Source: Flavobacterium sp. LPB0248 (lineage in GTDB: Bacteria > Bacteroidota > Bacteroidia > Flavobacteriales > Flavobacteriaceae). Taken from it: 64,000 nucleotides of DNA. The stretch is from assembly GCF_013388355.1 (NCBI RefSeq), contig NZ_CP058246.1, forward strand, positions 558,001 to 622,000, given 5' to 3'. A model generated the notes under the pieces. It was not told the origin of the DNA. It did no database searches and saw only the letters and a program-made list of their open reading frames with translations. This document shows positions 1-64,000 of this stretch, piece after piece (the first letter of the stretch is position 1; the number at the start of each line of letters is the position of its first letter). The position numbers and the translations under genes were made by a program.

Positions 1-2
1 TT

Positions 3-1202
3 TTTGACGGAAAACTTGCTGTAGCTTTAGAATCTACAGTAAACAAACAAGGAAACGGTAAAGTAGTTATTTTTAACACTTCAGATTACAGCTTAATCAA
101 ACAAGTAACAGTTGGTGCTTTGCCAGACATGATTACTTTTTCACCAGACGGAAAATATATCATGACTGCTAATGAAGGCGAACCAAATACAGATTACACA
201 CAAGATCCAAACGGAACTGTTTCTATTATTGAAACGAGCACTTATAATGTAACAACTTTAGACTTCGCTTCATTTGCTGGTCAGGCTTCGGCACTGGTAA
301 AAGATGGCTTCAGAATTTCAAAATTTGCTAAAACTAGTTTTGCTCAAGATATCGAACCTGAATATATTACAATTTCAGACGATTCTAAAACGGCTTGGGT
401 AACTTTACAAGAAAATAATGGTGTTGCAAAAGTTGATTTAACTTCTAAAACCATTACAGCGATTTATCCCTTAGGTTTAAAAGATTACAATACTGCTGAA
501 AATGCAATTGACGTAAGCGATAGCGACAATAAAATTGCTTTTAATCCTTGGAAAGTAAAAGGATTGTATATGCCAGATGCAATCAGTCATTATACTGTAA
601 ATAATGTTCCTTATTTTGTAACCGCTAACGAAGGTGATGCAAGAGAATACACTGCCTACACTGATGTGAAGCGTATGAAAAGCATGACGCTTGACGCAAC
701 AGCTTTCCCTGATGCAGCTACTTTAAAATTAGATGCTAATATGGGAAGATTAAACCTTATTGCTGACATGGGAGATACTGACGGAGATGGAGATTTAGAT
801 CAAATGGTAAGTTTTGGAGGAAGATCTTTTTCTATCTGGAACGGAAATACAGGAAAAATTGTTTTTGACAGCAAAAATGATGTTGACAAAAAGACTAACG
901 AAATTGGCACATATGATGACAAAAGAAGTGATGATAAAGGTTCTGAACCAGAAGCTGTAGTTGTGGCTAAAATGGGAAATCAAAATATTCTGTTTGTAGG
1001 ACTTGAAAGATCTGATGCTTTTATGGTTTATGATGCTACAAACCCAACTTCTCCTCAGTATTTACAAACGGTAAAAACAGGAGATGCTCCAGAGGGTATT
1101 CTTTTTATTCCGGCTTCAAAAAGTCCGACAAAAAGAAGCTTATTGGTAGTAAGCAGCGAAGGAGATGGATCTGTTAAAATTTATCAGCCTGATTTAAAAT
1201 AA
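3..1202 (+). CDS. Choice-of-anchor I family protein, 5' truncated by the window edge
   Basis: The reading frame is open from the first bases, so about 399 C-terminal residues are visible and the true start lies outside the window. The sequence looks like a secreted beta-propeller: short repeats with TANEGE- and TANEGDARE-type motifs, the Asp-rich stretch GDTDGDGDLDQMVSFGGRSF that is probably a metal or calcium loop, and a closing PEGILFIP/VVSSEGDGS segment. These are typical of choice-of-anchor I proteins, which are often annotated as alkaline-phosphatase-like or phytase-like surface proteins. No C-terminal sorting domain is present: the protein ends shortly after the last propeller blade. 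Substrate and exact activity cannot be inferred. A strong terminator follows directly. Confidence 0.8.
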   Translation, partial: FDGKLAVALESTVNKQGNGKVVIFNTSDYSLIKQVTVGALPDMITFSPDGKYIMTANEGEPNTDYTQDPNGTVSIIETSTYNVTTLDFASFAGQASALVKDGFRISKFAKTSFAQDIEPEYITISDDSKTAWVTLQENNGVAKVDLTSKTITAIYPLGLKDYNTAENAIDVSDSDNKIAFNPWKVKGLYMPDAISHYTVNNVPYFVTANEGDAREYTAYTDVKRMKSMTLDATAFPDAATLKLDANMGRLNLIADMGDTDGDGDLDQMVSFGGRSFSIWNGNTGKIVFDSKNDVDKKTNEIGTYDDKRSDDKGSEPEAVVVAKMGNQNILFVGLERSDAFMVYDATNPTSPQYLQTVKTGDAPEGILFIPASKSPTKRSLLVVSSEGDGSVKIYQPDLK

Positions 1203-1223
1203 TAACTCTTTTTTAAGGATAGC

Positions 1224-1253
1224 AAAAGGACAAAATGTGAATTTTGTCCTTTT
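1224..1253 (+). terminator. Intrinsic terminator after the choice-of-anchor I gene
   Basis: A 13-bp stem (AAAAGGACAAAAT with ATTTTGTCCTTTT) and a GTGA loop are followed by a T run. It lies 22 nt after the stop codon. The same stem reappears at 2914-2946. Confidence 0.9.
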
Positions 1254-1355
1254 TTATGCATTCTATTGTACTTATTTTAACGGATTTACACAATTAAAAG
1301 CCAAAATATGGGAATTATGTAAGGGTATATACAACACTTTCTAGAATTCGACCTC

Positions 1356-1363
1356 TAATTTTG
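1356..1363 (+). promoter_or_regulatory. Probable promoter -7 element of the OmpA-like gene
   Basis: TAATTTTG matches the Bacteroidota -7 consensus TAnnTTTG and lies 40 nt before the ATG at 1404. I see no clear TTG -33 box at the usual distance, so this rests on the -7 box and its position. Confidence 0.5.
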
Positions 1364-1403
1364 TTTCAGAGTTTAAAATAAAAACAATTTAATTTTTGAT
1401 ATC

Positions 1404-2663
1404 ATGAAAAAGAAATTAGTATCAGTATCCTTATTATTACTATCATTTGCTGCAGGTGCTCAAAATATGGCTACTACTTCTACAAAACCAAATGTAGATC
1501 AAGAATACAACAAATGGTCGATCGAGCTTAATGGTGGGGTCAACAAACCAACCAGAACAATGACTCCAGGTTATACTACAGAATCGTTAAACTTTTTCCA
1601 CGGAGATTTGGGCGTAAGATATATGTTCAGTCCAAAGTTTGGGGTAAAATTAGATGTGGGTTACGATCAATTCAAAGAGAAAAAAAACACTCCAGATTTT
1701 GACAGCCGCTACGTTAGAGCAAGTTTACAAGGGGTTATCAATGTTGGACGTGCTTTAAATTTCGAAACTTGGACAAACACAATCGGTCTTTTGGCACATG
1801 GTGGTTTTGGGGTTTCTCAAATCAGTACTGAAACAGGATTTGGCGGACAAGATTACATGGCTCACGGAATTGCTGGTTTAACAGGACAAATTAGATTAAG
1901 CGACCGAGTAGCGTTGACAGGTGATCTTACCGGAATTGTTAACGGAAGACAAAACTGGAACTTTGACGGAATGGGAAATACTACCACAGGTTCTTTTGAT
2001 GGCGTTTTATTAAATGCTTCTGTAGGTTTAACTTTCTACCTAGGTAAAAACCAAAAACATGCTGACTGGGTTGGTGAAGAAGATAGAATCAGCGAATTGG
2101 AACAAAGAGTTGACTTAATCGAAACTGGTCTTATTGATTCAGACAAAGATGGAGTTGCTGATTTATACGATTTAGAACCAAACAGTATTGCAGGAGTTGC
2201 TGTTAACACAAAAGGACAATCTATTGATACCAATCAAAATGGCGTTCCAGATGAGTTAGAAAGCTACTTAGACAAAACTTACGAGAAAAAAGGTGCTGGA
2301 ACAGCTACAAACAATACAGTTGAAGAATTAATCAACGGTGGTTATGTAAATGTTTACTTCGATTTCAATTCGTCTAAACCAACAAATGCTTCATTATCTG
2401 GTGTTGATTTCTTAGTGAAATACTTGAAAAACAATCCTGGAAAATCTGCCGACATTATTGGTTATGCTGATGAAATTGGAAGCTCAAGCTACAACACTGA
2501 ATTATCTAGAAAACGAGCTGAAGCTGTGAAAAAAGTAGCAGTAAATGCTGGAATCGATGCTTCTAGACTGAATGTAATTGCTAATGGAGAAGATACTTCT
2601 GTTAACAAAAATTCTAAAGAAGCACGTCAAATCGTGAGACGAGTTACTTTCCAAGTGAAGTAA
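1404..2663 (+). CDS. OmpA family outer membrane protein
   Basis: This 419-residue protein is an outer-membrane protein that anchors to peptidoglycan. An N-terminal signal peptide (about residues 1-19, ending AAGAQ) is followed by a beta-strand-rich region to about residue 215 that resembles an OmpA/OprF-like barrel. A calcium-binding thrombospondin-3-like linker comes next (DSDKDGVAD near residue 245, DTNQNGVPDELE near 274). The C-terminal OmpA domain starts near residue 314, with VYFDFNS and the peptidoglycan-binding NTELSRKRAEAVKK segment. It is monocistronic, with its own promoter-like box and terminator. Family and location are clear. The physiological role (envelope integrity is usual) is inferred. 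Confidence 0.92.
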   Translation: MKKKLVSVSLLLLSFAAGAQNMATTSTKPNVDQEYNKWSIELNGGVNKPTRTMTPGYTTESLNFFHGDLGVRYMFSPKFGVKLDVGYDQFKEKKNTPDFDSRYVRASLQGVINVGRALNFETWTNTIGLLAHGGFGVSQISTETGFGGQDYMAHGIAGLTGQIRLSDRVALTGDLTGIVNGRQNWNFDGMGNTTTGSFDGVLLNASVGLTFYLGKNQKHADWVGEEDRISELEQRVDLIETGLIDSDKDGVADLYDLEPNSIAGVAVNTKGQSIDTNQNGVPDELESYLDKTYEKKGAGTATNNTVEELINGGYVNVYFDFNSSKPTNASLSGVDFLVKYLKNNPGKSADIIGYADEIGSSSYNTELSRKRAEAVKKVAVNAGIDASRLNVIANGEDTSVNKNSKEARQIVRRVTFQVK

Positions 2664-2686
2664 TCTATATATAAAGCTAAAAGCAG

Positions 2687-2721
2687 AAAAGGAGCTATTT
2701 CGTATTGAAATAGCTCCTTTT
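2687..2721 (+). terminator. Intrinsic terminator of the OmpA-like gene
   Basis: A 15-bp stem (AAAAGGAGCTATTTC with its complement) and a five-base loop end in a run of T. It begins 24 nt after the stop codon. Confidence 0.92.
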
Positions 2722-2745
2722 TTTATTATATTGTATACTTATTTA

Positions 2746-2908
2746 AAGCTTCGGAGAAGCTAAATATTTATAGCACTACAAACAAGACAAAATAAAAAGC
2801 TCCAGCGGAGCGACATCTATTAAATTCTAAAAGAACATGTCGCTCCGCTGGAGCTTTACATTGTAAACATTTATTCTTTGCTATAAATATTTAGCTTCTC
2901 CGAAGCTT
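2746..2908. repeat. Nested double inverted repeat (MITE-like intergenic element)
   Basis: Two perfect inverted repeats are nested. The outer arms are 30 bp (2746-2775 and 2879-2908, starting AAGCTTCGGAGAAGC). The inner arms are 21 bp (2796-2816 and 2837-2857, starting AAAGCTCCAGCGGAGC). The DNA between the arms is AT-rich and non-coding. The element fills the gap between two convergent genes and their terminators. No transposase gene is present, so this could be a non-autonomous element or a REP-like repeat. Confidence 0.85.
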
Positions 2909-2913
2909 ACAAA

Positions 2914-2946
2914 AAAAAAGGACAAAATGTATATTTTGTCCTTTTT
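2914..2946 (-). terminator. Terminator between convergent genes
   Basis: The stem AAAAGGACAAAAT/ATTTTGTCCTTTT has a GTAT loop with A and T runs on both sides, so it can work in both directions. It lies 22 nt beyond the stop codon of the minus-strand amidase gene. Confidence 0.9.
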
Positions 2947-2967
2947 ATATATTTTAGATAAATCAAA

Positions 2968-3858
2968 TTATTTATCAATTGCTCTTTTTGTAATGTCTCC
3001 AAAAGCATCAATTCTTCTATCTCTAAAGAATGGCCAGTTTTGACGAACATTTTCTTGTAAATCTAAATCAACCTCAGCAATTAAAATTTCCTCTTTATCA
3101 TGAGAAGCTTGAGCTAAAATTTCTCCTTGCGGTCCTGCAATAAATGAAGCTCCCCAAAACTGAATTCCTTCTGTTCCTTCAAGGTATTTTTCAAGACCAA
3201 TTCGGTTTGCTGCTGCAACGAAAACACCATTTGCTACTGCATGACCTTTCATTACATTCATCCAAGCACCATATTGATTCTCTCCGTATTGTTCTTTTTC
3301 TTTTGGATGCCATCCAATTGCTGTCGGATAGAATAAAACTTCTGCTCCTTTAAGCGCTGTAATACGAGCTGCTTCTGGATACCATTGATCCCAGCAGATT
3401 AAAGTTCCAATAGTTCCTTTTTTAGTTTCGATTGCCTGGAAACCTAAATCACCTGGAGTGAAATAGAATTTTTCATAGAAATGAGGATCATCTGGAATGT
3501 GCATCTTACGATATAAACCAGCCTCTGTTCCATCAGTATCAATGATGTAAGCACTATTATGATAGATTCCTGCCATTCTTTTCTCGAAGAAAGGAACAAT
3601 AATTACTACTCCTAATTCTTTTGCCAATTCGCTGAATGCAATAAATGAAGTACTGTAAAGTGGTTCTGCTAATGCAAAATTATCTACATCTTCACTTTGA
3701 CAAAAATAATGACTGCTATATAATTCAGGCAATAAGATAACTTCTGCACCTTGACTTGCAGCGTCTCTTACCCAGCTGATACATTTTTTAAGATTATTTT
3801 CGGCAACATCATTCAGATTTAACTGAATCACTGATATTTTATACTTTCTTTTCGGCAT
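2968..3858 (-). CDS. aguB: Carbon-nitrogen hydrolase, N-carbamoylputrescine amidase-like
   Basis: The nitrilase-fold hydrolase (296 residues) has a complete Glu-Lys-Cys catalytic triad: E in LLPELY, K in RKMHIPDD and C in LICWDQWYPE. The HIPDDPHFYEK and GWHPKEKEQYGE segments are typical of N-carbamoylputrescine amidase. That enzyme releases ammonia and CO2 from N-carbamoylputrescine to give putrescine, the last step of the agmatine route. I chose the ATG at 3858; the frame extends seven codons upstream to a TTG, but the family usually starts close to the first beta strand (KYKISVIQLN). The usual partner, agmatine deiminase, is not in this window. The amidase family is certain and the carbamoylputrescine substrate is likely. 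Confidence 0.87.
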   Translation of the reverse strand: MPKRKYKISVIQLNLNDVAENNLKKCISWVRDAASQGAEVILLPELYSSHYFCQSEDVDNFALAEPLYSTSFIAFSELAKELGVVIIVPFFEKRMAGIYHNSAYIIDTDGTEAGLYRKMHIPDDPHFYEKFYFTPGDLGFQAIETKKGTIGTLICWDQWYPEAARITALKGAEVLFYPTAIGWHPKEKEQYGENQYGAWMNVMKGHAVANGVFVAAANRIGLEKYLEGTEGIQFWGASFIAGPQGEILAQASHDKEEILIAEVDLDLQENVRQNWPFFRDRRIDAFGDITKRAIDK

Positions 3859-4040
3859 GACATAAAATTTAGAGTGCAAAAATAATACTTTTTAAAGGAA
3901 TGTCAAAGCAGATAACTTTTATATAACAACTAATAAATCAGTGCCAATTCCTTAAAATCAAAAAACCATTTCACGTCCGTTTAAAATAAAACTTCCGTAA
4001 AATGGCTTTCAACCTAAAAAAATATCAACTTAACAAGTTG

Positions 4041-4451
4041 TTATTCGATCACTACTTTTTGAGTAAGGAATTCAGTTTCTGATTTCTTGAATTTAATTTC
4101 GAAAGTTCCTTTTGTTGCAGATTTAAATTTATAAACTGTTTTTTTAGGATCTGGAATTTGCTGTGTACAAACATCTGAAGCATATTTTGCCACAACTTGC
4201 AATCCTTTGTCTGTACCAATCGTTGTTTCGCTAATTTTATCAAATTCTCCACAAGCATTATCTACAATAAAAGTCACGTCATAACTTAATTCTTCATTTA
4301 CTTTTCCAGTTTCTGGTCCTTTAATTTCGGTTACAAATGCTGTTTTTGTTTTAACTGTCGATTCTACTTTATCATCGTCGCTACTGCAAGAAACAAATCC
4401 AATTGATAAAAATAATACTACTAAAGCTGTTTTTAATCTAAAACTTTTCAT
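4041..4451 (-). CDS. Small surface lipoprotein, unknown function
   Basis: This is a 136-residue protein with a lipoprotein signal peptide: a hydrophobic run, then lipobox GFVSC with the modified Cys near residue 22. The Cys is followed by SSDDD, an acidic export signal that in Bacteroidota directs lipoproteins to the cell surface. The remainder is predicted beta-rich, with two Cys in the mature part (NACGEF and SDVCTQ) that could form a disulfide, and it resembles an Ig-like or GOLD-like single domain. I recognise no specific family. It stands alone, between an amidase gene and a DUF808 gene. Localisation is well supported; function is unknown. Confidence 0.75.
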   Translation of the reverse strand: MKSFRLKTALVVLFLSIGFVSCSSDDDKVESTVKTKTAFVTEIKGPETGKVNEELSYDVTFIVDNACGEFDKISETTIGTDKGLQVVAKYASDVCTQQIPDPKKTVYKFKSATKGTFEIKFKKSETEFLTQKVVIE

Positions 4452-4736
4452 ATAAAATAATAATTAATTGTTAATTACTATGAAGACGCACCTTGGTTGC
4501 AAAGGTTGCTTATAAAAAATGTTAAAAAGTTGCGATGTATCATTAAAGAACTAAAAATCAGTAATTTATTTTATAAAAAAATATTTAAAAATTACTGTTA
4601 TTTCCTATAAAAACAAAAATAATATTAATCAACCCCAATAGAAACGGCATCTTTTTGCAGCAGTTTTGATGGCGATCCGGAACAAAAAATATGGTAGATA
4701 GAGAGCTTTTTGAAAATGAATCAATCTGCTCAAAAA
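4452..4736. other. AT-rich intergenic stretch, no gene seen
   Basis: The gap between the lipoprotein and DUF808 genes has no convincing reading frame. On the minus strand a TATTTTTG box (4614-4621) fits a Bacteroidota -7 element about 155 nt before the lipoprotein start, but it lacks a -33 partner. Confidence 0.4.
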
Positions 4737-4763
4737 AAAACATCAGCTGTGAGCTGATGTTTT
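4737..4763 (-). terminator. Terminator of the DUF808 gene
   Basis: The stem is AAAACATCAGCT with AGCTGATGTTTT and a three-base loop. On the minus strand it is followed by a run of nine T. It lies 26 nt after the stop codon. Confidence 0.9.
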
Positions 4764-4788
4764 CGTTAAAGTATATTTTAATGCAAAT

Positions 4789-5667
4789 TTATGCTGTCTT
4801 CTTTTGAAAAATCTTTTTAAAGAGATTTACAATTGCCAAAACAATAAAACCCATTATAAGTCCAATTGCAAATTCTTTTACAATTGAAGGAAAGTTTGGC
4901 AATAGATGGTGAAAGAACTCGATGTTATGGACAAATAATCCACCAGCAACCAAAATCAACGCAATAGTTCCGATAATAGTTAGCGCTTTAATTACTTTTG
5001 GAAGTGCTTGAACCAATATATTTCCAACACTTTTTAAAAGACTTTTTTCCTTTTTACTGTGCTGAATCATCTTAAAACCTACTTCGTCCATACGAACAAT
5101 AAGCGCTACGATTCCGTAAACTCCAACTGTAGCAATCAAAGCAATAATTGAAACAGTTATAATCTGTGATAACAATGGTTTCCCGATTACGGTTCCTAAA
5201 GCAATAATCACAATTTCGACAGATAAGATAAAATCGGTTACAATGGCAGATTTTACTTTTGTTTTTTCTACTGCTAAAATTTCTTCTTCAGTCAATACTT
5301 CATCAGTTATTCCTTCCGATTCTTCATGTTTGTGAGGAACAATAAACTCATAAATTTTTTCTGCTCCTTCATAAGCCAAAAATAACCCTCCAAGCACCAA
5401 AATTACCATAATTGCAATTGGAAAAAATGCACTTAACAAAAATGCAATTGGAAGAATGATAATTTTATTAAGTAAAGAACCTTTGCTGATTGCCCACAAA
5501 ACTGGCAACTCTCGTGAAGATGCAAATCCAGAAGCTTTTTCTGCATTTACCGCTAAGTCGTCGCCAAGAATTCCAGCAGTTTTCTTTGCAGCAACTTTAC
5601 TCATTACTGCAACATCATCCATAATTGCTGCGATATCATCTAATAGAACAAAAAAACCTGAAGCCAT
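4789..5667 (-). CDS. DUF808 family (YedI-like) inner membrane protein
   Basis: The 292-residue integral membrane protein begins with the family signature MASGFFVLLDDIAAIMDDVA, followed by KVAAKKTAGILGDDLAVNA. Hydrophobic helices are visible around residues 70-110, 145-190, 225-245 and 265-285. The central loop IVPHKHEESEGITDEVLTEE is His- and Glu-rich. DUF808 proteins are widespread, and no biochemical function that I can state is established for them. Length and motifs are normal for the family. The gene is monocistronic, with a strong terminator. Confidence 0.88.
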   Translation of the reverse strand: MASGFFVLLDDIAAIMDDVAVMSKVAAKKTAGILGDDLAVNAEKASGFASSRELPVLWAISKGSLLNKIIILPIAFLLSAFFPIAIMVILVLGGLFLAYEGAEKIYEFIVPHKHEESEGITDEVLTEEEILAVEKTKVKSAIVTDFILSVEIVIIALGTVIGKPLLSQIITVSIIALIATVGVYGIVALIVRMDEVGFKMIQHSKKEKSLLKSVGNILVQALPKVIKALTIIGTIALILVAGGLFVHNIEFFHHLLPNFPSIVKEFAIGLIMGFIVLAIVNLFKKIFQKKTA

Positions 5668-5776
5668 TTTTTAAATTTATTTTTAGTGATGCGAATCTAG
5701 ACATTTTGACTTAATCTGCCCAATATTCCTGCATCAAAATTTATGATTTTTACAGGTAATTTCCTGTATTGCGGTT

Positions 5777-5896
5777 TTAGTTACATTGCCCTAATAGAAC
5801 CCATAGAATAATAAAAACGATAATGGTTCCGAAGCATCCGCCTCCTAACTTTTTAGCGCCGTATCCTGCCAATAATCCTCTAAATATGTTATTCAT
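5777..5896 (-). CDS. Small 39-residue membrane-associated protein
   Basis: A short minus-strand frame encodes 39 residues. It starts MNNIFRGLLAGYGAKKLGGG, continues with CFGTIIVFIILWVLL and ends GQCN. The amphipathic Gly-rich start, a single hydrophobic helix and codon use like the neighbours argue for a real small gene. An A-rich stretch precedes the ATG, as is usual here in place of a Shine-Dalgarno site. It could be an envelope-associated micro-protein. No family is recognised and the function is unknown. Confidence 0.55.
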   Translation of the reverse strand: MNNIFRGLLAGYGAKKLGGGCFGTIIVFIILWVLLGQCN

Positions 5897-6006
5897 GATT
5901 TCTATTTTTAATTAATAATTTAATGATTTTTATTAATTTAAAATTGGCTCTTTTTTAAAAATATCTCGTTATATGAATTGGGGAAAAAGTTTCAAAATTT
6001 TATACA

Positions 6007-6036
6007 AAAAGCATCAGCTAAAAAACTGATGCTTTT
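6007..6036 (-). terminator. Terminator of the two-gene secreted cassette
   Basis: An 11-bp stem (AAAAGCATCAG with its complement) has an eight-base loop. It lies 20 nt after the stop codon of the minus-strand gene. The following T run on the minus strand is short. Confidence 0.7.
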
Positions 6037-6056
6037 ATTATGATTTCTTTTTTAAA

Positions 6057-7097
6057 TTAATCGGTAGAAACACTGTTGCCTCTGTTTATTAAAGTTGCTT
6101 TATCAAGAATTCCTTGCCCTGTAGGAGGAGCAGGTGGATTTTGGCCTTGCAACTGAATATAACTTTGTGCAGCAGCAGGAATATTAAGTAATCTATGTAA
6201 AATTAAATTGACTTGTGAACTAGAAAGCGCATTTTTATTAAAATTGAGTGATAAACTTGTATCTGTAATAGATGCTAATAATGGTAAGTCAATAGTCGTG
6301 AGACTTGAATTATTTTGAAAATAAAGACCTTTACTAGAAGTTAAAACTGGAAATGAGATCGATACCAACGAGGGATTATTTAAAATACCTGTATCGTATG
6401 CATGTAATATTTTCAAAGCAGGAAATGTAGCTGAAGTTAGCACATCATTATTACCGACATCTAAATCATTATAAACCTCAATAAGATTACTTAAATTGAA
6501 GCTAACTAATTTTGAATTATTTTGGATCTTTAAGTTTACTAGTTTTTTTATTACACTCAAATCTATAGTTGTCAAATTTGTTGTACTAGTTACGTAGATA
6601 TTTTCTGTATAAGGTCCAAATTCGGCAGATATCTGCGTTGCTGCCTCTGCATCTGTAACATCTCCGGTAATGATTATACTGGTTTTCCCTTTATTCGCAC
6701 TACTTCCAGCATACAAAGCATAAGGAACGCTTAATAGCTGACTTGTACCACTAATTGTATAATTGGTTCCTCCTGTTGGGTCAATTTCTGTTTTAACAAA
6801 ATGAGACCCCGCACCCCAATCAATTCCCGAAAATGTACCTGTAACTGGAGTTCCTCCCCCTATTTCTATTGTTGCTAATCCGTTTACGTTTGTTGTTGCG
6901 ATTTGGGTTTCTACATAAGAAGCAACCCCTGTTAGTGAACCTTGCAAAATACTCGTTTTAATACCTATAACGGTATTTGCCAACAAAGTGCCATCTGTTT
7001 TGCGAATCACAGATTGATAATTCATTCTTTGTGGCGCTTGCGCGAATAAGGCTGTAAAAGAACTTAATAATAGTAATACCAGAGTAATTTTTTTCAT
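6057..7097 (-). CDS. Secreted protein with N-terminal adhesin-like domain and leucine-rich repeat-like region
   Basis: The 346-residue protein has a signal peptide (MKKITLVLLLLSSFTALFAQ). Residues about 21-130 (QRMNYQSVIRKTDGTLLANT ... LLSVPYALYA) match a domain common at the start of secreted Bacteroidota proteins, resembling phage tail-fibre or collar sequences. From about residue 140 there is a repeat region of LxxIDLS, LKIQNN, ISFPVL and TIDLPLL units, like receptor-L or leucine-rich repeats. The tail is Pro-rich (GQNPPAPPTGQG). There is no type IX sorting domain. It lies 24 bp after the sorting-domain protein and probably shares its transcript. An adhesion or binding role is inferred. 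Confidence 0.7.
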   Translation of the reverse strand: MKKITLVLLLLSSFTALFAQAPQRMNYQSVIRKTDGTLLANTVIGIKTSILQGSLTGVASYVETQIATTNVNGLATIEIGGGTPVTGTFSGIDWGAGSHFVKTEIDPTGGTNYTISGTSQLLSVPYALYAGSSANKGKTSIIITGDVTDAEAATQISAEFGPYTENIYVTSTTNLTTIDLSVIKKLVNLKIQNNSKLVSFNLSNLIEVYNDLDVGNNDVLTSATFPALKILHAYDTGILNNPSLVSISFPVLTSSKGLYFQNNSSLTTIDLPLLASITDTSLSLNFNKNALSSSQVNLILHRLLNIPAAAQSYIQLQGQNPPAPPTGQGILDKATLINRGNSVSTD

Positions 7098-7121
7098 ATA
7101 TTTTTCTACGGTTTTAGATTT

Positions 7122-7613
7122 CTATTTTTTAATAATTTTAAAAGTTTTTATTGCTTTAGAATTGTTATTTACTACAAGAAAATACACTCCCTTTGTTAAT
7201 CCTTGCATAGAGACTTTTGTTTCTGACGAAGTAACATTTACAGCTTTTGCTATAATTCTCCCATTGATATCAAATAAATTATAGGATAAAACCCCAAATT
7301 TATCATTTACAACGATAAGATTTAGCTCATCGACAACAGGGTTAGGAAAAGCTGTCATCACTAAACTAATTTCATCAAATTTCTCATTACTGAGAGTCGC
7401 TATTTCATAAGGTTGCTGAATTCCCTCTTGTGCCGATCCACCACTTCCTTGCAATCGTACATCGGCAATTTGCCCTATTGAATAGCTTGCCGTTCCGCCT
7501 GCACCAGTGCCTTTTCCGCCAGTAACAACAATGCTTTCTTGCGCATTAGAATGAGTTACAAATAAAAAACTGGCAAAAACTAAAATTAAAAATGTTCTTT
7601 GGTTTCTTTTCAT
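7122..7613 (-). CDS. Short secreted protein with type IX secretion C-terminal sorting domain
   Basis: This 163-residue protein has a signal peptide ending HSNAQ and a Gly-rich segment (GGKGTGAGGTASYSIGQI). The C-terminal type A sorting domain occupies about residues 88-163, with AFPNPVVDELNL, YNLFDINGRIIAK, LTKGVYFLVV and the basic end KTFKIIKK. Such domains direct passage through the type IX secretion system and anchoring at the cell surface. The mature cargo is only about 60 residues, so the protein may be a scaffold or partner for the downstream repeat protein. A -7 box (TATATTTG, 7636-7643) lies just upstream. Confidence 0.85.
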   Translation of the reverse strand: MKRNQRTFLILVFASFLFVTHSNAQESIVVTGGKGTGAGGTASYSIGQIADVRLQGSGGSAQEGIQQPYEIATLSNEKFDEISLVMTAFPNPVVDELNLIVVNDKFGVLSYNLFDINGRIIAKAVNVTSSETKVSMQGLTKGVYFLVVNNNSKAIKTFKIIKK

Positions 7614-7635
7614 ATATTTGATTTAATAGTTGATT

Positions 7636-7643
7636 CAAATATA
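7636..7643 (-). promoter_or_regulatory. Probable promoter of the sorting-domain gene pair
   Basis: On the minus strand TATATTTG fits TAnnTTTG, 22 nt before the ATG. A TTG lies 14 nt further upstream, slightly closer than the usual 17-23 nt. Confidence 0.5.
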
Positions 7644-7702
7644 GATTATTTCTTACGCAAAATAACCGTTAAAAAAGATTAAATCTCATTACATATTAAC
7701 AA

Positions 7703-7734
7703 AAAAAGCACCAGCTTTGACACTGATGCTTTTT
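7703..7734 (-). terminator. Terminator of clpB
   Basis: A 12-bp stem with one G-U pair in RNA and an eight-base loop is followed by seven T on the minus strand. It lies 22 nt after the clpB stop codon. Confidence 0.85.
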
Positions 7735-7756
7735 CAAGATTAACTAAAAAAAATAA

Positions 7757-10354
7757 TTATTTAACTGTCTGGTTTCTAAAAACCAGTTTGCCATCGAAAG
7801 CATCTAATAAAATGATGCTGTCTGTTGTAATATTTCCTGCCAAAATCTCTTTTGACAATTGATTTAAAACTTCTCTTTGAACTACACGTTTTACAGGTCT
7901 TGCCCCAAAGTGCGGATCATAACCTTTGTCGGCCAAGTAAGCAATAGCTTCTGGAGTTGCATCCATTGTAATGCCCTGCAAAGCCAGCATTTTTGTAACA
8001 CTCTTTAACTGTAAGTTTACGATTCTCGAGATATTCTCTACTGTAAGCGGTGTAAACATTACAATTTCATCGATACGGTTGATAAACTCAGGACGAACCG
8101 TTTGTTTTAACAATCCTAAAACTTCGTTTTTAGCTGCTTCTGTTGCTGCCTCAACACCTCCTTTTAGGTTTTCAAATTTCTCCTGGATGATATTACTTCC
8201 CATATTTGAGGTCATAATAATAATCGTATTTCTGAAATCTGCTAGGCGTCCTTTGTTGTCTGTCAAACGACCTTCATCTAGAACCTGCAATAAAATATTG
8301 AAAGTATCTGGATGCGCTTTTTCAATCTCGTCTAGCAACACAACAGAATAAGGTTTTCTACGAACAGCCTCTGTCAATTGACCTCCTTCATCATAACCTA
8401 CATATCCTGGAGGTGCACCAACTAAACGGCTCACACTGTGGCGTTCTTGGTACTCACTCATATCAATACGAGTCATGGCGTTTTCATCATCAAAAAGATA
8501 TTCAGCCAACGCTTTTGCTAGCTCCGTTTTACCAACTCCGGTTGTTCCTAAAAATAAGAATGAACCAACAGGTTTTTTCATATCCTGTAAACCGGCACGG
8601 CTTCTACGAACAGCATCACTCACTGCTTCTATCGCTTCTTCCTGACCTACTACACGTTTGTGCAATTCGTCTTCAAGGTGCAATAATTTTTCTCTTTCTG
8701 TCTGAAGCATTTTGGTTACTGGAATTCCAGTCCATTTTGCTACAACTTCTGCAATATCCTCTCTTGTTACTTCTTCTTTAATCAAAGAGTTTCCAGATTG
8801 AAATTCTAACAACTGTTTTTGCAGACTTTCCTGACGTTCTTGTGCTTCTTTTATTTTTCCATAACGAATCTCAGCTACTTTTCCATAATCACCTTCACGT
8901 TCTGCACGTTCCGCTTCGTATTTAAAGTCTTCAATTTCGTGTTTTACAGCCTGAATTCCGTCAACAATATCTTTTTCCTGTTTCCATTTTGCATAGATTT
9001 CGTTGCGCTCTTCTTTAAGGTTGGCTAATTCCATACCTAAAATTTTCAGCTTGCTTTCTTCCTTCTCACGTTTGATAGCTTCAATTTCAATTTCCAACTG
9101 CATGATTTTACGATCCAAAACATCTAATTCCTCTGGTTTCGAATTGATTTCCATACGTAATTTAGAAGCAGCTTCATCCATTAAGTCAATCGCCTTATCT
9201 GGTAGGAAACGATTGGTGATATATCTTTGCGAAAGCTCAACTGCAGCAATAATTGCCTCGTCTTTAATCTGAACTTTATGGTGTGTTTCGTATTTCTCTT
9301 TGATACCACGTAAGATTGAAATAGCACTTTCTGTATCTGGTTCATCGATAAGAACTTTCTGGAAACGTCTTTCAAGCGCTTTATCTTTTTCGAAATATTT
9401 TTGATATTCATCTAAAGTTGTAGCACCAATTGCTCTCAATTCTCCACGAGCTAAAGCTGGTTTCAAGATGTTAGCCGCATCCATTGCGCCTTCACCTCCA
9501 CCCGCTCCTACAAGCGTATGAATCTCATCAATAAACAAAACTATATCTCCGTCTGCGGCGGTAACTTCTTTTACAACCGATTTCAGACGCTCCTCAAATT
9601 CTCCTTTATATTTCGCTCCGGCAATCAAAGCTCCCATATCAAGAGAAAAAACGATTTTATCTTTTAAGTTTTCTGGAACGTCGCCATCCACAATTCTATG
9701 TGCCAATCCTTCTGCAATTGCAGTTTTACCAACTCCAGGTTCCCCAATAAGCATTGGGTTGTTTTTTGTTCTACGAGTTAGAATCTGCAACACACGACGA
9801 ATTTCTTCATCACGCCCAATAACTGGATCTAATTTTCCTGTACGAGCTAATTCGTTTAAGTTTTTAGCAAATTTATTAAGCGAATTATAGGTTTCTTCTG
9901 CCGAAGCCGAAGTTACTCTTTCGCCTTTTCTTAGTTCCTCAATAGCCGCTTTCAAACCTTTTCCTGTAACTCCCTGATCTTTTAAAATCTGAGAAACTTT
10001 ACTTTTTGAGTCAAAAATGGCTAAAATTAAATGTTCGATCGAAACGTATTCGTCGTTCATTTTTTGTGCAATGATTTCAGCTTCATTCAAAGCTTTGTTC
10101 GCGTCTCGAGAAAGCATAACATCTCCTCCAGAAACTTTTGGAAAACTCTGAATTGTACTGTCTAAAATTTGCAAAAACAAAGGCACATTTACATTCAATT
10201 TTTTTAGAATAAATGGCGCCACGTTTTCATCAACTTCAAATATTGCTTTGAAAATGTGCTCATTTTCAATTTGCTGCCGGCCATTTCGTTGTGCTAACTG
10301 CTGAGACAACTGAATGGCTTCCTGCGATTTAATAGTAAACTTATTTATATTCAT
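7757..10354 (-). CDS. clpB: ATP-dependent chaperone ClpB
   Basis: ClpB is a hexameric AAA+ disaggregase that, with DnaK, pulls polypeptides out of aggregates after heat stress. The 865 residues are normal for the family. Visible parts are a Clp N-terminal repeat domain (1-145), the first ATPase with Walker A GEPGVGKT near 202 and Walker [13 protein letters not shown], a long charged coiled-coil middle domain (about 400-530), the second ATPase with GTTGVGKT near 602 and [11 protein letters not shown], and the C-terminal D2-small domain. The middle domain and two complete ATPases separate it from ClpA and ClpC. It is monocistronic and divergent from ytxJ. I found no CIRCE element or obvious heat-shock operator upstream. 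Confidence 0.98.
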
Positions 10355-10442
10355 ATCTTTTTGATTTTGACTGATTTAACCTTATAAATTAAATAGGATT
10401 AAAGTTACGATTTATTGAGGTAAATAGTTAACTCAAATAATT

Positions 10443-10450
10443 TAACTTTG
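10443..10450 (+). promoter_or_regulatory. Possible promoter -7 element for ytxJ
   Basis: TAACTTTG fits TAnnTTTG in the clpB-ytxJ divergent region. The nearest TTG upstream is 25 nt away, just outside the usual spacing. It would give a leader of about 100 nt. Confidence 0.35.
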
Positions 10451-10558
10451 TATTCTAATAGACAAATTATATTCCACAGTAAAAAAACAGACAAAATGAC
10501 GGTTAAAATCAAGTTTTTATCGTTTTAACACGTCAAAAAGTCACAAAGTAAGCCAAAT

Positions 10559-10948
10559 ATGAGTTTTTTTAATTCAATCTTCGGAAGTTCAGAGAACTCA
10601 GAAGCAGCAAAAAGTAAAGTTAACTGGACAGAATTAACAGATATTCTTCAATTAATGGAAATTGAAGCCATTTCAAATGAGAAACCAGTTGTAATTTTCA
10701 AACATAGCACAAGATGTAGTATTAGCCGAATGGCCTTAAAACAATTTGAAAGAGAATTTGATCTTGAGGGTGTTGTTGATGCGTACTTTTTGGACTTGAT
10801 CGCACATAGAGACGTTTCAAATGAAATTGCCAGCAGATTTGGAGTATATCACGAATCTCCACAATTGATTTTAATCAAAAACGGAAAAGCAGTTTACGAT
10901 GTTTCGCACAGTGATATTGATGCAGAAGCATTGAAGAGTAAGATCTAA
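10559..10948 (+). CDS. ytxJ: Bacillithiol-system redox-active protein YtxJ
   Basis: The 129-residue protein has a thioredoxin-like fold without a CxxC motif. It contains a monothiol site in KHSTRCSISRMALK, with a single Cys as expected of monothiol bacilliredoxins of the YtxJ family, and the cis-Pro region SPQLILIKNGK. These proteins are thought to remove bacillithiol from protein thiols in the cytoplasm, so the organism probably makes bacillithiol. Length and motifs are typical. It is divergently transcribed from clpB, another stress gene, and followed by a strong terminator. Confidence 0.88.
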   Translation: MSFFNSIFGSSENSEAAKSKVNWTELTDILQLMEIEAISNEKPVVIFKHSTRCSISRMALKQFEREFDLEGVVDAYFLDLIAHRDVSNEIASRFGVYHESPQLILIKNGKAVYDVSHSDIDAEALKSKI

Positions 10949-10981
10949 GTTATGAGTTAATTACTTAAACTAAACAAAATT

Positions 10982-11017
10982 AAAAGCCTGAAACTATACA
11001 AATAATTTCAGGCTTTT
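10982..11017 (+). terminator. Bidirectional terminator between convergent genes
   Basis: A 12-bp stem (AAAAGCCTGAAA with its complement) is flanked by T on the plus strand. It separates ytxJ from the convergent membrane-protein operon. Confidence 0.85.
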
Positions 11018-11082
11018 GATTTTTTACGTCAACTTTAAATTTTAATCCAAATTAGCGCTCAACTCATAATTCATAATTAAAC

Positions 11083-12246
11083 TTAAAAACTTCCCTCAGA
11101 GCCTCCTCCGCTGAAACCTCCTCCTCCAAATTCCATTGGAGAATCTGTTTTAACTCCTGGTTTCATACCGAAAGTTGAAGCTACCACTAAAGCTTCTGCA
11201 TTTAATAAACTGTCAGAATGATTGATTCTATCTGGCTTAAAGGTTAATCCGCTCTCTTTTTCTTTTAATTTTTTAATTGAAAAATAAGCTATTGCAAATA
11301 GAATTATCCCTCCTAATGTAAGCGCAACTTCAATTGGCAAAACGGAATGATAAAATCTAATCGTATAAATTGAAAATGCGATCGCTAAAAAACTCAACCA
11401 AAGCATTATTCTATCTTTTGTTTTTATAGCTTGCCCCAAATAAACAATTGGAACAATGAAAGTAAAAGCATAGAAGAAATAAGCAAACGGAATGTCGGTT
11501 CCAGGTTTCACTTCTACTCCTAAAAGCTCTGCAGAAAGTTCTCTTACCACCAGATAATTGCAAGAAAGATAAAATAACACCAAACAAAAACTATTAGCTA
11601 ACAAAAGTCCATTGTAGTAATAACTTTCGTTTAAACGATTCATCCTTTTTTTTGTCAAGAAATAAAATACAGCCGCAAAAATCATTGCTATAAATGGCAA
11701 AATTGCTTTTCCTATATCTCCAAATTCAAACATTCCATAAAACAAAAAAGCAGTTGCTGAAAGGCAAAACATAAGCATTGACAGCACATGCAAATACCTT
11801 AGAAACATAAAAAGCGCTCCAATTGTAACAAAAAAAGCAATTACCATTTCGTACCCTTCTGTTGTTATTCCTATTGCTGCGCCTAAGCATAACAGTGCAT
11901 TCAATATAAAAGCATCATCTAAACCGTGATTATGAAAATTTTGATTTGCAAGCAATTCTGCTCCAACAAATCCCACTGTAGCAAAAATGTAACAGCAGAT
12001 CTGAAAAAATGTATTCTCAGCGCTTAGTCCAAACAAAGAAATTGCGCCGCAAACCGAAAGATATAACAAGCAACCAAGTAAAAAGAATCCTATTCTAACT
12101 AAAATATTACTTTGGCTTTTTAAAACTGGTAATTCCTTTTCTATAAATTTCTTCTGATCTTTACTTATAAAACCACCTTGAAATAAAGCATCTGCTTCAT
12201 CTGTTAAAGCCTCATTATCTAATAATTGTTTGTTGTATACTATCAT
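11083..12246 (-). CDS. Multi-pass membrane protein with Gly-rich tail (DUF4401/DUF2157-like)
   Basis: This 387-residue protein has a cytoplasmic N-terminus (about 50 residues) with QLLDNEALTDEADALFQGGF and KDQKKFIEKELP. About ten predicted membrane helices follow between residues 55 and 325. The soluble tail ends FGGGGFSGGGSEGSF, a Gly/Ser-rich end like that of YgcG/TPM and DUF2207-type membrane proteins. Its start overlaps the stop codon of the upstream gene by four bases, so the two are translationally coupled and probably form a complex. The N-terminal fragment resembles the DUF2157 head (an 'ITENQ' type of helix pair). No biochemical function is known to me. Confidence 0.65.
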   Translation of the reverse strand: MIVYNKQLLDNEALTDEADALFQGGFISKDQKKFIEKELPVLKSQSNILVRIGFFLLGCLLYLSVCGAISLFGLSAENTFFQICCYIFATVGFVGAELLANQNFHNHGLDDAFILNALLCLGAAIGITTEGYEMVIAFFVTIGALFMFLRYLHVLSMLMFCLSATAFLFYGMFEFGDIGKAILPFIAMIFAAVFYFLTKKRMNRLNESYYYNGLLLANSFCLVLFYLSCNYLVVRELSAELLGVEVKPGTDIPFAYFFYAFTFIVPIVYLGQAIKTKDRIMLWLSFLAIAFSIYTIRFYHSVLPIEVALTLGGIILFAIAYFSIKKLKEKESGLTFKPDRINHSDSLLNAEALVVASTFGMKPGVKTDSPMEFGGGGFSGGGSEGSF

Positions 12247-13244
12247 TCTGCAATAACTTTATGGAAGTTTTTAATTAATTTAATAAACATTACAATTGAT
12301 CCAATGAAATATGCTGGCAATAGAAAAATAAGTAATTCCCAAATATCAGAGAAATCAACGTTTTCAAAAATTCTAAACAAAACAATATTTCCGCCGATGT
12401 AAGCATACACAATCATAAATACATATAAAGACATTGCTTTATATTCGTAGCTGGCTTTATAAAAATAATATGTTGAACCAGCTAAAATCAAAGCAAATAT
12501 TATCCATGTTAAAGTATCATAACCTGTCAAATTACTAATCGAAGCGATACTTACAATATGCAATGCGAAAGTCAGGAAAACCAAGCTAAAGTGCGTTTTG
12601 AGCGAAATTCTACGGCTGTAAATCGTCCACAAAACCAGCAAAACCCCTAACATTACGGCAGAATAACTCAAACTTTGGCTAGCGTACAAATTATTGCTGT
12701 CATTAAATATATCCTGTGGTGTAACCGAAAGTCCCACATACGCCGCTAAACCTGTAACAGCAATAGTCAAGACACTTCTATTATCAAAATAATAAGCGCA
12801 AAAGAAACTTACTATTGTTGGGATTAAAGTAGCCAATCCGTAGTGATCTCCAAAAGGTTTATATTGAAATTGCAGATATCCGATAAAGATACAAGTCAGA
12901 ATATTTCCTGCCAAAACCAGATATTCTAAAACCGGATGTTCAAAAGTAACTTCGCCTTTCTGGAAACCTTTAGAATATTTGAAACAATAGAAAAAACAAA
13001 CTGCAATAACTATTAAAAGCAATGCTAGAATGGCGATATGTCCAATTGTATCAATATTTTCATAAATCAGAATTCCAATTCCTGAAGTAAATAACAATAT
13101 TGATAAATAAAGGAATAACTTTAATTCTGCATTTAACGAAAAGATATTTAGATTTCGATAGGTCTTAACTTCTTCGAATTGATTTTCTGTAATCAAACCT
13201 TTCTCAAAAAGATCTAAGGTAGAATGTTCATTGAATTTTTTCAT
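12243..13244 (-). CDS. DUF2157-like multi-pass membrane protein
   Basis: The 333-residue protein opens with a short helical head (LFEKGLITENQFEEVKTYRN) characteristic of DUF2157, then has about ten hydrophobic helices from residue 40 to the end. It is the first gene of a two-gene operon with a four-base ATGA overlap to the Gly-rich-tailed protein. The two share the same overall plan, which suggests paralogy or a heteromeric membrane complex. Function is unknown. Inner-membrane location is inferred from the lack of a signal peptide and from the helix count. Confidence 0.7.
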   Translation of the reverse strand: MKKFNEHSTLDLFEKGLITENQFEEVKTYRNLNIFSLNAELKLFLYLSILLFTSGIGILIYENIDTIGHIAILALLLIVIAVCFFYCFKYSKGFQKGEVTFEHPVLEYLVLAGNILTCIFIGYLQFQYKPFGDHYGLATLIPTIVSFFCAYYFDNRSVLTIAVTGLAAYVGLSVTPQDIFNDSNNLYASQSLSYSAVMLGVLLVLWTIYSRRISLKTHFSLVFLTFALHIVSIASISNLTGYDTLTWIIFALILAGSTYYFYKASYEYKAMSLYVFMIVYAYIGGNIVLFRIFENVDFSDIWELLIFLLPAYFIGSIVMFIKLIKNFHKVIAE

Positions 13245-13427
13245 TGATATGTTTTAAACTGGCATATCAAATATAGGTATTTAGCATGAAAATTCTGCTT
13301 TTAATTTTAAAACCTTTTTCTGTTTTCTAAAACATTATCGTAGATCGTTTTACGAATTAATAATGTAAAAACAACATTTACAATTCTAAAAATCAAAAGT
13401 TTAAAACATAAATATTTAATAAATTAA

Positions 13428-13457
13428 TTTGAAATTATTTTAATTCTTTTACATTTG
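13428..13457 (+). promoter_or_regulatory. Promoter of the pectate lyase gene
   Basis: TTTG (13428-13431), an 18-nt spacer and TACATTTG (13450-13457) match the Bacteroidota housekeeping promoter exactly. Transcription should start near 13462. This places the GTG at 13457 upstream of the transcript and supports the ATG at 13505 as the start codon. Confidence 0.8.
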
Positions 13458-13504
13458 TGCAATCGATTACATTAACTATTGAAACCACAAAAACCACGCT
13501 TAAA

Positions 13505-14821
13505 ATGAAAACAAAACTTATTTTATTAGCATTGCTTCTGCCTTACTCCTTTTTGTTTGCTCAAAATTATTATATGAGCGCTCCGGAAGGATTTGGTGCA
13601 TCTGCAACTGGCGGAGGAGCCGCAACTCCTGTTACTGTAACAAATTTGACTGATTTAACAGCAAAATTAAAATTAACCACTCCACAAGTAATATTGGTCT
13701 CGGGAACCATAAATTGCACGTACACCAGTCTTCAAGTAAATGACAAAACTATTATCGGACTTCCTGGTGCTCGTTTGGTCAATCTGGATCAAACTGCAGC
13801 TGGTTCAGGAATTTTAAATCTTAAACCTGGTTCAAATAATATTATCATCAGAAATTTATTTTTTGAAGGCCCAGGTGCTTACGATGTTGACGGACGCGAT
13901 AATCTTACTTCAGAAGCGACTAATATTTGGGTCGACCATTGTGAATTTCAGGACGGAATGGACGGAAATTTTGACAACAAGGGTGCTGCTGATAACGTAA
14001 CGGTTTCTTGGTGTAAATTTATTTATTTGAAATCGCCAAAAGCAGGAGGATCTGGTGGAGCCGATGACCACCGTTTTTCTGACTTAGTAGGTTCTTCTAA
14101 AACCGATGCTCCTTCTGACGGACATTATAGCATTACTTTTAAAAACTGTTATTGGGCAGAAGGCTGTAAAGAAAGAATGCCAAGAGCCAGAAATGCTGAA
14201 CTTCATATTTTGAATTGCTATTATAACACTTCTGTATCTGGTTCACTAGCAATTGGTTTAGGCGGCGGAAGCAATAATACAACTTGTTACGTAGAAGGGA
14301 CTGATTTTGCTAAAATCGGAACTACCTTTAAAAATTACGTGAGTACTGACGGTGGTACAATCGGAATTGCTTTTACAGATTGTTTGAATGCTCCAACCAA
14401 TTCAGGAACAACTGTAACAAAACCTTCATACACGTATAGCGTTTTGCCTATCGCTAATGTTGCGGGATATATTTCGAACGCTTCATGCGGTGCTGGTGCA
14501 ACGCTTCAGGTTACCGCTCAAGGTGCCGTATCTACAAGCTGCAATAATTTAGGACTAAACAACAATGCAAATAATCTGGATTTAAAGTATTATCCTTCAA
14601 TTATAAATCGTTTGTTAAATATTGATTTTTCAAGCTCTGATAATGGTTTAGCTGAAGTGAATTTGTTCTCTTCTAATGGATCAAAAATATATTCACATTC
14701 CCAAAATGTTTCTTCAGATGAAAAATTAGAATTAAACGTCGGAAATCTTGCAAAAGGCATTTATGTATGCAAAGTTCAAATAGACAACAGAAGCAAAACT
14801 TTTAAACTCGTAAAAAACTAA
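13505..14821 (+). CDS. Secreted pectate lyase (polysaccharide lyase family 1) with type IX sorting domain
   Basis: The enzyme should cleave polygalacturonate by beta-elimination outside the cell. The 438-residue precursor has a signal peptide (ending FLFAQ), a right-handed beta-helix of the pectate lyase superfamily and a C-terminal sorting domain (about 360-438: AEVNLFSSNGSKIY, LAKGIYVCKV, KTFKLVKN). Family motifs are IWVDHCEF near 142, DGNFDNKGAADNVTVSWCKF for calcium binding, and RMPRARNAE near 224, which holds the catalytic Arg. The start at 13505 gives the proper signal peptide and a 43-nt leader from the predicted promoter. It is monocistronic and suggests use of plant cell-wall pectin. 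Confidence 0.92.
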   Translation: MKTKLILLALLLPYSFLFAQNYYMSAPEGFGASATGGGAATPVTVTNLTDLTAKLKLTTPQVILVSGTINCTYTSLQVNDKTIIGLPGARLVNLDQTAAGSGILNLKPGSNNIIIRNLFFEGPGAYDVDGRDNLTSEATNIWVDHCEFQDGMDGNFDNKGAADNVTVSWCKFIYLKSPKAGGSGGADDHRFSDLVGSSKTDAPSDGHYSITFKNCYWAEGCKERMPRARNAELHILNCYYNTSVSGSLAIGLGGGSNNTTCYVEGTDFAKIGTTFKNYVSTDGGTIGIAFTDCLNAPTNSGTTVTKPSYTYSVLPIANVAGYISNASCGAGATLQVTAQGAVSTSCNNLGLNNNANNLDLKYYPSIINRLLNIDFSSSDNGLAEVNLFSSNGSKIYSHSQNVSSDEKLELNVGNLAKGIYVCKVQIDNRSKTFKLVKN

Positions 14822-14834
14822 ATTTACTTTATAA

Positions 14835-14865
14835 AAAAGGTCATTGAAATAATCAATGACCTTTT
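14835..14865 (+). terminator. Bidirectional terminator between pectate lyase and argH
   Basis: A 13-bp stem (AAAAGGTCATTGA with its complement) has a five-base loop and flanking A and T. It serves the pectate lyase gene and lies at the end of the arginine operon on the other strand. Confidence 0.88.
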
Positions 14866-14902
14866 ACATTTTACTGCTTACTTTTTACATTTCACTAAAA
14901 CA

Positions 14903-16183
14903 TTAAAAAGTAGCTTTCATTTTATCTTTAATCGCATCCAAGCATAAATTATTGATGCTTCCTTCATGCGTATGTTTGGTTTGTTTTGGAGATTGGTACG
15001 TTCCCGCTTCCAATTGTTCTGCAACCGCTTTATAAGCATCTCTAAACGGCATTCCAGCTACAACCATTTCGTTTAAAGTATCTACCGTAAACAAATAATC
15101 GTATTTTTTATCTTCTAAAATATGATCTTTAACCGTAATATCTTTTATTGAAAATATAGCAATATCCAAACAAGCTTTTAGGTTCTGAATCGCTGGAAAT
15201 AAACCTTCTTTTAAAAGCTGTAAATCCCTGTGATAACCGCTTGGAAGATTATTGGTAATTAAAGTGATTTCGTAAGGAAGCGCTTGAATCTTGTTACATT
15301 TTCCTCTGATTAATTCGAAAACATCCGGGTTTTTCTTATGAGGCATAATGCTCGAACCTGTTGTAAGGTGTGCCGGAAGACCAATAAAATCAAAGTTCTG
15401 ACTCATATACAAACAAACGTCCATTGCAAACTTTGACAATGTTCCTGCTACACTTGTCATAGCAAAAGCAACGGTTTTCTCTGCTTTTCCACGACTCATT
15501 TGTGCGGCAACGGCATTATATTTTAAAGTCTCAAAACCTAATTCTTTCGTTGTAAAGCTTCTATTGATTGGAAATGAACTTCCATAACCCGCAGCAGAAC
15601 CTAACGGATTCTGATCTACAATTTTTGAAGCTGCGTTTAACATTGTAATATCATCAATTAAGCTTTCTGCATAAGCAGAAAACCACATTCCGAAAGATGA
15701 TGGCATTGCAATTTGTAAATGTGTATAACCTGGCAATAATACATTTTGATGTTTTTCTGCCGATTCCATCAACAAGTCAAACAAAGTTTTTACTTGTTCT
15801 TTTATTGCTTTTAACTCATCTTTCAAATACAAATGAACGTCTACTAAAACCTGATCATTACGAGAACGCGCCGTATGGATTTTCTTTCCTGCATCGCCAA
15901 GTTTTACGGTTAGAAGATATTCGATTTTAGAATGTACATCTTCAAAACTGTCTTCGATTTCGAAATTTCCAACTACAATATCTGCGATAATTTCGTTTAA
16001 AGCATCAACTAAAGATGTTGTTTCTTCTTGAGTTAATAAACCGATCTGTCCCAACATTTTAGCGTGTGCAATTGAACCTAAAGCGTCGTATTTTGCTAAA
16101 ACTAAATCCAGTTCACGATCATTTCCAACTGTGAATTGTTCGATTTGTTTATCTGTTGGTATTCCTTTTTCCCAAAGTTTCAT
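14903..16183 (-). CDS. argH: Argininosuccinate lyase
   Basis: ArgH makes the last step of arginine synthesis, splitting argininosuccinate into arginine and fumarate in the cytoplasm. The 426 residues include the superfamily signature GSSIMPHKKNPD with its mobile catalytic Ser loop, TARSRNDQV and PGYTHLQIAMP. I chose the ATG at 16183 (MKLWEKG), because the upstream ten codons from 16213 lie in the flanking repeat and are not family-like. It is the last gene of the ten-gene operon, 140 nt after argE. The gap contains a 20-bp inverted repeat. Confidence 0.97.
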   Translation of the reverse strand: MKLWEKGIPTDKQIEQFTVGNDRELDLVLAKYDALGSIAHAKMLGQIGLLTQEETTSLVDALNEIIADIVVGNFEIEDSFEDVHSKIEYLLTVKLGDAGKKIHTARSRNDQVLVDVHLYLKDELKAIKEQVKTLFDLLMESAEKHQNVLLPGYTHLQIAMPSSFGMWFSAYAESLIDDITMLNAASKIVDQNPLGSAAGYGSSFPINRSFTTKELGFETLKYNAVAAQMSRGKAEKTVAFAMTSVAGTLSKFAMDVCLYMSQNFDFIGLPAHLTTGSSIMPHKKNPDVFELIRGKCNKIQALPYEITLITNNLPSGYHRDLQLLKEGLFPAIQNLKACLDIAIFSIKDITVKDHILEDKKYDYLFTVDTLNEMVVAGMPFRDAYKAVAEQLEAGTYQSPKQTKHTHEGSINNLCLDAIKDKMKATF

Positions 16184-16199
16184 AGGTACTATTTTTTTT

Positions 16200-16310
16200 C
16201 GCCACGAATTCACGAATTATTTTTGATAATCTTTGCGATTATTTTTTTCGAATTAATTCGAATTAATATCTCATTTAGATAGTAAAAAATTAATTCGTGA
16301 ATTCGTGGCG
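16200..16310. repeat. Inverted repeat of the CCACGAATTC family in the argE-argH gap
   Basis: Perfect 20-bp arms (CGCCACGAATTCACGAATTA at 16200-16219 and its complement at 16291-16310) flank about 70 nt of AT-rich DNA. A related palindrome occurs at 36184-36223 and a degraded one at 17507-17635. In the transcript the arms can form a long hairpin between argE and argH. Confidence 0.85.
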
Positions 16311-16323
16311 GTTTTTTCTTTTC

Positions 16324-17394
16324 TTATAATTTAAAGAAATCAGTTAGTATTTTGATATACAGGTCGACTCCTTCTACAATTTCATTTACAAAAATAAATT
16401 CGTCTGCTGAATGCGAACGCAATGTTTCTCCTGGTCCTAATTTTAAAGACTGACAGCTCAAAACGGATTGATCTGAAAGTGTTGGCGAACCATACGTTGT
16501 TCTTCCTAATGCGATTCCAGCCTGAACCAAACCGTGCGAAACTGGAATAGACGATGCGTTTAAATGCATGGATCTAGGAGTTACTTCAGCATTTACGTTT
16601 GCTTTCACCACTTCTAAAATTTCAGCATTTGTATAACGATCTGTTACTCGGATATCTACAACCAAATCACATTCTGACGGAACGACATTGTGCTGTTTTC
16701 CTGCATTAATCTGCGTTACAGTCATTTTTACAGGACCTAAAACATCAGAGATTTTGTCGAATTTATAGTTTTTAAACCATTCCATTACTGGAATTGATTT
16801 GTATAAAGCGTTGTCGTCATTTTGATGTGCGGCATGACTTGCAGTTCCTTTTACTTTTACGTCTAAAACTAGCAATCCTTTTTCCGCAACTGCTAACTGC
16901 ATTAAAGTTGGTTCACCTACAATAGCACAATCTAATTCTGGTAAGCTTTTTAAAACGCTATTTAAACCATTTTTCCCACTGCTTTCTTCTTCTGCTGAAG
17001 CTACAATTACAATATTATGAGAAAGGTTTTGATTTTCGTAAAAATGTACAAAAGTTGCTAATAACGAAACTAAGCATCCTCCTGCGTCGTTACTTCCTAA
17101 ACCATATAATTTTCCGTCTTTTTCAATTGCTTTGAAGGGATCGTTTGTGTACGCCTGATTTGGACGAACGGTATCGTGATGTGAATTTAGTAAAAGTGTT
17201 GGTTTATTCTCGTCGAAATATTTGTTGAAAGCCCACACATTGTTGTTTTCTCTCTTGAAAGGAATTTCATTCTGATTGAACCAATTTTCGATTAAAAGAG
17301 CTGTTTGGTCTTCTTCACTTGAAAATGAAGGAGTTTCGATTAAGCTTTTTAATAAACTAATTGCTTCCTGGGTAAGCGTATCTATATTTTTCAT
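16324..17394 (-). CDS. argE: M20 family deacylase, acyl-ornithine/acyl-citrulline deacylase
   Basis: This 356-residue zinc peptidase-fold enzyme has all metal ligands visible: H and D in NSHHDTVRP, D in GSNDAGG, EE in SAEEESSG, E in VGEPT and H near the C-terminus in RSHSADEF. In this operon it should remove the N-acyl group from acyl-citrulline (or acyl-ornithine), the step that frees the intermediate for ArgG. If the pathway uses succinyl groups, it would be a desuccinylase. The ATG at 17394 (MKNIDTL) was chosen; the 13 codons before it fall in repetitive DNA. No argJ is seen, so a separate deacylase is needed. Confidence 0.88.
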   Translation of the reverse strand: MKNIDTLTQEAISLLKSLIETPSFSSEEDQTALLIENWFNQNEIPFKRENNNVWAFNKYFDENKPTLLLNSHHDTVRPNQAYTNDPFKAIEKDGKLYGLGSNDAGGCLVSLLATFVHFYENQNLSHNIVIVASAEEESSGKNGLNSVLKSLPELDCAIVGEPTLMQLAVAEKGLLVLDVKVKGTASHAAHQNDDNALYKSIPVMEWFKNYKFDKISDVLGPVKMTVTQINAGKQHNVVPSECDLVVDIRVTDRYTNAEILEVVKANVNAEVTPRSMHLNASSIPVSHGLVQAGIALGRTTYGSPTLSDQSVLSCQSLKLGPGETLRSHSADEFIFVNEIVEGVDLYIKILTDFFKL

Positions 17395-17398
17395 TTTA

Positions 17399-17635
17399 AT
17401 AAGGTTCAAAGGCTCAAAGGGGCAAAGCAACAAAGTTTTTGAGCTTTCCTTTGACCATTTTTACTTGCGCAAATTTATTTAAAATACCTCGTGCGCTCTA
17501 TTTTTTTGCCACTAATTACACGGATTTTCAAACATTATTTTTTTATCACAGATTTAAAATCAAAATAAACTTTTTGATGTATATCTAAAATTATTTTCTC
17601 TTTTAACAGCAAAAATTAATGTCAATTCGTGGCAA
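17399..17635. repeat. Two repeat-like elements in the argB-argE gap
   Basis: At 17399-17455 a run of GGTTCAAAGGCTCAAAGG-type words is followed by an imperfect complement. At 17507-17635, TTGCCACTAATTACAC and its imperfect complement ending CAATTCGTGGCAA form a degraded inverted repeat related to the one at 16200-16310. Nothing in the gap looks coding. Confidence 0.6.
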
Positions 17636-17641
17636 CATTTT

Positions 17642-18415
17642 TTATAATGTAATCGTTGTATGCGGAATATCTGAATTCTGGAGCATTCTGTGATGTCCAA
17701 TTTTGATTTTCTGTACGCCTCTTGATAGACTATTGAAACAGTTATCCAGTTTTGGAATCATTCCAGAATGGATTACTTTTTCTTCTTTTAGTTTATTATA
17801 TAATGTTTCGTTGATTTCAGCAATTACAGATGAATCGTCTTCTGAATCCATTAAAACACCTTGTTTTTCAAAACAATAGGTTAGCGTAACATCAAAAACT
17901 TCAGATAATGCAATTGATAATTCGCTCGCAATCGTATCAGCATTGGTATTTAGTAATTGTCCATTTTTGTCGTGTGTAATCGCACAGAAAACGGGAACAA
18001 CTCCAGCTTCTAATAAAGTTGCCAGTAATTTGGTGTTGACTTGTTTTACGTCGCCTACAAATCCGTAATCTATTGTTGGGTGATTTCTTTTTGTTGACTG
18101 AATTAAATTCCCATCAGCTCCAGAAAAACCAATTGCGTTATTGTCTTTTGACTGCAATTGAGCAACAATATGTTTGTTGATTTGTCCGGCGTAAATCATG
18201 ACCACAACATCTAACATTGGAGCATCTGTAATTCGGCGTCCGTCAATCATCTGCGGAACCAAACCAATACTCTGCGCCATTTTTGTAGCCGACTTTCCGC
18301 CACCGTGAACTAAAACTTTATGGCCTTCGATTTTAGAAAAATCGGTTAAAAATTGTTCTAATTCTACTGGATTGTCGATGATGTTTCCACCTATTTTTAT
18401 TACTGATACGTTCAT
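17642..18415 (-). CDS. argB: N-acetylglutamate kinase (acylglutamate kinase)
   Basis: ArgB phosphorylates N-acylglutamate with ATP. The 257-residue amino-acid-kinase fold shows KIGGN at the start, HGGGK in the nucleotide loop, the substrate region MIDGRRITDAP, LNTNADTIA and the C-terminal HSGMIPKLD. The length is that of arginine-insensitive kinases: the N-terminal extension that forms the arginine-binding hexamer in other species is missing. Feedback control, if any, should therefore act elsewhere, for example on the first enzyme or on the leader RNA. It sits between argF' and argE in the operon. Confidence 0.95.
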   Translation of the reverse strand: MNVSVIKIGGNIIDNPVELEQFLTDFSKIEGHKVLVHGGGKSATKMAQSIGLVPQMIDGRRITDAPMLDVVVMIYAGQINKHIVAQLQSKDNNAIGFSGADGNLIQSTKRNHPTIDYGFVGDVKQVNTKLLATLLEAGVVPVFCAITHDKNGQLLNTNADTIASELSIALSEVFDVTLTYCFEKQGVLMDSEDDSSVIAEINETLYNKLKEEKVIHSGMIPKLDNCFNSLSRGVQKIKIGHHRMLQNSDIPHTTITL

Positions 18416-18420
18416 TATCT

Positions 18421-18516
18421 TTAAGGTTCAGAGGCTCAGAGTTACAAAGGTGCAAAGGTTTTTCGCAAAGTTTTTAAACCTCTGCACCTTTGTAACTTTG
18501 TAACTTTGAACCTTAA
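18421..18516. repeat. Long imperfect inverted repeat in the argF'-argB gap
   Basis: Arms of 41 nt (18421-18461 and 18476-18516) are built from words such as AAGGTTCAGAGG, TTACAAAGG and TGCAAAGG, with several mismatches. It fills almost the whole gap and would form a strong hairpin in the mRNA. No reading frame fits. Confidence 0.85.
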
Positions 18517-18518
18517 AT

Positions 18519-19466
18519 TTATATCTTCTTAAGAATCTTTTGTAAAACTAATTGTGCTGAATACGTTCTATTGTTCGCTTGTTCGATTACGATTGAATTT
18601 TCTCCGTCTAAAACTTCGTCACTTACAATTACGTTACGACGAACCGGAAGACAGTGCATGAATTTTCCGTTATTGGTTAAAGCCATTTTTTCTGCCGTAA
18701 CGGTCCAATTTGGATCGCTGTTGGTTACTTTTCCGTAATCGTTGAAGTTGCTCCAGTTTTTTACGTAAACAAAATCGGCATTTTCAAAAGCCTTGTTTTG
18801 ATCGTATTCAATTGTGCAGTCTTTTGTAATTTCTGGACTTAGTTCATAACCTTCTGGATGTGTGATTACAAAATCCATATCTTTTTGCATCTGCATCATT
18901 TCTACAAATGAATTCGCAACTGCCTGAGGCAAAGCTTTTGGGTGCGGCGCCCAAGAAAGAACCACTTTTGGTTTGTGTTTCGTTTTGAATTCTTCCATTG
19001 TAATGGCATCTGCTAAAGACTGCAATGGATGACGTACAGCGCTTTCCATGTTTACGATTGGTACTGTAGCGTATTTCAAAAATCCTGAAATTACAGTTTC
19101 CTGATAATCTTTTTCTTTGTCTACCAAACCTGCAAAAGCACGAATCGCGATAATATCACAGTATTGAGAAACTACTTCTGCGGCTTCTTTTATGTGTTCT
19201 GAAGCCCCAGAATTCATAACCGCTCCATCTTCAAATTCTAATGTCCATCCTTCATTGGTAAAATTCATTACCATAACGTTCATTCCTAAATTCATTGCCG
19301 CTTTTTGAGTACTCAAACGCGTTCTTAAACTCGGATTGAAAAATAACATTCCCAGAGTTTTATTCTTTCCTAAACTCTGATTTTTAAGCGGATTCTTTTT
19401 GATTTTAATCGCTTGTTTTACCCATTTTGATAATGAGTTGATGTCTTTTATTGAGATATAGTTCAT
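18519..19466 (-). CDS. argF': N-succinyl- or N-acetylornithine carbamoyltransferase
   Basis: This 315-residue transcarbamylase carries the carbamoyl-phosphate motif SLRTR (46-50), HPLQ and HCLPVRR. It is not a standard ornithine transcarbamylase: the sequence is of the acyl-ornithine type (LSTQKAAMNLGMNV, LSWAPHPKALPQAVANS, FVITHPEGYEL), close to the Bacteroides fragilis succinylornithine enzyme as I remember it. At the specificity position (Glu92 in the Xanthomonas N-acetylornithine enzyme, Pro90 in the Bacteroides enzyme) this protein has Ser89, in GASEHIKEA. Substituting Ser for that Glu is known to give succinylornithine activity, so succinylornithine is the likelier substrate. It is gene seven of the operon. 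Confidence 0.88.
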   Translation of the reverse strand: MNYISIKDINSLSKWVKQAIKIKKNPLKNQSLGKNKTLGMLFFNPSLRTRLSTQKAAMNLGMNVMVMNFTNEGWTLEFEDGAVMNSGASEHIKEAAEVVSQYCDIIAIRAFAGLVDKEKDYQETVISGFLKYATVPIVNMESAVRHPLQSLADAITMEEFKTKHKPKVVLSWAPHPKALPQAVANSFVEMMQMQKDMDFVITHPEGYELSPEITKDCTIEYDQNKAFENADFVYVKNWSNFNDYGKVTNSDPNWTVTAEKMALTNNGKFMHCLPVRRNVIVSDEVLDGENSIVIEQANNRTYSAQLVLQKILKKI

Positions 19467-19486
19467 TTGTTTTCTTTATTAATTTA

Positions 19487-19552
19487 GATAATGTGATAAT
19501 TAGAAAATTTGATAATTGTGCATTATCTAATTAACTAATTTTCTAATTGACT
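19487..19552. repeat. Imperfect inverted repeat in the proB-argF' gap
   Basis: Words such as GATAATTAGAAAATTTGATAAT are followed by an imperfect complement (ATTAACTAATTTTCTAATTG). The structure is AT-only and weaker than the neighbouring ones. Non-coding. Confidence 0.55.
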
Positions 19553-19554
19553 CA

Positions 19555-20316
19555 TTAGATTATTTTAGTAAATTCAATTTCATCCTTTAGTGCCTTCAAA
19601 ATAAAATTATCATTCAGTCCATTTACAATCCAGGTTTCGATATTTGCTGCTTTTGAAATTGCGGCTGCTTCTATTTTAGACTGCATTCCTCCTGTTCCGT
19701 GCGATGATTTCGATTCACCGATTTCCTTTTCAAGCGACTTCAAATCATTTACCAATTTAATTGTTTGAGGAACTTCATTATGAATAGAATCTTTAGTGTA
19801 AATTCCGTTTGTATTGGTCGCAATAATTAGAATATCGACATTTAAAAGAACCGCTGTTAAAGCTGCTAACTTATCATTATCTCCAAACCGAATCTCATCT
19901 GTTGCAACGGTATCATTTTCATTAATAATCGGAATGTAATTATTCTTAACTAATACATTAATGGTATTTACAATGTTCTTTTTGGTTTGTTCTTTTTCAA
20001 AATCAGAATAAGAAAGCAAACACTGCGAAGTGTTTAAGCCTAAATCCTTAAAATTTTCATTGTAAATCCGCATTAAATGAGGCTGCCCGATTGAAGCTAA
20101 AGCTTGCTTTACAAAAACATCTTTATCCTGATTATCCAGCTTTACAAACTGTTTCGCTGCTGCAATTGCTCCTGAACTCACTATTATAAATTCATACTCA
20201 TCATTTAAAGCCGCAATCTGTATTCCTAGGTCTTCAATCTTTCCCCTCGAAATATGATTGGTTTCTTTGGTTAAAGTATTACTTCCTATTTTTAATAAAA
20301 TCCGTTTTTTTGTCAT
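19555..20316 (-). CDS. proB: Glutamate 5-kinase, catalytic domain only
   Basis: ProB makes gamma-glutamyl phosphate, the first step of proline synthesis. The 253 residues cover only the amino-acid-kinase domain (LLKIGSNTL, VSSGAIAAA, PIINENDTVATDEIRFGDND, GTGGMQSKIEAA). The C-terminal PUA domain of about 110 residues found in the E. coli enzyme is absent, and the frame ends normally, so this is a natural short form rather than a truncation. It lies between proA and argF', which links proline and arginine synthesis on one transcript. Confidence 0.94.
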   Translation of the reverse strand: MTKKRILLKIGSNTLTKETNHISRGKIEDLGIQIAALNDEYEFIIVSSGAIAAAKQFVKLDNQDKDVFVKQALASIGQPHLMRIYNENFKDLGLNTSQCLLSYSDFEKEQTKKNIVNTINVLVKNNYIPIINENDTVATDEIRFGDNDKLAALTAVLLNVDILIIATNTNGIYTKDSIHNEVPQTIKLVNDLKSLEKEIGESKSSHGTGGMQSKIEAAAISKAANIETWIVNGLNDNFILKALKDEIEFTKII

Positions 20317-20326
20317 TTTATTTAAA

Positions 20327-20358
20327 GATACTGAGGTTCTAAGATGCTGAGATTCTAA
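20327..20358. repeat. Tandem 16-nt repeat in the proA-proB gap
   Basis: Two copies of GATRCTGAGRTTCTAA (20327-20342 and 20343-20358) differ at two bases. They are followed by TTCTAATTATCTAATT-type sequence to about 20400. Non-coding; it resembles the word-repeat style of the other gaps. Confidence 0.6.
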
Positions 20359-20414
20359 GTTTTTTTTTAGAATTTTCTAATTATCTAATTGCCTCAATTT
20401 TCATGTTATCTCAA

Positions 20415-21608
20415 TTACCTAATTTGCCCTTCTCCATACACGTACCATTTATTGGTTACGAGATGTTGAAGACCGATTGGACCTCTTTGGTGCAGTTTAT
20501 CGGTACTTATTGCTAATTCACCACCAAGTCCGAATTGTCCGCCATCTGTGAATCTGGTTGATGCATTTTGGTAAACTGCTGCCGCATCTATCGATTCCAT
20601 AAACTGCTGCGCAACTTCATCATTTCTTGTAATAATTGCTGCTGAGTGCCCTCCACAGTATTTATTGATCATATCAATAGCATGTTCCTGAGAATCTATA
20701 GTTCCTATTACGATTTTATAATCCAGAAATTCTTCGTACCAAATATCTTCGTTTTGAATCGTTTTGGTATTTTCGAAATATTCTAACGATTTATCTACAA
20801 TCACTTCAACTTTTGATTCTATTAACTCTTCAATCAACATCGCTGTGAAGCCTTCAAAATTGGGTAGTTTAGTGTCTATTAAAACTTTATCTAAAGCATT
20901 ACAAGCCGAAATTTTAGATGTTTTAGCATTTAAAATTACCTTTAAAGCCAAATCTGTATCAGCATCTTTATGAACATAGACAAAATTGTTTCCACGTCCA
21001 CTAACGATTACCGGACAAGTTGCATGCGCTTTTACAAACTCAATTAGTTTTTCTCCGCCTCTAGGAACTATTAAATCAACTTTTTGAGTTGGTTTTTCTA
21101 AGAATGTCTGAGTCTCTGTTCTGTTGTAATTCAGATATTCCACCCAGTCTTTTGAAACTCCGTTTTCTTCTAGAGCTTTATGCCAAAGACTTACGATTTT
21201 CAAATTTGATTTTAAAGATTCTTTTCCTCCCTTTAATAAAATTTTATTTCCGGATTTAAAAGCAATTCCGCCCGCTTCAATGGTAACATCTGGACGGGAT
21301 TCATAAATAATTAAAATCGTTCCGAAAGCAGCGGTTTTATTGACCACTTTTATTCCATTATCATGAGTAAAATGAAAACGCTCAACGCCAACGGGATCTT
21401 CCTGAGAAGCTAGTTGGTTTAATGATAAAATCATCTCATCTACTTTTTTATCATCTACTTTTAAGCGTTCTTCCATTGCTAAATCTGAGCCGTCGTAATC
21501 GGCAAGATCTTCCTGATTAGTCAAGATTATCTCATTCCGCTCCTGCTCAACCAGCTTTGCCATAGTCCGCAAAACCGCATTGCGTGTTTCAATTGATAAT
21601 GGTTTCAT
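20415..21608 (-). CDS. proA: Glutamate-5-semialdehyde dehydrogenase (gamma-glutamyl phosphate reductase)
   Basis: ProA reduces gamma-glutamyl phosphate to glutamate semialdehyde with NADPH. The 397-residue aldehyde-dehydrogenase fold shows YESRPDVTIEAGG, LIVPRGGEKLI, the catalytic Cys in SKISACNALDKVL, and NASTRFTDGGQFGLGGE near the C-terminus, followed by the HQRGPIGLQHL end typical of ProA. It precedes proB in the operon, so the two enzymes that must channel a labile phosphate are made together. Confidence 0.96.
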   Translation of the reverse strand: MKPLSIETRNAVLRTMAKLVEQERNEIILTNQEDLADYDGSDLAMEERLKVDDKKVDEMILSLNQLASQEDPVGVERFHFTHDNGIKVVNKTAAFGTILIIYESRPDVTIEAGGIAFKSGNKILLKGGKESLKSNLKIVSLWHKALEENGVSKDWVEYLNYNRTETQTFLEKPTQKVDLIVPRGGEKLIEFVKAHATCPVIVSGRGNNFVYVHKDADTDLALKVILNAKTSKISACNALDKVLIDTKLPNFEGFTAMLIEELIESKVEVIVDKSLEYFENTKTIQNEDIWYEEFLDYKIVIGTIDSQEHAIDMINKYCGGHSAAIITRNDEVAQQFMESIDAAAVYQNASTRFTDGGQFGLGGELAISTDKLHQRGPIGLQHLVTNKWYVYGEGQIR

Positions 21609-21665
21609 AATTTCAAGTGGGTTGGTTGTTTTTTGGTTGTTTCTTTATATAGAAACTTATTGATA

Positions 21666-21692
21666 CCTAACAGGTTTTAGAAACCTGTTAGG
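21666..21692. repeat. Perfect hairpin in the argD-proA gap
   Basis: CCTAACAGGTTT (21666-21677), loop TAG, and its perfect 12-bp complement (21681-21692). There is no T run, so it is more likely an RNA-stability or repeat element than a terminator. Confidence 0.8.
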
Positions 21693-21704
21693 ATAATTGC
21701 GTGT

Positions 21705-22844
21705 TTAGTTTTTTAATTCTTCTAAACTTTCTTTTAAAGCTTTTACAAACGTATCGATATCTGCTTTTTTGACAGTTAAAGGCGGTAAAATTCTTAATAG
21801 ATTTTTATTGTTTGCGCTTCCTGTAAAAATGTGTTTTTCGATGATTAATTTCTTTCTTAAAGCTGCAACATCAAAATCAAACTCTACTCCAAGCATTAAG
21901 CCTTTTCCTTTTACTTGTTTGATTCCGTCAACTTCTTTGATTTTTTCTAAGAAATATTCATAAACTTCGTTTACATTTTTTTGTAAATCCAGTTTTTCAA
22001 TTACATCCAAAACTGCAATTCCTGCAGCACAAGATAAATGACTTCCGCCGAAAGTAGTTCCTAATAATCCGAAACTTGCTTCGAATTTTGGAGAAATTAA
22101 GATCGCTCCAACAGGAAAACCGTTCCCCATTCCTTTAGCAACTGAAATAATATCAGCGTTGATTCCGTGATGTTGGAAAGCGAAGAATTTCCCGCTTCTT
22201 CCGTATCCCGATTGTACTTCGTCTAAAATTAAAACAACATCATATTTTTTACAAGCTTTTTCTAAAGCCTGGAAAAACTCAGTTGTTCCCTGATCTAAAC
22301 CTCCAACTCCTTGAATTCCTTCAATAATTACAGCAGTAACATCTCCTTTTGCTAACTCAGCTTCAACTAATTCGATTTGGTTTAATGGTAAAAAAGTAAC
22401 TACTTGCTGTGCATTTATTGGTGCAACTATTTTTTTGTTATCAGTAACCGCAACCGCTGCAGAAGTTCTTCCGTGAAAAGAATTATCAAAAGCTACAACT
22501 CTTGATTTTCCATTATGGAAAGAAGCTAGTTTTAAAGCATTTTCATTGGCTTCAGCACCAGAACTGCATAAAAACAATTCGTAATCTTCAAGACCAGAAA
22601 GCTTTCCTAATTTCTGAGCCAATTCTACCTGCAAAGGATTCTGAATGGCATTTGAATAAAAACCTAAGTTATCTATCTGATTCTTTAATTTTGCTACATA
22701 ATCCGGTTGTGTGTGTCCAATAGAAATCACACCATGTCCGCTGTATAAATCTAAATATTCTACTCCTTTGTCGTCAATAATTGTACAATCTACTGCTTTT
22801 ACTGGAGTAATATCATATAATGGGTAAACGTTGAATAAGTTCAT
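21705..22844 (-). CDS. argD: Acyl-ornithine aminotransferase
   Basis: This 379-residue class III aminotransferase needs PLP. Visible motifs are GSHL-type cofactor contacts (SSGAEANENALKLA, SFHGRTSAAVA), the Asp of ILDEVQSGYGRSG that binds the PLP ring, and the Schiff-base Lys in SVAKGMGNGFPVGA. It transfers an amino group from glutamate to the acylated semialdehyde. Its place between argC and proA fixes the role as ArgD rather than ornithine or acetylornithine catabolism. Confidence 0.94.
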   Translation of the reverse strand: MNLFNVYPLYDITPVKAVDCTIIDDKGVEYLDLYSGHGVISIGHTQPDYVAKLKNQIDNLGFYSNAIQNPLQVELAQKLGKLSGLEDYELFLCSSGAEANENALKLASFHNGKSRVVAFDNSFHGRTSAAVAVTDNKKIVAPINAQQVVTFLPLNQIELVEAELAKGDVTAVIIEGIQGVGGLDQGTTEFFQALEKACKKYDVVLILDEVQSGYGRSGKFFAFQHHGINADIISVAKGMGNGFPVGAILISPKFEASFGLLGTTFGGSHLSCAAGIAVLDVIEKLDLQKNVNEVYEYFLEKIKEVDGIKQVKGKGLMLGVEFDFDVAALRKKLIIEKHIFTGSANNKNLLRILPPLTVKKADIDTFVKALKESLEELKN

Positions 22845-22862
22845 TTGTGTTTTGTTTATTTT

Positions 22863-22998
22863 GTTTCAGGTTTCATGTTTCAAGTTACTCACTGAACGTG
22901 AAAACTAAAACTTCAAACCTTAAAACTAGTTATGTTTCTTCGTATCTATTTCAAGTAACGTACAGAACGTGAAACCTGAAACTTGAAACTTGAAACTA
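22863..22998. repeat. Imperfect inverted repeat in the argC-argD gap
   Basis: Arms of about 40 nt at each end of the gap share the words GTTTCAGGTTTCA and TTCAAGTTAC with AACCTGAAACTTGAAAC. The centre is unrelated AT-rich DNA. Non-coding. Confidence 0.75.
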
Positions 22999-23003
22999 AA
23001 AAA

Positions 23004-23981
23004 TTAAAATCCGCTTGGTTTCAAATGTAAACCTGTGGTTTCTTCTAAACCGAACATTAAATTCATGTTTTGAATCGCTTGTCCTGAAGCACCTTTGGTT
23101 AAGTTATCGATAATTGATGTTATGAGAACCCGGTTTCCTTTTTTCAATAAACTAATAATACATTTATTCGTTTGCACCACCTGTTTCATGTTGATGTTTG
23201 TTGTGGTAACGGTTACGAAAGGCTCGTTTTTATAGAAATCCTCGTATTTAGCAACCAATTGCTCCAAACTATCATCGCATAATGTATAAAGCGTTGCAAA
23301 AATTCCTCTTGGAAAATCTCCTCTATTCGGAATGAAAAGCAATTCGCTGTCAAAATCGTCTTGCAACTGAACTAAGCTTTCTGAAATCTCTCCTAAATGC
23401 TGGTGTTCAAAAGCTTTGTAATGCGACATATTATTGTTTCTCCAGCTGAAATGAGAAGTTTCTGAAAGACTTACTCCTGCTCCTGTGCTTCCAGTTGTTG
23501 CATTAATATGAACATCATTATTCAGCAAATTATGTTTTGCTAAAGGCAATAATGCCAATTGAATAGCAGTTGCAAAACAGCCTGGATTTGCAATATAATT
23601 TGTCTTTTTGATCTCGGCTTTATTAATTTCAGGCAATCCGTAAACAAAATCTTTTCCTTCAAAATGAGCGTCTTTATTCAATCTGAAATCATTTCCTAAA
23701 TCGATGATTTTGGTATGGCTTGCAAACTGATTTTCTTTCAAAAATGAAATCGATTTTCCGTGACCTAAACACAAGAAAACAACATTCACATTTGGATTGA
23801 TTTCAGCTGTGAAATTCATTTCAATATCGCCCATCAAATCGTGGTGCGCTACAGAAAGCGGTTTCCCAGCGTTTGTTGTACTGTAAACAAAATCGATGTT
23901 TACTTTGGGATGATACATTAAAATTCTGATGAGTTCTCCAGCCGTGTAGCCCGAACCACCAATAATTCCGACATTAATCAT
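23004..23981 (-). CDS. argC: N-acyl-gamma-glutamyl-phosphate reductase
   Basis: ArgC is an NADPH-dependent reductase that converts acylglutamyl phosphate to its semialdehyde. The 325 residues include the Rossmann start GIIGGSGYTAGELIRIL, the catalytic Cys in NPGCFATAIQLAL, the GSTGAGVSLSETSHFSWRNNN segment, and the catalytic HQHLGEI. Its start codon lies inside the end of argG (8-base overlap), so the two are translationally coupled. Confidence 0.96.
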   Translation of the reverse strand: MINVGIIGGSGYTAGELIRILMYHPKVNIDFVYSTTNAGKPLSVAHHDLMGDIEMNFTAEINPNVNVVFLCLGHGKSISFLKENQFASHTKIIDLGNDFRLNKDAHFEGKDFVYGLPEINKAEIKKTNYIANPGCFATAIQLALLPLAKHNLLNNDVHINATTGSTGAGVSLSETSHFSWRNNNMSHYKAFEHQHLGEISESLVQLQDDFDSELLFIPNRGDFPRGIFATLYTLCDDSLEQLVAKYEDFYKNEPFVTVTTTNINMKQVVQTNKCIISLLKKGNRVLITSIIDNLTKGASGQAIQNMNLMFGLEETTGLHLKPSGF

Positions 23982-25167
23982 GATCTAATTTGTTTACAGA
24001 TGAGAATATGTTTTGTGCATTTCCTAAAATCTTAATAAATCCTTTTGCATCGTCAGATGTCCAAGCATTGTTCATTTCTCCGTATTGACCGAAACCTGTG
24101 TTCATTAAATCATTTTCAGATTCAATTCCGTCAAGTGAAAAATGGTATGGTTTTAATGAAACTGTTACGGTTCCATTTACTGTTTTTTGTGTGTCTTGCA
24201 AGAAAGTTTCGATGTTTCTCATTACTGGGTCTAAGAATTGACCTTCGTGGAACAACATTCCGTACCAGTTCCCTAATTGTTCTTTCCAATATTGTTGCCA
24301 TTTTCCAAGAGTGTGTTTCTCTAATAAATGGTGCGCTTTGATAATAATTAACGGAGCAGCAGCTTCAAAACCAACTCTTCCTTTAATTCCAATAATAGTA
24401 TCTCCAACGTGAATATCTCTACCAATCGCGTAAGCACTTGCTAGTTTTTCTAGAGCTACAATATTGTTTGATGGTTTATCTGTTTTTCCGTTTAAACCAA
24501 CTAATTCTCCTTGCTCAAAATGAAGCGTTACTTTTTCTTCACCATCTTTTTGTAATTGTGATGGATATGCTTCACTTGGCAATGGCTGACTTGAAGTTAA
24601 AGTTTCTTTTCCTCCAACGCTTGTTCCCCAAAGTCCTTTATTGATAGAATATTGTGCTTTTTCCCAAGAATAGTGAACTCCGTTTTGAGCTAAATAATCA
24701 ACTTCTTCTTGTCTTGATAATTTTAAATCTCTGATTGGAGTAATAATTTCGATTTCTGGAGCAATAGTTTGGAAAATCAAATCGAAACGAATTTGATCAT
24801 TTCCTGCACCAGTACTTCCGTGAGCGATTGCAGTAGCTCCTACTTTTTTCGCATATTTTATAGCTTCAATTGCTTGAAAAACACGTTCCGCACTTACTGA
24901 TAATGGATATGTGTTATTTTTTAATACGTTTCCGAAAATCAAGTATTTGATAGCTTTATCGTAATATTTATCTAAAATTGTTAAGTTGGCGTGTTGTGCA
25001 CTTCCTAACTCGTAAGCTCTTTTTTCAATAGCTGTTAATTCTTCAGCAGAAAATCCTCCTGTGTCAACAAGAACAGTGTGAACTTCGTATCCTTTTTCAT
25101 TTTTTAAATATTTCAAACAATACGAGGTATCTAATCCTCCGCTATAAGCTAATACTACTTTTTTCAT
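23974..25167 (-). CDS. argG: Argininosuccinate synthase
   Basis: ArgG condenses citrulline and aspartate using ATP. The 397-residue protein has the PP-loop AYSGGLDTSYCLKYL at its start, AIAHGSTGAGNDQIRFD, and the substrate segment YSINKGLWGTSVGG. It is the second gene of the operon, directly after the GNAT gene, with a 64-nt gap that contains a small hairpin (GCTAATAC with GTATTTAGC, about 25182-25203). Confidence 0.97.
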   Translation of the reverse strand: MKKVVLAYSGGLDTSYCLKYLKNEKGYEVHTVLVDTGGFSAEELTAIEKRAYELGSAQHANLTILDKYYDKAIKYLIFGNVLKNNTYPLSVSAERVFQAIEAIKYAKKVGATAIAHGSTGAGNDQIRFDLIFQTIAPEIEIITPIRDLKLSRQEEVDYLAQNGVHYSWEKAQYSINKGLWGTSVGGKETLTSSQPLPSEAYPSQLQKDGEEKVTLHFEQGELVGLNGKTDKPSNNIVALEKLASAYAIGRDIHVGDTIIGIKGRVGFEAAAPLIIIKAHHLLEKHTLGKWQQYWKEQLGNWYGMLFHEGQFLDPVMRNIETFLQDTQKTVNGTVTVSLKPYHFSLDGIESENDLMNTGFGQYGEMNNAWTSDDAKGFIKILGNAQNIFSSVNKLDHD

Positions 25168-25231
25168 TTTTTATAATTTTGGCTAATACTTTCGTATTTA
25201 GCAGTTTGAGATTTTTTCTAATTAATTTGAC

Positions 25232-25867
25232 TTAAACAAACAATGACAATATTTTATTTAAAAATAAAGCTTGCTTTATTTTTCTAAGTCTGTTTAAGAC
25301 AGCCTCATTAAAAGGATGTCTTGGCGGTGTTTTTTGTTTTTCTTTTGGGTCGTATAACATTCCTGTACAAAGACACATTTTGTTTTCTTTGCTTTGCAGA
25401 ATATGATAGTTTGTACATGTTTTACATCCTGCCCAAAAACTCGGATCGGTTGTAAGTTCTGAAAACGGAACTGGCTTATAACCTAATTCAGAGTTAATTT
25501 TCATTACAGCCAAACCAGTTGTAATTCCAAATATTTTAGCGTCTGGAAATCTTTTCAAAGAATATTCAAAAACTTTTGATTTTATCTTTTTAGCTAAACC
25601 ATGACTTCTATAATCTGGATGTACAATTAATCCAGAATGTGCAACAAATTTTCCGTGCTGCCAGCTTTCTATATAGCAAAAACCTGCAAACTTTCCATCA
25701 GCCAAAGCAATCATTGCATCACCGTTTGCCATTTTTTTCTGAATGTACTCAGGAGTTCTTTTAGCAATCCCCGTGCCTCTTAACAAGGCAGATGATTCTA
25801 TCGTATCGCAGATTTCTTGTGCGTATTTGAAGTGTTCTTCCTGGGTAACAACAATAGAGATCTTCAT
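25232..25867 (-). CDS. GNAT acyltransferase, probable first enzyme of arginine synthesis (argA-like)
   Basis: This 211-residue GNAT protein has the acyl-CoA loop in VHPDYRSHGLAKKI (residues about 85-98). Past the core domain is a Cys-rich segment: GCKTCTNYH and KMCLCTGM provide four Cys that could bind a metal. It is the first gene of an operon that holds every other step from acylglutamate to arginine and no classical argA or argJ. It is therefore the natural candidate for N-acetyl- or N-succinylglutamate synthase. The fold is clear from sequence; the reaction is inferred from context. Because ArgB here is of the arginine-insensitive length, this enzyme may be where feedback acts. Confidence 0.75.
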   Translation of the reverse strand: MKISIVVTQEEHFKYAQEICDTIESSALLRGTGIAKRTPEYIQKKMANGDAMIALADGKFAGFCYIESWQHGKFVAHSGLIVHPDYRSHGLAKKIKSKVFEYSLKRFPDAKIFGITTGLAVMKINSELGYKPVPFSELTTDPSFWAGCKTCTNYHILQSKENKMCLCTGMLYDPKEKQKTPPRHPFNEAVLNRLRKIKQALFLNKILSLFV

Positions 25868-26190
25868 TTCAATTATTGAAGTTAGAGTTAAAAATTAAAG
25901 CATATTGATTCGTTTGAAATCCAGAATTGAATCCAATAAAATTAAGCAAAATAGAAGTAACATTCTCAAAATCAAAAACTTGATTAAGAAAATTTACAAA
26001 ATAATAAATACTTTTAGGATATGTTTGTCCAATGGACAAATTATGTGATTTCAAAATGAAAAATGGATATGAATAAATATACGGCTATAAAACTCAGTGA
26101 ACACTATAGAGATAGTGTCCGTACTTCGGGAGAAGTAATCGGTGAGTTTGTCCGTGACAAAGAAGTTATATGTAAACTTATTTTATTCAT
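25868..26190 (-). ncRNA. Candidate structured mRNA leader of the arginine operon
   Basis: About 320 nt separate the predicted transcription start (near 26190) from the GNAT start codon. Within 26090-26161, which looks GC-richer than its surroundings, I see hairpin A (TTTGTC/GACAAA, 26147-26161), hairpin B (TACTTC/GAAGTA, 26122-26137) and hairpin C (ACACTAT/ATAGTGT, 26101-26118). A closing helix TGAGTTT/AAACTCA (26143-26149 with 26090-26096) would enclose B and C as a three-way junction. The closing helix shares three bases with hairpin A, so the two folds exclude each other. A second TTTGTCC/GGACAAA hairpin lies at 26024-26040. No terminator is seen. This is inference from pairing only. Confidence 0.45.
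26104..26190 (-). CDS. Possible 28-codon leader ORF upstream of the arginine operon
   Basis: An ATG at 26190, only about five bases after the promoter -7 box, opens a 28-codon frame (MNKISLHITSLSRTNS, then PITSPEVRTLSL) that stops at 26104. The mRNA could begin exactly at this AUG. It has two Arg and two Pro codons, not enough to be a classic attenuation peptide. The overlap with the hairpins suggests that translation, if it occurs, would change the leader fold. It may also be chance. Confidence 0.25.
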   Translation of the reverse strand: MNKISLHITSLSRTNSPITSPEVRTLSL

Positions 26191-26195
26191 CGGTG

Positions 26196-26224
26196 CAAAA
26201 GTACATTATTTTTTTATTTTCAAA
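26196..26224 (-). promoter_or_regulatory. Strong promoter of the arginine/proline operon
   Basis: On the minus strand TTTG (26224-26221), a 17-nt spacer and TACTTTTG (26203-26196) match the Bacteroidota consensus. It faces the GNAT gene and lies after the M1 peptidase terminator. The expected start of transcription is near 26190. Confidence 0.75.
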
Positions 26225-26279
26225 ACAAAAAATAAAAATTCTAACATTTTTTTTACGTTTTGTGAATATACTAAAAAAC

Positions 26280-26313
26280 AAAACCCGATAATTATTTCTA
26301 ATTGTCGGGTTTT
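26280..26313 (-). terminator. Terminator of the M1 peptidase gene
   Basis: The stem AAAACCCGA (26280-26288) with TCGGGTTTT (26305-26313) is followed on the minus strand by a T-rich stretch. It lies 23 nt after the peptidase stop codon and about 60 nt before the arginine promoter. Confidence 0.85.
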
Positions 26314-26336
26314 CAAGACTTTAAACTTTTAAAATA

Positions 26337-28607
26337 TTACTTTTTTGTAAACGGAATAACTTGCCCATTTCCTATAAGTATCAAATCGAAACCAGTTTTT
26401 GCTTCATTAAACTTGATTTTTAAACCAGCTCTAGCAGATTCGAAAGTATCTTTTTCGTTTGCAACAGGCTCTAATGCAAACTTAGGATAGTTTGGAAGTT
26501 CTGCATTTAAAACACTATTTTTCTCTGTCAATTCAATTGTTAAAGGAGATTTTGCAGTAATGTAGTTTCCTATATACGGATCTAAAATAATATCTTTTTC
26601 TACCTTACCTTTTCCCGCCGTCCAAACATTATTAGACGTATTGTTGTCTGGAAAAGCATTATCTGGATCTAAAGTGATGCTTTCGATCTCTTCAGTCGAA
26701 TTATGTTTGAAAGACCAAGAATTATTTCTCTGCCAAATTTCTACCGGCAAATTAACTCTTGTCACTTTTCCGCTTTTTGTTTTTACATCTAAAACAATTG
26801 GCATAGGCATTTTATCAAAGTTTTCAACTGTGATTACAGCACCTTTAGACGGATCATTTTTTACATATTTCACAGAATTGACACCTTGGTCGAAACGCCA
26901 ATTGTTTACATACCAGCTTCTCCAGAACCAGCTTAAATCTTCTCCTGCTACATTTTCCATAGATCTAAAGAAATCGTCTGGTTGCGGATGTTTGTATGCC
27001 CAACGTTGAATATAAGTTCTAAAAGCAGTATCAAAACGTTCTTTCCCTAAAATTTGCTCTCTTAAAATAACTAAACCTGCACTTGGTTTAAAGTAGCATA
27101 ACATACCAATATTAGCTTCCTTCATGTTGTCAGGAGAACTCATAATCGTTTCTAAGTCAGGTCTAGTAAAAGGTTCTGCCATATCATGTAAATTTGTTGG
27201 CCCTTCTTTATATTCACCATTGTTAAATGCAGCAGTACTTAATGAGTTAATGAAAGTATTAAATCCTTCATCCATCCAAGCAAATAATCTTTCGTTTGAC
27301 CCTACGATCATTGGGAACCAGATATGACCAAATTCGTGATCTGTAACTCCCCAAAGATCTTGTCCTTTAGATTTCCATCCACAGAAAACAATTCCAGGAT
27401 ATTCCATTCCTCCTTCATTCCCCGCAACGTTTGTCGCTACTGGATAAGGATATTCGAACCATTGTTTTGAATAATGCTCGATTGATGCTTTTACATATTC
27501 TGTAGAACGCCCGTAAGCACCTTGCCCGGCACTTTCAACAGGATAAGCAGATAATGCTAATGCTTTTTTACCGCTAGGAAGATTAATTTTTGCTCCATCT
27601 AATATAAAAGCTGGAGATGATGCCCAAGAGAAATCACGTGCATTTTTAATTTTATAATGCCATGTTTTATCTGTTCCACCATTTGCATTTGAGGCTGAAT
27701 TTACTTCTTGCTCAGAACGAATTGTTACCGTTTTATCATTGTTTGCTGCATCTTTATATTTTTTGAAATGATCTGCAGAAAGCACTTCCTGACCATTTAA
27801 TAATTCACCAGAAGCAACTACAAAGTGATTCCCAGGAACGGTTAATTTTACATCGAAATCGCCATATTCTAGATAAAACTCAGATGCACCTAAATAAGGC
27901 GCTGTATTCCATCCTCTCACATCATCGTACACGCACATACGTGGATACCATTGTGCAATTGTAAAGATTTTTCCGTTTTTAGTTTCTAAAACCCCCATTC
28001 TATCCGATCCTTCAAAAGGTGCAATGAAAGAGAACTCAATTTTAATTTTTACAGAAGCTCCTTTTGCAGCCAATTCCTGAGGAAGGAAAATCTGCATTCT
28101 AGTATCTGTAACTATATATTTAGCATCAACTTCTGTTTTGTTTTTTCCTCCAGAAATTACCTTTACAGATTTAATTTTATTTCCACCATCAAAAACTTGT
28201 CCTTGAGCACCGTTACGGCTTCCTGTTAAAGGTACAACAGCGTTCCCTCTAGAGTCTTCTTTAAATAAGTTCTGATCTAAATTCAACCAAAGAAAAGATA
28301 ATTTATTTGGACTATTATTAGTATAAGTAATTTCATCTGTCCCTACAATCTCATTTGTAGTTCCATTTAATTTTGCCGTAATCTGGTAATCGGCTCTATT
28401 CTGCCAATATTCTACTCCTGGCTCACCGCTCGCAGTACGGGTTGATGTAGCATTTTTGGTGTAGAAATGAGGTCCAAAGGCATCATGATAATTGTAATTG
28501 TTTACTGGATTTGCTGCTGGTGCTGACGGAGTTTGCTGCGCCCATACTGAAGAAATCCCAAAAAATAAAGCCGCGGTTAAAATGGCTTTTGCAGATTGCT
28601 TTTTCAT
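26337..28607 (-). CDS. Secreted M1 family metallopeptidase
   Basis: This 756-residue zinc peptidase has a signal peptide ([20 protein letters not shown], cleaved after WAQ). The catalytic segment near residue 420 is HEFGH, with the third zinc ligand Glu in WMDEGFNTF 18 residues later, as in gluzincins of the M1 (aminopeptidase N) family. The [10 protein letters not shown] segment corresponds to the GxMEN substrate motif, here GGMEYP, a variant usual in this secreted Bacteroidota subgroup. There is no sorting domain, so it may be periplasmic. I chose the ATG at 28607; eight earlier codons to 28631 precede the basic n-region of the signal. It is monocistronic. Confidence 0.92.
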
Positions 28608-28792
28608 ATTTTTTAGCTGTTTATGTAGCAAATTAATGAAAAAAAAAGCTATTTACAGAGATATTTCAAAACATAAATTCAATTTTAGCAAAATTTTACC
28701 AATAAAATAATTTAAGCCTTTTTCTTAAAAAAATAAATTTTATAAAATATATTTACATCTATTAAAAGAACATTCATTTTAGATTCAACATT

Positions 28793-29644
28793 GTGACTAC
28801 AACTATCTCAAATTCTATATTAAAAGCTTCTATTAAACATGCTGGAGCCGAATTATTTTCTATAAAAAACAATCAAAACAACGAATACATCTGGGAAGGC
28901 AATCCAGATTTTTGGGGTAAGCATTCACCAGTCCTTTTTCCAATTGTAGGAACTTTAAAAAATAACACCTATACAATCAATGAAAAAGAATATCATCTGT
29001 CACGACATGGATTCGCGCGTGACATGGATTTTGAATTGATTGAACAAACAGAGAATAAAGCTGTTTTCTCTCTTAAATCCTCTGCAGAAACATTACAGAA
29101 ATATCCTTTTGAGTTTGAATTACAGCTTATATATACACTTAATGAAAATGCATTAGAACTTGAATACAAAGTAATAAATAACGGAAAAGAAAAAATGCCT
29201 TTTTCACTTGGAGCGCATCCAGCAATCGCACTTCCTGACAATTTTGAAGATTATGCCTTCCAATTCGAAAAAGAAGAAAATTTAAAGTATTACCTTCTTG
29301 AAAACGATTTGATTTCTTCTAAGACCAAAGTTTTAGAAACAAAAGACAATTTAGTTCCTTTAAATTATGAGCTTTTTAAGAATGACGCTTTAATTTTCAA
29401 AACATTAGAATCCAAATCATTGACTATTCTCAACAACTCAAAACCGTATGTAAAAGTTAGCTATAATGATTTTCCAAGTTTAGGAATCTGGACAAAAGAA
29501 AATGCGCCATTTATCTGCATTGAGCCTTGGCTTGGCTATTCAGATACTGATGAAAACACTGGCGATTTATACAAAAAAGAAGGAATTTTGATTTTGGATG
29601 GAAACAAAAATTTCAGTGCAAAATTTAGTATTACTATATTATAA
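28793..29644 (+). CDS. Aldose 1-epimerase family protein (LacX-like)
   Basis: The 283-residue galactose-mutarotase fold has WEGNPDFWGKHSPVLFPIVG at the N-terminal side, the catalytic-type His in LSRHGFARD, and GAHPAI for the second His. LacX-type epimerases act on hexose or hexose-6-phosphate anomers. The start codon is GTG. An acetyltransferase gene follows after nine bases, so they are probably co-transcribed. The exact sugar cannot be inferred. Confidence 0.88.
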   Translation: MTTTISNSILKASIKHAGAELFSIKNNQNNEYIWEGNPDFWGKHSPVLFPIVGTLKNNTYTINEKEYHLSRHGFARDMDFELIEQTENKAVFSLKSSAETLQKYPFEFELQLIYTLNENALELEYKVINNGKEKMPFSLGAHPAIALPDNFEDYAFQFEKEENLKYYLLENDLISSKTKVLETKDNLVPLNYELFKNDALIFKTLESKSLTILNNSKPYVKVSYNDFPSLGIWTKENAPFICIEPWLGYSDTDENTGDLYKKEGILILDGNKNFSAKFSITIL

Positions 29645-29653
29645 CAAAACAAA

Positions 29654-30202
29654 ATGTTAGATTTTAACTTTACTCCATTTCCAATAATAGAAACAGAACG
29701 TTTAATTTTAGACAGACTAACAGATAAAGATGTACAGGAAGTCTTTGAATTACGCTCTAATCCTGAAAACATGAAATATATTCCTAGACCTCTGGCAAAA
29801 GATCATGAGGATGCTTTGGAGCTCATTAGAATGATTGATGAAAAAATTGATACTAATGAAGGAATAAACTGGAGTGTCCGATTTAAAAATGATTCTAAAT
29901 TAATTGGAATTATTGGATATTACAGAATGCAACCAGAAAATTACCGCGCTGAAATTGGCTACATTCTTTCACCCGATCATCATGGAAAAGGAATTGTAAC
30001 AGAAGCAGTAAACCAACTGATTAAATATGGTTTCGAAGATTTAAAACTACATTCAATTGAAGCTGTAATTGATCCAGAAAATTATGCCTCTGAAAAGGTA
30101 TTGCAAAAATGTGGCTTTATAAAAGAAGCTCATCTAAAAGAAGTAGAATTTTGGGACGGAAAATTTATAGATAAGGTAATTTACTCATTATTAGAAAAGT
30201 AG
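29654..30202 (+). CDS. GNAT N-acetyltransferase, RimJ/RimL type
   Basis: This 182-residue acetyltransferase opens with IETERLILDRLTDKD, typical of the RimJ/RimL group. It has GYILSPDHHGKGIVTEAVNQLIKYGF as its acetyl-CoA motif and ends ASEKVLQKCGFIKEAHLKE. Members acetylate protein N-termini or small amines. It is nine bases after the epimerase gene. The substrate is unknown. Confidence 0.88.
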   Translation: MLDFNFTPFPIIETERLILDRLTDKDVQEVFELRSNPENMKYIPRPLAKDHEDALELIRMIDEKIDTNEGINWSVRFKNDSKLIGIIGYYRMQPENYRAEIGYILSPDHHGKGIVTEAVNQLIKYGFEDLKLHSIEAVIDPENYASEKVLQKCGFIKEAHLKEVEFWDGKFIDKVIYSLLEK

Positions 30203-30257
30203 AGTTTTATACTTGTTAAAAAAATCTTATAGACAATAGTTATCTACCATTATACGT

Positions 30258-30265
30258 TATATTTG
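30258..30265 (+). promoter_or_regulatory. Possible promoter of the DUF3575 gene
   Basis: TATATTTG fits TAnnTTTG, 50 nt before the ATG. No TTG -33 box is visible at the usual distance. Confidence 0.4.
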
Positions 30266-30315
30266 CGCTCAAAATCAGCAAAAAAAGAGCTGCTTTTAAA
30301 TTCCAAAAATATCTT

Positions 30316-30870
30316 ATGAAAAAATTATTCGCCCTACTTGTTCTTTTATTTTGTGTGCAAATGCAAAGTCAGACTTTTGTGAAATTTAATGGAGCTACAG
30401 CTTTGTTGGCTATCCCTAACATTGGCATTGAAACCAGTATAGGAGAAAAAACAACTTTTAGCACCGATGTAATGGCTTCATTTTGGGAGTCTTTTAATGG
30501 CCATAGCCCTATGAAGTTTGTTACTGTTACTCCCGAAATTCGTTATCATTTTAAAGAAAAGTACAATGGTTTTTATGCAGGTGCGCATATAGGTTTTGAC
30601 AAGTACGAAATACAAAAGTGGAACTATTGGGGTAGCAACCATTACGAAGATGGTTTTGGCTACAGACTTGGCGCTACAGTAGGTTACAATCTAAAACTAA
30701 GCGATAAATTTTTACTTGACTTTTTTGTAGGTGGTGGATGGCACCAAGGATTTTATCACGGATACTATAATGACGGAACTCCAGGAAGATATGAAAAAGC
30801 AGTACACTGGAACAAAAGTGGTGAGTGGCTACCGTATCGTGGCGGAGTTATGATTTCATACAAATTATAA
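30316..30870 (+). CDS. DUF3575-like outer membrane beta-barrel protein
   Basis: The 184-residue protein has a signal peptide (MKKLFALLVLLFCVQMQS) and alternating aromatic/hydrophobic strands: FVKFNGATALLAIPNIGIE, TPEIRYHF, GFYAGAHIGFDKYEI, GYRLGATVGYNL, LDFFVGGGWHQGFYHG and GVMISYKL at the very C-terminus. This fits an eight-stranded outer-membrane barrel of the DUF3575 type. The role is unknown. It has its own promoter-like box; the next gene is convergent and ends two bases away. Confidence 0.8.
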   Translation: MKKLFALLVLLFCVQMQSQTFVKFNGATALLAIPNIGIETSIGEKTTFSTDVMASFWESFNGHSPMKFVTVTPEIRYHFKEKYNGFYAGAHIGFDKYEIQKWNYWGSNHYEDGFGYRLGATVGYNLKLSDKFLLDFFVGGGWHQGFYHGYYNDGTPGRYEKAVHWNKSGEWLPYRGGVMISYKL

Positions 30871-30871
30871 A

Positions 30872-31096
30872 TCAGCTTAACTTAAGAAGTGTTTTGATGT
30901 AAAGCTCCTCTACTTTCTTACGAGCCCAATCTGTTTTTCTTAAAAAAGTAAGACTTGATTTTACACTTGGATTTGAAATAAAGCATTTTATCGGAATTAG
31001 TTCGCCTAAAGTATCAAACCCATAATAATTGACTAAGGTTTCGACAACTTTTTGAAGTGTAATTCCGTGTAAAGGATCTTTAGATTGATTTTGCAT
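30872..31096 (-). CDS. VF530 family (DUF2132) small DNA-binding-like protein
   Basis: The 74-residue protein contains the family core DPLHGITLQKVVETLVNYYG, then LGELIPIKCFISNPSVKSSL and FLRKTDWARKKVEELYI. VF530 proteins are small all-helical proteins with a SAP-like fold and a presumed nucleic-acid role. I took the ATG at 31096 (MQNQSKDPLHG); 13 codons before it overlap a hairpin and do not look like the family. It is monocistronic. Confidence 0.87.
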   Translation of the reverse strand: MQNQSKDPLHGITLQKVVETLVNYYGFDTLGELIPIKCFISNPSVKSSLTFLRKTDWARKKVEELYIKTLLKLS

Positions 31097-31120
31097 TTTA
31101 TACTTTTTAAATAATATCAA

Positions 31121-31149
31121 AAGACCGTACTTCAAAAAAGTACGGTCTT
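31121..31149 (-). terminator. Bidirectional terminator upstream of the VF530 gene
   Basis: A 12-bp stem (AAGACCGTACTT with AAGTACGGTCTT) has a five-base loop. A run of seven T follows on the plus side and a short T run on the minus side. It ends the minus-strand barrel gene (stop at 31203). Confidence 0.88.
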
Positions 31150-31202
31150 CTTTTTTTGCAAAATTACTAAAAGAATTTTACGTTAATCAAATAAAGAATA
31201 AA

Positions 31203-31859
31203 TTAGAATATAAATTTAAAACCTACAGAAATTGGAGTTGTTAAATTTGAAGCACTTCCACCTAAAGCTGTATTATAATAAGAATCAACATTGGCAACAT
31301 GAGCTAATCCAAAATTTGTAACAGTGGTTTTCTCTCCATTCTCTGGCTTTAGAGTTGTAGAAGTAAAGTTTGCCAAATCATAAGAGAACTCAACTGAGAA
31401 ATTCTTAGTTACAAAATAATCCAAACCTCCTGATACAGAAACCCCAACTTGATTTACTTTTAAGTTGCTTTCTTTTTCTTTCCCAGTGATAACAGGTATC
31501 GCAGCTTGTCCGAAGAAATATAAAGAACCCGCTACATTCCAATATTTTCTAACTAAAGGCTGAAAAACAAATAAATCTGTTTTAGCAAGTGTTTTAACAT
31601 CTGTACTTCCTTGCGGATACCCATCTGATTTAATATTAATATAGCCTATTCCTGCACCTACAGCCACAGATGGCGTAATAAATGTTCCTACAATTGGAAG
31701 CACCGATAAATTAGTTCCTTTTACATCTCCACTTTTAGTTTGCTGATAACCAAACTGAGAAGTTGCAAACCAAGCTCCTTTTAACCCTTGAGACGAATCT
31801 TGAGCTTTAGCAGTTAAACCGATTAACACCATACTCACTAATGTTACAATCTTTTTCAT
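31203..31859 (-). CDS. Outer membrane beta-barrel protein
   Basis: The 218-residue protein has a signal peptide (ending LTAKAQ) and amphipathic strands: GAWFATSQFGYQQTKSGD, VAVGAGIGYINIKSDG, LVRKYWNVAGSLYFFGQAAI, VSVSGGLDYFVTKNFSVEFS and the terminal strand PISVGFKFIF with a C-terminal Phe. This pattern fits the OMP_b-brl family of small porin-like barrels. Substrate and role are unknown. The gene stands alone, between VF530 and smpB. Confidence 0.83.
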   Translation of the reverse strand: MKKIVTLVSMVLIGLTAKAQDSSQGLKGAWFATSQFGYQQTKSGDVKGTNLSVLPIVGTFITPSVAVGAGIGYINIKSDGYPQGSTDVKTLAKTDLFVFQPLVRKYWNVAGSLYFFGQAAIPVITGKEKESNLKVNQVGVSVSGGLDYFVTKNFSVEFSYDLANFTSTTLKPENGEKTTVTNFGLAHVANVDSYYNTALGGSASNLTTPISVGFKFIF

Positions 31860-31985
31860 TTTATTTTGTTTTTTTAATTACAAGGCAAACTTATAGGTAA
31901 GTTTTTTCCTTAATACTGATTAAAATCATAGATTAAAAAAAATCTTTAATTATCTTTAACTGCTACATTATTTTCAATTTTGTTT

Positions 31986-31993
31986 TACATTTG
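31986..31993 (+). promoter_or_regulatory. Promoter -7 element of smpB
   Basis: TACATTTG fits TAnnTTTG. It ends only five bases before the smpB ATG, so the transcript would be almost leaderless. No TTG -33 box is evident. Confidence 0.5.
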
Positions 31994-31998
31994 CAACT

Positions 31999-32454
31999 AT
32001 GATAAAATCAGTCAATATACTTAACAAAAGAGCCCGATTCGATTACGAAATAATCGATACTTATACTGCTGGAATTGTTTTGGCAGGAACAGAAATTAAA
32101 TCTATACGTTTAGGAAAAGCAAATATTACCGAAAGCTTCTGTGAGTTTAGTGGCATGGAACTTTTTGCTATTAATACTTATATTGAAGAATATTCTTTTG
32201 GAAATCAATTCAATCATAAATCCAGAAGCGAAAGAAAATTGCTTTTAAATAAAAAAGAATTAAAAACACTTCATAAAAATGTTCAGGCAAAAGGTTTAAC
32301 TATCGTGCCTTTAAAGCTATTTACAAACGAAAAAGGTTTGGCAAAACTACAAATCGGTCTTTGTAAAGGAAAAAAGAATTACGACAAACGTGAATCTTTA
32401 AAAGAACAAGACACCAAACGTGATTTAGATCGCATTAAAAAAGCTTATAATTAA
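31999..32454 (+). CDS. smpB: SsrA-binding protein SmpB
   Basis: SmpB binds tmRNA and brings it to stalled ribosomes. The 151-residue protein shows the OB-fold core [50 protein letters not shown], and the basic C-terminal tail [18 protein letters not shown] that enters the decoding centre. The length is normal. It lies five bases after a -7 box and may be translated from a leaderless mRNA. The tmRNA gene is not in this window. Confidence 0.97.
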
Positions 32455-32535
32455 AACCAAATTTAATTTTCTCTAAATGATACATTTATAATATTTTATC
32501 GTTATTTTTATTACAAAATAATTTAACTGTAAAAT

Positions 32536-33174
32536 ATGAAAAAGTACTTAGTTTTGTTTTTCGCTATAGCAGCGTTTTCAAGTTGCGGCAGTAATACATC
32601 TATTGTAAACAGCTGGAGAGATCCAGATGTAACAATTACACAAGAACAATTTAAAAAAGTTTTGGTGGTAGCTTTAGTCAAAGATGAAGCTTCGAGACGA
32701 ATCATCGAAAACAGAATTGCTGCTGGCAATCCGGTATTTAAAACTTCGTATCAGTATTTAAATGCAACCTCTGAATTATCACAAGAACAAAAACTAAAGG
32801 TTTTACAAGACGAAAACTTTGACGGCGTAATTAGTATGCGTTTGGTCAGTAAAGAAAAAGAAGTTAATTATGTTCCCGGCACTTATACAGGAATGTATTA
32901 TGGCGGTTTTGACGGAATGTATACAGGCATGTATGGATACGGTTTTGGGAACTGGTATGGCATGTATTCTCCAAACTTTTATGACCCAGGTTATTACCAA
33001 GAGACTACTTCTTACATGGTGGAAACCAATGTGTTTTCATTAAAACAAAATAAATTAATCTGGACAGGAACTACAGAATCACAATATGTAACCGATTTAG
33101 GACAAACAGTAGACGCGATTATGCAAACTGTAGTAAAGGAAATGCGTAAAGATGGTTCTCTACCTCCTAAATAA
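32536..33174 (+). CDS. DUF4136 lipoprotein
   Basis: The 212-residue protein has a lipoprotein signal (lipobox AFSSCG, Cys near residue 17). The DUF4136 core is INSWRDP-like (IVNSWRDPD), KVLVVALVKDEASRRIIENR and FDGVISMRLVSKEKEV. A Tyr/Gly/Met-rich low-complexity insert (GMYYGGFDGMYTGMYGYG) fills about residues 118-150. It ends with the conserved LIWTGTTES and VKEMRKDG segments. No export signal of the surface type follows the Cys, so the periplasmic face is more likely. Function is unknown. Confidence 0.85.
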   Translation: MKKYLVLFFAIAAFSSCGSNTSIVNSWRDPDVTITQEQFKKVLVVALVKDEASRRIIENRIAAGNPVFKTSYQYLNATSELSQEQKLKVLQDENFDGVISMRLVSKEKEVNYVPGTYTGMYYGGFDGMYTGMYGYGFGNWYGMYSPNFYDPGYYQETTSYMVETNVFSLKQNKLIWTGTTESQYVTDLGQTVDAIMQTVVKEMRKDGSLPPK

Positions 33175-33183
33175 AATAAAAAT

Positions 33184-33209
33184 AAAAGCAACTTAAAAAT
33201 GTTGCTTTT
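33184..33209 (+). terminator. Terminator of the DUF4136 gene
   Basis: The stem AAAAGCAAC/GTTGCTTTT has an eight-base loop and is followed by more T. It lies nine bases after the stop codon. Confidence 0.85.
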
Positions 33210-33229
33210 TTTATGATTAACTTTATGAC

Positions 33230-33237
33230 TATTTTTG
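33230..33237 (+). promoter_or_regulatory. Possible promoter of the Fic gene
   Basis: TATTTTTG fits TAnnTTTG, 24 nt before the ATG. The nearest TTG is 25 nt upstream, slightly too far. Confidence 0.4.
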
Positions 33238-33261
33238 TCAAGACTATAATTTTCATCAAAA

Positions 33262-34311
33262 ATGAAATCACTTTTAAAAAATGCAAGAGAGCAAAAAGGT
33301 CTTAAAACCCGTGAGTTGGCTCAACTGGCGGGAATAGATCAAGCATTAATCAGTAAATTTGAATCGGGAACGCGTAAACCAACAAAAGAACAAATTTCAA
33401 AACTAGCCCAGCTTTTAGAAATTGATTACGAAACTTTAATGATTGCCTGGCTTAAAGAAAAAATTCTTTATGAAATTGGCGATGAAGAATTTGCTTTGAA
33501 AGCATTAAAAGTTACTGAAGACGAAATCAAATACAACAAGACAGTCTCTAATCTTAAACTATCTACTTCTTTAGAAAAAATCTTAAAAGAAATTGATCTT
33601 CTAAAAGAAAAATTAGATTCATACAGACAATTCGACAGCTTTAAGATCAAACAAGCATTGGAACTTGAATATACATTTGAAAGCAATAGAATTGAAGGAA
33701 ATACTATGACTCTTCGTGAAACAGATATGGTTATAAATGAAGGTTTAACAATTTCTGGAAAAAGCATGCGAGAGCATCTTGAAGCTATTAATCATCAAGA
33801 AGCAATTGCTTTTATTAAAGATTTAATGAACAAAAACAATTCACTAAACGAGCGCGATCTTTTATCAATTCATAATTTAATTCTAAGAGGAATAATTCCC
33901 GAAGATGCGGGACGATATAGAAAAGTTCAGGTTATGATTCAAGGAAGCACTCACATGCCTCCACAACCTTTAATTGTTCCTCAAGAAATGGAAGAATATT
34001 TTACTTGGTATGAAATCAATAAAAATAAATTGCATCCTGTTATTTTGGCAGCCGAAATGCATGAAAGATTGGTTACAATTCATCCATTTATTGATGGCAA
34101 TGGAAGAACTTCAAGATTAATAATGAATTTAATTTTAATGCAAAAAGGCTATCCGATTGCTAATATTAAAGGAGACTACGAAACCCGAATGCAATATTAT
34201 CAGTCTTTAGAAATTGCTCAGACTAAAAAAGACAAAGACGATTTTTTTCTTTTTATAGCACAAAAAGAAAAAGAAAGTCTGGAAAGATATATTTCAATTC
34301 TTACTCAATAA
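33262..34311 (+). CDS. Fic family AMPylator-like protein with N-terminal XRE helix-turn-helix
   Basis: The 349-residue protein joins a DNA-binding HTH (about 1-62: KGLKTRELAQLAGIDQALIS, KFESGTRKPTKEQISKLAQL) to a Fic domain. The catalytic motif HPFIDGNGRTSRL near residue 273 is complete, with His and Arg present. An upstream inhibitory helix (SNRIEG near 140, matching S/T-xxx-E-G/N) marks a self-inhibited class II Fic. Fic enzymes transfer AMP or another nucleotide to a protein hydroxyl. The HTH may bind its own promoter or a partner gene. No antitoxin-like gene is adjacent; inhibition is within the protein. Confidence 0.92.
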   Translation: MKSLLKNAREQKGLKTRELAQLAGIDQALISKFESGTRKPTKEQISKLAQLLEIDYETLMIAWLKEKILYEIGDEEFALKALKVTEDEIKYNKTVSNLKLSTSLEKILKEIDLLKEKLDSYRQFDSFKIKQALELEYTFESNRIEGNTMTLRETDMVINEGLTISGKSMREHLEAINHQEAIAFIKDLMNKNNSLNERDLLSIHNLILRGIIPEDAGRYRKVQVMIQGSTHMPPQPLIVPQEMEEYFTWYEINKNKLHPVILAAEMHERLVTIHPFIDGNGRTSRLIMNLILMQKGYPIANIKGDYETRMQYYQSLEIAQTKKDKDDFFLFIAQKEKESLERYISILTQ

Positions 34312-34314
34312 AAA

Positions 34315-34338
34315 AAAGCCCAGCTAAAACTGGGCTTT
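34315..34338 (-). terminator. Bidirectional terminator between the Fic gene and pcm
   Basis: The stem AAAGCCCAG/CTGGGCTTT has a six-base loop. A run of A on the plus strand becomes a T run for the minus-strand pcm transcript. Confidence 0.9.
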
Positions 34339-34342
34339 CTCA

Positions 34343-34984
34343 TTAATTTTTATCTTCTAATAGAGGAACAAATCTAAATTCTCCAAACTCATGTTTTTCA
34401 AATTGAGTTTCGTTCTTTCTAATCAATAAAGTCATAATCTGAACATCTTCTCCTAACGGAATAACCAATCTCCCTCCTATTTTCAATTGTGCCATTAAAG
34501 GCTGTGGAATAAAAGGCGCACCCGCTGTAACTATAATACTGTCAAACGGTGCAAAATTTGGCAATCCTTTATATCCATCTCCAAATGTAACATGCTTCGG
34601 ACGGATATTTAATTTTGGAAATAAGTTTGATGTTGTTTTAAACAATTCACTTTGCCTTTCAACAGTATACACTTTAGCTCCAAGCATAAACAAAACAGCA
34701 GTCTGATAACCAGAACCAGTTCCGATTTCAAGAACTTTATGATCTCTTTTTACTTCTAACAATTGCGATTGAAAAGCAACTGTATATGGCTGCGAAATAG
34801 TTTGCCCTGCTCCAATAGGAAAAGCCTTATCTTGATAAGCATAATCTTCAAAACTTGAATTTAAAAAAAGGTGTCTCGGGATTTTTTTTATCGCATCCAG
34901 CACCGCTTTATCAGTAATTCCTTTCTGCTCTAAAGTAGTTACTAATTGATTACGAAGTCCTTGATGTTTGGCAGTGTCTTTCAA
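34343..34984 (-). CDS. pcm: Protein-L-isoaspartate O-methyltransferase
   Basis: This 213-residue SAM-dependent methyltransferase repairs isoaspartyl residues in aged proteins. Visible parts are the substrate loop IPRHLFL, AYQDKAFPIGAGQTISQPY and the SAM loop VLEIGTGSGYQTAVL, plus IIVTAGAPFIP. The start is decided by the promoter. A consensus TTTG-N18-TATTTTTG (35007-35036, minus) puts transcription start near 35000, so the frame's upstream TTG at 35077 cannot be used. The TTG at 34984 (MKDTAKHQGLRNQL) gives a normal N-terminus. Confidence 0.93.
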   Translation of the reverse strand: MKDTAKHQGLRNQLVTTLEQKGITDKAVLDAIKKIPRHLFLNSSFEDYAYQDKAFPIGAGQTISQPYTVAFQSQLLEVKRDHKVLEIGTGSGYQTAVLFMLGAKVYTVERQSELFKTTSNLFPKLNIRPKHVTFGDGYKGLPNFAPFDSIIVTAGAPFIPQPLMAQLKIGGRLVIPLGEDVQIMTLLIRKNETQFEKHEFGEFRFVPLLEDKN

Positions 34985-35006
34985 AATTAGGTAGGTTTTA
35001 TTTTCG

Positions 35007-35036
35007 CAAAAATAAGAAACAAAACAGGATTTCAAA
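35007..35036 (-). promoter_or_regulatory. Promoter of pcm
   Basis: On the minus strand TTTG (35036-35033), an 18-nt spacer and TATTTTTG (35014-35007) match the Bacteroidota promoter. It gives a leader of only about 17 nt before the TTG start at 34984. Confidence 0.75.
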
Positions 35037-35171
35037 TATTGATTTTTAAATAATAAATTAATACAGTCGAAAGCCAAAAGTCAAAAGTCAAAAAACACGT
35101 ACGATAATTTACAATTCGCCATTTACAACACACAATTCGCTAAATTCATTTTCACGTTAAACAAATAAATT

Positions 35172-35179
35172 ATATTTTT
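35172..35179 (+). promoter_or_regulatory. Possible promoter of the Gfo/Idh gene
   Basis: TATTTTTG fits TAnnTTTG, 17 nt before the ATG. No clear TTG -33 box. Confidence 0.4.
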
Positions 35180-35196
35180 GTTTAAAATACATTCTC

Positions 35197-36162
35197 ATGT
35201 TAAAAGTAGGAGTTTTAGGTGCTGGTCATCTTGGTAAAATACATTTACGCTTATTACAACAATCTGACAAATACGAATTAGTTGGATTTTACGACGAAAA
35301 TCAAGAAAATGCCGAAAAAATCTCAAAAGAGTTTGGCTACAAAAACTTCAGTACAATTGCAAAACTCATTCACGCTGTCGACGTGATTGATATTGTAACT
35401 CCAACTCTCTCACACTATAAATGTGCTAAAGTTGCCATAAAATCAGGAAAACATATCTTTATTGAAAAACCAATTGCAAACACTGTAGAAGAAGCCGAAG
35501 AAATTATCGCTTTAGCAAATGAATACAATGTAAAAGGGCAAGTAGGTCACGTAGAGCGTTTTAATCCCGCTTTTATTGCTACGAAAAACATGATTGAAAA
35601 TCCGATGTTTATAGAAACGCATCGTTTGGCAGAATTTAATCCGCGTGGTACAGACGTTCCTGTGGTTTTAGATTTAATGATTCATGATATTGATGCTATT
35701 TTAAGCGTTGTTAATTCAAAAGTAAAAGATATTCATGCAAGCGGTGTATCTGTAATTAGTGATACTCCAGATATTGCCAATGCCCGAATTGAATTTGAAA
35801 ATGGCTGTGTTGCCAATTTAACAGCAAGCAGAATTTCTTTGAAAAACATGCGCAAATCACGTTTCTTTCAAAAAGACGCTTATATTTCTGTTGACTTTTT
35901 AGAAAAAAAATGTGAAGTAGTTCGTATGAAAGATGCGCCAGAAGTTCCTGGAGATTTTGATATGATTCTTCAAAATGCCGAAGGAGTTAAAAAACAAATT
36001 TATTTCACTAATCCAGATGTTGAGCAAAACAATGCAATCTTAGATGAATTAAATTCGTTTGCAGATGCAATAAACAACAATACAACTCCAGTTGTAACAC
36101 TTGAACAAGCAACAGACGCATTACGTGTGGCGTATCAAATTATTGATTGTTTCAATAAATAG
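35197..36162 (+). CDS. Gfo/Idh/MocA family NAD(P)-dependent oxidoreductase
   Basis: The 321-residue protein has the Rossmann motif GVLGAGHLGKIHLRLL and the family's EKP motif (HIFIEKPIANTVEEAEE) with catalytic Lys. It also has GHVERFNPAF and DLMIHDIDAI, with two His in the active-site region. Members act on sugars or related polyols; the substrate cannot be read from the sequence. The HVERFNPA start of the catalytic domain resembles UDP-sugar dehydrogenase-like members. The next gene follows after a gap with a palindrome, so co-transcription is possible but not certain. Confidence 0.88.
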   Translation: MLKVGVLGAGHLGKIHLRLLQQSDKYELVGFYDENQENAEKISKEFGYKNFSTIAKLIHAVDVIDIVTPTLSHYKCAKVAIKSGKHIFIEKPIANTVEEAEEIIALANEYNVKGQVGHVERFNPAFIATKNMIENPMFIETHRLAEFNPRGTDVPVVLDLMIHDIDAILSVVNSKVKDIHASGVSVISDTPDIANARIEFENGCVANLTASRISLKNMRKSRFFQKDAYISVDFLEKKCEVVRMKDAPEVPGDFDMILQNAEGVKKQIYFTNPDVEQNNAILDELNSFADAINNNTTPVVTLEQATDALRVAYQIIDCFNK

Positions 36163-36183
36163 TTTAAAAAAAATCAAAATAAA

Positions 36184-36223
36184 TAGCCACGAATTCACGA
36201 ATTATTTGGTGAATTCGTGGCTA
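36184..36223. repeat. Palindrome of the CCACGAATTC family
   Basis: Perfect 15-bp arms (TAGCCACGAATTCAC at 36184-36198 and its complement at 36209-36223) flank a ten-base loop. It is a short version of the inverted repeat at 16200-16310. Confidence 0.85.
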
Positions 36224-36249
36224 AATCATAAAAAAATATCTAGCACAAA

Positions 36250-37137
36250 ATGAAAACAATAGCTGTAATTGGAGCAGGAACAATGGGTAACGGAATTGCT
36301 CATACCTTTGCGCAAAGCGGATTTACCGTAAAATTAATCGATGTTTCTGAAAAATCTTTAGACAAAGGAATGGCAACTATTGCTGCCAATTTGGATCGTA
36401 TGTTATCTAAAGGCACAATAACTCAAGAAGACGTTACCAAAACTATCACTAACATCATTACTTATACTGATATTAAAGACGGTGTTGTAGGTGTTGATCT
36501 TGTTGTTGAAGCAGCTACTGAAAACGTTGAATTAAAACTGAACATCTTCAAACAATTGAATGAATATTGTTCACACAATACGATTTTAGCAACCAATACT
36601 TCTTCTATTTCTATTACACAAATCGGAGCTGTTGTAGCACATCCAGAGCGTGTTATCGGGATGCATTTTATGAATCCAGTGCCGATTATGAAATTGGTCG
36701 AAATCATCCGTGGATACAATACAAGTGATGAAGTAACCAAAATCATCATGGATTTATCTGAAAAATTAGGTAAAGTTCCCGTTGAAGTAAACGATTATCC
36801 AGGTTTCGTAGCAAACAGAATTTTGATGCCAATGCTAAACGAAGCAATCGAAACGTTATACAATAAAGTTGCCGGAGTTTACGAAATCGATACTGTAATG
36901 AAATTAGGAATGGGGCATCCAATGGGACCGCTTCAATTAGCCGACTTTATTGGTCTTGATGTTTGTCTTGCCATTCTAAATGTAATGTACGACGGATTCA
37001 AAAATCCTAAATATGCTCCTTGCCCGCTTTTAGTAAATATGGTTAGAGCCGGAAAACTAGGAGTGAAATCTGGAGAAGGTTTTTACGATTATAGCGAAAG
37101 CAAAAAAGCAGAGAAAATCTCGAAGCAGTTTATTTAG
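36250..37137 (+). CDS. 3-hydroxybutyryl-CoA dehydrogenase
   Basis: The 295-residue enzyme oxidises 3-hydroxyacyl-CoA (or reduces acetoacetyl-CoA). It shows the NAD loop VIGAGTMGNGIAHTFAQSG, ATNTSSISITQI, and the catalytic His region HFMNPVPIMKLVEII. The C-terminal helical domain follows (YPGFVANRILMPMLNEAI, GHPMGPLQLADFIGLD). This single-domain form without a hydratase is typical of the PaaH/Hbd type. It is followed after eight bases by an unrecognised gene. Confidence 0.93.
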   Translation: MKTIAVIGAGTMGNGIAHTFAQSGFTVKLIDVSEKSLDKGMATIAANLDRMLSKGTITQEDVTKTITNIITYTDIKDGVVGVDLVVEAATENVELKLNIFKQLNEYCSHNTILATNTSSISITQIGAVVAHPERVIGMHFMNPVPIMKLVEIIRGYNTSDEVTKIIMDLSEKLGKVPVEVNDYPGFVANRILMPMLNEAIETLYNKVAGVYEIDTVMKLGMGHPMGPLQLADFIGLDVCLAILNVMYDGFKNPKYAPCPLLVNMVRAGKLGVKSGEGFYDYSESKKAEKISKQFI

Positions 37138-37145
37138 AAAATAGT

Positions 37146-37736
37146 ATGAGGAATCTATTTGTATTTTTTACCTATTTTACACTGACAACTTGCTTTTCAC
37201 AAAATACAAAAATAGATTCTGATCAACTTTTTACCACTCAACAGATTGATAGCATTTGTGAGAAAAACAACAGAAGTATTATTTCAGAAGGCAGTACAAA
37301 CGTCATTCTTGAAACTAAAACTAAAAAAGAAAAACCAGTAATATCAAATGGTCGTGGGGGCTTCTCTTATCAGCTTTATTTAAATCACTTTAATGAGGAA
37401 AATTACAATGCGTTATCAAATGCAGAAAAAAGAAAATACAATATTGATAAGTATAGCAACTTAATAAAAGGATTATATCATCAGAGTATCCATTTTGAAA
37501 ATTCTTATTCAGAAAATATTTATGGTGAATTTTATTATTTTAAAACAACTCTTTTCTATGCTAAAATTAAAATTGAAAGAATTGAAAAAAACAAAGAAAA
37601 CATCTCTGAAATATTTAATTTAAGTATTGCTGATTTAAATGATCCAAGACCAATAAAAAATGTTTTTTTGAAGGATATCAAAAAAATGATAGAGGAAAAA
37701 AATAAAAAAATAATTGAGATTTATAATAATAAATGA
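37146..37736 (+). CDS. Unrecognised secreted protein in the Hbd-YggS operon
   Basis: The 196-residue protein has a signal peptide (MRNLFVFFTYFTLTTCFSQ), a conserved-looking core (GRGGFSYQLYLNHFNEENY), and a Lys/Glu-rich, probably helical tail (IKKMIEEKNKKIIEIYNNK). I recognise no family. It lies eight bases after the 3-hydroxybutyryl-CoA dehydrogenase gene, and its stop overlaps the YggS start by four bases (ATGA). It is probably co-transcribed and translationally coupled with both. Export to the periplasm is likely. Confidence 0.7.
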   Translation: MRNLFVFFTYFTLTTCFSQNTKIDSDQLFTTQQIDSICEKNNRSIISEGSTNVILETKTKKEKPVISNGRGGFSYQLYLNHFNEENYNALSNAEKRKYNIDKYSNLIKGLYHQSIHFENSYSENIYGEFYYFKTTLFYAKIKIERIEKNKENISEIFNLSIADLNDPRPIKNVFLKDIKKMIEEKNKKIIEIYNNK

Positions 37737-38392
37737 CAAGCATCAAACAAAATATAAACGCTATAAAAACTTCGTTACCTGAACACGTAACTCTCGTTGC
37801 CGTTTCAAAAACTAAACCTGTTTCAGACTTGATGCTGGCCTATGAAGCAGGTCAGCGCATTTTTGGAGAAAACAAAATTCAGGAAATGACTGAAAAATGG
37901 GAACAAATGCCAAAAGACATTCAATGGCATATGATTGGTCATGTTCAGTCGAATAAAGTCAAATTTATGGCGCCGTATGTCACTTTGATTCACGGGGTTG
38001 ATAGCTTGAAATTATTGCAAGAAATCAACAAACAAGCTGTAAAAAACAATAAAACAATAGATTGTCTTCTTCAAATTTATATTGCTGAAGAAGAATCTAA
38101 ATTTGGCTTAGACGAAAACGAATTAAATGAACTTTTAACTTCTGTGGAGTTTAAAGAGTTAAAAAATATTCGTATCTTAGGTTTAATGGGAATGGCAACA
38201 TTCACAGAAGATCAAAACCAGATAAAAAAAGAATTTACCCGTTTAAAATCTATTTTTGATTCAACGCAAAAACTGCAGACCATTAACGATTTTAGCATCA
38301 TATCTATGGGAATGTCTGGAGATTACAACCTAGCTATAGAATGCGGAAGCACAATGGTAAGAATTGGAAGCAGCATTTTTGGCGGACGTTAA
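37733..38392 (+). CDS. YggS family PLP-binding homeostasis protein
   Basis: The 219-residue alanine-racemase-fold protein binds pyridoxal phosphate at the Lys in LVAVSKTKPVSDL. Further family motifs are FGENKIQEM, WHMIGHVQSNKVKFM, and ISMGMSGDYNLAIECGSTMV with IGSSIFG at the end. It buffers PLP and influences amino-acid and vitamin B6 balance rather than acting as an enzyme. Its start overlaps the previous gene by four bases. Confidence 0.94.
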   Translation: MTSIKQNINAIKTSLPEHVTLVAVSKTKPVSDLMLAYEAGQRIFGENKIQEMTEKWEQMPKDIQWHMIGHVQSNKVKFMAPYVTLIHGVDSLKLLQEINKQAVKNNKTIDCLLQIYIAEEESKFGLDENELNELLTSVEFKELKNIRILGLMGMATFTEDQNQIKKEFTRLKSIFDSTQKLQTINDFSIISMGMSGDYNLAIECGSTMVRIGSSIFGGR

Positions 38393-38429
38393 TAACTGTT
38401 GTAAAGGCGCACTGCAGCACGTAGAAAAA

Positions 38430-38478
38430 CTGAACACTAATTTCGATAATAATCGAAACTGAACACTGAACACATAAT
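38430..38478. repeat. Word-repeat and small palindrome before the exonuclease gene
   Basis: CTGAACACT-type words repeat (three copies, about 38430-38473) around a palindrome TTTCGAT-AATA-ATCGAAA (38441-38458). The style matches the arginine-operon gap repeats. Confidence 0.55.
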
Positions 38479-39840
38479 TTGTACGCAATATTAGACATAG
38501 AAACAACTGGAGGACAGTTTAATGAAGAGGGAATTACCGAAATCGCCATCTATAAATTTGATGGGCATGAAGTAGTTGATCAATTCATCAGCCTTGTCAA
38601 TCCTGAAATTCCAATCCAGCCTTTCGTTGTAAAACTGACTGGAATCAATAACGCTATGTTGCAGTCTGCACCAAAATTTTATGAAGTTGCAAAACGCATT
38701 ATCGAAATTACTTCAGATTGCGTAATTGTTGCTCACAATGCTTCTTTCGATTATAGAATCCTTAGAACTGAATTTCGTCGTTTAGGTTACGATTTTGAAG
38801 CCAAAACACTTTGTACAGTTGAATTAGCAAAAAAACTAATTCCAGAACAGCCTTCATACAGTTTAGGAAAACTAGTCCGTGCACTTGGAATTCCAATGGC
38901 CGACAGACATCGCGCTAGCGGAGATGCTATGGCTACAACCAAGCTTTTTAAAATGCTTTTAGAAAAAGATGTCGAAAAAACTATCGTAAAAGATTTTATA
39001 AAACTCGAAGTCGAAAAAGGAATTTCTCCAAAATTTCTGGATATTTTAAGCCAAATGCCAACAAAAACAGGCGTTTATTACATCTATAACGAAAGTGGCA
39101 CTTTAATTTACATCGGCAAAAGCCAAAACATCAAAAAAAGAGTCAATCAGCACTTTACTGGAGTTACTACTAAAAGCAAAAAGATTCAGGCAGAAGTTTT
39201 TACAATTACTTATGACGAAACTGGAAGCGAATTAATTGCACTTTTAAAAGAAAGTGAAGAAATAAAAATTAATCGTCCGCGCTATAATCGTGCACAGCGA
39301 AAAACAATTTTTCAATATGCCTTATATGCCGAAAAAGACGCTCAAGGATATTTGAATTTAAAATTAGAAAAAGCCGACGGACGAAAAAAAGAAATAACTT
39401 CTTTTGCTTCACTTCAAGAAGGCAAAAATGCTCTTTTCAGGTATACTGCAAAATATCGTTTATGCCAAAAACTAACTGGTTTATATCAAACCAAAAAAGA
39501 ATGTTTTCAATATAAAATCAAAGAATGCGATGGCGCCTGTATTGGCGAAGTGACTCCCGAAGTTTATAATTTGAGAGTGCAGCAATTCATTTCTGAAAAT
39601 AGTTTCGAAAACAAAAGCATGATTCTTATAGATAGAGGTCGAAATGTAAATGAAAGAAGCGCTGTTTTGATCGAAAACGGAATTTACAAAGGTTACGCCT
39701 ATTACGATCTTAATTATCAGATTACAAACATCGATATCTTAAAAAATATCCTAACGCCAATGCAGCACAACCGAGATGTCAAAAACATCATTCAGAATTA
39801 CATTCGCAAGAGCAAGTCATTGAAAATACTGCATTTTTAA
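38479..39840 (+). CDS. Exonuclease-GIY-YIG fusion protein (DNA polymerase III epsilon-like plus UvrC-like)
   Basis: The 453-residue protein joins a DEDDh exonuclease domain (about 1-165: LDIETTGG, HNASFDYRILR, DRHRASGDAMA) to a GIY-YIG endonuclease domain from about 190 (GVYYIYNESGTLIYIGKSQN). A UvrC/Cho-like region (YRLCQKLTGL) runs to the end. This combination is a known DinG/Cho-like repair arrangement in Bacteroidota. The start is TTG at 38479: an in-frame TGA at 38467 lies just upstream and no ATG is available before the DIETTG motif. A role in nucleotide-excision repair is inferred. Confidence 0.9.
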   Translation: MYAILDIETTGGQFNEEGITEIAIYKFDGHEVVDQFISLVNPEIPIQPFVVKLTGINNAMLQSAPKFYEVAKRIIEITSDCVIVAHNASFDYRILRTEFRRLGYDFEAKTLCTVELAKKLIPEQPSYSLGKLVRALGIPMADRHRASGDAMATTKLFKMLLEKDVEKTIVKDFIKLEVEKGISPKFLDILSQMPTKTGVYYIYNESGTLIYIGKSQNIKKRVNQHFTGVTTKSKKIQAEVFTITYDETGSELIALLKESEEIKINRPRYNRAQRKTIFQYALYAEKDAQGYLNLKLEKADGRKKEITSFASLQEGKNALFRYTAKYRLCQKLTGLYQTKKECFQYKIKECDGACIGEVTPEVYNLRVQQFISENSFENKSMILIDRGRNVNERSAVLIENGIYKGYAYYDLNYQITNIDILKNILTPMQHNRDVKNIIQNYIRKSKSLKILHF

Positions 39841-39870
39841 CAAAACAAAACTTTGATTATCTTTAAGGAT

Positions 39871-40710
39871 ATGAAAAAGACAAAATCACAATACGAGATC
39901 TTTAGAGAAAAAGTCAAAATCGTTCTATATGGCACCAATACCATCTTAGGACGAATGTTCGATTTAGTATTGCTAGGTTTAATCTTATTGAGCGTTCTTT
40001 TAATAATGCTTGATACTGTTGAAGGCGTTAGTTCTAAATATCACGAACAATTATTAGTCTGTGAATGGATCATTACCATATTCTTTACCATCGAATATGT
40101 ACTAAGAATTATTTCAATCCAAAAACCAATCAAATACATTTTCAGCTTTTACGGAATCATCGATTTGCTTGCCGTCTTACCTATGTATTTGTCGATTTTT
40201 TTTCCTGGCGCGAGTATTTTATCAATCGTAAGAGCGTTACGTTTTCTCCGATTATTCAAGATTCTACATATTCCGCAAATCAATCATCAATCCTTACAAC
40301 TAAAAGAAGCTATAGAAGCCAGCAAAGAAAAAATTCTGGTTTTTATTTATTTTGTCTTAATCAGCACCGTAATTATCGGTACAATCATGTATCTAGTTGA
40401 AGGCAGAGAATCTGGGTTTACCAGTATTCCAATGGGAATCTACTGGACAATTGTAACCTTAACAACGGTCGGTTATGGAGATATTTCGCCACAAACGCCA
40501 CTTGGACAATTTATAGCCGCATTTGTAATGATTTTAGGTTACGGAATTATCGCCGTTCCAACCGGAATTGTAACCGCTGAATTTGCAAAAAGCAGTCTGA
40601 AAGGTAGTTTTGTAGGCACAAAAAAAACATGTAGAAAATGTCAGTCTCAAGTCCATTTCGATAATGCAAAATATTGCTACGAATGCGGAACCGAACTGCC
40701 AAATAATTAA
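39871..40710 (+). CDS. Voltage-gated-type potassium channel with C-terminal zinc ribbon
   Basis: The 279-residue six-helix channel has hydrophobic segments at about 25-50, 70-90, 100-120, 155-180 and 215-240. An S4-like stretch (RALRFLRLFKI) carries regularly spaced Arg, and the pore filter is TLTTVGYGD, so it is K+ selective. The soluble C-terminus ends in CRKCQS followed by YCYECG, two CxxC pairs that form a zinc-ribbon-like module unusual for this family. I chose the ATG at 39871, preceded by AAGGA; six earlier codons (to 39853) overlap the previous gene's downstream region. Confidence 0.9.
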   Translation: MKKTKSQYEIFREKVKIVLYGTNTILGRMFDLVLLGLILLSVLLIMLDTVEGVSSKYHEQLLVCEWIITIFFTIEYVLRIISIQKPIKYIFSFYGIIDLLAVLPMYLSIFFPGASILSIVRALRFLRLFKILHIPQINHQSLQLKEAIEASKEKILVFIYFVLISTVIIGTIMYLVEGRESGFTSIPMGIYWTIVTLTTVGYGDISPQTPLGQFIAAFVMILGYGIIAVPTGIVTAEFAKSSLKGSFVGTKKTCRKCQSQVHFDNAKYCYECGTELPNN

Positions 40711-40734
40711 TTATAGAAGCTAATCCAGCTGTAC

Positions 40735-40858
40735 ATTCCAACTCCTCCTTATATTTGTAATTTTTTAAGGCATAAAAGGAGCTTCCGCTGGTCGCTCTTT
40801 TACACCAAAAAAATTCAACAAATATAAGTCCGGGGTTTCCATTTCCATCTGGGCTAAA
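40735..40858. repeat. Intergenic inverted-repeat element before miaA
   Basis: The outer arms CTTATATTTGT (40748-40758) and ACAAATATAAG (40818-40828) enclose an inner AAAAGGAGC...GCTCTTTT core. The core contains TTCCGCTGGTCGCTC, related to the core words of the element at 2796-2857. It has no coding content. Both arms contain TATATTTG, so an outward promoter function is possible. Confidence 0.65.
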
Positions 40859-40862
40859 AATT

Positions 40863-41792
40863 ATGAAATATCTAATTACCATTGTCGGACCAACAGCTAT
40901 AGGCAAAACAGCCTTGAGCATTGCTTTGGCACAACATTTTAAATGCGAAATCGTTTCTTGCGACAGCCGTCAATTTTTCAAAGAAATGACCATTGGAACC
41001 GCAGTTCCCAATCAGGAAGAATTAAGTTCTGCAAAGCACCATTTTATCCAAAATAAATCTATTTTTGAAAACTACACAGTTGGCGACTACGAAAAAGAAT
41101 CTTTAGCTAAAATCGAAGAACTATTTCAAACCAGTGATTTTGTAATTCTTATCGGTGGTTCAGGATTATATGTTGATGCCATTTTAAAAGGTTTTGACGA
41201 ATTTCCAGAAATTGATCCAAAAGTTCGACATGAAGTAAATTTAAACTACGAAAAACACGGAATCGAATATCTTCAGGAACAACTCAAAAATTTAGATCCA
41301 GAATATTATCAAAAAATAACTGTAGAAAATCCACAGACATTACAAAATCCACAGCGCATGATGCGTTTTGTTGAAGTTTGCATTGGAGCTCAAAAGCCAT
41401 ATTCTTCCTTTTTAAATCAGAAGAAAAACAATAGAAACTTCACTCCTATTCTAATCGGTTTAGATGCCGACAGAGAAATCATATACAGCAGAATTAACCA
41501 TCGTGTTGATATTATGATGAACGAAGGATTATTAAAAGAAGCCGAAGCACTTTATCCTAACAAAGCGTTAAATGCACTTCAAACGGTCGGTTATAGAGAA
41601 TTATTTAGTTATTTTGACGAAGAATTCACTTTGCCTTTTGCGATAGAAGAAATCAAAAAAAACACACGAAGATTCTCAAAAAGACAATTAACGTGGTTCA
41701 AACGAAACGAAAACACCAAATGGTTTGATTATTCAACTGACAGAAATGAGATTACTCATTACATCGAAGAAAATCTAAAATCATCAATCTAA
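40863..41792 (+). CDS. miaA: tRNA dimethylallyltransferase MiaA
   Basis: MiaA adds a dimethylallyl group to A37 of tRNAs that read UNN codons. The 309-residue protein has the P-loop GPTAIGKT, CDSRQFFKEMTIGTA with the catalytic Asp, GGSGLYVDAIL, and the C-terminal QTVGYRELF and WFKRNENTKWFD motifs. It is the first gene after a repeat element, and a thioesterase gene follows after 15 bases. Confidence 0.97.
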   Translation: MKYLITIVGPTAIGKTALSIALAQHFKCEIVSCDSRQFFKEMTIGTAVPNQEELSSAKHHFIQNKSIFENYTVGDYEKESLAKIEELFQTSDFVILIGGSGLYVDAILKGFDEFPEIDPKVRHEVNLNYEKHGIEYLQEQLKNLDPEYYQKITVENPQTLQNPQRMMRFVEVCIGAQKPYSSFLNQKKNNRNFTPILIGLDADREIIYSRINHRVDIMMNEGLLKEAEALYPNKALNALQTVGYRELFSYFDEEFTLPFAIEEIKKNTRRFSKRQLTWFKRNENTKWFDYSTDRNEITHYIEENLKSSI

Positions 41793-41807
41793 AATCTAAA
41801 ATTTACA

Positions 41808-42554
41808 ATGCCAATATCTCCCAATTTCACATCAGTTTTAAGCAAAGACTGGGAAATCAATTTCACACAATGTACGCCTACAGGTTTTTTAAAATATACC
41901 GATTTGTGCAATATTTTACAATTAACCGCAGCTGCACATTCAGAAGTTGGCGGAATCAGCTTTTATGACATGCAGGAATTTGATCAGGCATGGGTTTTAA
42001 GCCGAATGCGTGTTGAAATTACGGCATTACCAAAATGGCAAGACGTTGTTACCGTAAAAACATGGATTAATAGCTTAGAAAACTCACGTTCTGTTCGTGC
42101 ACTGGAAATGTATGTAAACGGAAAAAAAATAGTAGGTTGCGAAACCTATTGGGCAGTTTTCAATACAAAAGCACGTAGGCCAGAAGCTTTAGCACTGCCT
42201 TTTGAACATTTCGAACTATTCCCAGAAAACAGAGCAACGGAAGAAGGTTTTTCTAAAATAAACATCAATCATGAAAAAGAAGCCGTTTTCGAAAAAACAG
42301 TCTATCTATCCGATTTAGACATTGTAAATCATGTAAATAACGTAAAATATCTGGAATGGTGTTTGGATCATGTTGATCCAAAAAGAATCATGAAACAAGA
42401 AGTTAAAAGCTTCGAAATGAATTTCATGAAAGAACTTTCACTACAAGATAATGTTGTTATTCACGAAAGCGAAGACGACGATCACACAACAGCAACATTC
42501 AGCATTACAAAAGGCGAAAAAACATGTTTTGCTTTGGAATTGCATTGGAAGTAA
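41808..42554 (+). CDS. Acyl-ACP thioesterase
   Basis: The 248-residue double-hotdog protein ends fatty-acid synthesis by cleaving acyl-ACP. Family motifs are LTAAAHSEVGG and VLSRMRVEI in the first repeat, WINSLENSRSVRALEMY, and the second-repeat active site LDIVNHVNNVKYLEWCLD, with the Asn-His pair and a Cys. It follows miaA by 15 bases and is probably in its operon. A convergent terminator follows. Confidence 0.93.
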   Translation: MPISPNFTSVLSKDWEINFTQCTPTGFLKYTDLCNILQLTAAAHSEVGGISFYDMQEFDQAWVLSRMRVEITALPKWQDVVTVKTWINSLENSRSVRALEMYVNGKKIVGCETYWAVFNTKARRPEALALPFEHFELFPENRATEEGFSKININHEKEAVFEKTVYLSDLDIVNHVNNVKYLEWCLDHVDPKRIMKQEVKSFEMNFMKELSLQDNVVIHESEDDDHTTATFSITKGEKTCFALELHWK

Positions 42555-42586
42555 AATTTATTTTAACCACAAGATTTACCACAATA

Positions 42587-42688
42587 TTGTCATTTCGACG
42601 AAGGAGAAATCACACTCGAAACTCTACAAAAATTGGCGATTCTCTTTGTGTAAATACTAGTGCGATTTCTCCTTCGTCGAAATGACAA
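42587..42688. repeat. Inverted repeat of the GTCATTTCGACGAAGG family, copy 1
   Basis: Perfect 25-bp arms (42587-42611, beginning TTGTCATTTCGACGAAGG, and 42664-42688) surround about 50 nt. A second copy lies at 46594-46686. Both sit in the gaps around the rtcB-prfH operon. Confidence 0.88.
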
Positions 42689-42715
42689 ACGAGGTGTTTG
42701 CTTACACTTAAAAAC

Positions 42716-42745
42716 AAAAAAACGATGCAATTTGCATCGTTTTTT
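42716..42745 (-). terminator. Convergent terminator
   Basis: The stem AAACGATGC/GCATCGTTT is extended by A and T runs, with a five-base loop. It lies nine bases beyond the stop of the minus-strand TPR gene and also after the thioesterase gene. Confidence 0.9.
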
Positions 42746-42753
42746 CATCACAA

Positions 42754-43287
42754 TCATTTCGATTTCTTTTTAGAACCTTTCTTTGTTTTTTTCTCTTTCT
42801 TCTTTTTCAGCAAATCAATTTTATTCTTGATTCTCTTCTCAACATCTGTAATATCATATTCATAATTGAATTGCAACAAATGAAGTTTCGCATTTTTAAT
42901 CTCTTTTAATGCCTTCTTAAACTCATTTTGCGCTTCTAAAAGACTAGCTTTCTTGACATAAATCTCCGATTTATTGATTCCTTTTACTGTCAAAGCAAAA
43001 TCAATTAATTTCTGTGCTTCTTCATAATCTTCATTTAAAATCAATGTTTTCAAATAATACGGATATACTTCAAGAGCATGAATATTAATCGCTAAAGCCA
43101 GCTGAAAATAAGACTTTGCTTCTTCATAATTCATTAATTGCTCTGCCTGAATTCTTCCATACAGACATAAAACCATTGTGTTTTTATCATCATAAGAAAA
43201 AGCATAATCCAAAGATTCTATTGTTCCTTCCAACCAAAACGGATAATTATCCAAAGCTTGAAAAAGGTATTTATCAGTTGTTTTCAT
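42754..43287 (-). CDS. TPR-repeat protein with Lys-rich tail, last gene of the rtcB-prfH operon
   Basis: The 177-residue cytoplasmic protein consists of about four tetratricopeptide-like helical pairs (CLYGRIQAEQLMNYEEAKSY, LKTLILNEDYEEAQKLIDFA, VKKASLLEAQNEFKKALKEI). It then ends in a highly basic run of Lys (KKKKEKKTKKGSKKKSK) that could touch RNA or ribosomes. Its start overlaps the end of prfH by 14 bases, which implies co-transcription and coupled translation. No family function is recognised. A role as an adaptor in rescue or repair is an inference from context. Confidence 0.7.
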   Translation of the reverse strand: MKTTDKYLFQALDNYPFWLEGTIESLDYAFSYDDKNTMVLCLYGRIQAEQLMNYEEAKSYFQLALAINIHALEVYPYYLKTLILNEDYEEAQKLIDFALTVKGINKSEIYVKKASLLEAQNEFKKALKEIKNAKLHLLQFNYEYDITDVEKRIKNKIDLLKKKKEKKTKKGSKKKSK

Positions 43288-43963
43288 TTCTTAAATCGTT
43301 TTTTAATTTCTGACGAGTTCCTTTGTAGCTTTTCTCCACTTTACTCTTTTTAAAATCGCTTCCAGTAAAAACTCTAATAGGATTTCCACGCTCTACATTG
43401 AGCTGGTTTTCCCATTGTTTCTCTACGTGATTTTTAAGCTGAACAAGTTTCTCGTCTTCTAATTTTCTTAATAATCTTTCTGTTGCCAGTTTTTTGTTTT
43501 GGTGTTGCGAACGGCTGTCCATTGCTACAACAGCAATTCCTGTCGGAATATGTGTCGCACGAATTGCCGAACTTACTTTATTTACATGCTGACCACCGGC
43601 GCCTGAACTTCGCATCGCCTGATATTGAATGTCATTCTCTGAAACTGATGCATTTTTCTGTGCTTCAATTTCAAAAATTCCAATAAACCAGTTTTTGCGT
43701 TTGTGCATTTTCCTAAACTGACTCTGACCAATCCACTGAATCGTTCCGACCCAAGATTTCACAAACTGGTCGACATTTTTTCCTTTTACAGAAATCGATA
43801 CAGTTTCAATCGTTCCATTTTCTTCTCCCTTTTCTCTTTGGAGTAAAACAACATCTAAATCCTGATCTTGAGCTTCCTCCAAAACTTTTTTAAGTACTTG
43901 GGCAACAACCCAAGTGCATTCTGCAGGTCCGCGACCTGCTGTTATTTGAATTATTCTTTCCAT
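43274..43963 (-). CDS. prfH: Peptide chain release factor H
   Basis: PrfH is a release-factor paralogue without the stop-codon-reading domain 2. The 229 residues carry the catalytic GGQ loop in SSGAGGQHVNKVSSAIRATH and a basic C-terminus (KVEKSYKGTRQKLKNDLR). Published work shows that PrfH releases peptide from ribosomes whose decoding centre has been cut, so that the neighbouring RtcB can rejoin the rRNA. The gene begins 15 bases after rtcB, matching that pairing. The short length and N-terminal WVVAQVLKKVLEEAQ domain distinguish it from RF1, RF2 and ArfB. Confidence 0.9.
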   Translation of the reverse strand: MERIIQITAGRGPAECTWVVAQVLKKVLEEAQDQDLDVVLLQREKGEENGTIETVSISVKGKNVDQFVKSWVGTIQWIGQSQFRKMHKRKNWFIGIFEIEAQKNASVSENDIQYQAMRSSGAGGQHVNKVSSAIRATHIPTGIAVVAMDSRSQHQNKKLATERLLRKLEDEKLVQLKNHVEKQWENQLNVERGNPIRVFTGSDFKKSKVEKSYKGTRQKLKNDLRNENN

Positions 43964-43977
43964 TTTTAAATCTCTTT

Positions 43978-45369
43978 TTAGCGATCCATTCTAACGATCT
44001 TTGGCGTGAAAGTTCCTAAGACTTCAACAAGCTCAGTTTGGTTTGCCATTACTTTTGTAATGTCTTTATATGCCATTGGTGCTTCATCAATATTTCCTCC
44101 AATCAAGGTTACATCATTTGCTTTCAAAACCTTTTTAATTTCACTTTGTGTAAATGTACTTTTACATTTCGCTCTTGAAAACAAACGTCCCGCACCATGC
44201 GAAGCAGAATTCAAACTTTCAGAATTTCCTTTTCCTTTCACAATAAAACCATGAGCAGTCATTGAGCCAGGAATAATTCCTAATTGTCCCTCTCCCGCTG
44301 GCGTCGCTCCTTTTCTATGTACAATACATTCCTGACCGTTTACGATTTCTTTCCAAGCAAAATTGTGGTGATTTTCAATCGTTACTACCACTCTTTTTCC
44401 AATCGCTTTGGCAACTCTTCTGTGAATATCATCATGGCAAGCTTTTGCATATTCTCCGGCTAAATTCATTGCCAGCCAATATTCCTGACCGTCATGCGTA
44501 TTTAAATCTAACCAAGCCAAATGCTGCACATTTTTTGGCAACGGACATTGTTTTGTTGCCAAATAAGTATAATGTTTCGCAATATTTGCACCTAATCCGC
44601 GAGAGCCACTGTGCGACAAAACGGCAAAATATTCGCCTTTTTCCAATTTCCATTCGTTCTCTGGATTCTCAATTTTAGCAATTCCAAATTCCACAAAATG
44701 GTTTCCTCCGCCTGAAGTTCCTAATTGTTTATAGGCTTTTGGCAAAAGATTTTTCAACAATGGAATATCTTGAAATCCACTATTGTAAAATACCTCATGA
44801 TCTACTCTAGAAGTATGAGTTTCATACATTCCAAACTTTGTATTGTCTTTTAAAATCGCTTCCAATTGATGTTCTTTTCCTTTAAAATGAGAAGCTGGCA
44901 AATCAAAAATCGAAAGACTCATTCGGCATCCAATGTCAACACCAACTCCATAAGGAATCACAGCGTTATCAGTCGCCAAAACTCCCCCAATTGGCAATCC
45001 GTAACCTGAATGTGCATCTGGCATTAAAGCTCCTGCAACAGAAATTGGCAGTTTCAATGAATCATACAATTGAAATTTTGCCTGTTCATCTATTTCATTT
45101 TCTCCAAAAATTTTAAAAGGTGCTCTTGTATTTTTAAGCTGATGCATTCTTACCTGAACTGGTTTAATTAAGCCTTCTGCTACTTTCCCCCAAGTTCCGT
45201 TTCCTTCATATTTTTCAGGATGCAATAAAACGTCTTTTGCTTCTGTTAGAATAGATTCTTTTTTTTCTCTTTTTCTATATCTATTTATCTGCCCTAAGGC
45301 AATGTTTATTGAATTGTTCTTTGGAAAACCTAATTTAATTAGGTCTTTTCCAGATAATTTATTTCCCAT
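43978..45369 (-). CDS. rtcB: RNA ligase RtcB (RtcB2-like, PrfH-associated)
   Basis: RtcB joins RNA 3'-phosphate or cyclic-phosphate ends to 5'-OH ends using GTP and Mn2+. The 463-residue protein shows the metal-binding motifs YGVGVDIGCRMSLS and HSGSRGLG, ENHHNFAWKE, and the SASHGAGRLFSR motif with the His that carries GMP. It begins four bases after the basic unknown protein and is followed by prfH. Its probable target is ribosomal RNA broken by an endonuclease, as described for the RtcB-PrfH pair. No archease gene is present in the window. Confidence 0.95.
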   Translation of the reverse strand: MGNKLSGKDLIKLGFPKNNSINIALGQINRYRKREKKESILTEAKDVLLHPEKYEGNGTWGKVAEGLIKPVQVRMHQLKNTRAPFKIFGENEIDEQAKFQLYDSLKLPISVAGALMPDAHSGYGLPIGGVLATDNAVIPYGVGVDIGCRMSLSIFDLPASHFKGKEHQLEAILKDNTKFGMYETHTSRVDHEVFYNSGFQDIPLLKNLLPKAYKQLGTSGGGNHFVEFGIAKIENPENEWKLEKGEYFAVLSHSGSRGLGANIAKHYTYLATKQCPLPKNVQHLAWLDLNTHDGQEYWLAMNLAGEYAKACHDDIHRRVAKAIGKRVVVTIENHHNFAWKEIVNGQECIVHRKGATPAGEGQLGIIPGSMTAHGFIVKGKGNSESLNSASHGAGRLFSRAKCKSTFTQSEIKKVLKANDVTLIGGNIDEAPMAYKDITKVMANQTELVEVLGTFTPKIVRMDR

Positions 45370-45372
45370 GAT

Positions 45373-46119
45373 TTATATCATTTCATCTATATATTGCTGA
45401 TACAATACATTTAGACTTTTATTTTTAATTGGACTTATCTCTTTTGGGTTTTCCTTTTCATAGTAACTCCATTTACGAGAACTGCCATGTATTAATCTGT
45501 TTGTTTTACCTCTAAGATTATGATTAACAATATAATTTTCAATCACTTGAATTTCACTTTCTAAATCCGAATCAACCATTTTTGTATGTGTTATCATATA
45601 AGGGCTAACACGAAGCACATATCGCCACGGCTCATTAAATACATAATGAATTTTGTATCGTTTACAATTGCCACACCAGCGCTCTCTTTTATAAAAATGT
45701 GCTTTTTCTTTTTCAGTTAATTCTAGTTTTGAACTTTTCCATTCCCACTCTGAAAACTCTTTTACAGTTTGGAATTTCTCCACATAAACGTGTTTTCTTT
45801 TCCTTTTTTTCTTTCTCTCAAAAGATTTTTCTGGAGAAAACTGCCATGTATTTATTTTTTCCAATAATTCCTTGTAGAATGAAGCTTCACTTGATCTGGC
45901 AATGTCATCTCTTAATTTAAAGTTGCGTTGCCAACCTTTTTGATACGGAACTTCTAAAGAAACTAATGGTAAGTCTTTACGTTTTCTCCAAAGTTCAACT
46001 TCAAGTTTTCTTAACTGAATTAAATGCTTTTCAAAATCTTCTTTTACTAATCTTTTTTTTCTTCTTTTGCTTTTAAAACGAGTACACAAAGCATACTCAT
46101 CTACAGCATAATTTTCCAT
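45373..46119 (-). CDS. Unrecognised very basic protein, first gene of the rtcB-prfH operon
   Basis: This 248-residue protein is rich in Lys, Arg and aromatic residues (RFKSKRRKKRLVKEDFEKHL, ERKKKRKRKHVYVEKF). It includes one CxxC (WCGNCKRYKIHYVFNEPWRY), WEWKSS, and a helical Glu/Lys segment (EVELWRKRKDLPLVSLEV). There is no signal peptide. I recognise no family. It ends three bases before the rtcB start, so the two genes are one transcript. The charge pattern is that of an RNA- or ribosome-binding protein; a role in targeting or sensing damaged ribosomes is a guess from context. Confidence 0.7.
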   Translation of the reverse strand: MENYAVDEYALCTRFKSKRRKKRLVKEDFEKHLIQLRKLEVELWRKRKDLPLVSLEVPYQKGWQRNFKLRDDIARSSEASFYKELLEKINTWQFSPEKSFERKKKRKRKHVYVEKFQTVKEFSEWEWKSSKLELTEKEKAHFYKRERWCGNCKRYKIHYVFNEPWRYVLRVSPYMITHTKMVDSDLESEIQVIENYIVNHNLRGKTNRLIHGSSRKWSYYEKENPKEISPIKNKSLNVLYQQYIDEMI

Positions 46120-46144
46120 AAAAATTTATTATGCATTAAATTAA

Positions 46145-46182
46145 TAGCCAAACTTGGCTAACCATCTTATCCAAAAGGATAA
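46145..46182 (-). promoter_or_regulatory. Two tandem hairpins in the rtcB operon leader
   Basis: TAGCCAA-AC-TTGGCTA (46145-46160) and TTATCC-AAAA-GGATAA (46167-46182) are two perfect hairpins only six bases apart and 26-63 nt before the basic-protein start codon. They have no T run. They could be RNA stability elements, an RNA-binding protein site, or dyad operators. Confidence 0.45.
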
Positions 46183-46226
46183 ATTTAAAATCGTTTTTTC
46201 GGGAAAATTTTGAAGTGTCTAGAATA

Positions 46227-46262
46227 AAAAAAGCCCGAAACTTATTGTCTTCGGGCTTTTTT
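46227..46262 (-). terminator. Intrinsic terminator between the small ORF and the rtcB operon
   Basis: A 13-bp stem (AAAAAAGCCCGAA with TTCGGGCTTTTTT) and a ten-base loop. In the minus direction it follows a 27-residue ORF by 20 bases and precedes the first operon gene by about 107 bases. It can end a short transcript or act as an attenuator. Confidence 0.8.
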
Positions 46263-46282
46263 ATATATCTAAAAATGTATTT

Positions 46283-46366
46283 CTAAGATTGAAATAAGCC
46301 ACGAAGAATCACTTCACCAAATCTATTTGGAGTGAAGCTCTGAGATGTCGATGTAAGTACAAACAT
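46283..46366 (-). CDS. Possible 27-residue small ORF or leader peptide
   Basis: An ATG at 46366 opens a 27-residue frame (MFVLTSTSQSFTPNR, then FGEVILRGLFQS) ending TAG at 46283. Codon use resembles real genes, with no rare-codon runs. It is the only reading frame between the response regulator terminator and the rtcB operon and sits directly before a terminator, a layout typical of leader peptides. No Flavobacterium promoter consensus is seen upstream. Expression is uncertain. Confidence 0.35.
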   Translation of the reverse strand: MFVLTSTSQSFTPNRFGEVILRGLFQS

Positions 46367-46593
46367 TTTTTCTTCGTTTTAAAGGGTTATTATTTTTTTC
46401 GTCTGCAAATATTCAGAATTGTTTTTTGATTTTCCAAATTATTTTAAAGAAAATTCTTTAAAATAATTAAACCATATATTTTAAGCCCTTAACAAAACAT
46501 ATTATCTACCTGATAACTAAAGATCTAAATTAACTTTAATTAGAAAAAATATAACAAGATAAATTTTCAAATTATAACATTTTTTCAAGCTAT
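46367..46593. other. AT-rich region upstream of the small ORF
   Basis: No reading frame and no exact TTTG-N-TAnnTTTG promoter is visible on the minus strand. Near matches (TATAATTTG, TAATTTGG) have the wrong spacing inside the box. AT-only imperfect palindromes such as TTTAAAGAAAATTCTTTAAA occur near 46440-46460. Confidence 0.3.
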
Positions 46594-46686
46594 TTGTCAT
46601 TTTGGACGAAGGAGAAATCTCCGCATCGAATTTCACCAATCTTTACCGAGTTACTCGCGAAGATTTCTCCTTCGTCGAAATGACAA
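46594..46686. repeat. Inverted repeat of the GTCATTTCGACGAAGG family, copy 2
   Basis: Arms of 26-27 nt (46594-46620 and 46661-46686) match those of the copy at 42587-42688, except for a local TTGG/TCG difference in the left arm. The central 40 nt differs from the other copy. Confidence 0.88.
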
Positions 46687-46728
46687 GATTATGTCAAATT
46701 GCGATTAAATAATTTTTACGCATAAAAA

Positions 46729-46750
46729 AAGCCCTGATTTCTCAGGGCTT
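46729..46750 (-). terminator. Terminator of the RprY-like gene
   Basis: The stem AAGCCCTGA/TCAGGGCTT and a four-base loop are followed by seven T on the minus strand. It lies 22 nt past the stop codon. Confidence 0.9.
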
Positions 46751-46772
46751 ATATTTTTTTAGTGAATTTCAA

Positions 46773-47489
46773 TTATTCAGAAACTTTGCTTTTTACAACT
46801 AATCTGAAACCTTCACCGTGAATGTTCAAGATTTCAACATCTTCATCAGCTTTTAGGTATTTTCTCAATTTAGCGATGTAAACGTCCATACTTCTTGATG
46901 TGAAGTAGTTGTCATCTCTCCAAATTTTAGTTAACGCTAATTCTCTCGGCATTAAATCATTTTCATGAAGAATTAACATTTTAAGCAATTCATTCTCTTT
47001 TGGAGATAATTTAATCGGTTCCTCATCTTGGAAAGTAAGGAATCTCAATTTTGAATTTAAGTGGAATTTACCAATATTAAACTCAAACTGTACTTGTTCT
47101 GCTTTTGTATCTGCTGATTTTCTTTGAATGATTGCTTTAATTTTCATTAAAAGAACTTCAGAATCAAAAGGTTTATTTAAATAGTCATCAGCACCAGCTT
47201 TGTAACCTTTTAACACATCTTCTTTCATAGATTTTGCTGTTAAAAAGATAATTGGCACTTCACTGTTCTTCTCTCTAATTTCTTTGGCCAAAGTGTAACC
47301 ATCTTTATAAGGCATCATTACATCAAGAATACATAAATCATATACATCTTTCTTGAATTTCTCGAAACCTTCCATACCGTTTTTAGCTAAAGTAACTTCA
47401 AAGTCATTTAACATTAGATAATCTTTAAGAACCGCCCCAAAATTTAGGTCATCTTCTACTAAAAGTATTCTTTTGTTAGTATTTTCCAT
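46773..47489 (-). CDS. OmpR-type response regulator (RprY-like)
   Basis: The 238-residue protein has a receiver domain (1-120) with acidic pocket (EDD), phospho-acceptor Asp near 54 in LCILDVMMPYKDG, conserved Thr in FLTAKS, and Lys in YLNKPFD. A winged-helix effector domain of the OmpR/PhoB type follows (130-236: LSPKENELLKMLILHENDL, SMDVYIAKLRKYLKAD, IHGEGFRLV). It begins three bases after the sensor kinase stop, so the pair is co-transcribed. In the better-studied Bacteroides genus the homologue is RprY. Confidence 0.94.
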   Translation of the reverse strand: MENTNKRILLVEDDLNFGAVLKDYLMLNDFEVTLAKNGMEGFEKFKKDVYDLCILDVMMPYKDGYTLAKEIREKNSEVPIIFLTAKSMKEDVLKGYKAGADDYLNKPFDSEVLLMKIKAIIQRKSADTKAEQVQFEFNIGKFHLNSKLRFLTFQDEEPIKLSPKENELLKMLILHENDLMPRELALTKIWRDDNYFTSRSMDVYIAKLRKYLKADEDVEILNIHGEGFRLVVKSKVSE

Positions 47490-47492
47490 ATT

Positions 47493-49079
47493 TTAATTTA
47501 TTAATGGTATTTTTATTATAAAGGTGCTACCTTTTCCTTTTTCGCTTTCTACATATACTTGACCATTGTGATCCTCTACTATTCTTTTTACATAAGCCAA
47601 TCCTAAACCGTGCCCTTTTACATTGTGAAGATCTCCGGTATGTTCTCTATAAAACTTCTCAAAAACTCGTTTTTGAGCTATCTTACTCATTCCTAGACCA
47701 TGATCTTTTACTTTTATCAGAATCATGTCTTTTACATTTTCTGTAAAAATTTCAATCTTTGGTGTATCAGGAGAATATTTTATTGCATTTTCTAAAATAT
47801 TAACCAATACGTTTGTAAAATGAACTTCGTTAATTAGAACCGTTGTTCTGGCTGCATTGTAATGTTTTTCGACAGTTCCTTGTCTGTCTTCTAAAATTAG
47901 ATTAACATGCTCAATTGCATCATCTATTATATCTGTAACTACTGTAGGCTCTTTTGTAATATCAAGCTCCCTTTTTTCGAGTTTAGAAATACGCAATACA
48001 TTTTCTACCTGAGCGTGCATTCTTTTGTTTTCATCCCTAATCATTTGAAGATAACGATAAACTTTTTCTTTATCTTCAATAACCTTAGGACTTCTAATAG
48101 CATCTAAAGCTAGATTTATTGTAGCGATCGGAGTCTTAAACTCATGCGTCATATTATTAATGAAGTCTGTCTTGATTTCAGAAATATGTTTCTGACGCAA
48201 TAACTGATTTAATGCACTCGTGTATGCTACAATTATAATTAATGTAAAAACTATCGATAAAATAGTAATACTTAGTAATTCGGATAATAAGAACTTCTTT
48301 TTATGAGGAAATGTAACTGAAAGTTCATATTTACTATTTCCTTCATTATCTGTATAGATTGGAATACTATAAGTGGCTTCTTTATCATAATGAAATCCGT
48401 CAGATTTTATCTTAGTCGGATTGCCGCCGCTGTATATCCCGAATTCAAATTTGGTCTTTACACCATATTCTTCAAGCTCTTTCTTCAATAATTTATTAAG
48501 CTTTTCTTTTGTTATCCTACCTTCAATTGGAGTCAAAGAAGCAATGTCTTTATATTGAATTTGCTGCTGAACTTTATTTAATATATCTAAACTTCCTGAT
48601 TTTTCAATTTTAAGGTCAGGAATAATACTTTGCCCTAAGCTATTATTATCAATTCCATTGTTATTATTATAAACTTCAGTTACTCTTCTTGAACTAAAGT
48701 TTTTAAAACGTTCACTGCTGAATTTTTTGTTAAAAACCGATCCATTAATATCATAATCTTCAGAAGTCAATGTATTGGAATAAACAATTGTTTTATTCGT
48801 TTTAGTATTTCTCTGAACGTAAAATACTTGTAATAAATCTTCTTTTTTTGGAATTTTACCCGTACTGTCTTTAATACGGTTGTATTTGTCGTAGAAACTG
48901 TACTCTTCTTGTTGCTCCAGCTTATCTGCAACATTTCCAATTACTTGAGTAACGTGGTATTTAAACTGCTCTTCATTATTTTTGAACGAAGAATTGAACC
49001 AAAACACTTGTACCAGAATTATCCCTATTAAGGACAGACTCATCAATAAAACAAGTATTCTAAAAAATAATTTATTCAT
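47493..49079 (-). CDS. Sensor histidine kinase (RprX-like)
   Basis: The 528-residue membrane kinase has a first helix near residues 5-28, a periplasmic domain to about 265 and a second helix near 266-290. The H-box is near residue 309 (NNMTHEFKTPIATINLAL). The catalytic part has the N-box (NILENAIKYS), the G1 box (KVKDHGLGMS) and the G2 box (KGHGLGLAYVKRIVEDHNG). It passes phosphate to the adjacent response regulator. The stimulus is unknown. A TAATTTTG box ends six bases before the ATG, so the transcript could be nearly leaderless; no -33 box is seen. Confidence 0.95.
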   Translation of the reverse strand: MNKLFFRILVLLMSLSLIGIILVQVFWFNSSFKNNEEQFKYHVTQVIGNVADKLEQQEEYSFYDKYNRIKDSTGKIPKKEDLLQVFYVQRNTKTNKTIVYSNTLTSEDYDINGSVFNKKFSSERFKNFSSRRVTEVYNNNNGIDNNSLGQSIIPDLKIEKSGSLDILNKVQQQIQYKDIASLTPIEGRITKEKLNKLLKKELEEYGVKTKFEFGIYSGGNPTKIKSDGFHYDKEATYSIPIYTDNEGNSKYELSVTFPHKKKFLLSELLSITILSIVFTLIIIVAYTSALNQLLRQKHISEIKTDFINNMTHEFKTPIATINLALDAIRSPKVIEDKEKVYRYLQMIRDENKRMHAQVENVLRISKLEKRELDITKEPTVVTDIIDDAIEHVNLILEDRQGTVEKHYNAARTTVLINEVHFTNVLVNILENAIKYSPDTPKIEIFTENVKDMILIKVKDHGLGMSKIAQKRVFEKFYREHTGDLHNVKGHGLGLAYVKRIVEDHNGQVYVESEKGKGSTFIIKIPLIN

Positions 49080-49138
49080 CGAAACAAAATTAATATTTTA
49101 ACAATATACTAAATAATACATTAACCAAATATTAACAT

Positions 49139-49735
49139 TTAAGACTGTTTTTGTTTTATATTTAAAATTTTAAGAATTTTAACAACTTCTTCTTTAGCTT
49201 TTTTAAGATTATTGTTATTAATCACGAAATTGCTCTTAGAAATTCGTTTTTCATCATTCCACTGCATTTTCATTCTACTTAAAACTTGTTCTCTCGTGGT
49301 TTTATCTCGTTTTATAACTCGTTCAATTCTCATCTCTTCTGGAGCTGTAACGGTTATAATTACGTCGCATTCTTTGTAACGGCCACTTTCAAATAGAATA
49401 GCCGCTTCATAAATCACATAATCATAATCTTCATGCTTTTTCAACCAAGCTTCAAAATCCAGTTTTACAGCTGGATGAACAATAGCATTTAATTTTGCCA
49501 ATTGTTCTTTATCATTAAAAACAACCTGTGCTAATTTGGCACGATTTAAAACTTCACCATCAAAAATGTTGCCACCAAAAGTAGATTTTACTTCTTCAAG
49601 GATATTTTTTGACTGCATTACTCTTTTTGCACCGTCATCAGCAATATAAACAGGAACGCCCATTTCTTCAAAATAGTTTGCTACAGTGGTTTTACCGCTG
49701 CCAATTCCTCCTGTAAGACCAATAACTTTTGTCAT
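49139..49735 (-). CDS. coaE: Dephospho-CoA kinase
   Basis: CoaE phosphorylates dephospho-CoA, the last step of coenzyme A synthesis. The 198-residue P-loop kinase starts VIGLTGGIGSGKTTVANYF. It has the LID region KRDKTTREQVLSRMKMQW and substrate motif DDGAKRVMQ. It lies two bases after the glycosyltransferase stop codon, so the two genes may share a transcript. Another CoA gene, coaBC, lies about 6 kb away on the same strand. Confidence 0.95.
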   Translation of the reverse strand: MTKVIGLTGGIGSGKTTVANYFEEMGVPVYIADDGAKRVMQSKNILEEVKSTFGGNIFDGEVLNRAKLAQVVFNDKEQLAKLNAIVHPAVKLDFEAWLKKHEDYDYVIYEAAILFESGRYKECDVIITVTAPEEMRIERVIKRDKTTREQVLSRMKMQWNDEKRISKSNFVINNNNLKKAKEEVVKILKILNIKQKQS

Positions 49736-49737
49736 TC

Positions 49738-50736
49738 CTATAATTTAAAAAACATACGTGGAAAAGCTTCCTGCGGTTTCTTCTTTAGTAAAATCACTTT
49801 TACATATGACTTTAAAAATCCAGTTCCGTAACCATAAAATTGTTTCCACACAGCTATTACAGATAGATACCCAATTTTAATGCTTTTGTTTTGAATACTA
49901 GCTGTAAGAAAAATTATAACGAAATATACGAAATATAATTGTAATAAAATATCGATATTGAAAATTAACAATAAAAAAGCTAATAATAATCCTAGTATAA
50001 AAAGGGTCGGAAAGAAAAAAGTAAGCTTATTATGTTCTGGATACCAACTGTTTAAAATTGGCCTTGCAATACCAAATTTATTAACCTGAATGGAGAATTT
50101 TTCCCAGTCAATTCTTCTTTTATGGTATACGTAAGCCTCTTTAAACAGCCTAGTTTCAAATCCGAGATTCCATAAACGAATAGATAAATCCGGATCTTCT
50201 CCTGGGTGAATATTCCCAAAACCTTTTGAAGCTTCAAAAGCTTTCTTAGAAATTCCCATGTTAAAGCTGCGAGGCTGAAACTTGTTAATTTTCTCAGAGC
50301 CGCCTCTAATTCCTCCTGTTGTGAGAAATGAAGTCATAGCAAAATTGATAGCTTTTTGAATATCAGAAAAACTATCGAGCGCTTTATCTGGCCCTCCAAA
50401 ACAATCCACATAATTTGCATCTAATTCTTTACGGACTTCTGTCAAATATTGTGAAGGAATAATACAATCTGAATCAAAAATGATAAAATAATCACCTCTG
50501 GCTCTCTGCATCCCGAAATTTCTAGAATCGCCTGGACCAGAATTCTCTTTGAAGTAATATGATATATTTAATTTTCCTTGATAATTCATCACCACATCTC
50601 GACATGGAATTGAAGATCCATCTTCGACAAGAACAATTTCAAAAGCTTCATTATAATCAGATTTTGAGAGACTTTCTAAAAGCTCATCAACTTCATCTGG
50701 ACGATTATACACGGGTATAATTAAAGAAAAAATCAT
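49738..50736 (-). CDS. Family 2 glycosyltransferase with C-terminal membrane helices
   Basis: This 332-residue GT-A transferase opens with SLIIPVYNRPDEVDELLESL. It carries the metal-binding FDSDC (DxD-type) and GGIRGGSEKINKFQPRSFNM, HPGEDPDLSIRLWNLGF, and the RRIDWEKFS acceptor-side segment. Two hydrophobic helices near residues 245-290 suggest membrane association. It resembles glycosyltransferases for surface polysaccharides. Donor and acceptor are unknown. Confidence 0.9.
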   Translation of the reverse strand: MIFSLIIPVYNRPDEVDELLESLSKSDYNEAFEIVLVEDGSSIPCRDVVMNYQGKLNISYYFKENSGPGDSRNFGMQRARGDYFIIFDSDCIIPSQYLTEVRKELDANYVDCFGGPDKALDSFSDIQKAINFAMTSFLTTGGIRGGSEKINKFQPRSFNMGISKKAFEASKGFGNIHPGEDPDLSIRLWNLGFETRLFKEAYVYHKRRIDWEKFSIQVNKFGIARPILNSWYPEHNKLTFFFPTLFILGLLLAFLLLIFNIDILLQLYFVYFVIIFLTASIQNKSIKIGYLSVIAVWKQFYGYGTGFLKSYVKVILLKKKPQEAFPRMFFKL

Positions 50737-50787
50737 AGCAGAATGCGCGTTATTAAAGGGTATATTTTTATTGTTTCAAAATTTTAA

Positions 50788-50821
50788 CAAAGATATGGTA
50801 TATTCACAAAAAAACCATCAA
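50788..50821 (-). promoter_or_regulatory. Possible promoter of the glycosyltransferase-coaE operon
   Basis: On the minus strand TATCTTTG (50795-50788) fits TAnnTTTG. A TTG lies 23 nt upstream, inside the fabV terminator hairpin. Transcription would start near 50780. Confidence 0.45.
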
Positions 50822-50840
50822 CTTTTGGCTGATGGTTTTT
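50810..50840 (-). terminator. Terminator of fabV
   Basis: The stem AAAAACCATCA/TGATGGTTTTT has a nine-base loop and lies 23 nt after the fabV stop codon. Confidence 0.88.
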
Positions 50841-50862
50841 CGTTTACTAGTAGTAAAATATG

Positions 50863-52053
50863 TTATTTGATACTTTCAATCTCAACAACTTCGTTTGTAT
50901 CTGCGTTGTAATCAACACCAGGCACTTCAAATCCGAATAAATTTAAGAAATCACTTCTATATCCTGCTAAATCTCCAATTTCAGGCAATGTTTCTGTTGT
51001 AGCTTCTAACCACAATTTAGCCACTTTTTCCTGAACATCTTCACGCATTTCCCAATCATCAATTCTGATTCTTCCTTTTTCATCAACAGGAACTTCAGAA
51101 CCATTGTATAATCTGTCTTGGAATAAACGCTGGATTTGCTCAATACAACCTTCATGAATTCCTTCTTCTTTCATAATTTTATATAAAAGAGAAATATATA
51201 GAGGAATTACTGGAATTGCAGAACTTGCTTGAGTAACTAAAGCTTTATTTACAGAAACATAAGCTTTTCCTCCTATAGATTCTAAAGAATCTGAAATAGT
51301 AAACGCTGTAGCTTCTAAATGATCTTTTGCACGACCGATAGTTCCTTTACGGTAAACCGCTTCTGTTAATGATGGTCCGATATAAGAATAAGCAACTGTT
51401 GTAGCACCTTCAGCTAATAAATTTTCAGCTTTCAAAGCATCAATCCACATTGCCCAGTCTTCTCCCCCCATAACAGCAACAGTATTTTCAATATCTTCCT
51501 CATTTGCTGGAGCGATTGAAACATCTGAAACTTTTCCTGTGTGAAAATCAACTGTTTTATTTGTAAATGTTTGTCCGATCGGTTTTAAAACTGAACGGTG
51601 TGTAACACCTGTATTTGGATTAGTTCTTACTGGAGAAGCTAAACTATAAATTATAAGATCTACTTGTCCTAAATCTGCTTTGATTAAATCAAGAGTTTCT
51701 CTTTTAATTTCGTTTGAAAATGCATCTCCATTGATACTTTTTGCATATAAACCTGCTTTATGAGCCTCTTTTTCAAATGCTGCAGAATTATACCATCCTG
51801 GAGAAGCTGTTTTTCCTTCAACTGGTGGTTTTTCAAAAAATACACCAATTGTAGATGCACCAGAACCAAAAGCACTAGTAATTCTTGAAGCTAATCCAAA
51901 ACCTGTAGAAGCACCAATAACTAAAACTTTTTTAGCACCAGCGATTTCTCCTTTAGATTTTACGTACTCGATTTGATTTTTTACATTTTGTTCAGCTCCC
52001 GTTGGATGGGCAGTCAAACAAATAAATCCTCTCATTCTAGGTTCTATAATCAT
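50863..52053 (-). CDS. fabV: Trans-2-enoyl-ACP/CoA reductase FabV
   Basis: FabV is an NADH-dependent enoyl reductase, the last step of each fatty-acid elongation cycle, and is usually insensitive to triclosan. The 396-residue enzyme starts MIIEPRMRGFICLTAHPTG and has the extended Rossmann loop VLVIGASTGFGLASRI. The Tyr-x8-Lys active-site motif is in YRKGTIGRAKDHLE. It also has FEKPPVEGKTASPGWYN and IRIDDWEMREDVQ at the C-terminal side. It is monocistronic with its own terminator. If no FabI exists elsewhere, this is the essential reductase. Confidence 0.95.
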   Translation of the reverse strand: MIIEPRMRGFICLTAHPTGAEQNVKNQIEYVKSKGEIAGAKKVLVIGASTGFGLASRITSAFGSGASTIGVFFEKPPVEGKTASPGWYNSAAFEKEAHKAGLYAKSINGDAFSNEIKRETLDLIKADLGQVDLIIYSLASPVRTNPNTGVTHRSVLKPIGQTFTNKTVDFHTGKVSDVSIAPANEEDIENTVAVMGGEDWAMWIDALKAENLLAEGATTVAYSYIGPSLTEAVYRKGTIGRAKDHLEATAFTISDSLESIGGKAYVSVNKALVTQASSAIPVIPLYISLLYKIMKEEGIHEGCIEQIQRLFQDRLYNGSEVPVDEKGRIRIDDWEMREDVQEKVAKLWLEATTETLPEIGDLAGYRSDFLNLFGFEVPGVDYNADTNEVVEIESIK

Positions 52054-52104
52054 ATTCTTTATTTTTCTATTTTAATTTGTTTTTTTTCAAAAGAGCTTCT
52101 AAAA

Positions 52105-52806
52105 CTATTTTATAATTTTTTGAATGTTTTCACGTACTGTCAAAATATCAACATCTTTTTCTTTACATTCAATTTTATTGCCGTTGTATTTCTCGATTAA
52201 AAGATTCAAATCTTCGCAATTTCTAATAAAATTAGTTTCTTTTTTATCCACATCAAAAACAACACCTTTTAACCTATTCAAGTTTGCTCCTATTGTTCCT
52301 CCAACTGCTCCTCCACTACCATAAGCAAACGCTTTTGACCAAGAATTTGCAAACAACCCTTCTAGATAGAAAAACTTTCCATCGTTCATAACTCTATGAT
52401 AAGAATTCGGATTATCTCCATCTTGATTTTTATCTTCTTTTACAGAAAATTTATGAAAATATCTTTGCTGTATGTAAAGACTGCCATTATAGCTAACAGC
52501 AAAAAAATCAGTGATTTTCGCATCATTTCTTGTCCAAGCAAAAAAGACTTGATCCGCAAGAAATGTTCTATCAAGAGTTTTGTAACCCACTACCGTTTTT
52601 CTTATTATCCCATCTCCCATGTTGATTGCGTTTTTTTCTATAAAATCTTCATAGGTTCTGTAAACGCCTTCTGGAAAATCTTTTGCTATATAGGATTTGG
52701 TTTCCCCATTATTAGCCCCAGCTACTTCATTTGCAATCTGATCTTGCGCGCTAATCTTGCTAACAAATAGGCAAAGAAAAAATAAAACATGTATTTTTTT
52801 AATCAT
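52105..52806 (-). CDS. Unrecognised secreted protein with an unusual strong Shine-Dalgarno site
   Basis: The 233-residue protein has a signal peptide (ending SKISAQ) and a mature part with DFPEGVYRTYEDFIEKN, RKTVVGYK, SYNGSLYIQQRYFHKF, a Gly-rich turn (AYGSGGAVGGTIGANLNR) and two Cys (RNCEDLN, IECKEKD). I recognise no family. The leader carries AGGAGG (minus strand, 52816-52811) four bases before the ATG, rare in Flavobacteria. It lies 51 bases after recN and has a TATATTTG box at 52840-52847. The function is unknown. Confidence 0.7.
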   Translation of the reverse strand: MIKKIHVLFFLCLFVSKISAQDQIANEVAGANNGETKSYIAKDFPEGVYRTYEDFIEKNAINMGDGIIRKTVVGYKTLDRTFLADQVFFAWTRNDAKITDFFAVSYNGSLYIQQRYFHKFSVKEDKNQDGDNPNSYHRVMNDGKFFYLEGLFANSWSKAFAYGSGGAVGGTIGANLNRLKGVVFDVDKKETNFIRNCEDLNLLIEKYNGNKIECKEKDVDILTVRENIQKIIK

Positions 52807-52839
52807 ATTTCCTCCTGTTTATACTAATTTGGTTAGTGG

Positions 52840-52847
52840 CAAATATA
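52840..52847 (-). promoter_or_regulatory. Probable promoter -7 element of the secreted-protein gene
   Basis: On the minus strand TATATTTG fits TAnnTTTG and lies 33 nt before the ATG, next to the recN stop codon. No TTG -33 box is seen in the recN 3' end. Confidence 0.45.
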
Positions 52848-52857
52848 ATTTAATTAT

Positions 52858-54510
52858 TTAATTTAATAATTCTTTTGCATGATTTAATGCCGAATCAGAG
52901 ATGTTTGCACCTGACAACATTTGGGCTATTTCTGTAACTCTTTCGTTATGAGATAAAAGTTTTAATTCAGACTGCGTATCGTCTCCAATTGTAGATTTAG
53001 AAACTTTAAAATGAGAATCTCCTTTTGCCGCAATTTGAGGTAAATGTGTTATGGCAAAAATCTGCATTGTATTACTCATTTCTTTCATGATCTCTCCCAT
53101 TCTAATTGCAATTTCCCCCGAAACGCCTGTATCAATTTCGTCAAAAATTAATGTTGGCAATTTAGAGTATTTAGCCAAAATTGCTTTTACAGCAAGCATA
53201 ATACGAGACATCTCTCCTCCCGAGGCTACTTTTTTCAGTAGGCCAAAATCGGTTCCTTTATTTGCAGAAAATAAGAATTGTAATTCGTCTTTTCCGTTTT
53301 GAAAATACGTTTCCGAAGGCAATAATTCCATATTAAAACGAGCATTTGGCATTCCTAATGTTTCTAAAATTGAAACTAACTGTTCTGATAATCTCGGAAT
53401 TGCTTTTACTCTATTTTCATGGATTTTTGATGCGAAATTATCCAACTCAGTTGCTTTTTCTTCTATAATATTAGACAAAGAAGCAATTTCCTCATCCATA
53501 TTATCCAACTCTAATAAAGAATTACCCAAATCTGATTGAATCTGAAGAAGTTCATCTACAGAGCTTGCCTGGTGCTTTTTCTGTAAATTATAAATCAATT
53601 GTAATTTTTGATTTATAAGTTCCAACTGCACTGGATCATTTAACAATTTTTCAGAGCAATTCTGCAATTCTTTAGAAACGTCATCAAATTCTATCGTTAA
53701 GCTTGTAATTCTCTCGAATAAATTTTGATATTCTGATGAAAACGGAGCAACTTTTTGTAATGCATTTTTAATTTCATTCAAATTATGAAAAACACCAAAC
53801 TGCTCTTCATTTGCAATTGACAATGATTTATCTAGAGATTCTTTAATAATCTCAACATTATTCAGTTTTTCGTAGTCCTCTTCTAATTCTTCTTGTTCAC
53901 CAGATTTTAATTGCGCCGAAACTAATTCATTCAGCAAAAATGTATGATATTCCTGCTCCTTACCTGCATCACTCTGCTTTTTAAGCAACGCATTTAACTT
54001 CGCTTTATCTGCTTTATAAGATTTTAATTTTTTTTGATATTCAGCAATTATTTCTGCATTATTAGCAATAGCATCAATAATTTTAAATTGCACATTTTCA
54101 TCTGACAATTCTTGTGTTTGTTGCTGCGAATGAATATCAATTAAGTACAAGCTTAAATCTTGCAATTCCTGAAGATTTACAGGACTGTCATTTATAAAAG
54201 CACGAGATTTACCAGAAGGTAAAATTTCACGTCTAATAATCGTTTCGTCTTCATAATCTAAATCATTGGCTTCAAAAAAGTCTTTCAGATTATACTTTCC
54301 AATTTCAAACTGTGCTTCAATAACGCATTTTTCTTCTTTATTTTTTAGCGAAGTAAGGTCGGCCCTTTTGCCTAGAACAAGACCAATAGCTCCTAAAATG
54401 ATTGACTTTCCTGCACCTGTCTCACCTGTAATTATAGAAAAACCTTTAGAAAAATCAATGGCTAGTTTTTCAATAAGAGCATAATTTTTAATTGACAGCG
54501 ATGTAATCAT
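52858..54510 (-). CDS. recN: DNA repair protein RecN
   Basis: RecN is a cohesin-like SMC ATPase in double-strand-break repair. The 550-residue protein has the N-terminal ATPase half with Walker A GETGAGKSIILGAIG near residue 30. A long charged coiled-coil (about 150-360) follows, then the C-terminal half with the ABC signature VASGGEMSRIMLAVK and Walker B IFDEIDTGVSGEI, ending VTHLPQ-like (FAITHLPQIA). It is the last gene of the bamD cluster, 57 nt after the DUF4835 gene. Confidence 0.96.
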   Translation of the reverse strand: MITSLSIKNYALIEKLAIDFSKGFSIITGETGAGKSIILGAIGLVLGKRADLTSLKNKEEKCVIEAQFEIGKYNLKDFFEANDLDYEDETIIRREILPSGKSRAFINDSPVNLQELQDLSLYLIDIHSQQQTQELSDENVQFKIIDAIANNAEIIAEYQKKLKSYKADKAKLNALLKKQSDAGKEQEYHTFLLNELVSAQLKSGEQEELEEDYEKLNNVEIIKESLDKSLSIANEEQFGVFHNLNEIKNALQKVAPFSSEYQNLFERITSLTIEFDDVSKELQNCSEKLLNDPVQLELINQKLQLIYNLQKKHQASSVDELLQIQSDLGNSLLELDNMDEEIASLSNIIEEKATELDNFASKIHENRVKAIPRLSEQLVSILETLGMPNARFNMELLPSETYFQNGKDELQFLFSANKGTDFGLLKKVASGGEMSRIMLAVKAILAKYSKLPTLIFDEIDTGVSGEIAIRMGEIMKEMSNTMQIFAITHLPQIAAKGDSHFKVSKSTIGDDTQSELKLLSHNERVTEIAQMLSGANISDSALNHAKELLN

Positions 54511-54567
54511 AGGGCAATTTTGTAAAAATGAGAGTTAAAGAGTTTTAAGTGGATTATAAAAACGAGA

Positions 54568-55452
54568 TTAATATTTAATCTGTGACCATTTAGTAGAGTT
54601 TAATGGAGAAACCTTATTTAAGACATCTGTTAAATCTGTAATTGGAATACTTGGTCCGCCAGAAAAAATAGAGACAATTTCGTCTGATTTTGCATCAAAG
54701 AAAACTCGGGTAATAAAAGCATTTGGCTTCACCGAATTTAATTTTCCAATTAACAGCAAAGCATTTTTTATTTTCTCTTTTGCTGCTTTCTGATCCATGG
54801 TCATGGCATCCAATCCTGTATGATAAGCATAAGTTGTCTGACGTAAATCGCTATAAGTTGGCGCAATCATATCATTAATCAAATAATACCGATTTTGAAG
54901 TCCATCAGATTGATTCCAACCTTTAAAACCACCTTGCTGCGCAACATTTGCAATATTTTGAGCCGTTTGAAGATATGGATTTCCTGCGCCCATTTGAAAA
55001 GTATCGGCGTCCATACCTAAAATCATATAACAGTAAAAAGACACAACAGAAACTAAATTTGAGTCGTAAGTATTTGGGTTAAACAACAATGGCTCGTATT
55101 CTGTATATCTGAAGTTAAAATCTTTATCGTTGTAATTTAAAACGGGAGAAGAATAAGTAGAATTAAAAATCAATCTGGAAGACTGAACTTGGATTGTTCC
55201 TGTAAACTGATCTGAACTATTTGATGATAAAGTAATATACATCGAACAGTTTATTCTTTCGTTTTGTTTTAAAACAGATCCCGTCCAGTCTGTTTTATTT
55301 ACAAATTCAGACAAAGAAGTTTGAAGCGTTTTAAAAACCTGATTATTTGGATTTGTTAGCCGTTCTGTATTAATAGTTACTGTACAATTTAGCTGTTGAG
55401 CTTGTACAAAACCAAAGCTTAAAAATACTAATAGAGTAACTATTTTATTCAT
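54568..55452 (-). CDS. DUF4835 family protein (PorD-like)
   Basis: The 294-residue protein has a signal peptide (ending FVQAQ), LNCTVTINTERLTNPNNQVF, LQTSLSEFVNKTDWTGSV, YNDKDFNFRYTEYEPLLFNP and the conserved tail TRVFFDAKSDEIVSIFSGG. DUF4835 is a Bacteroidota periplasmic family near type IX secretion and often named PorD; the link to the secretion machine is weak evidence here. It sits between coaBC and recN, as in many Flavobacteria, in a cluster that also holds bamD and rpoZ. Confidence 0.82.
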   Translation of the reverse strand: MNKIVTLLVFLSFGFVQAQQLNCTVTINTERLTNPNNQVFKTLQTSLSEFVNKTDWTGSVLKQNERINCSMYITLSSNSSDQFTGTIQVQSSRLIFNSTYSSPVLNYNDKDFNFRYTEYEPLLFNPNTYDSNLVSVVSFYCYMILGMDADTFQMGAGNPYLQTAQNIANVAQQGGFKGWNQSDGLQNRYYLINDMIAPTYSDLRQTTYAYHTGLDAMTMDQKAAKEKIKNALLLIGKLNSVKPNAFITRVFFDAKSDEIVSIFSGGPSIPITDLTDVLNKVSPLNSTKWSQIKY

Positions 55453-55523
55453 AATCGTCTAGATATTTAATTTTATAAAACACAAATCGTTTCCAATTTA
55501 TGTTTTCGGCGTATATTCTAAAT

Positions 55524-56738
55524 TTATGATTTTGAAAAATGCAGAATAACTTTATTCAAAATATCAGCCGCTACAGATTCTTTTGATTTCAATTCCATTG
55601 GTTCTATTTCAAAATTTTTATCAATAAAAGTTACTTTATTGGTATCTTTTTTAAAACCGGCACCTTTATCTTGTAAGGAATTTAAAACAATCAAATCTAA
55701 GTTTTTTTTCTGAATTTTCAACTTAGCATTTTCAATTTCATTTTCAGTCTCTAATGCAAAACCAATTAAAAACTGATTTTTTTTGATAGCCCCCAAAGAA
55801 GACAATATATCTTTTGTCTTTTCCAATTCGATCGAAAACTCTTCAGTATTTTTCTTAATCTTTTGATCTGCGACAAATTTAGGTCTATAATCTGCTACAG
55901 CTGCAGCTGCGATTGCTGCATCAACTTCATTAAAATACAGATGACAGGCATCGTACATTTCTTGAGCCGAAACAACATCAACCACTTTTATCAAACTATT
56001 TTTAGCCTTAAAATGAGTCGGACCTGCAATTAAAAACACTTCTGCTCCTAAGTTTGCCGCTTCATTAGCAATATCAAACCCCATTTTTCCAGAAGAATGA
56101 TTTCCAATAAAACGCACGGGATCTATAGCTTCGTATGTCGGGCCGGCCGTAACAAGTATTTTTTTTCCTTTTAAAGGCAGTTTGCTCTCCAAATCGGCTT
56201 CTAAAAAAGCAACGATATTTTCAGGTTCAGCCATTCGGCCTTCTCCCGACAAACCACTTGCCAATTCTCCGCTTTCAGCAGGAATCATAATATTTCCATA
56301 CTGCTTTAACGCAGCAAAACTCGATAAAGTCGAAGGATGTCTATACATATCCAAGTCCATTGCAGGCGCAAAATAGACTGGACATTTTGCTGATAAATAT
56401 GCCGCAATTAGAAGATTATCACAGTTTCCTGTTGCCATTTTAGATAAAGTATTGGCAGTAGCAGGCGCAACCAACATTAAATCGGCCCAAAGTCCTAATT
56501 CAACGTGATTGTTCCAAACTTGATCTTCATCATCTTGATTAAAGAAACTTGAATGTACTGGATTTTTTGATAAGGTTGATAATGTAAGTGGGGTTACAAA
56601 ATCCTTAGAAGCAGGTGTCATGATCACTTGGACATGTGCACCTGCTTTTATAAAAAGTCGTACTAAAGTAGCTGTTTTATAGGCTGCAATTCCACCGGAA
56701 ACACCCAGTAAAATCTTTTTCCCGTTTAAAACTGACAT
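55524..56738 (-). CDS. coaBC: Bifunctional phosphopantothenoylcysteine decarboxylase/synthase CoaBC
   Basis: The 404-residue enzyme makes 4'-phosphopantetheine for coenzyme A. The N-terminal FMN domain (CoaC) shows LGVSGGIAAYKT, the catalytic His in NNHVELGLWADLMLVAPAT and NCDNLL with the Cys. The C-terminal CoaB domain shows VTAGPTYEAIDPVRFIGNHS, AAAAVADYRP and KNTEEFSIELEKTKDIL. It begins seven bases after rpoZ on the same transcript. Confidence 0.96.
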   Translation of the reverse strand: MSVLNGKKILLGVSGGIAAYKTATLVRLFIKAGAHVQVIMTPASKDFVTPLTLSTLSKNPVHSSFFNQDDEDQVWNNHVELGLWADLMLVAPATANTLSKMATGNCDNLLIAAYLSAKCPVYFAPAMDLDMYRHPSTLSSFAALKQYGNIMIPAESGELASGLSGEGRMAEPENIVAFLEADLESKLPLKGKKILVTAGPTYEAIDPVRFIGNHSSGKMGFDIANEAANLGAEVFLIAGPTHFKAKNSLIKVVDVVSAQEMYDACHLYFNEVDAAIAAAAVADYRPKFVADQKIKKNTEEFSIELEKTKDILSSLGAIKKNQFLIGFALETENEIENAKLKIQKKNLDLIVLNSLQDKGAGFKKDTNKVTFIDKNFEIEPMELKSKESVAADILNKVILHFSKS

Positions 56739-56745
56739 TGTACTA

Positions 56746-57063
56746 TTATTTGTTTGAACTTCTGTGGTAAGTTTTACCGTCTAACCATTCTTGAACAGCT
56801 AAAGCGTGTGGTTTTGGTAATTTTTCGTAAAATTTAGAAACTTCAATTTGTTCTTTATTTTCAAAAACTTCCTCTAGACTATCATTGTAAGTAGCAAATT
56901 CTTCTAATTTTTCAGTCAATTCTTTTTTAATTTCTGAATTAATTTGATTTGCTCTTTTAGCCATAATGGTAATTGCCTCATACACATTTCCTGTTGGCTC
57001 TTCAATAACTGTTTTATTGTAAGTTATTGTGTTTACAGGAGCATTCGTCTTTTTTAAATCCAT
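56746..57063 (-). CDS. rpoZ: RNA polymerase omega subunit, Bacteroidota form
   Basis: This 105-residue protein is the Bacteroidota omega subunit (RpoZ/Rpb6-like), which stabilises the RNA polymerase core. It has YNKTVIEEPTGNVYEAITIM, the conserved KRANQINSEIKKEL motif and EVSKFYEKLPKPHALAVQEW. It lies nine bases after bamD and seven before coaBC, a conserved order in this group. Confidence 0.93.
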   Translation of the reverse strand: MDLKKTNAPVNTITYNKTVIEEPTGNVYEAITIMAKRANQINSEIKKELTEKLEEFATYNDSLEEVFENKEQIEVSKFYEKLPKPHALAVQEWLDGKTYHRSSNK

Positions 57064-57072
57064 GACTTTATT

Positions 57073-57867
57073 TTATTTAGTAAATTTTTGTAAATCTGTT
57101 TCAACTCTGGCATTCATCTGGTCTGCCTTTTCTTTATACTTTGTATCGCTTTTAAATTTCATCAAATTCGCATAAGCTGCTTGTGCAACATGTAAACGTT
57201 CTTCCATTTTTGAAGGAATACTGTTAATTGCCAATTGATATGCTGAATCATATTTATAAAACAATGCATCTTCTTTTAAAGGTGTTCCAGGAAAATCAGC
57301 GATAAAATTATCAAAAGCAATTAATGCCGATTTATAATCTGAAATGGTATTATATCCTTTAGCATTTTCGTATGCTTTTTTCTCTAATTTACCATTTAGC
57401 TTTTGTACAGCCTCATTTGCCTGAGGGATGTATTCTGAGTTTGGATAATTATCAATAAAAGCTTGCAATTTTTCTAATGCTTTTACAGTATCTGCTTGGT
57501 CTAAACTGTAAACCGGCGACAACTTAGAATAGCTATAAGCTCCTAAGAAAGCAGCTTCCTGCACTTTTTCACTTCGCGGATAACCTGAAACAAACGCTTC
57601 GAACTGATAGCCTGCCAAATAGTATTGTTTTGTTTTATAATACGATTGCGAAAACATGTAAAACAACTTTTCTGCCTGAGGTTTTCCTCGGTAAGAAGTT
57701 GCTAATTGCTCAAAAAGACGAATCGCTTTTGTGTATTTACCGGCATCATACATTTTTGTTGCCATTTCAAATTTTGCTGCAACATCTTCATTTTTCAATG
57801 CTTTTTGATATTCTCCACAAGAATAAAAAAGAGTTACAACAATTAATAGCGATAGTATTTTTTTCAT
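57073..57867 (-). CDS. bamD: Outer membrane assembly lipoprotein BamD
   Basis: BamD is the TPR lipoprotein of the Bam complex that inserts outer-membrane barrels. The 264-residue protein has lipobox LFYSCG (Cys near 17). Five TPR units follow, including YDAGKYTKAIRLFEQLATSY, YKTKQYYLAGYQFEAFVSGY and PNSEYIPQANEAVQKLNGKL, with a basic C-terminal ending. It heads an operon read from a consensus promoter at 57937-57967. Two stress- and envelope-related genes follow. Confidence 0.93.
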   Translation of the reverse strand: MKKILSLLIVVTLFYSCGEYQKALKNEDVAAKFEMATKMYDAGKYTKAIRLFEQLATSYRGKPQAEKLFYMFSQSYYKTKQYYLAGYQFEAFVSGYPRSEKVQEAAFLGAYSYSKLSPVYSLDQADTVKALEKLQAFIDNYPNSEYIPQANEAVQKLNGKLEKKAYENAKGYNTISDYKSALIAFDNFIADFPGTPLKEDALFYKYDSAYQLAINSIPSKMEERLHVAQAAYANLMKFKSDTKYKEKADQMNARVETDLQKFTK

Positions 57868-57919
57868 TTTCTTACTGTTATTACAATCTCAGACAATTAA
57901 TTATGCCAAAGTGAAATCG

Positions 57920-57967
57920 CACCGAAGTTTCGGTGGCAAATTTAGTTATTAATTTAGCTACTGCAAA
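57920..57967 (-). promoter_or_regulatory. Promoter of the bamD operon with a start-site hairpin
   Basis: On the minus strand TTTTG, a 19-nt spacer (57963-57945) and TAAATTTG (57944-57937) match the Bacteroidota consensus. A 7-bp dyad (CACCGAA-GT-TTCGGTG, 57920-57935) lies at the expected transcription start and could be a 5' stabilising hairpin or an operator. Confidence 0.72.
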
Positions 57968-58006
57968 ATAATTTTTTAGTATCTTAAAATACTAACACTT
58001 TAACAA

Positions 58007-58888
58007 TTATTTAATGCTGTTTTTTACAAAGTCATTTAGTCTTGTTGCAAGAGATTCATCAACAGAAACCAATGGTAGACGAACAGTATTCTCAGCAATT
58101 CCAAGGGCTTGGAAGATTTGTTTGATTCCAGCTGGATTTCCTTGCTCAAAAATCATATCAATACTGTCTGACAAAAAGTAATGTGTTTTGTAAGCGTCGG
58201 TTGCTTTTTTATTCAATCCTAAACGAATCATTTCTGAAAATTCTTTAGGAAAACCTTGTCCAATTACAGAAATAACGCCAGCTCCTCCCGCTAAAACGAT
58301 CGGCAATGCCAGCATATCGTCTCCAGAAATCACTAAGAAATCTTTTGGAGCATTTTTAATAATCTGCATAGCCTGAGCCATATCTCCAGCAGCTTCTTTA
58401 ATAGCTACGACATTTTTAAAATCATTAGCCAAACGCACCACTGTTGAAGGAAGCATATTACTTGCCGTTCTTCCTGGAACGTTATATAGGATTACTGGAA
58501 TTGGAGAAGCTTCAGCAATTGCTTTAAAGTGCTGATAAATTCCTTCCTGAGTTGGTTTATTATAATAAGGTGAAACAGACAATATCGCTTCAAAAGCAGA
58601 AAAATCTCTTGTTTTCAACTCTTCTACAATCTGCATAGTATTATTACCTCCAACTCCTAAAACTAGAGGCAATCTTCCTTTATTCACATCGATTACAGTC
58701 TTTATAACCAATTCTTTCTCTTCTGCTGTAAGGGTTGCATTTTCTGCTGTTGTTCCCATTACAACAAGATACTCCACTCCACCATCTATAGAAAAGTTTA
58801 CAACTCTCTGTAAAGCTTCAATGTCAACTGAAAAATCTTTTTTAAATGGCGTCACAAGTGCAACACCAGTACCTATCAATGATTGCAT
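58007..58888 (-). CDS. dapA: 4-hydroxy-tetrahydrodipicolinate synthase
   Basis: DapA starts the lysine and meso-diaminopimelate branch by condensing pyruvate with aspartate semialdehyde. The 293-residue TIM-barrel has [15 protein letters not shown] in place of the usual GTTGE loop (Ala-Glu is a common Bacteroidota variant), [11 protein letters not shown], and the Schiff-base Lys in [19 protein letters not shown] and [10 protein letters not shown] follow. It lies 15 bases after the DUF6913 gene. Confidence 0.96.
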
Positions 58889-58903
58889 ATTAATTATTAT
58901 AAT

Positions 58904-59416
58904 TTATTTTATATTTTTCAAATACCTAAACAATTCTGAAATGAATAGTTTATAGTTCCCTAATTCTGTATTAATCATCAAACGATTTAAATTTTGATCT
59001 ACAGCAGAAAATCCGATTTTAAATTTAGCTTTTGATTTGTTTGTGATAAACATTAAAAAGACATTTTCAACATCGTAATAACTTAGTAAAAGATCAAATT
59101 CTGAATTTACAAATTCATTCAGATATCCTTCTATAACTTCACCTTTCCAATTGATGTGTTTTTTACCAAAAGTTGGACGAAAATAGGTTTCTTTTTCCTT
59201 AAATTTTTCTCTGTAGGCAAGAACTTTTATATTTTCTAAAGCAATTCCGTGGAGTGTTAACTCCTTAATTAATGCTTCTGAATTTTCAAAAGTGCTCTCA
59301 TCTATCAATAAACCAATTGTTTGAACGTTTTTAGCTAATACTCCGCTTTTTTCATTATTTAAATTAACATTTAATGATTTTTTTACAAAAAATTCCTTTA
59401 TATAATTTAAAAACAT
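58904..59416 (-). CDS. DUF6913 family protein
   Basis: The 170-residue protein resembles a NTP-binding or SLOG-like alpha/beta fold: TIGLLIDESTFENSEALIKEL, ENIKVLAYREK, ELNEF-type middle (GYLNEFVNSEFDLLLSYYDV) and the end FSAVDQNLNRLMINTELGNY. I recognise the DUF6913 family but no function. It is the first gene of a two-gene operon with dapA, typical of this phylum. A TAATTTTG box (59435-59442, minus) lies 19 nt before the ATG. Confidence 0.83.
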   Translation of the reverse strand: MFLNYIKEFFVKKSLNVNLNNEKSGVLAKNVQTIGLLIDESTFENSEALIKELTLHGIALENIKVLAYREKFKEKETYFRPTFGKKHINWKGEVIEGYLNEFVNSEFDLLLSYYDVENVFLMFITNKSKAKFKIGFSAVDQNLNRLMINTELGNYKLFISELFRYLKNIK

Positions 59417-59463
59417 AGTACTTTTACTAGATTACAAAATTAATTATTTAAGTTGCATTTAAA

Positions 59464-60243
59464 ATGGTAAAACTAAAAAAGTATAACGGATTTTTAAAAC
59501 TTTTTGTTATATTCTTAACACTTTTTTCAATCTCTTCTTGTAGTACGAAAAACTACAATTTATCTAAAATTGAAGGAAAACAACTTCCTGTTACCGAAAA
59601 GACTGGGGAAACTCCTGAAATTGAAAATTTTATTAAACCTTATCGTGATCACATTAATAAGGATTTAGATAATGTATTGGCTTATTGCCCCGAAACTCTT
59701 GACAAAAGCACTGGAAAGTGGCAAACTGGCATTGGAAGCTTAATGGCAGATGTTTGCGTGCAGAGAGGAAACATTGTTTTTAACGCTCGTGAAAAGAAAA
59801 ACATAGATATATGTCTTTTAAATCATGGTGGTATCCGTGCTATTTTGCCAAAAGGAAATGTTACAACAAGAACGGCTTTTGAAATTATGCCTTTTGAAAA
59901 CAGTTTGGTTGTTTTAGCTTTAAAAGGTGATCAGATCTTAGAAATTGCGGCTTACATTATTAAGGAGAAAAAACCTCAGCCATTGTCTGGAATGACTTTT
60001 ACTATCACAAAAGATAATAAAGCAAAAGATATCATGGTGCAAGGCAAACCTCTTGATTTAAACAAAACGTATTATGTTGCTACAAACGATTATTTGGCAA
60101 ATGGAGGAGACAGTATGACTTTCTTTGCAAAAAGTACTCAAAAGTTTGATTTAAATTACAAATTAAGAGATGTACTGATTGATTATTTTAAAGAAGTAGA
60201 CACAGTTGTTGCTCCTAAAAATATCAGAATTACCGAAGAATAA
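59464..60243 (+). CDS. 5'-nucleotidase C-terminal domain lipoprotein
   Basis: The 259-residue protein has a lipoprotein signal (lipobox SISSCS, Cys near residue 26). It is equivalent only to the C-terminal domain of UshA-type 5'-nucleotidases: IGSLMADVCVQRG, NHGGIRAILPKGNVT with the adenine-stacking region, EIMPFENSLVVLALKGDQIL and the YYVATNDYLANGGDSMTFF end. The metal-binding half is encoded by the next gene. The two probably form a periplasmic enzyme that dephosphorylates nucleotides. Confidence 0.93.
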   Translation: MVKLKKYNGFLKLFVIFLTLFSISSCSTKNYNLSKIEGKQLPVTEKTGETPEIENFIKPYRDHINKDLDNVLAYCPETLDKSTGKWQTGIGSLMADVCVQRGNIVFNAREKKNIDICLLNHGGIRAILPKGNVTTRTAFEIMPFENSLVVLALKGDQILEIAAYIIKEKKPQPLSGMTFTITKDNKAKDIMVQGKPLDLNKTYYVATNDYLANGGDSMTFFAKSTQKFDLNYKLRDVLIDYFKEVDTVVAPKNIRITEE

Positions 60244-60289
60244 AAATTACAAAAAAACAAGTATAGCATTTCTGCAAAAAATATATAAA

Positions 60290-61187
60290 ATGAAAAGAAG
60301 AGAGTTTATCGAAAAAACAGCAGCGAGTACTGCCCTATTAAGTTTAGGATTGTCTTTGAGCAGTTTTGAAAGTAACGATATTAAGCATCTAACAATTCTA
60401 CATACTAATGATGTGCATAGCCACATTGATCCTTTTCCTGCTGATGATCCGCGTAATCCTAATAAAGGAGGCGTTTCTCGCCGTGCAACATTAATTGAAG
60501 CTATCCGTAAAGAGAACCCAAATGTTCTTTTATTGGATGCTGGAGATATTTTTCAAGGAACGCCTTATTTTAATTATTATGGAGGTGAATTGGAATTTAA
60601 ATTGATGAGCATGATGAAATATGATGCTTCAACAATTGGAAATCATGATTTTGACAATGGTCTTGACGGATTATACGCTCAGCTTCCGCATGCAACTTTT
60701 GACTTTATCAACTCTAACTACGATTTTAAAAACACGGTTATGGACGGACATGTTAAACCGTACAAAATCTTTAATAAGAATGGAATTAAAGTTGGTGTTT
60801 TTGGTGTTGGAATTGAACTTCAAGGCTTAGTAGATAAAAAATTATACCTGGAAACCGTTTACAACAATCCTGTTGAAGTTGCTCAGGATATGACAAAACT
60901 TTTAAAACAAGAACAAAAATGTGATTTGGTAATTTGTCTTTCGCATTTAGGTTACAAATATAAAGACGAGCCAAGTAAAATAAGTGATTTGACATTTGCT
61001 GCACAAACTCAGGATATTGATCTTATCATTGGAGGCCACACACATACTTTCTTAGACAAACCTACAATCGTAAAGAATAAGGCAGGAAAAGATGTACTGG
61101 TAAATCAAGTAGGATGCTACGGAATTAATTTAGGCCGTATCGATTTCTATTTTGATAAAGACAAAGCTCATACAAACCAAAGCGCAA

Positions 61188-61201
<14 letters not shown>
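60290..61201 (+). CDS. 5'-nucleotidase N-terminal metallophosphatase (Tat-type signal)
   Basis: The 303-residue protein is the metallophosphoesterase half of a UshA-like 5'-nucleotidase. Motifs are LHTNDVHSHIDPF, LLDAGDIFQGTPYF, IGNHDFDNG and GGHTHTFLDKP, giving the two-metal site. The N-terminus starts MKRREFIEKTA, a twin-arginine-like signal, so it may fold before export, unlike its partner lipoprotein. The true ATG at 60290 is chosen over the upstream frame extension into the previous gene. It lies 46 nt after the C-terminal-domain gene and ends in a 14-base convergent overlap. Confidence 0.93.
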
Positions 61202-63939
<2,738 letters not shown>

Positions 63940-64000
63940 TCAAATGCAGAAAAAATAAAAGTTTTAAAAAATCAAAAATCAGACTGCAAATTCATGCAGC

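Follow-up and report, generated by a model that had tools for sequence, protein, structure and literature searches.

In Escherichia coli, PrfH detaches peptides from ribosomes that have been cut, and RtcB religates the rRNA. The RtcB2-PrfH pair of this species, encoded in one operon, is described as protecting against colicin E3 cleavage of 16S rRNA (PMC9223846). For the PA5471.1-armZ-prfH operon of Pseudomonas aeruginosa, the portions of the published accounts considered here report that full translation of a leader leads to a terminator, while stalling or loss of the leader leads to expression, and that deletion of PA5471.1 or an early stop in it raises ArmZ (PMC12057347, PMC3516279, PMC13041342). 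The passages of Burroughs and Aravind 2019 on accessory genes (PMC6514570) describe four classes beside RFH-RtcB (a TPR protein, a nucleotidyltransferase of the Pol-beta kind, a basic-tailed zinc-ribbon protein, and one lacking homologs whose helices are highly charged), and all four kinds were found in the loci analysed here.

Here we compare these systems with a locus of Flavobacterium sp. LPB0248, lying in a window of 64,000 nt (the whole stretch of contig NZ_CP058246.1 that was analysed, numbered from its first letter). Judged from its sequence, the locus is probably an rtcB-prfH ribosome rescue-and-repair operon whose accessory genes are modular and whose transcription runs through a leader-peptide attenuator.

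Genes of the operon and their linkage

The four minus-strand ORFs that the earlier note had placed between 42754 and 46119 are present there, and the ORF coordinates bear out the spacing that it gave (gaps of 3 and 14 nt and one 14-nt overlap):

45373-46119, minus strand: basic protein (BASIC), 248 aa; optional accessory gene, its stop codon in frame and 3 nt ahead of rtcB
43978-45369, minus strand: rtcB, RNA ligase family, 463 aa; PF01139, 281.3 bits
43274-43963, minus strand: prfH, peptide chain release factor H, 229 aa; TIGR03072 above cut-off
42754-43287, minus strand: TPR protein with a Lys-rich tail, 177 aa; TPR matches below cut-off

The assignments of prfH and rtcB made in that note held up. 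PrfH scored 238.2 bits against a cut-off of 166.65 for the NCBIfam equivalog TIGR03072, its translation contains GAGGQ and hence the GGQ motif, and its nearest solved chain is itself a PrfH (9mor_A, E 6e-78). RtcB far exceeded the Pfam cut-off of 27 bits for PF01139, and alignment with solved RtcB structures revealed HRKGAT and the conserved Cys. The gene adjoins prfH in all 131 same-genus prfH loci. The response-regulator gene upstream of the operon has a separate terminator at 46729-46750.

The basic character claimed for the first protein is evident from its 56 K+R against 36 D+E, and the mean net charge of 48 BASIC members is +21. Searches with BASIC found nothing in Pfam or NCBIfam at E<=1, nor in PADLOC or PHROGs at E<=0.01. 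Its single CxxC had been offered as a sign of RNA binding; the motif occurs in this sequence, yet because it is not conserved among BASIC members that argument fails, and we dropped it as a zinc or RNA-binding sign. A structure model (mean pLDDT 83.4, pTM 0.59) gave no PDB match at E<=0.001 in Foldseek when searched whole and a best Z of 5.0 with VIA-align 2, and the BASIC profile reached a best E of 0.18 against sequences of solved structures, which is not meaningful. Docking of BASIC on RtcB gains no support, because the fused model had a pTM of 0.54 and is uninformative. A phage origin was also considered, and one scan of viral_contigs confirmed no relative.

The association of BASIC with prfH-rtcB is real and specific. 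Among 398 same-genus genomes searched, 51 of the 52 that bear BASIC also have prfH, as the linkage proposed in the earlier note predicts, whereas about 17 would be expected if the two were independent (52x131/398). The linkage is kept in several chromosomal contexts, and BASIC-like genes occur in 8 of 17 prfH loci outside the genus. BASIC is nevertheless optional, being present in 51 of the 131 same-genus prfH loci and absent from 80. It is broken in three or four loci (L064, L080, L082, L231), accompanies RtcB without PrfH in L059/L193 and L224 and PrfH without adjacent RtcB in L301 and L304, and stands apart from both genes in three Pedobacter genomes, Foetidibacter and one Cardiobacteriaceae MAG. 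The TPR call is consistent with sub-cut-off TPR matches and the Lys-rich tail; this gene is found in 120 of the 131 same-genus prfH loci, but also behind another RtcB type without prfH in 5 of 150 genomes. A neighbour upstream of this second RtcB type was considered as a Ro/TROVE protein, and the one tested (L256) is PcfJ-like.

These distributions bear on the proposal that both flanking genes encode components dedicated to the repair machine, for example in rRNA-end recognition or ribosome docking. Tight linkage to rtcB-prfH (51/52 for BASIC, 120/131 for TPR), the 3-nt or overlapping spacing, one natural in-frame BASIC-RtcB fusion (L163), the strong positive charge and a median BASIC dN/dS of 0.18, indicating purifying selection, all argue for it. 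Against it, BASIC is optional, broken in some loci and separate from rtcB-prfH in several genomes, the TPR gene accompanies the second RtcB type, and both occur without prfH. The general form of the proposal, moreover, dates from 2019, as the accessory-gene passages of PMC6514570 indicate. We therefore regard dedicated parts as possible but doubtful. As to function, BASIC may tentatively be taken as an RNA-binding partner, the likeliest of its roles, helping to bring RtcB or PrfH onto damaged RNA; the TPR protein could conceivably be a scaffold used with RtcB, a role that we suggest with reserve.

A leader ORF and terminator upstream of the operon

About 0.25 kb upstream of the operon lie a short leader ORF and a terminator, which the earlier note did not contain:

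46283-46366, minus strand: leader ORF of 27 codons plus stop, MFVLTSTSQSFTPNRFGEVILRGLFQS, from tblastn and a covariance model
46315-46332, minus strand: P1 hairpin within the leader codons, from covariation
46296-46306, minus strand: putative antiterminator arm, CUUCGUGGCUU, the L-R-G-L codons; its complement is the terminator 5' arm
46225-46261, minus strand: intrinsic terminator between the leader and the first gene; fold -19.8 kcal/mol, z -5.6

With tblastn, a similar leader ORF was recovered ahead of rtcB in 127 of the 132 loci, and in 125 of these 127 a terminator follows 16-25 nt past the leader stop. The 125 leaders with a terminator are 26-28 codons long, start with ATG (123) or GTG (2), and all retain the start codon and an in-frame stop. 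The covariance model R1 matches 131 of the 132 rtcB loci (66/67 and 65/65); 60 of the matched sequences built the model and 71 did not. The sole miss, L040, is a locus that stops at a contig edge. At 80 bits or more, R1 gave one match per genome in 44 of 150 same-genus genomes searched and matched little else, the 44 being all 42 genomes with prfH plus two (G075, G081) that carry rtcB of the same type without prfH. A leader ORF with a strong terminator 14-30 nt after it was found at 122 of 128 operons versus 5 of 198 other genes, and leader ORF, terminator and pairing together at 110 of the 128 versus 2 of the 198. Outside the genus, the layout is clear in 6 of 17 prfH loci and weak in 2 more, R1 matches 3 of the 17 at E<0.001, and in other families (L306, L310, L313-L316) the layout is kept while the peptides are unrelated.

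P1 is paired in 87.9% of cells, with 4 of its 7 pairs changed on both sides and a covariation score of 0.146, compared with at most 0.052 for slid versions. The antiterminator helix is paired in 96.2% of cells and 6 of its 10 pairs never vary; since it is nearly invariant, what this demonstrates is conservation, and covariation is no test of the helix. In the antiterminator arm, constraint on the RNA is confounded with constraint on the peptide. The last codons of the leader are complementary to the terminator 5' arm, and in a transcript without the terminator 3' arm the antiterminator is the minimum-energy fold. The leader-terminator duplex has a mean of -13.0 kcal/mol versus -7.7 for codon-shuffled leaders; at most 1 of 50 shuffles did as well in 87 of 114 distinct cases, and 2 or more of 50 in the other 27. 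A mutually exclusive antiterminator overlapping the ORF was found in this way, with weak pairing in L126, where 19 of 50 shuffled leaders pair as well, and in L155-L158, where the real leaders pair no better than shuffled ones (12-29 of 50 do as well). A perfect complement in L155-L162 is contradicted by their sequences.

We read the upstream element as ribosome-dependent transcription attenuation, in which an untranslated leader would turn repair on. Comparison of sequences shows the genes, their conservation and linkage, and the complementarity and specificity of the element, whereas leader translation, regulated readthrough and the sensed signal are what we infer. Transcription would begin upstream of the leader, and a healthy ribosome reading the 27 codons to the stop would sit on the L-R-G-L codons and hide the antiterminator arm, leaving the terminator to fold and the operon silent. 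With ribosomes that did not start or that stalled early, for example after an rRNA cut or an antibiotic block, the arm would be free to pair with the terminator 5' arm, and RNA polymerase would continue into BASIC-rtcB-prfH-TPR. PrfH would then release peptides from cut ribosomes and RtcB would rejoin the rRNA.

Alternatively, the region could give a small RNA that ends at the terminator, or act like a riboswitch to which a protein or ligand binds, the short ORF being incidental. Conservation of P1 and the antiterminator arm as RNA would suit such an element, as would the weak peptide constraint outside them: single-base codon differences in leader codons 2-9 comprise 3773 synonymous and 6519 nonsynonymous, and diversity by codon position is 0.239, 0.264 and 0.306. 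The pairs L306/L310 and L314/L316, which read a similar stretch of RNA in two different frames, point the same way. However, an incidental ORF does not account well for a start and in-frame stop in 125 of 125 leaders at lengths of 26, 27 or 28 codons, nor for the fixed stop-to-terminator distance, which fits ribosome occlusion. Across 42500-46900, Rfam gave no family at gathering score, with only weak leader-type and microRNA-type matches below it, and Flavo-1 did not appear at E<=1; a leader peptide is also described in the same role at the matching P. aeruginosa operon. We consider the small RNA or riboswitch unlikely and retain ribosome-dependent attenuation.

Comparison with known systems

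That BASIC merely travels with rtcB as hitchhiking cargo ahead of it would agree with its patchy presence and with three Pedobacter genomes in which an orphan copy lies away from RtcB, but is unlikely given that BASIC has rtcB or prfH as its neighbour in several families and several chromosomal contexts, lies directly ahead of prfH, with no rtcB, in two genomes from a single genus, and is under the purifying selection noted above. The two accessory genes are less new than the earlier note supposed in calling them unrecognised, as the passages of Burroughs and Aravind 2019 on such genes (PMC6514570) already place both a TPR protein and a charged protein without homologs beside PrfH-RtcB. By its weak TPR matches and its linkage, our TPR gene belongs to class 1 as given there (TPR protein beside RFH-RtcB), and BASIC is probably class 4 (charged, homolog-less), matched by description alone. 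The accessory genes that belong with the operon are identified here, and are optional. Those passages mention no leader or attenuator, and a literature search that left most subscription papers outside its reach found no earlier report of such a leader in Bacteroidota.

The E. coli RtcB2-PrfH system (PMC9223846) likewise has rtcB and prfH in one operon. The Flavobacterium RtcB is of a longer type than E. coli RtcB2 and misses the cut-offs of that subfamily (TIGR03073, 138.4 versus 271.8 bits; PRK09588, 173.2 versus 407 bits). The Listeria monocytogenes hflXr attenuator, as described in the portion of PMC6310831 considered, resembles our proposed attenuator in its small ORF, its mutually exclusive terminator and antiterminator and its control of a ribosome-rescue-type factor, but differs in its 14-codon ORF with an RLR motif and in its response through an antibiotic-stalled ribosome. 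Loss of the start codon blocks induction in hflXr, whereas it is predicted to switch the Flavobacterium operon on.

A close likeness is to PA5471.1-armZ-prfH, where, in the accounts cited above, an RtcB-like gene is followed by prfH, a leader peptide lies ~250 bp upstream and terminators stand between. The PA5471.1 leader has 13 codons compared with 26-28 here, and the two are likened by layout; ArmZ has been studied as an efflux-pump anti-repressor, and P. aeruginosa belongs to a different phylum. Leader-peptide attenuation may be how RtcB repair operons in general sense damage, with the ribosome as sensor, in rtcB-prfH operons of Bacteroidota and Pseudomonadota and in the second RtcB operon type, a view to which we give slightly less than even weight and in which armZ control would be one case and not an efflux-pump peculiarity. 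Non-translation of a leader as the on-switch would give a simple answer to how cells sense cut ribosomes, a question open for most carriers of the operon, and the induction of ArmZ in P. aeruginosa would find its explanation in a trait that repair operons have long had.

A leader element upstream of the operon

The four ORFs of the minus-strand operon at 42754-46119 (BASIC, a basic 248-aa protein; rtcB; prfH; TPR, a protein with a Lys-rich tail), their spacing, and the RtcB and PrfH identities were all as the earlier note had stated, as judged from ORF reading and profile matches. The proposed switch before the operon is a stronger result than the inference drawn about its flanking genes. Reading of the upstream sequence located two features:

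46283-46366, minus strand, leader ORF of 27 codons
46225-46261, minus strand, terminator

We compared 132 Flavobacterium loci, 131 with prfH plus L059, and the leader peptide had a tblastn match in 127 of the 132 upstream regions, the weakest individually at E>1. The terminator lay at the same distance behind the leader in 125 of these 127; in the other two, ORF calling had placed the rtcB start too early, and both were recovered by a covariance model of the leader-terminator element. Leaders were 26-28 codons long, with 123 ATG and 2 GTG start codons, and 16-25 nt separated the leader stop from the terminator start. The model matched the element in 66/67 and 65/65 loci, all at 67.8 bits or more, with 60 of the tested sequences having also served to build it; L040, which had no match, has no upstream sequence.

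The leader L-R-G-L codons are complementary to the 5′ arm of the terminator, and this pairing is the predicted minimum-energy fold when the terminator 3′ arm is left out (-27.0 kcal/mol, z -3.2). The terminator by itself folds at -19.8 kcal/mol (z -5.6) and is the fold predicted for the full sequence. Duplex energy between leader and terminator was better than that of codon-shuffled leaders in most cases, and no better in L126 and L155-L158. P1, a hairpin within the leader codons, shows both-side changes in 4 of its 7 pairs among related sequences, which is support short of proof; covariation cannot test the antiterminator helix because the helix is too invariant. The antiterminator arm ends 10 nt before the leader stop, a geometry compatible with ribosome occlusion: the arm would lie under a ribosome positioned at the leader stop, and the terminator would stay free.

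Specificity of the element and its counterparts in other lineages

Searching 150 Flavobacterium genomes with the model gave 44 matches of at least 80 bits, one per genome, covering all 42 prfH genomes plus G075 and G081, which carry the same rtcB without prfH. The next-best match (61.7 bits) lies upstream of a lone TPR gene in G130 (L262), with no RtcB beside it; there, the element at L262:4112-4228 precedes TPR, an arrangement suggestive of the loss of an intervening rtcB and prfH. Matches of any kind at E<=0.001 occurred in 93/150 genomes, the weaker ones (<=54 bits) looking like ordinary terminators. As a background control, a leader ORF followed 14-30 nt later by a strong terminator was found in 122/128 operons versus 5/198 other genes, and in 110/128 versus 2/198 when pairing was also required. 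The two non-operon genes that passed (L115 and L119) belong to one 430-aa family, presumably resembling a methionine-biosynthesis enzyme.

Outside the genus, the layout recurs with different peptides in L306, L310, L313, L314, L315 and L316, where 0-3 of 200 shuffles pair as well, and more weakly in L312 (7/200 as good) and L308 (9/200), in a tally that leaves out L307, where scoring had used the wrong terminator. Upstream gaps of E. coli, Proteus and Aureibacter rtcB-prfH loci (L317:3163-3470, L318:1170-1360, L320:900-1420, L319:1642-2055) contain a short ORF that, on sequence reading, has a strong AAGGAGG-type ribosome site, with inverted repeats overlapping or following the ORF. The E. coli stretch is present at 80% coverage or more in 5338/5426 genomes.

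BASIC and the other accessory genes

The flanking genes had been proposed as possible new parts of the repair machine; the linkage was borne out, and the novelty was not. BASIC matched in 52 of 398 Flavobacterium genomes and PrfH in 131 (E<=1e-30), with 51 having both; in the sole exception, G075 (L059), BASIC adjoins rtcB and TPR is also absent. Across the 132 loci, BASIC, where present, is always immediately 5′ of rtcB, and rtcB-prfH occupies several chromosomal contexts. Among the 150 genomes, RtcB of any type occurs in 62, of which 42 have prfH, and BASIC was found in 16/42 with both, versus 1/20 with RtcB only and 0/88 without RtcB.

In a genome-contig scan, the relatives 84-90% identical to BASIC came from Flavobacterium species, and 67 of 73 BASIC-like loci contained an RtcB match and 63 a PrfH match. 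Those without either nearby were three from Pedobacter, one each from Foetidibacter and a Cardiobacteriaceae MAG, and L228 (contig end). PrfH scored above cut-off in 0/9 searched genomes whose BASIC locus lacked a PrfH match. A distant relative (22% identical) in Roseibacillus, L235, lies two genes before another RtcB, in the order BASIC relative, HNH protein, SPFH protein, RtcB. Of 17 prfH loci examined outside the genus, eight had a BASIC-like gene (L301, L304, L305, L306, L307, L310, L311, L312), four of them scoring just 34-52 bits. The gene is immediately 5′ of prfH in L301 and L304, whose genomes encode RtcB at another site.

BASIC is under selection yet evolves faster than the core genes, given a median pairwise dN/dS of 0.18 versus 0.08 for PrfH and 0.03 for RtcB (TPR, 0.10). 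BASIC distances correlate with those of RtcB (r 0.76), a relation that common descent by itself could produce. BASIC is split in two pieces in L064, L080 (the same as L218), L082 and L231. In one genome (L163), an altered stop codon joins BASIC and RtcB into a single ORF, a fusion that could be an assembly error.

Among the 131 prfH loci, TPR occurs in 120, BASIC in 51, a zinc-ribbon-like protein in 32 and a nucleotidyltransferase-like protein in 5, the last two with weak Pfam support. Examples of these two, both between rtcB and prfH, are:

L034:2979-3584, Cys-rich zinc-ribbon-like gene
L076:7436-7981, nucleotidyltransferase-like gene

TPR is present in 46/150 genomes: 39 that also have prfH, 5 where it follows RtcB of a second type, L262, and L263, a broken copy. 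This second operon type (L256-L260) comprises a PcfJ-like protein (identified in L256), RtcB and TPR without prfH; leader-like ORFs and terminators were read upstream, in tandem pairs in L257, L258 and L260, and rtcB is broken in L260. Downstream of TPR in the window, a long inverted repeat (42580-42691) gave sub-threshold Rfam matches to plant microRNAs.

Comparison with known systems

The accessory kinds match the RtcB-PrfH operon partners listed by Burroughs & Aravind 2019 (PMC6514570), which mostly anticipated them. The earlier note's observation stands, and its inference was half right and mostly in print already.

Leader-peptide attenuation has been reported for amino-acid operons of Flavobacterium psychrophilum, in a text without rtcB or prfH. 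The closer comparison is P. aeruginosa, for which reviews and a 2026 paper describe a leader, PA5471.1, with the RtcB-like ArmZ and PrfH; complete translation of PA5471.1 is reported to lead to the terminator, and its deletion or an early stop to more ArmZ (PMC12057347, PMC3516279, PMC13041342). One review states that PA5471.1 attenuation needs further proof. Listeria HflXr (PMC6310831) is a second such case.
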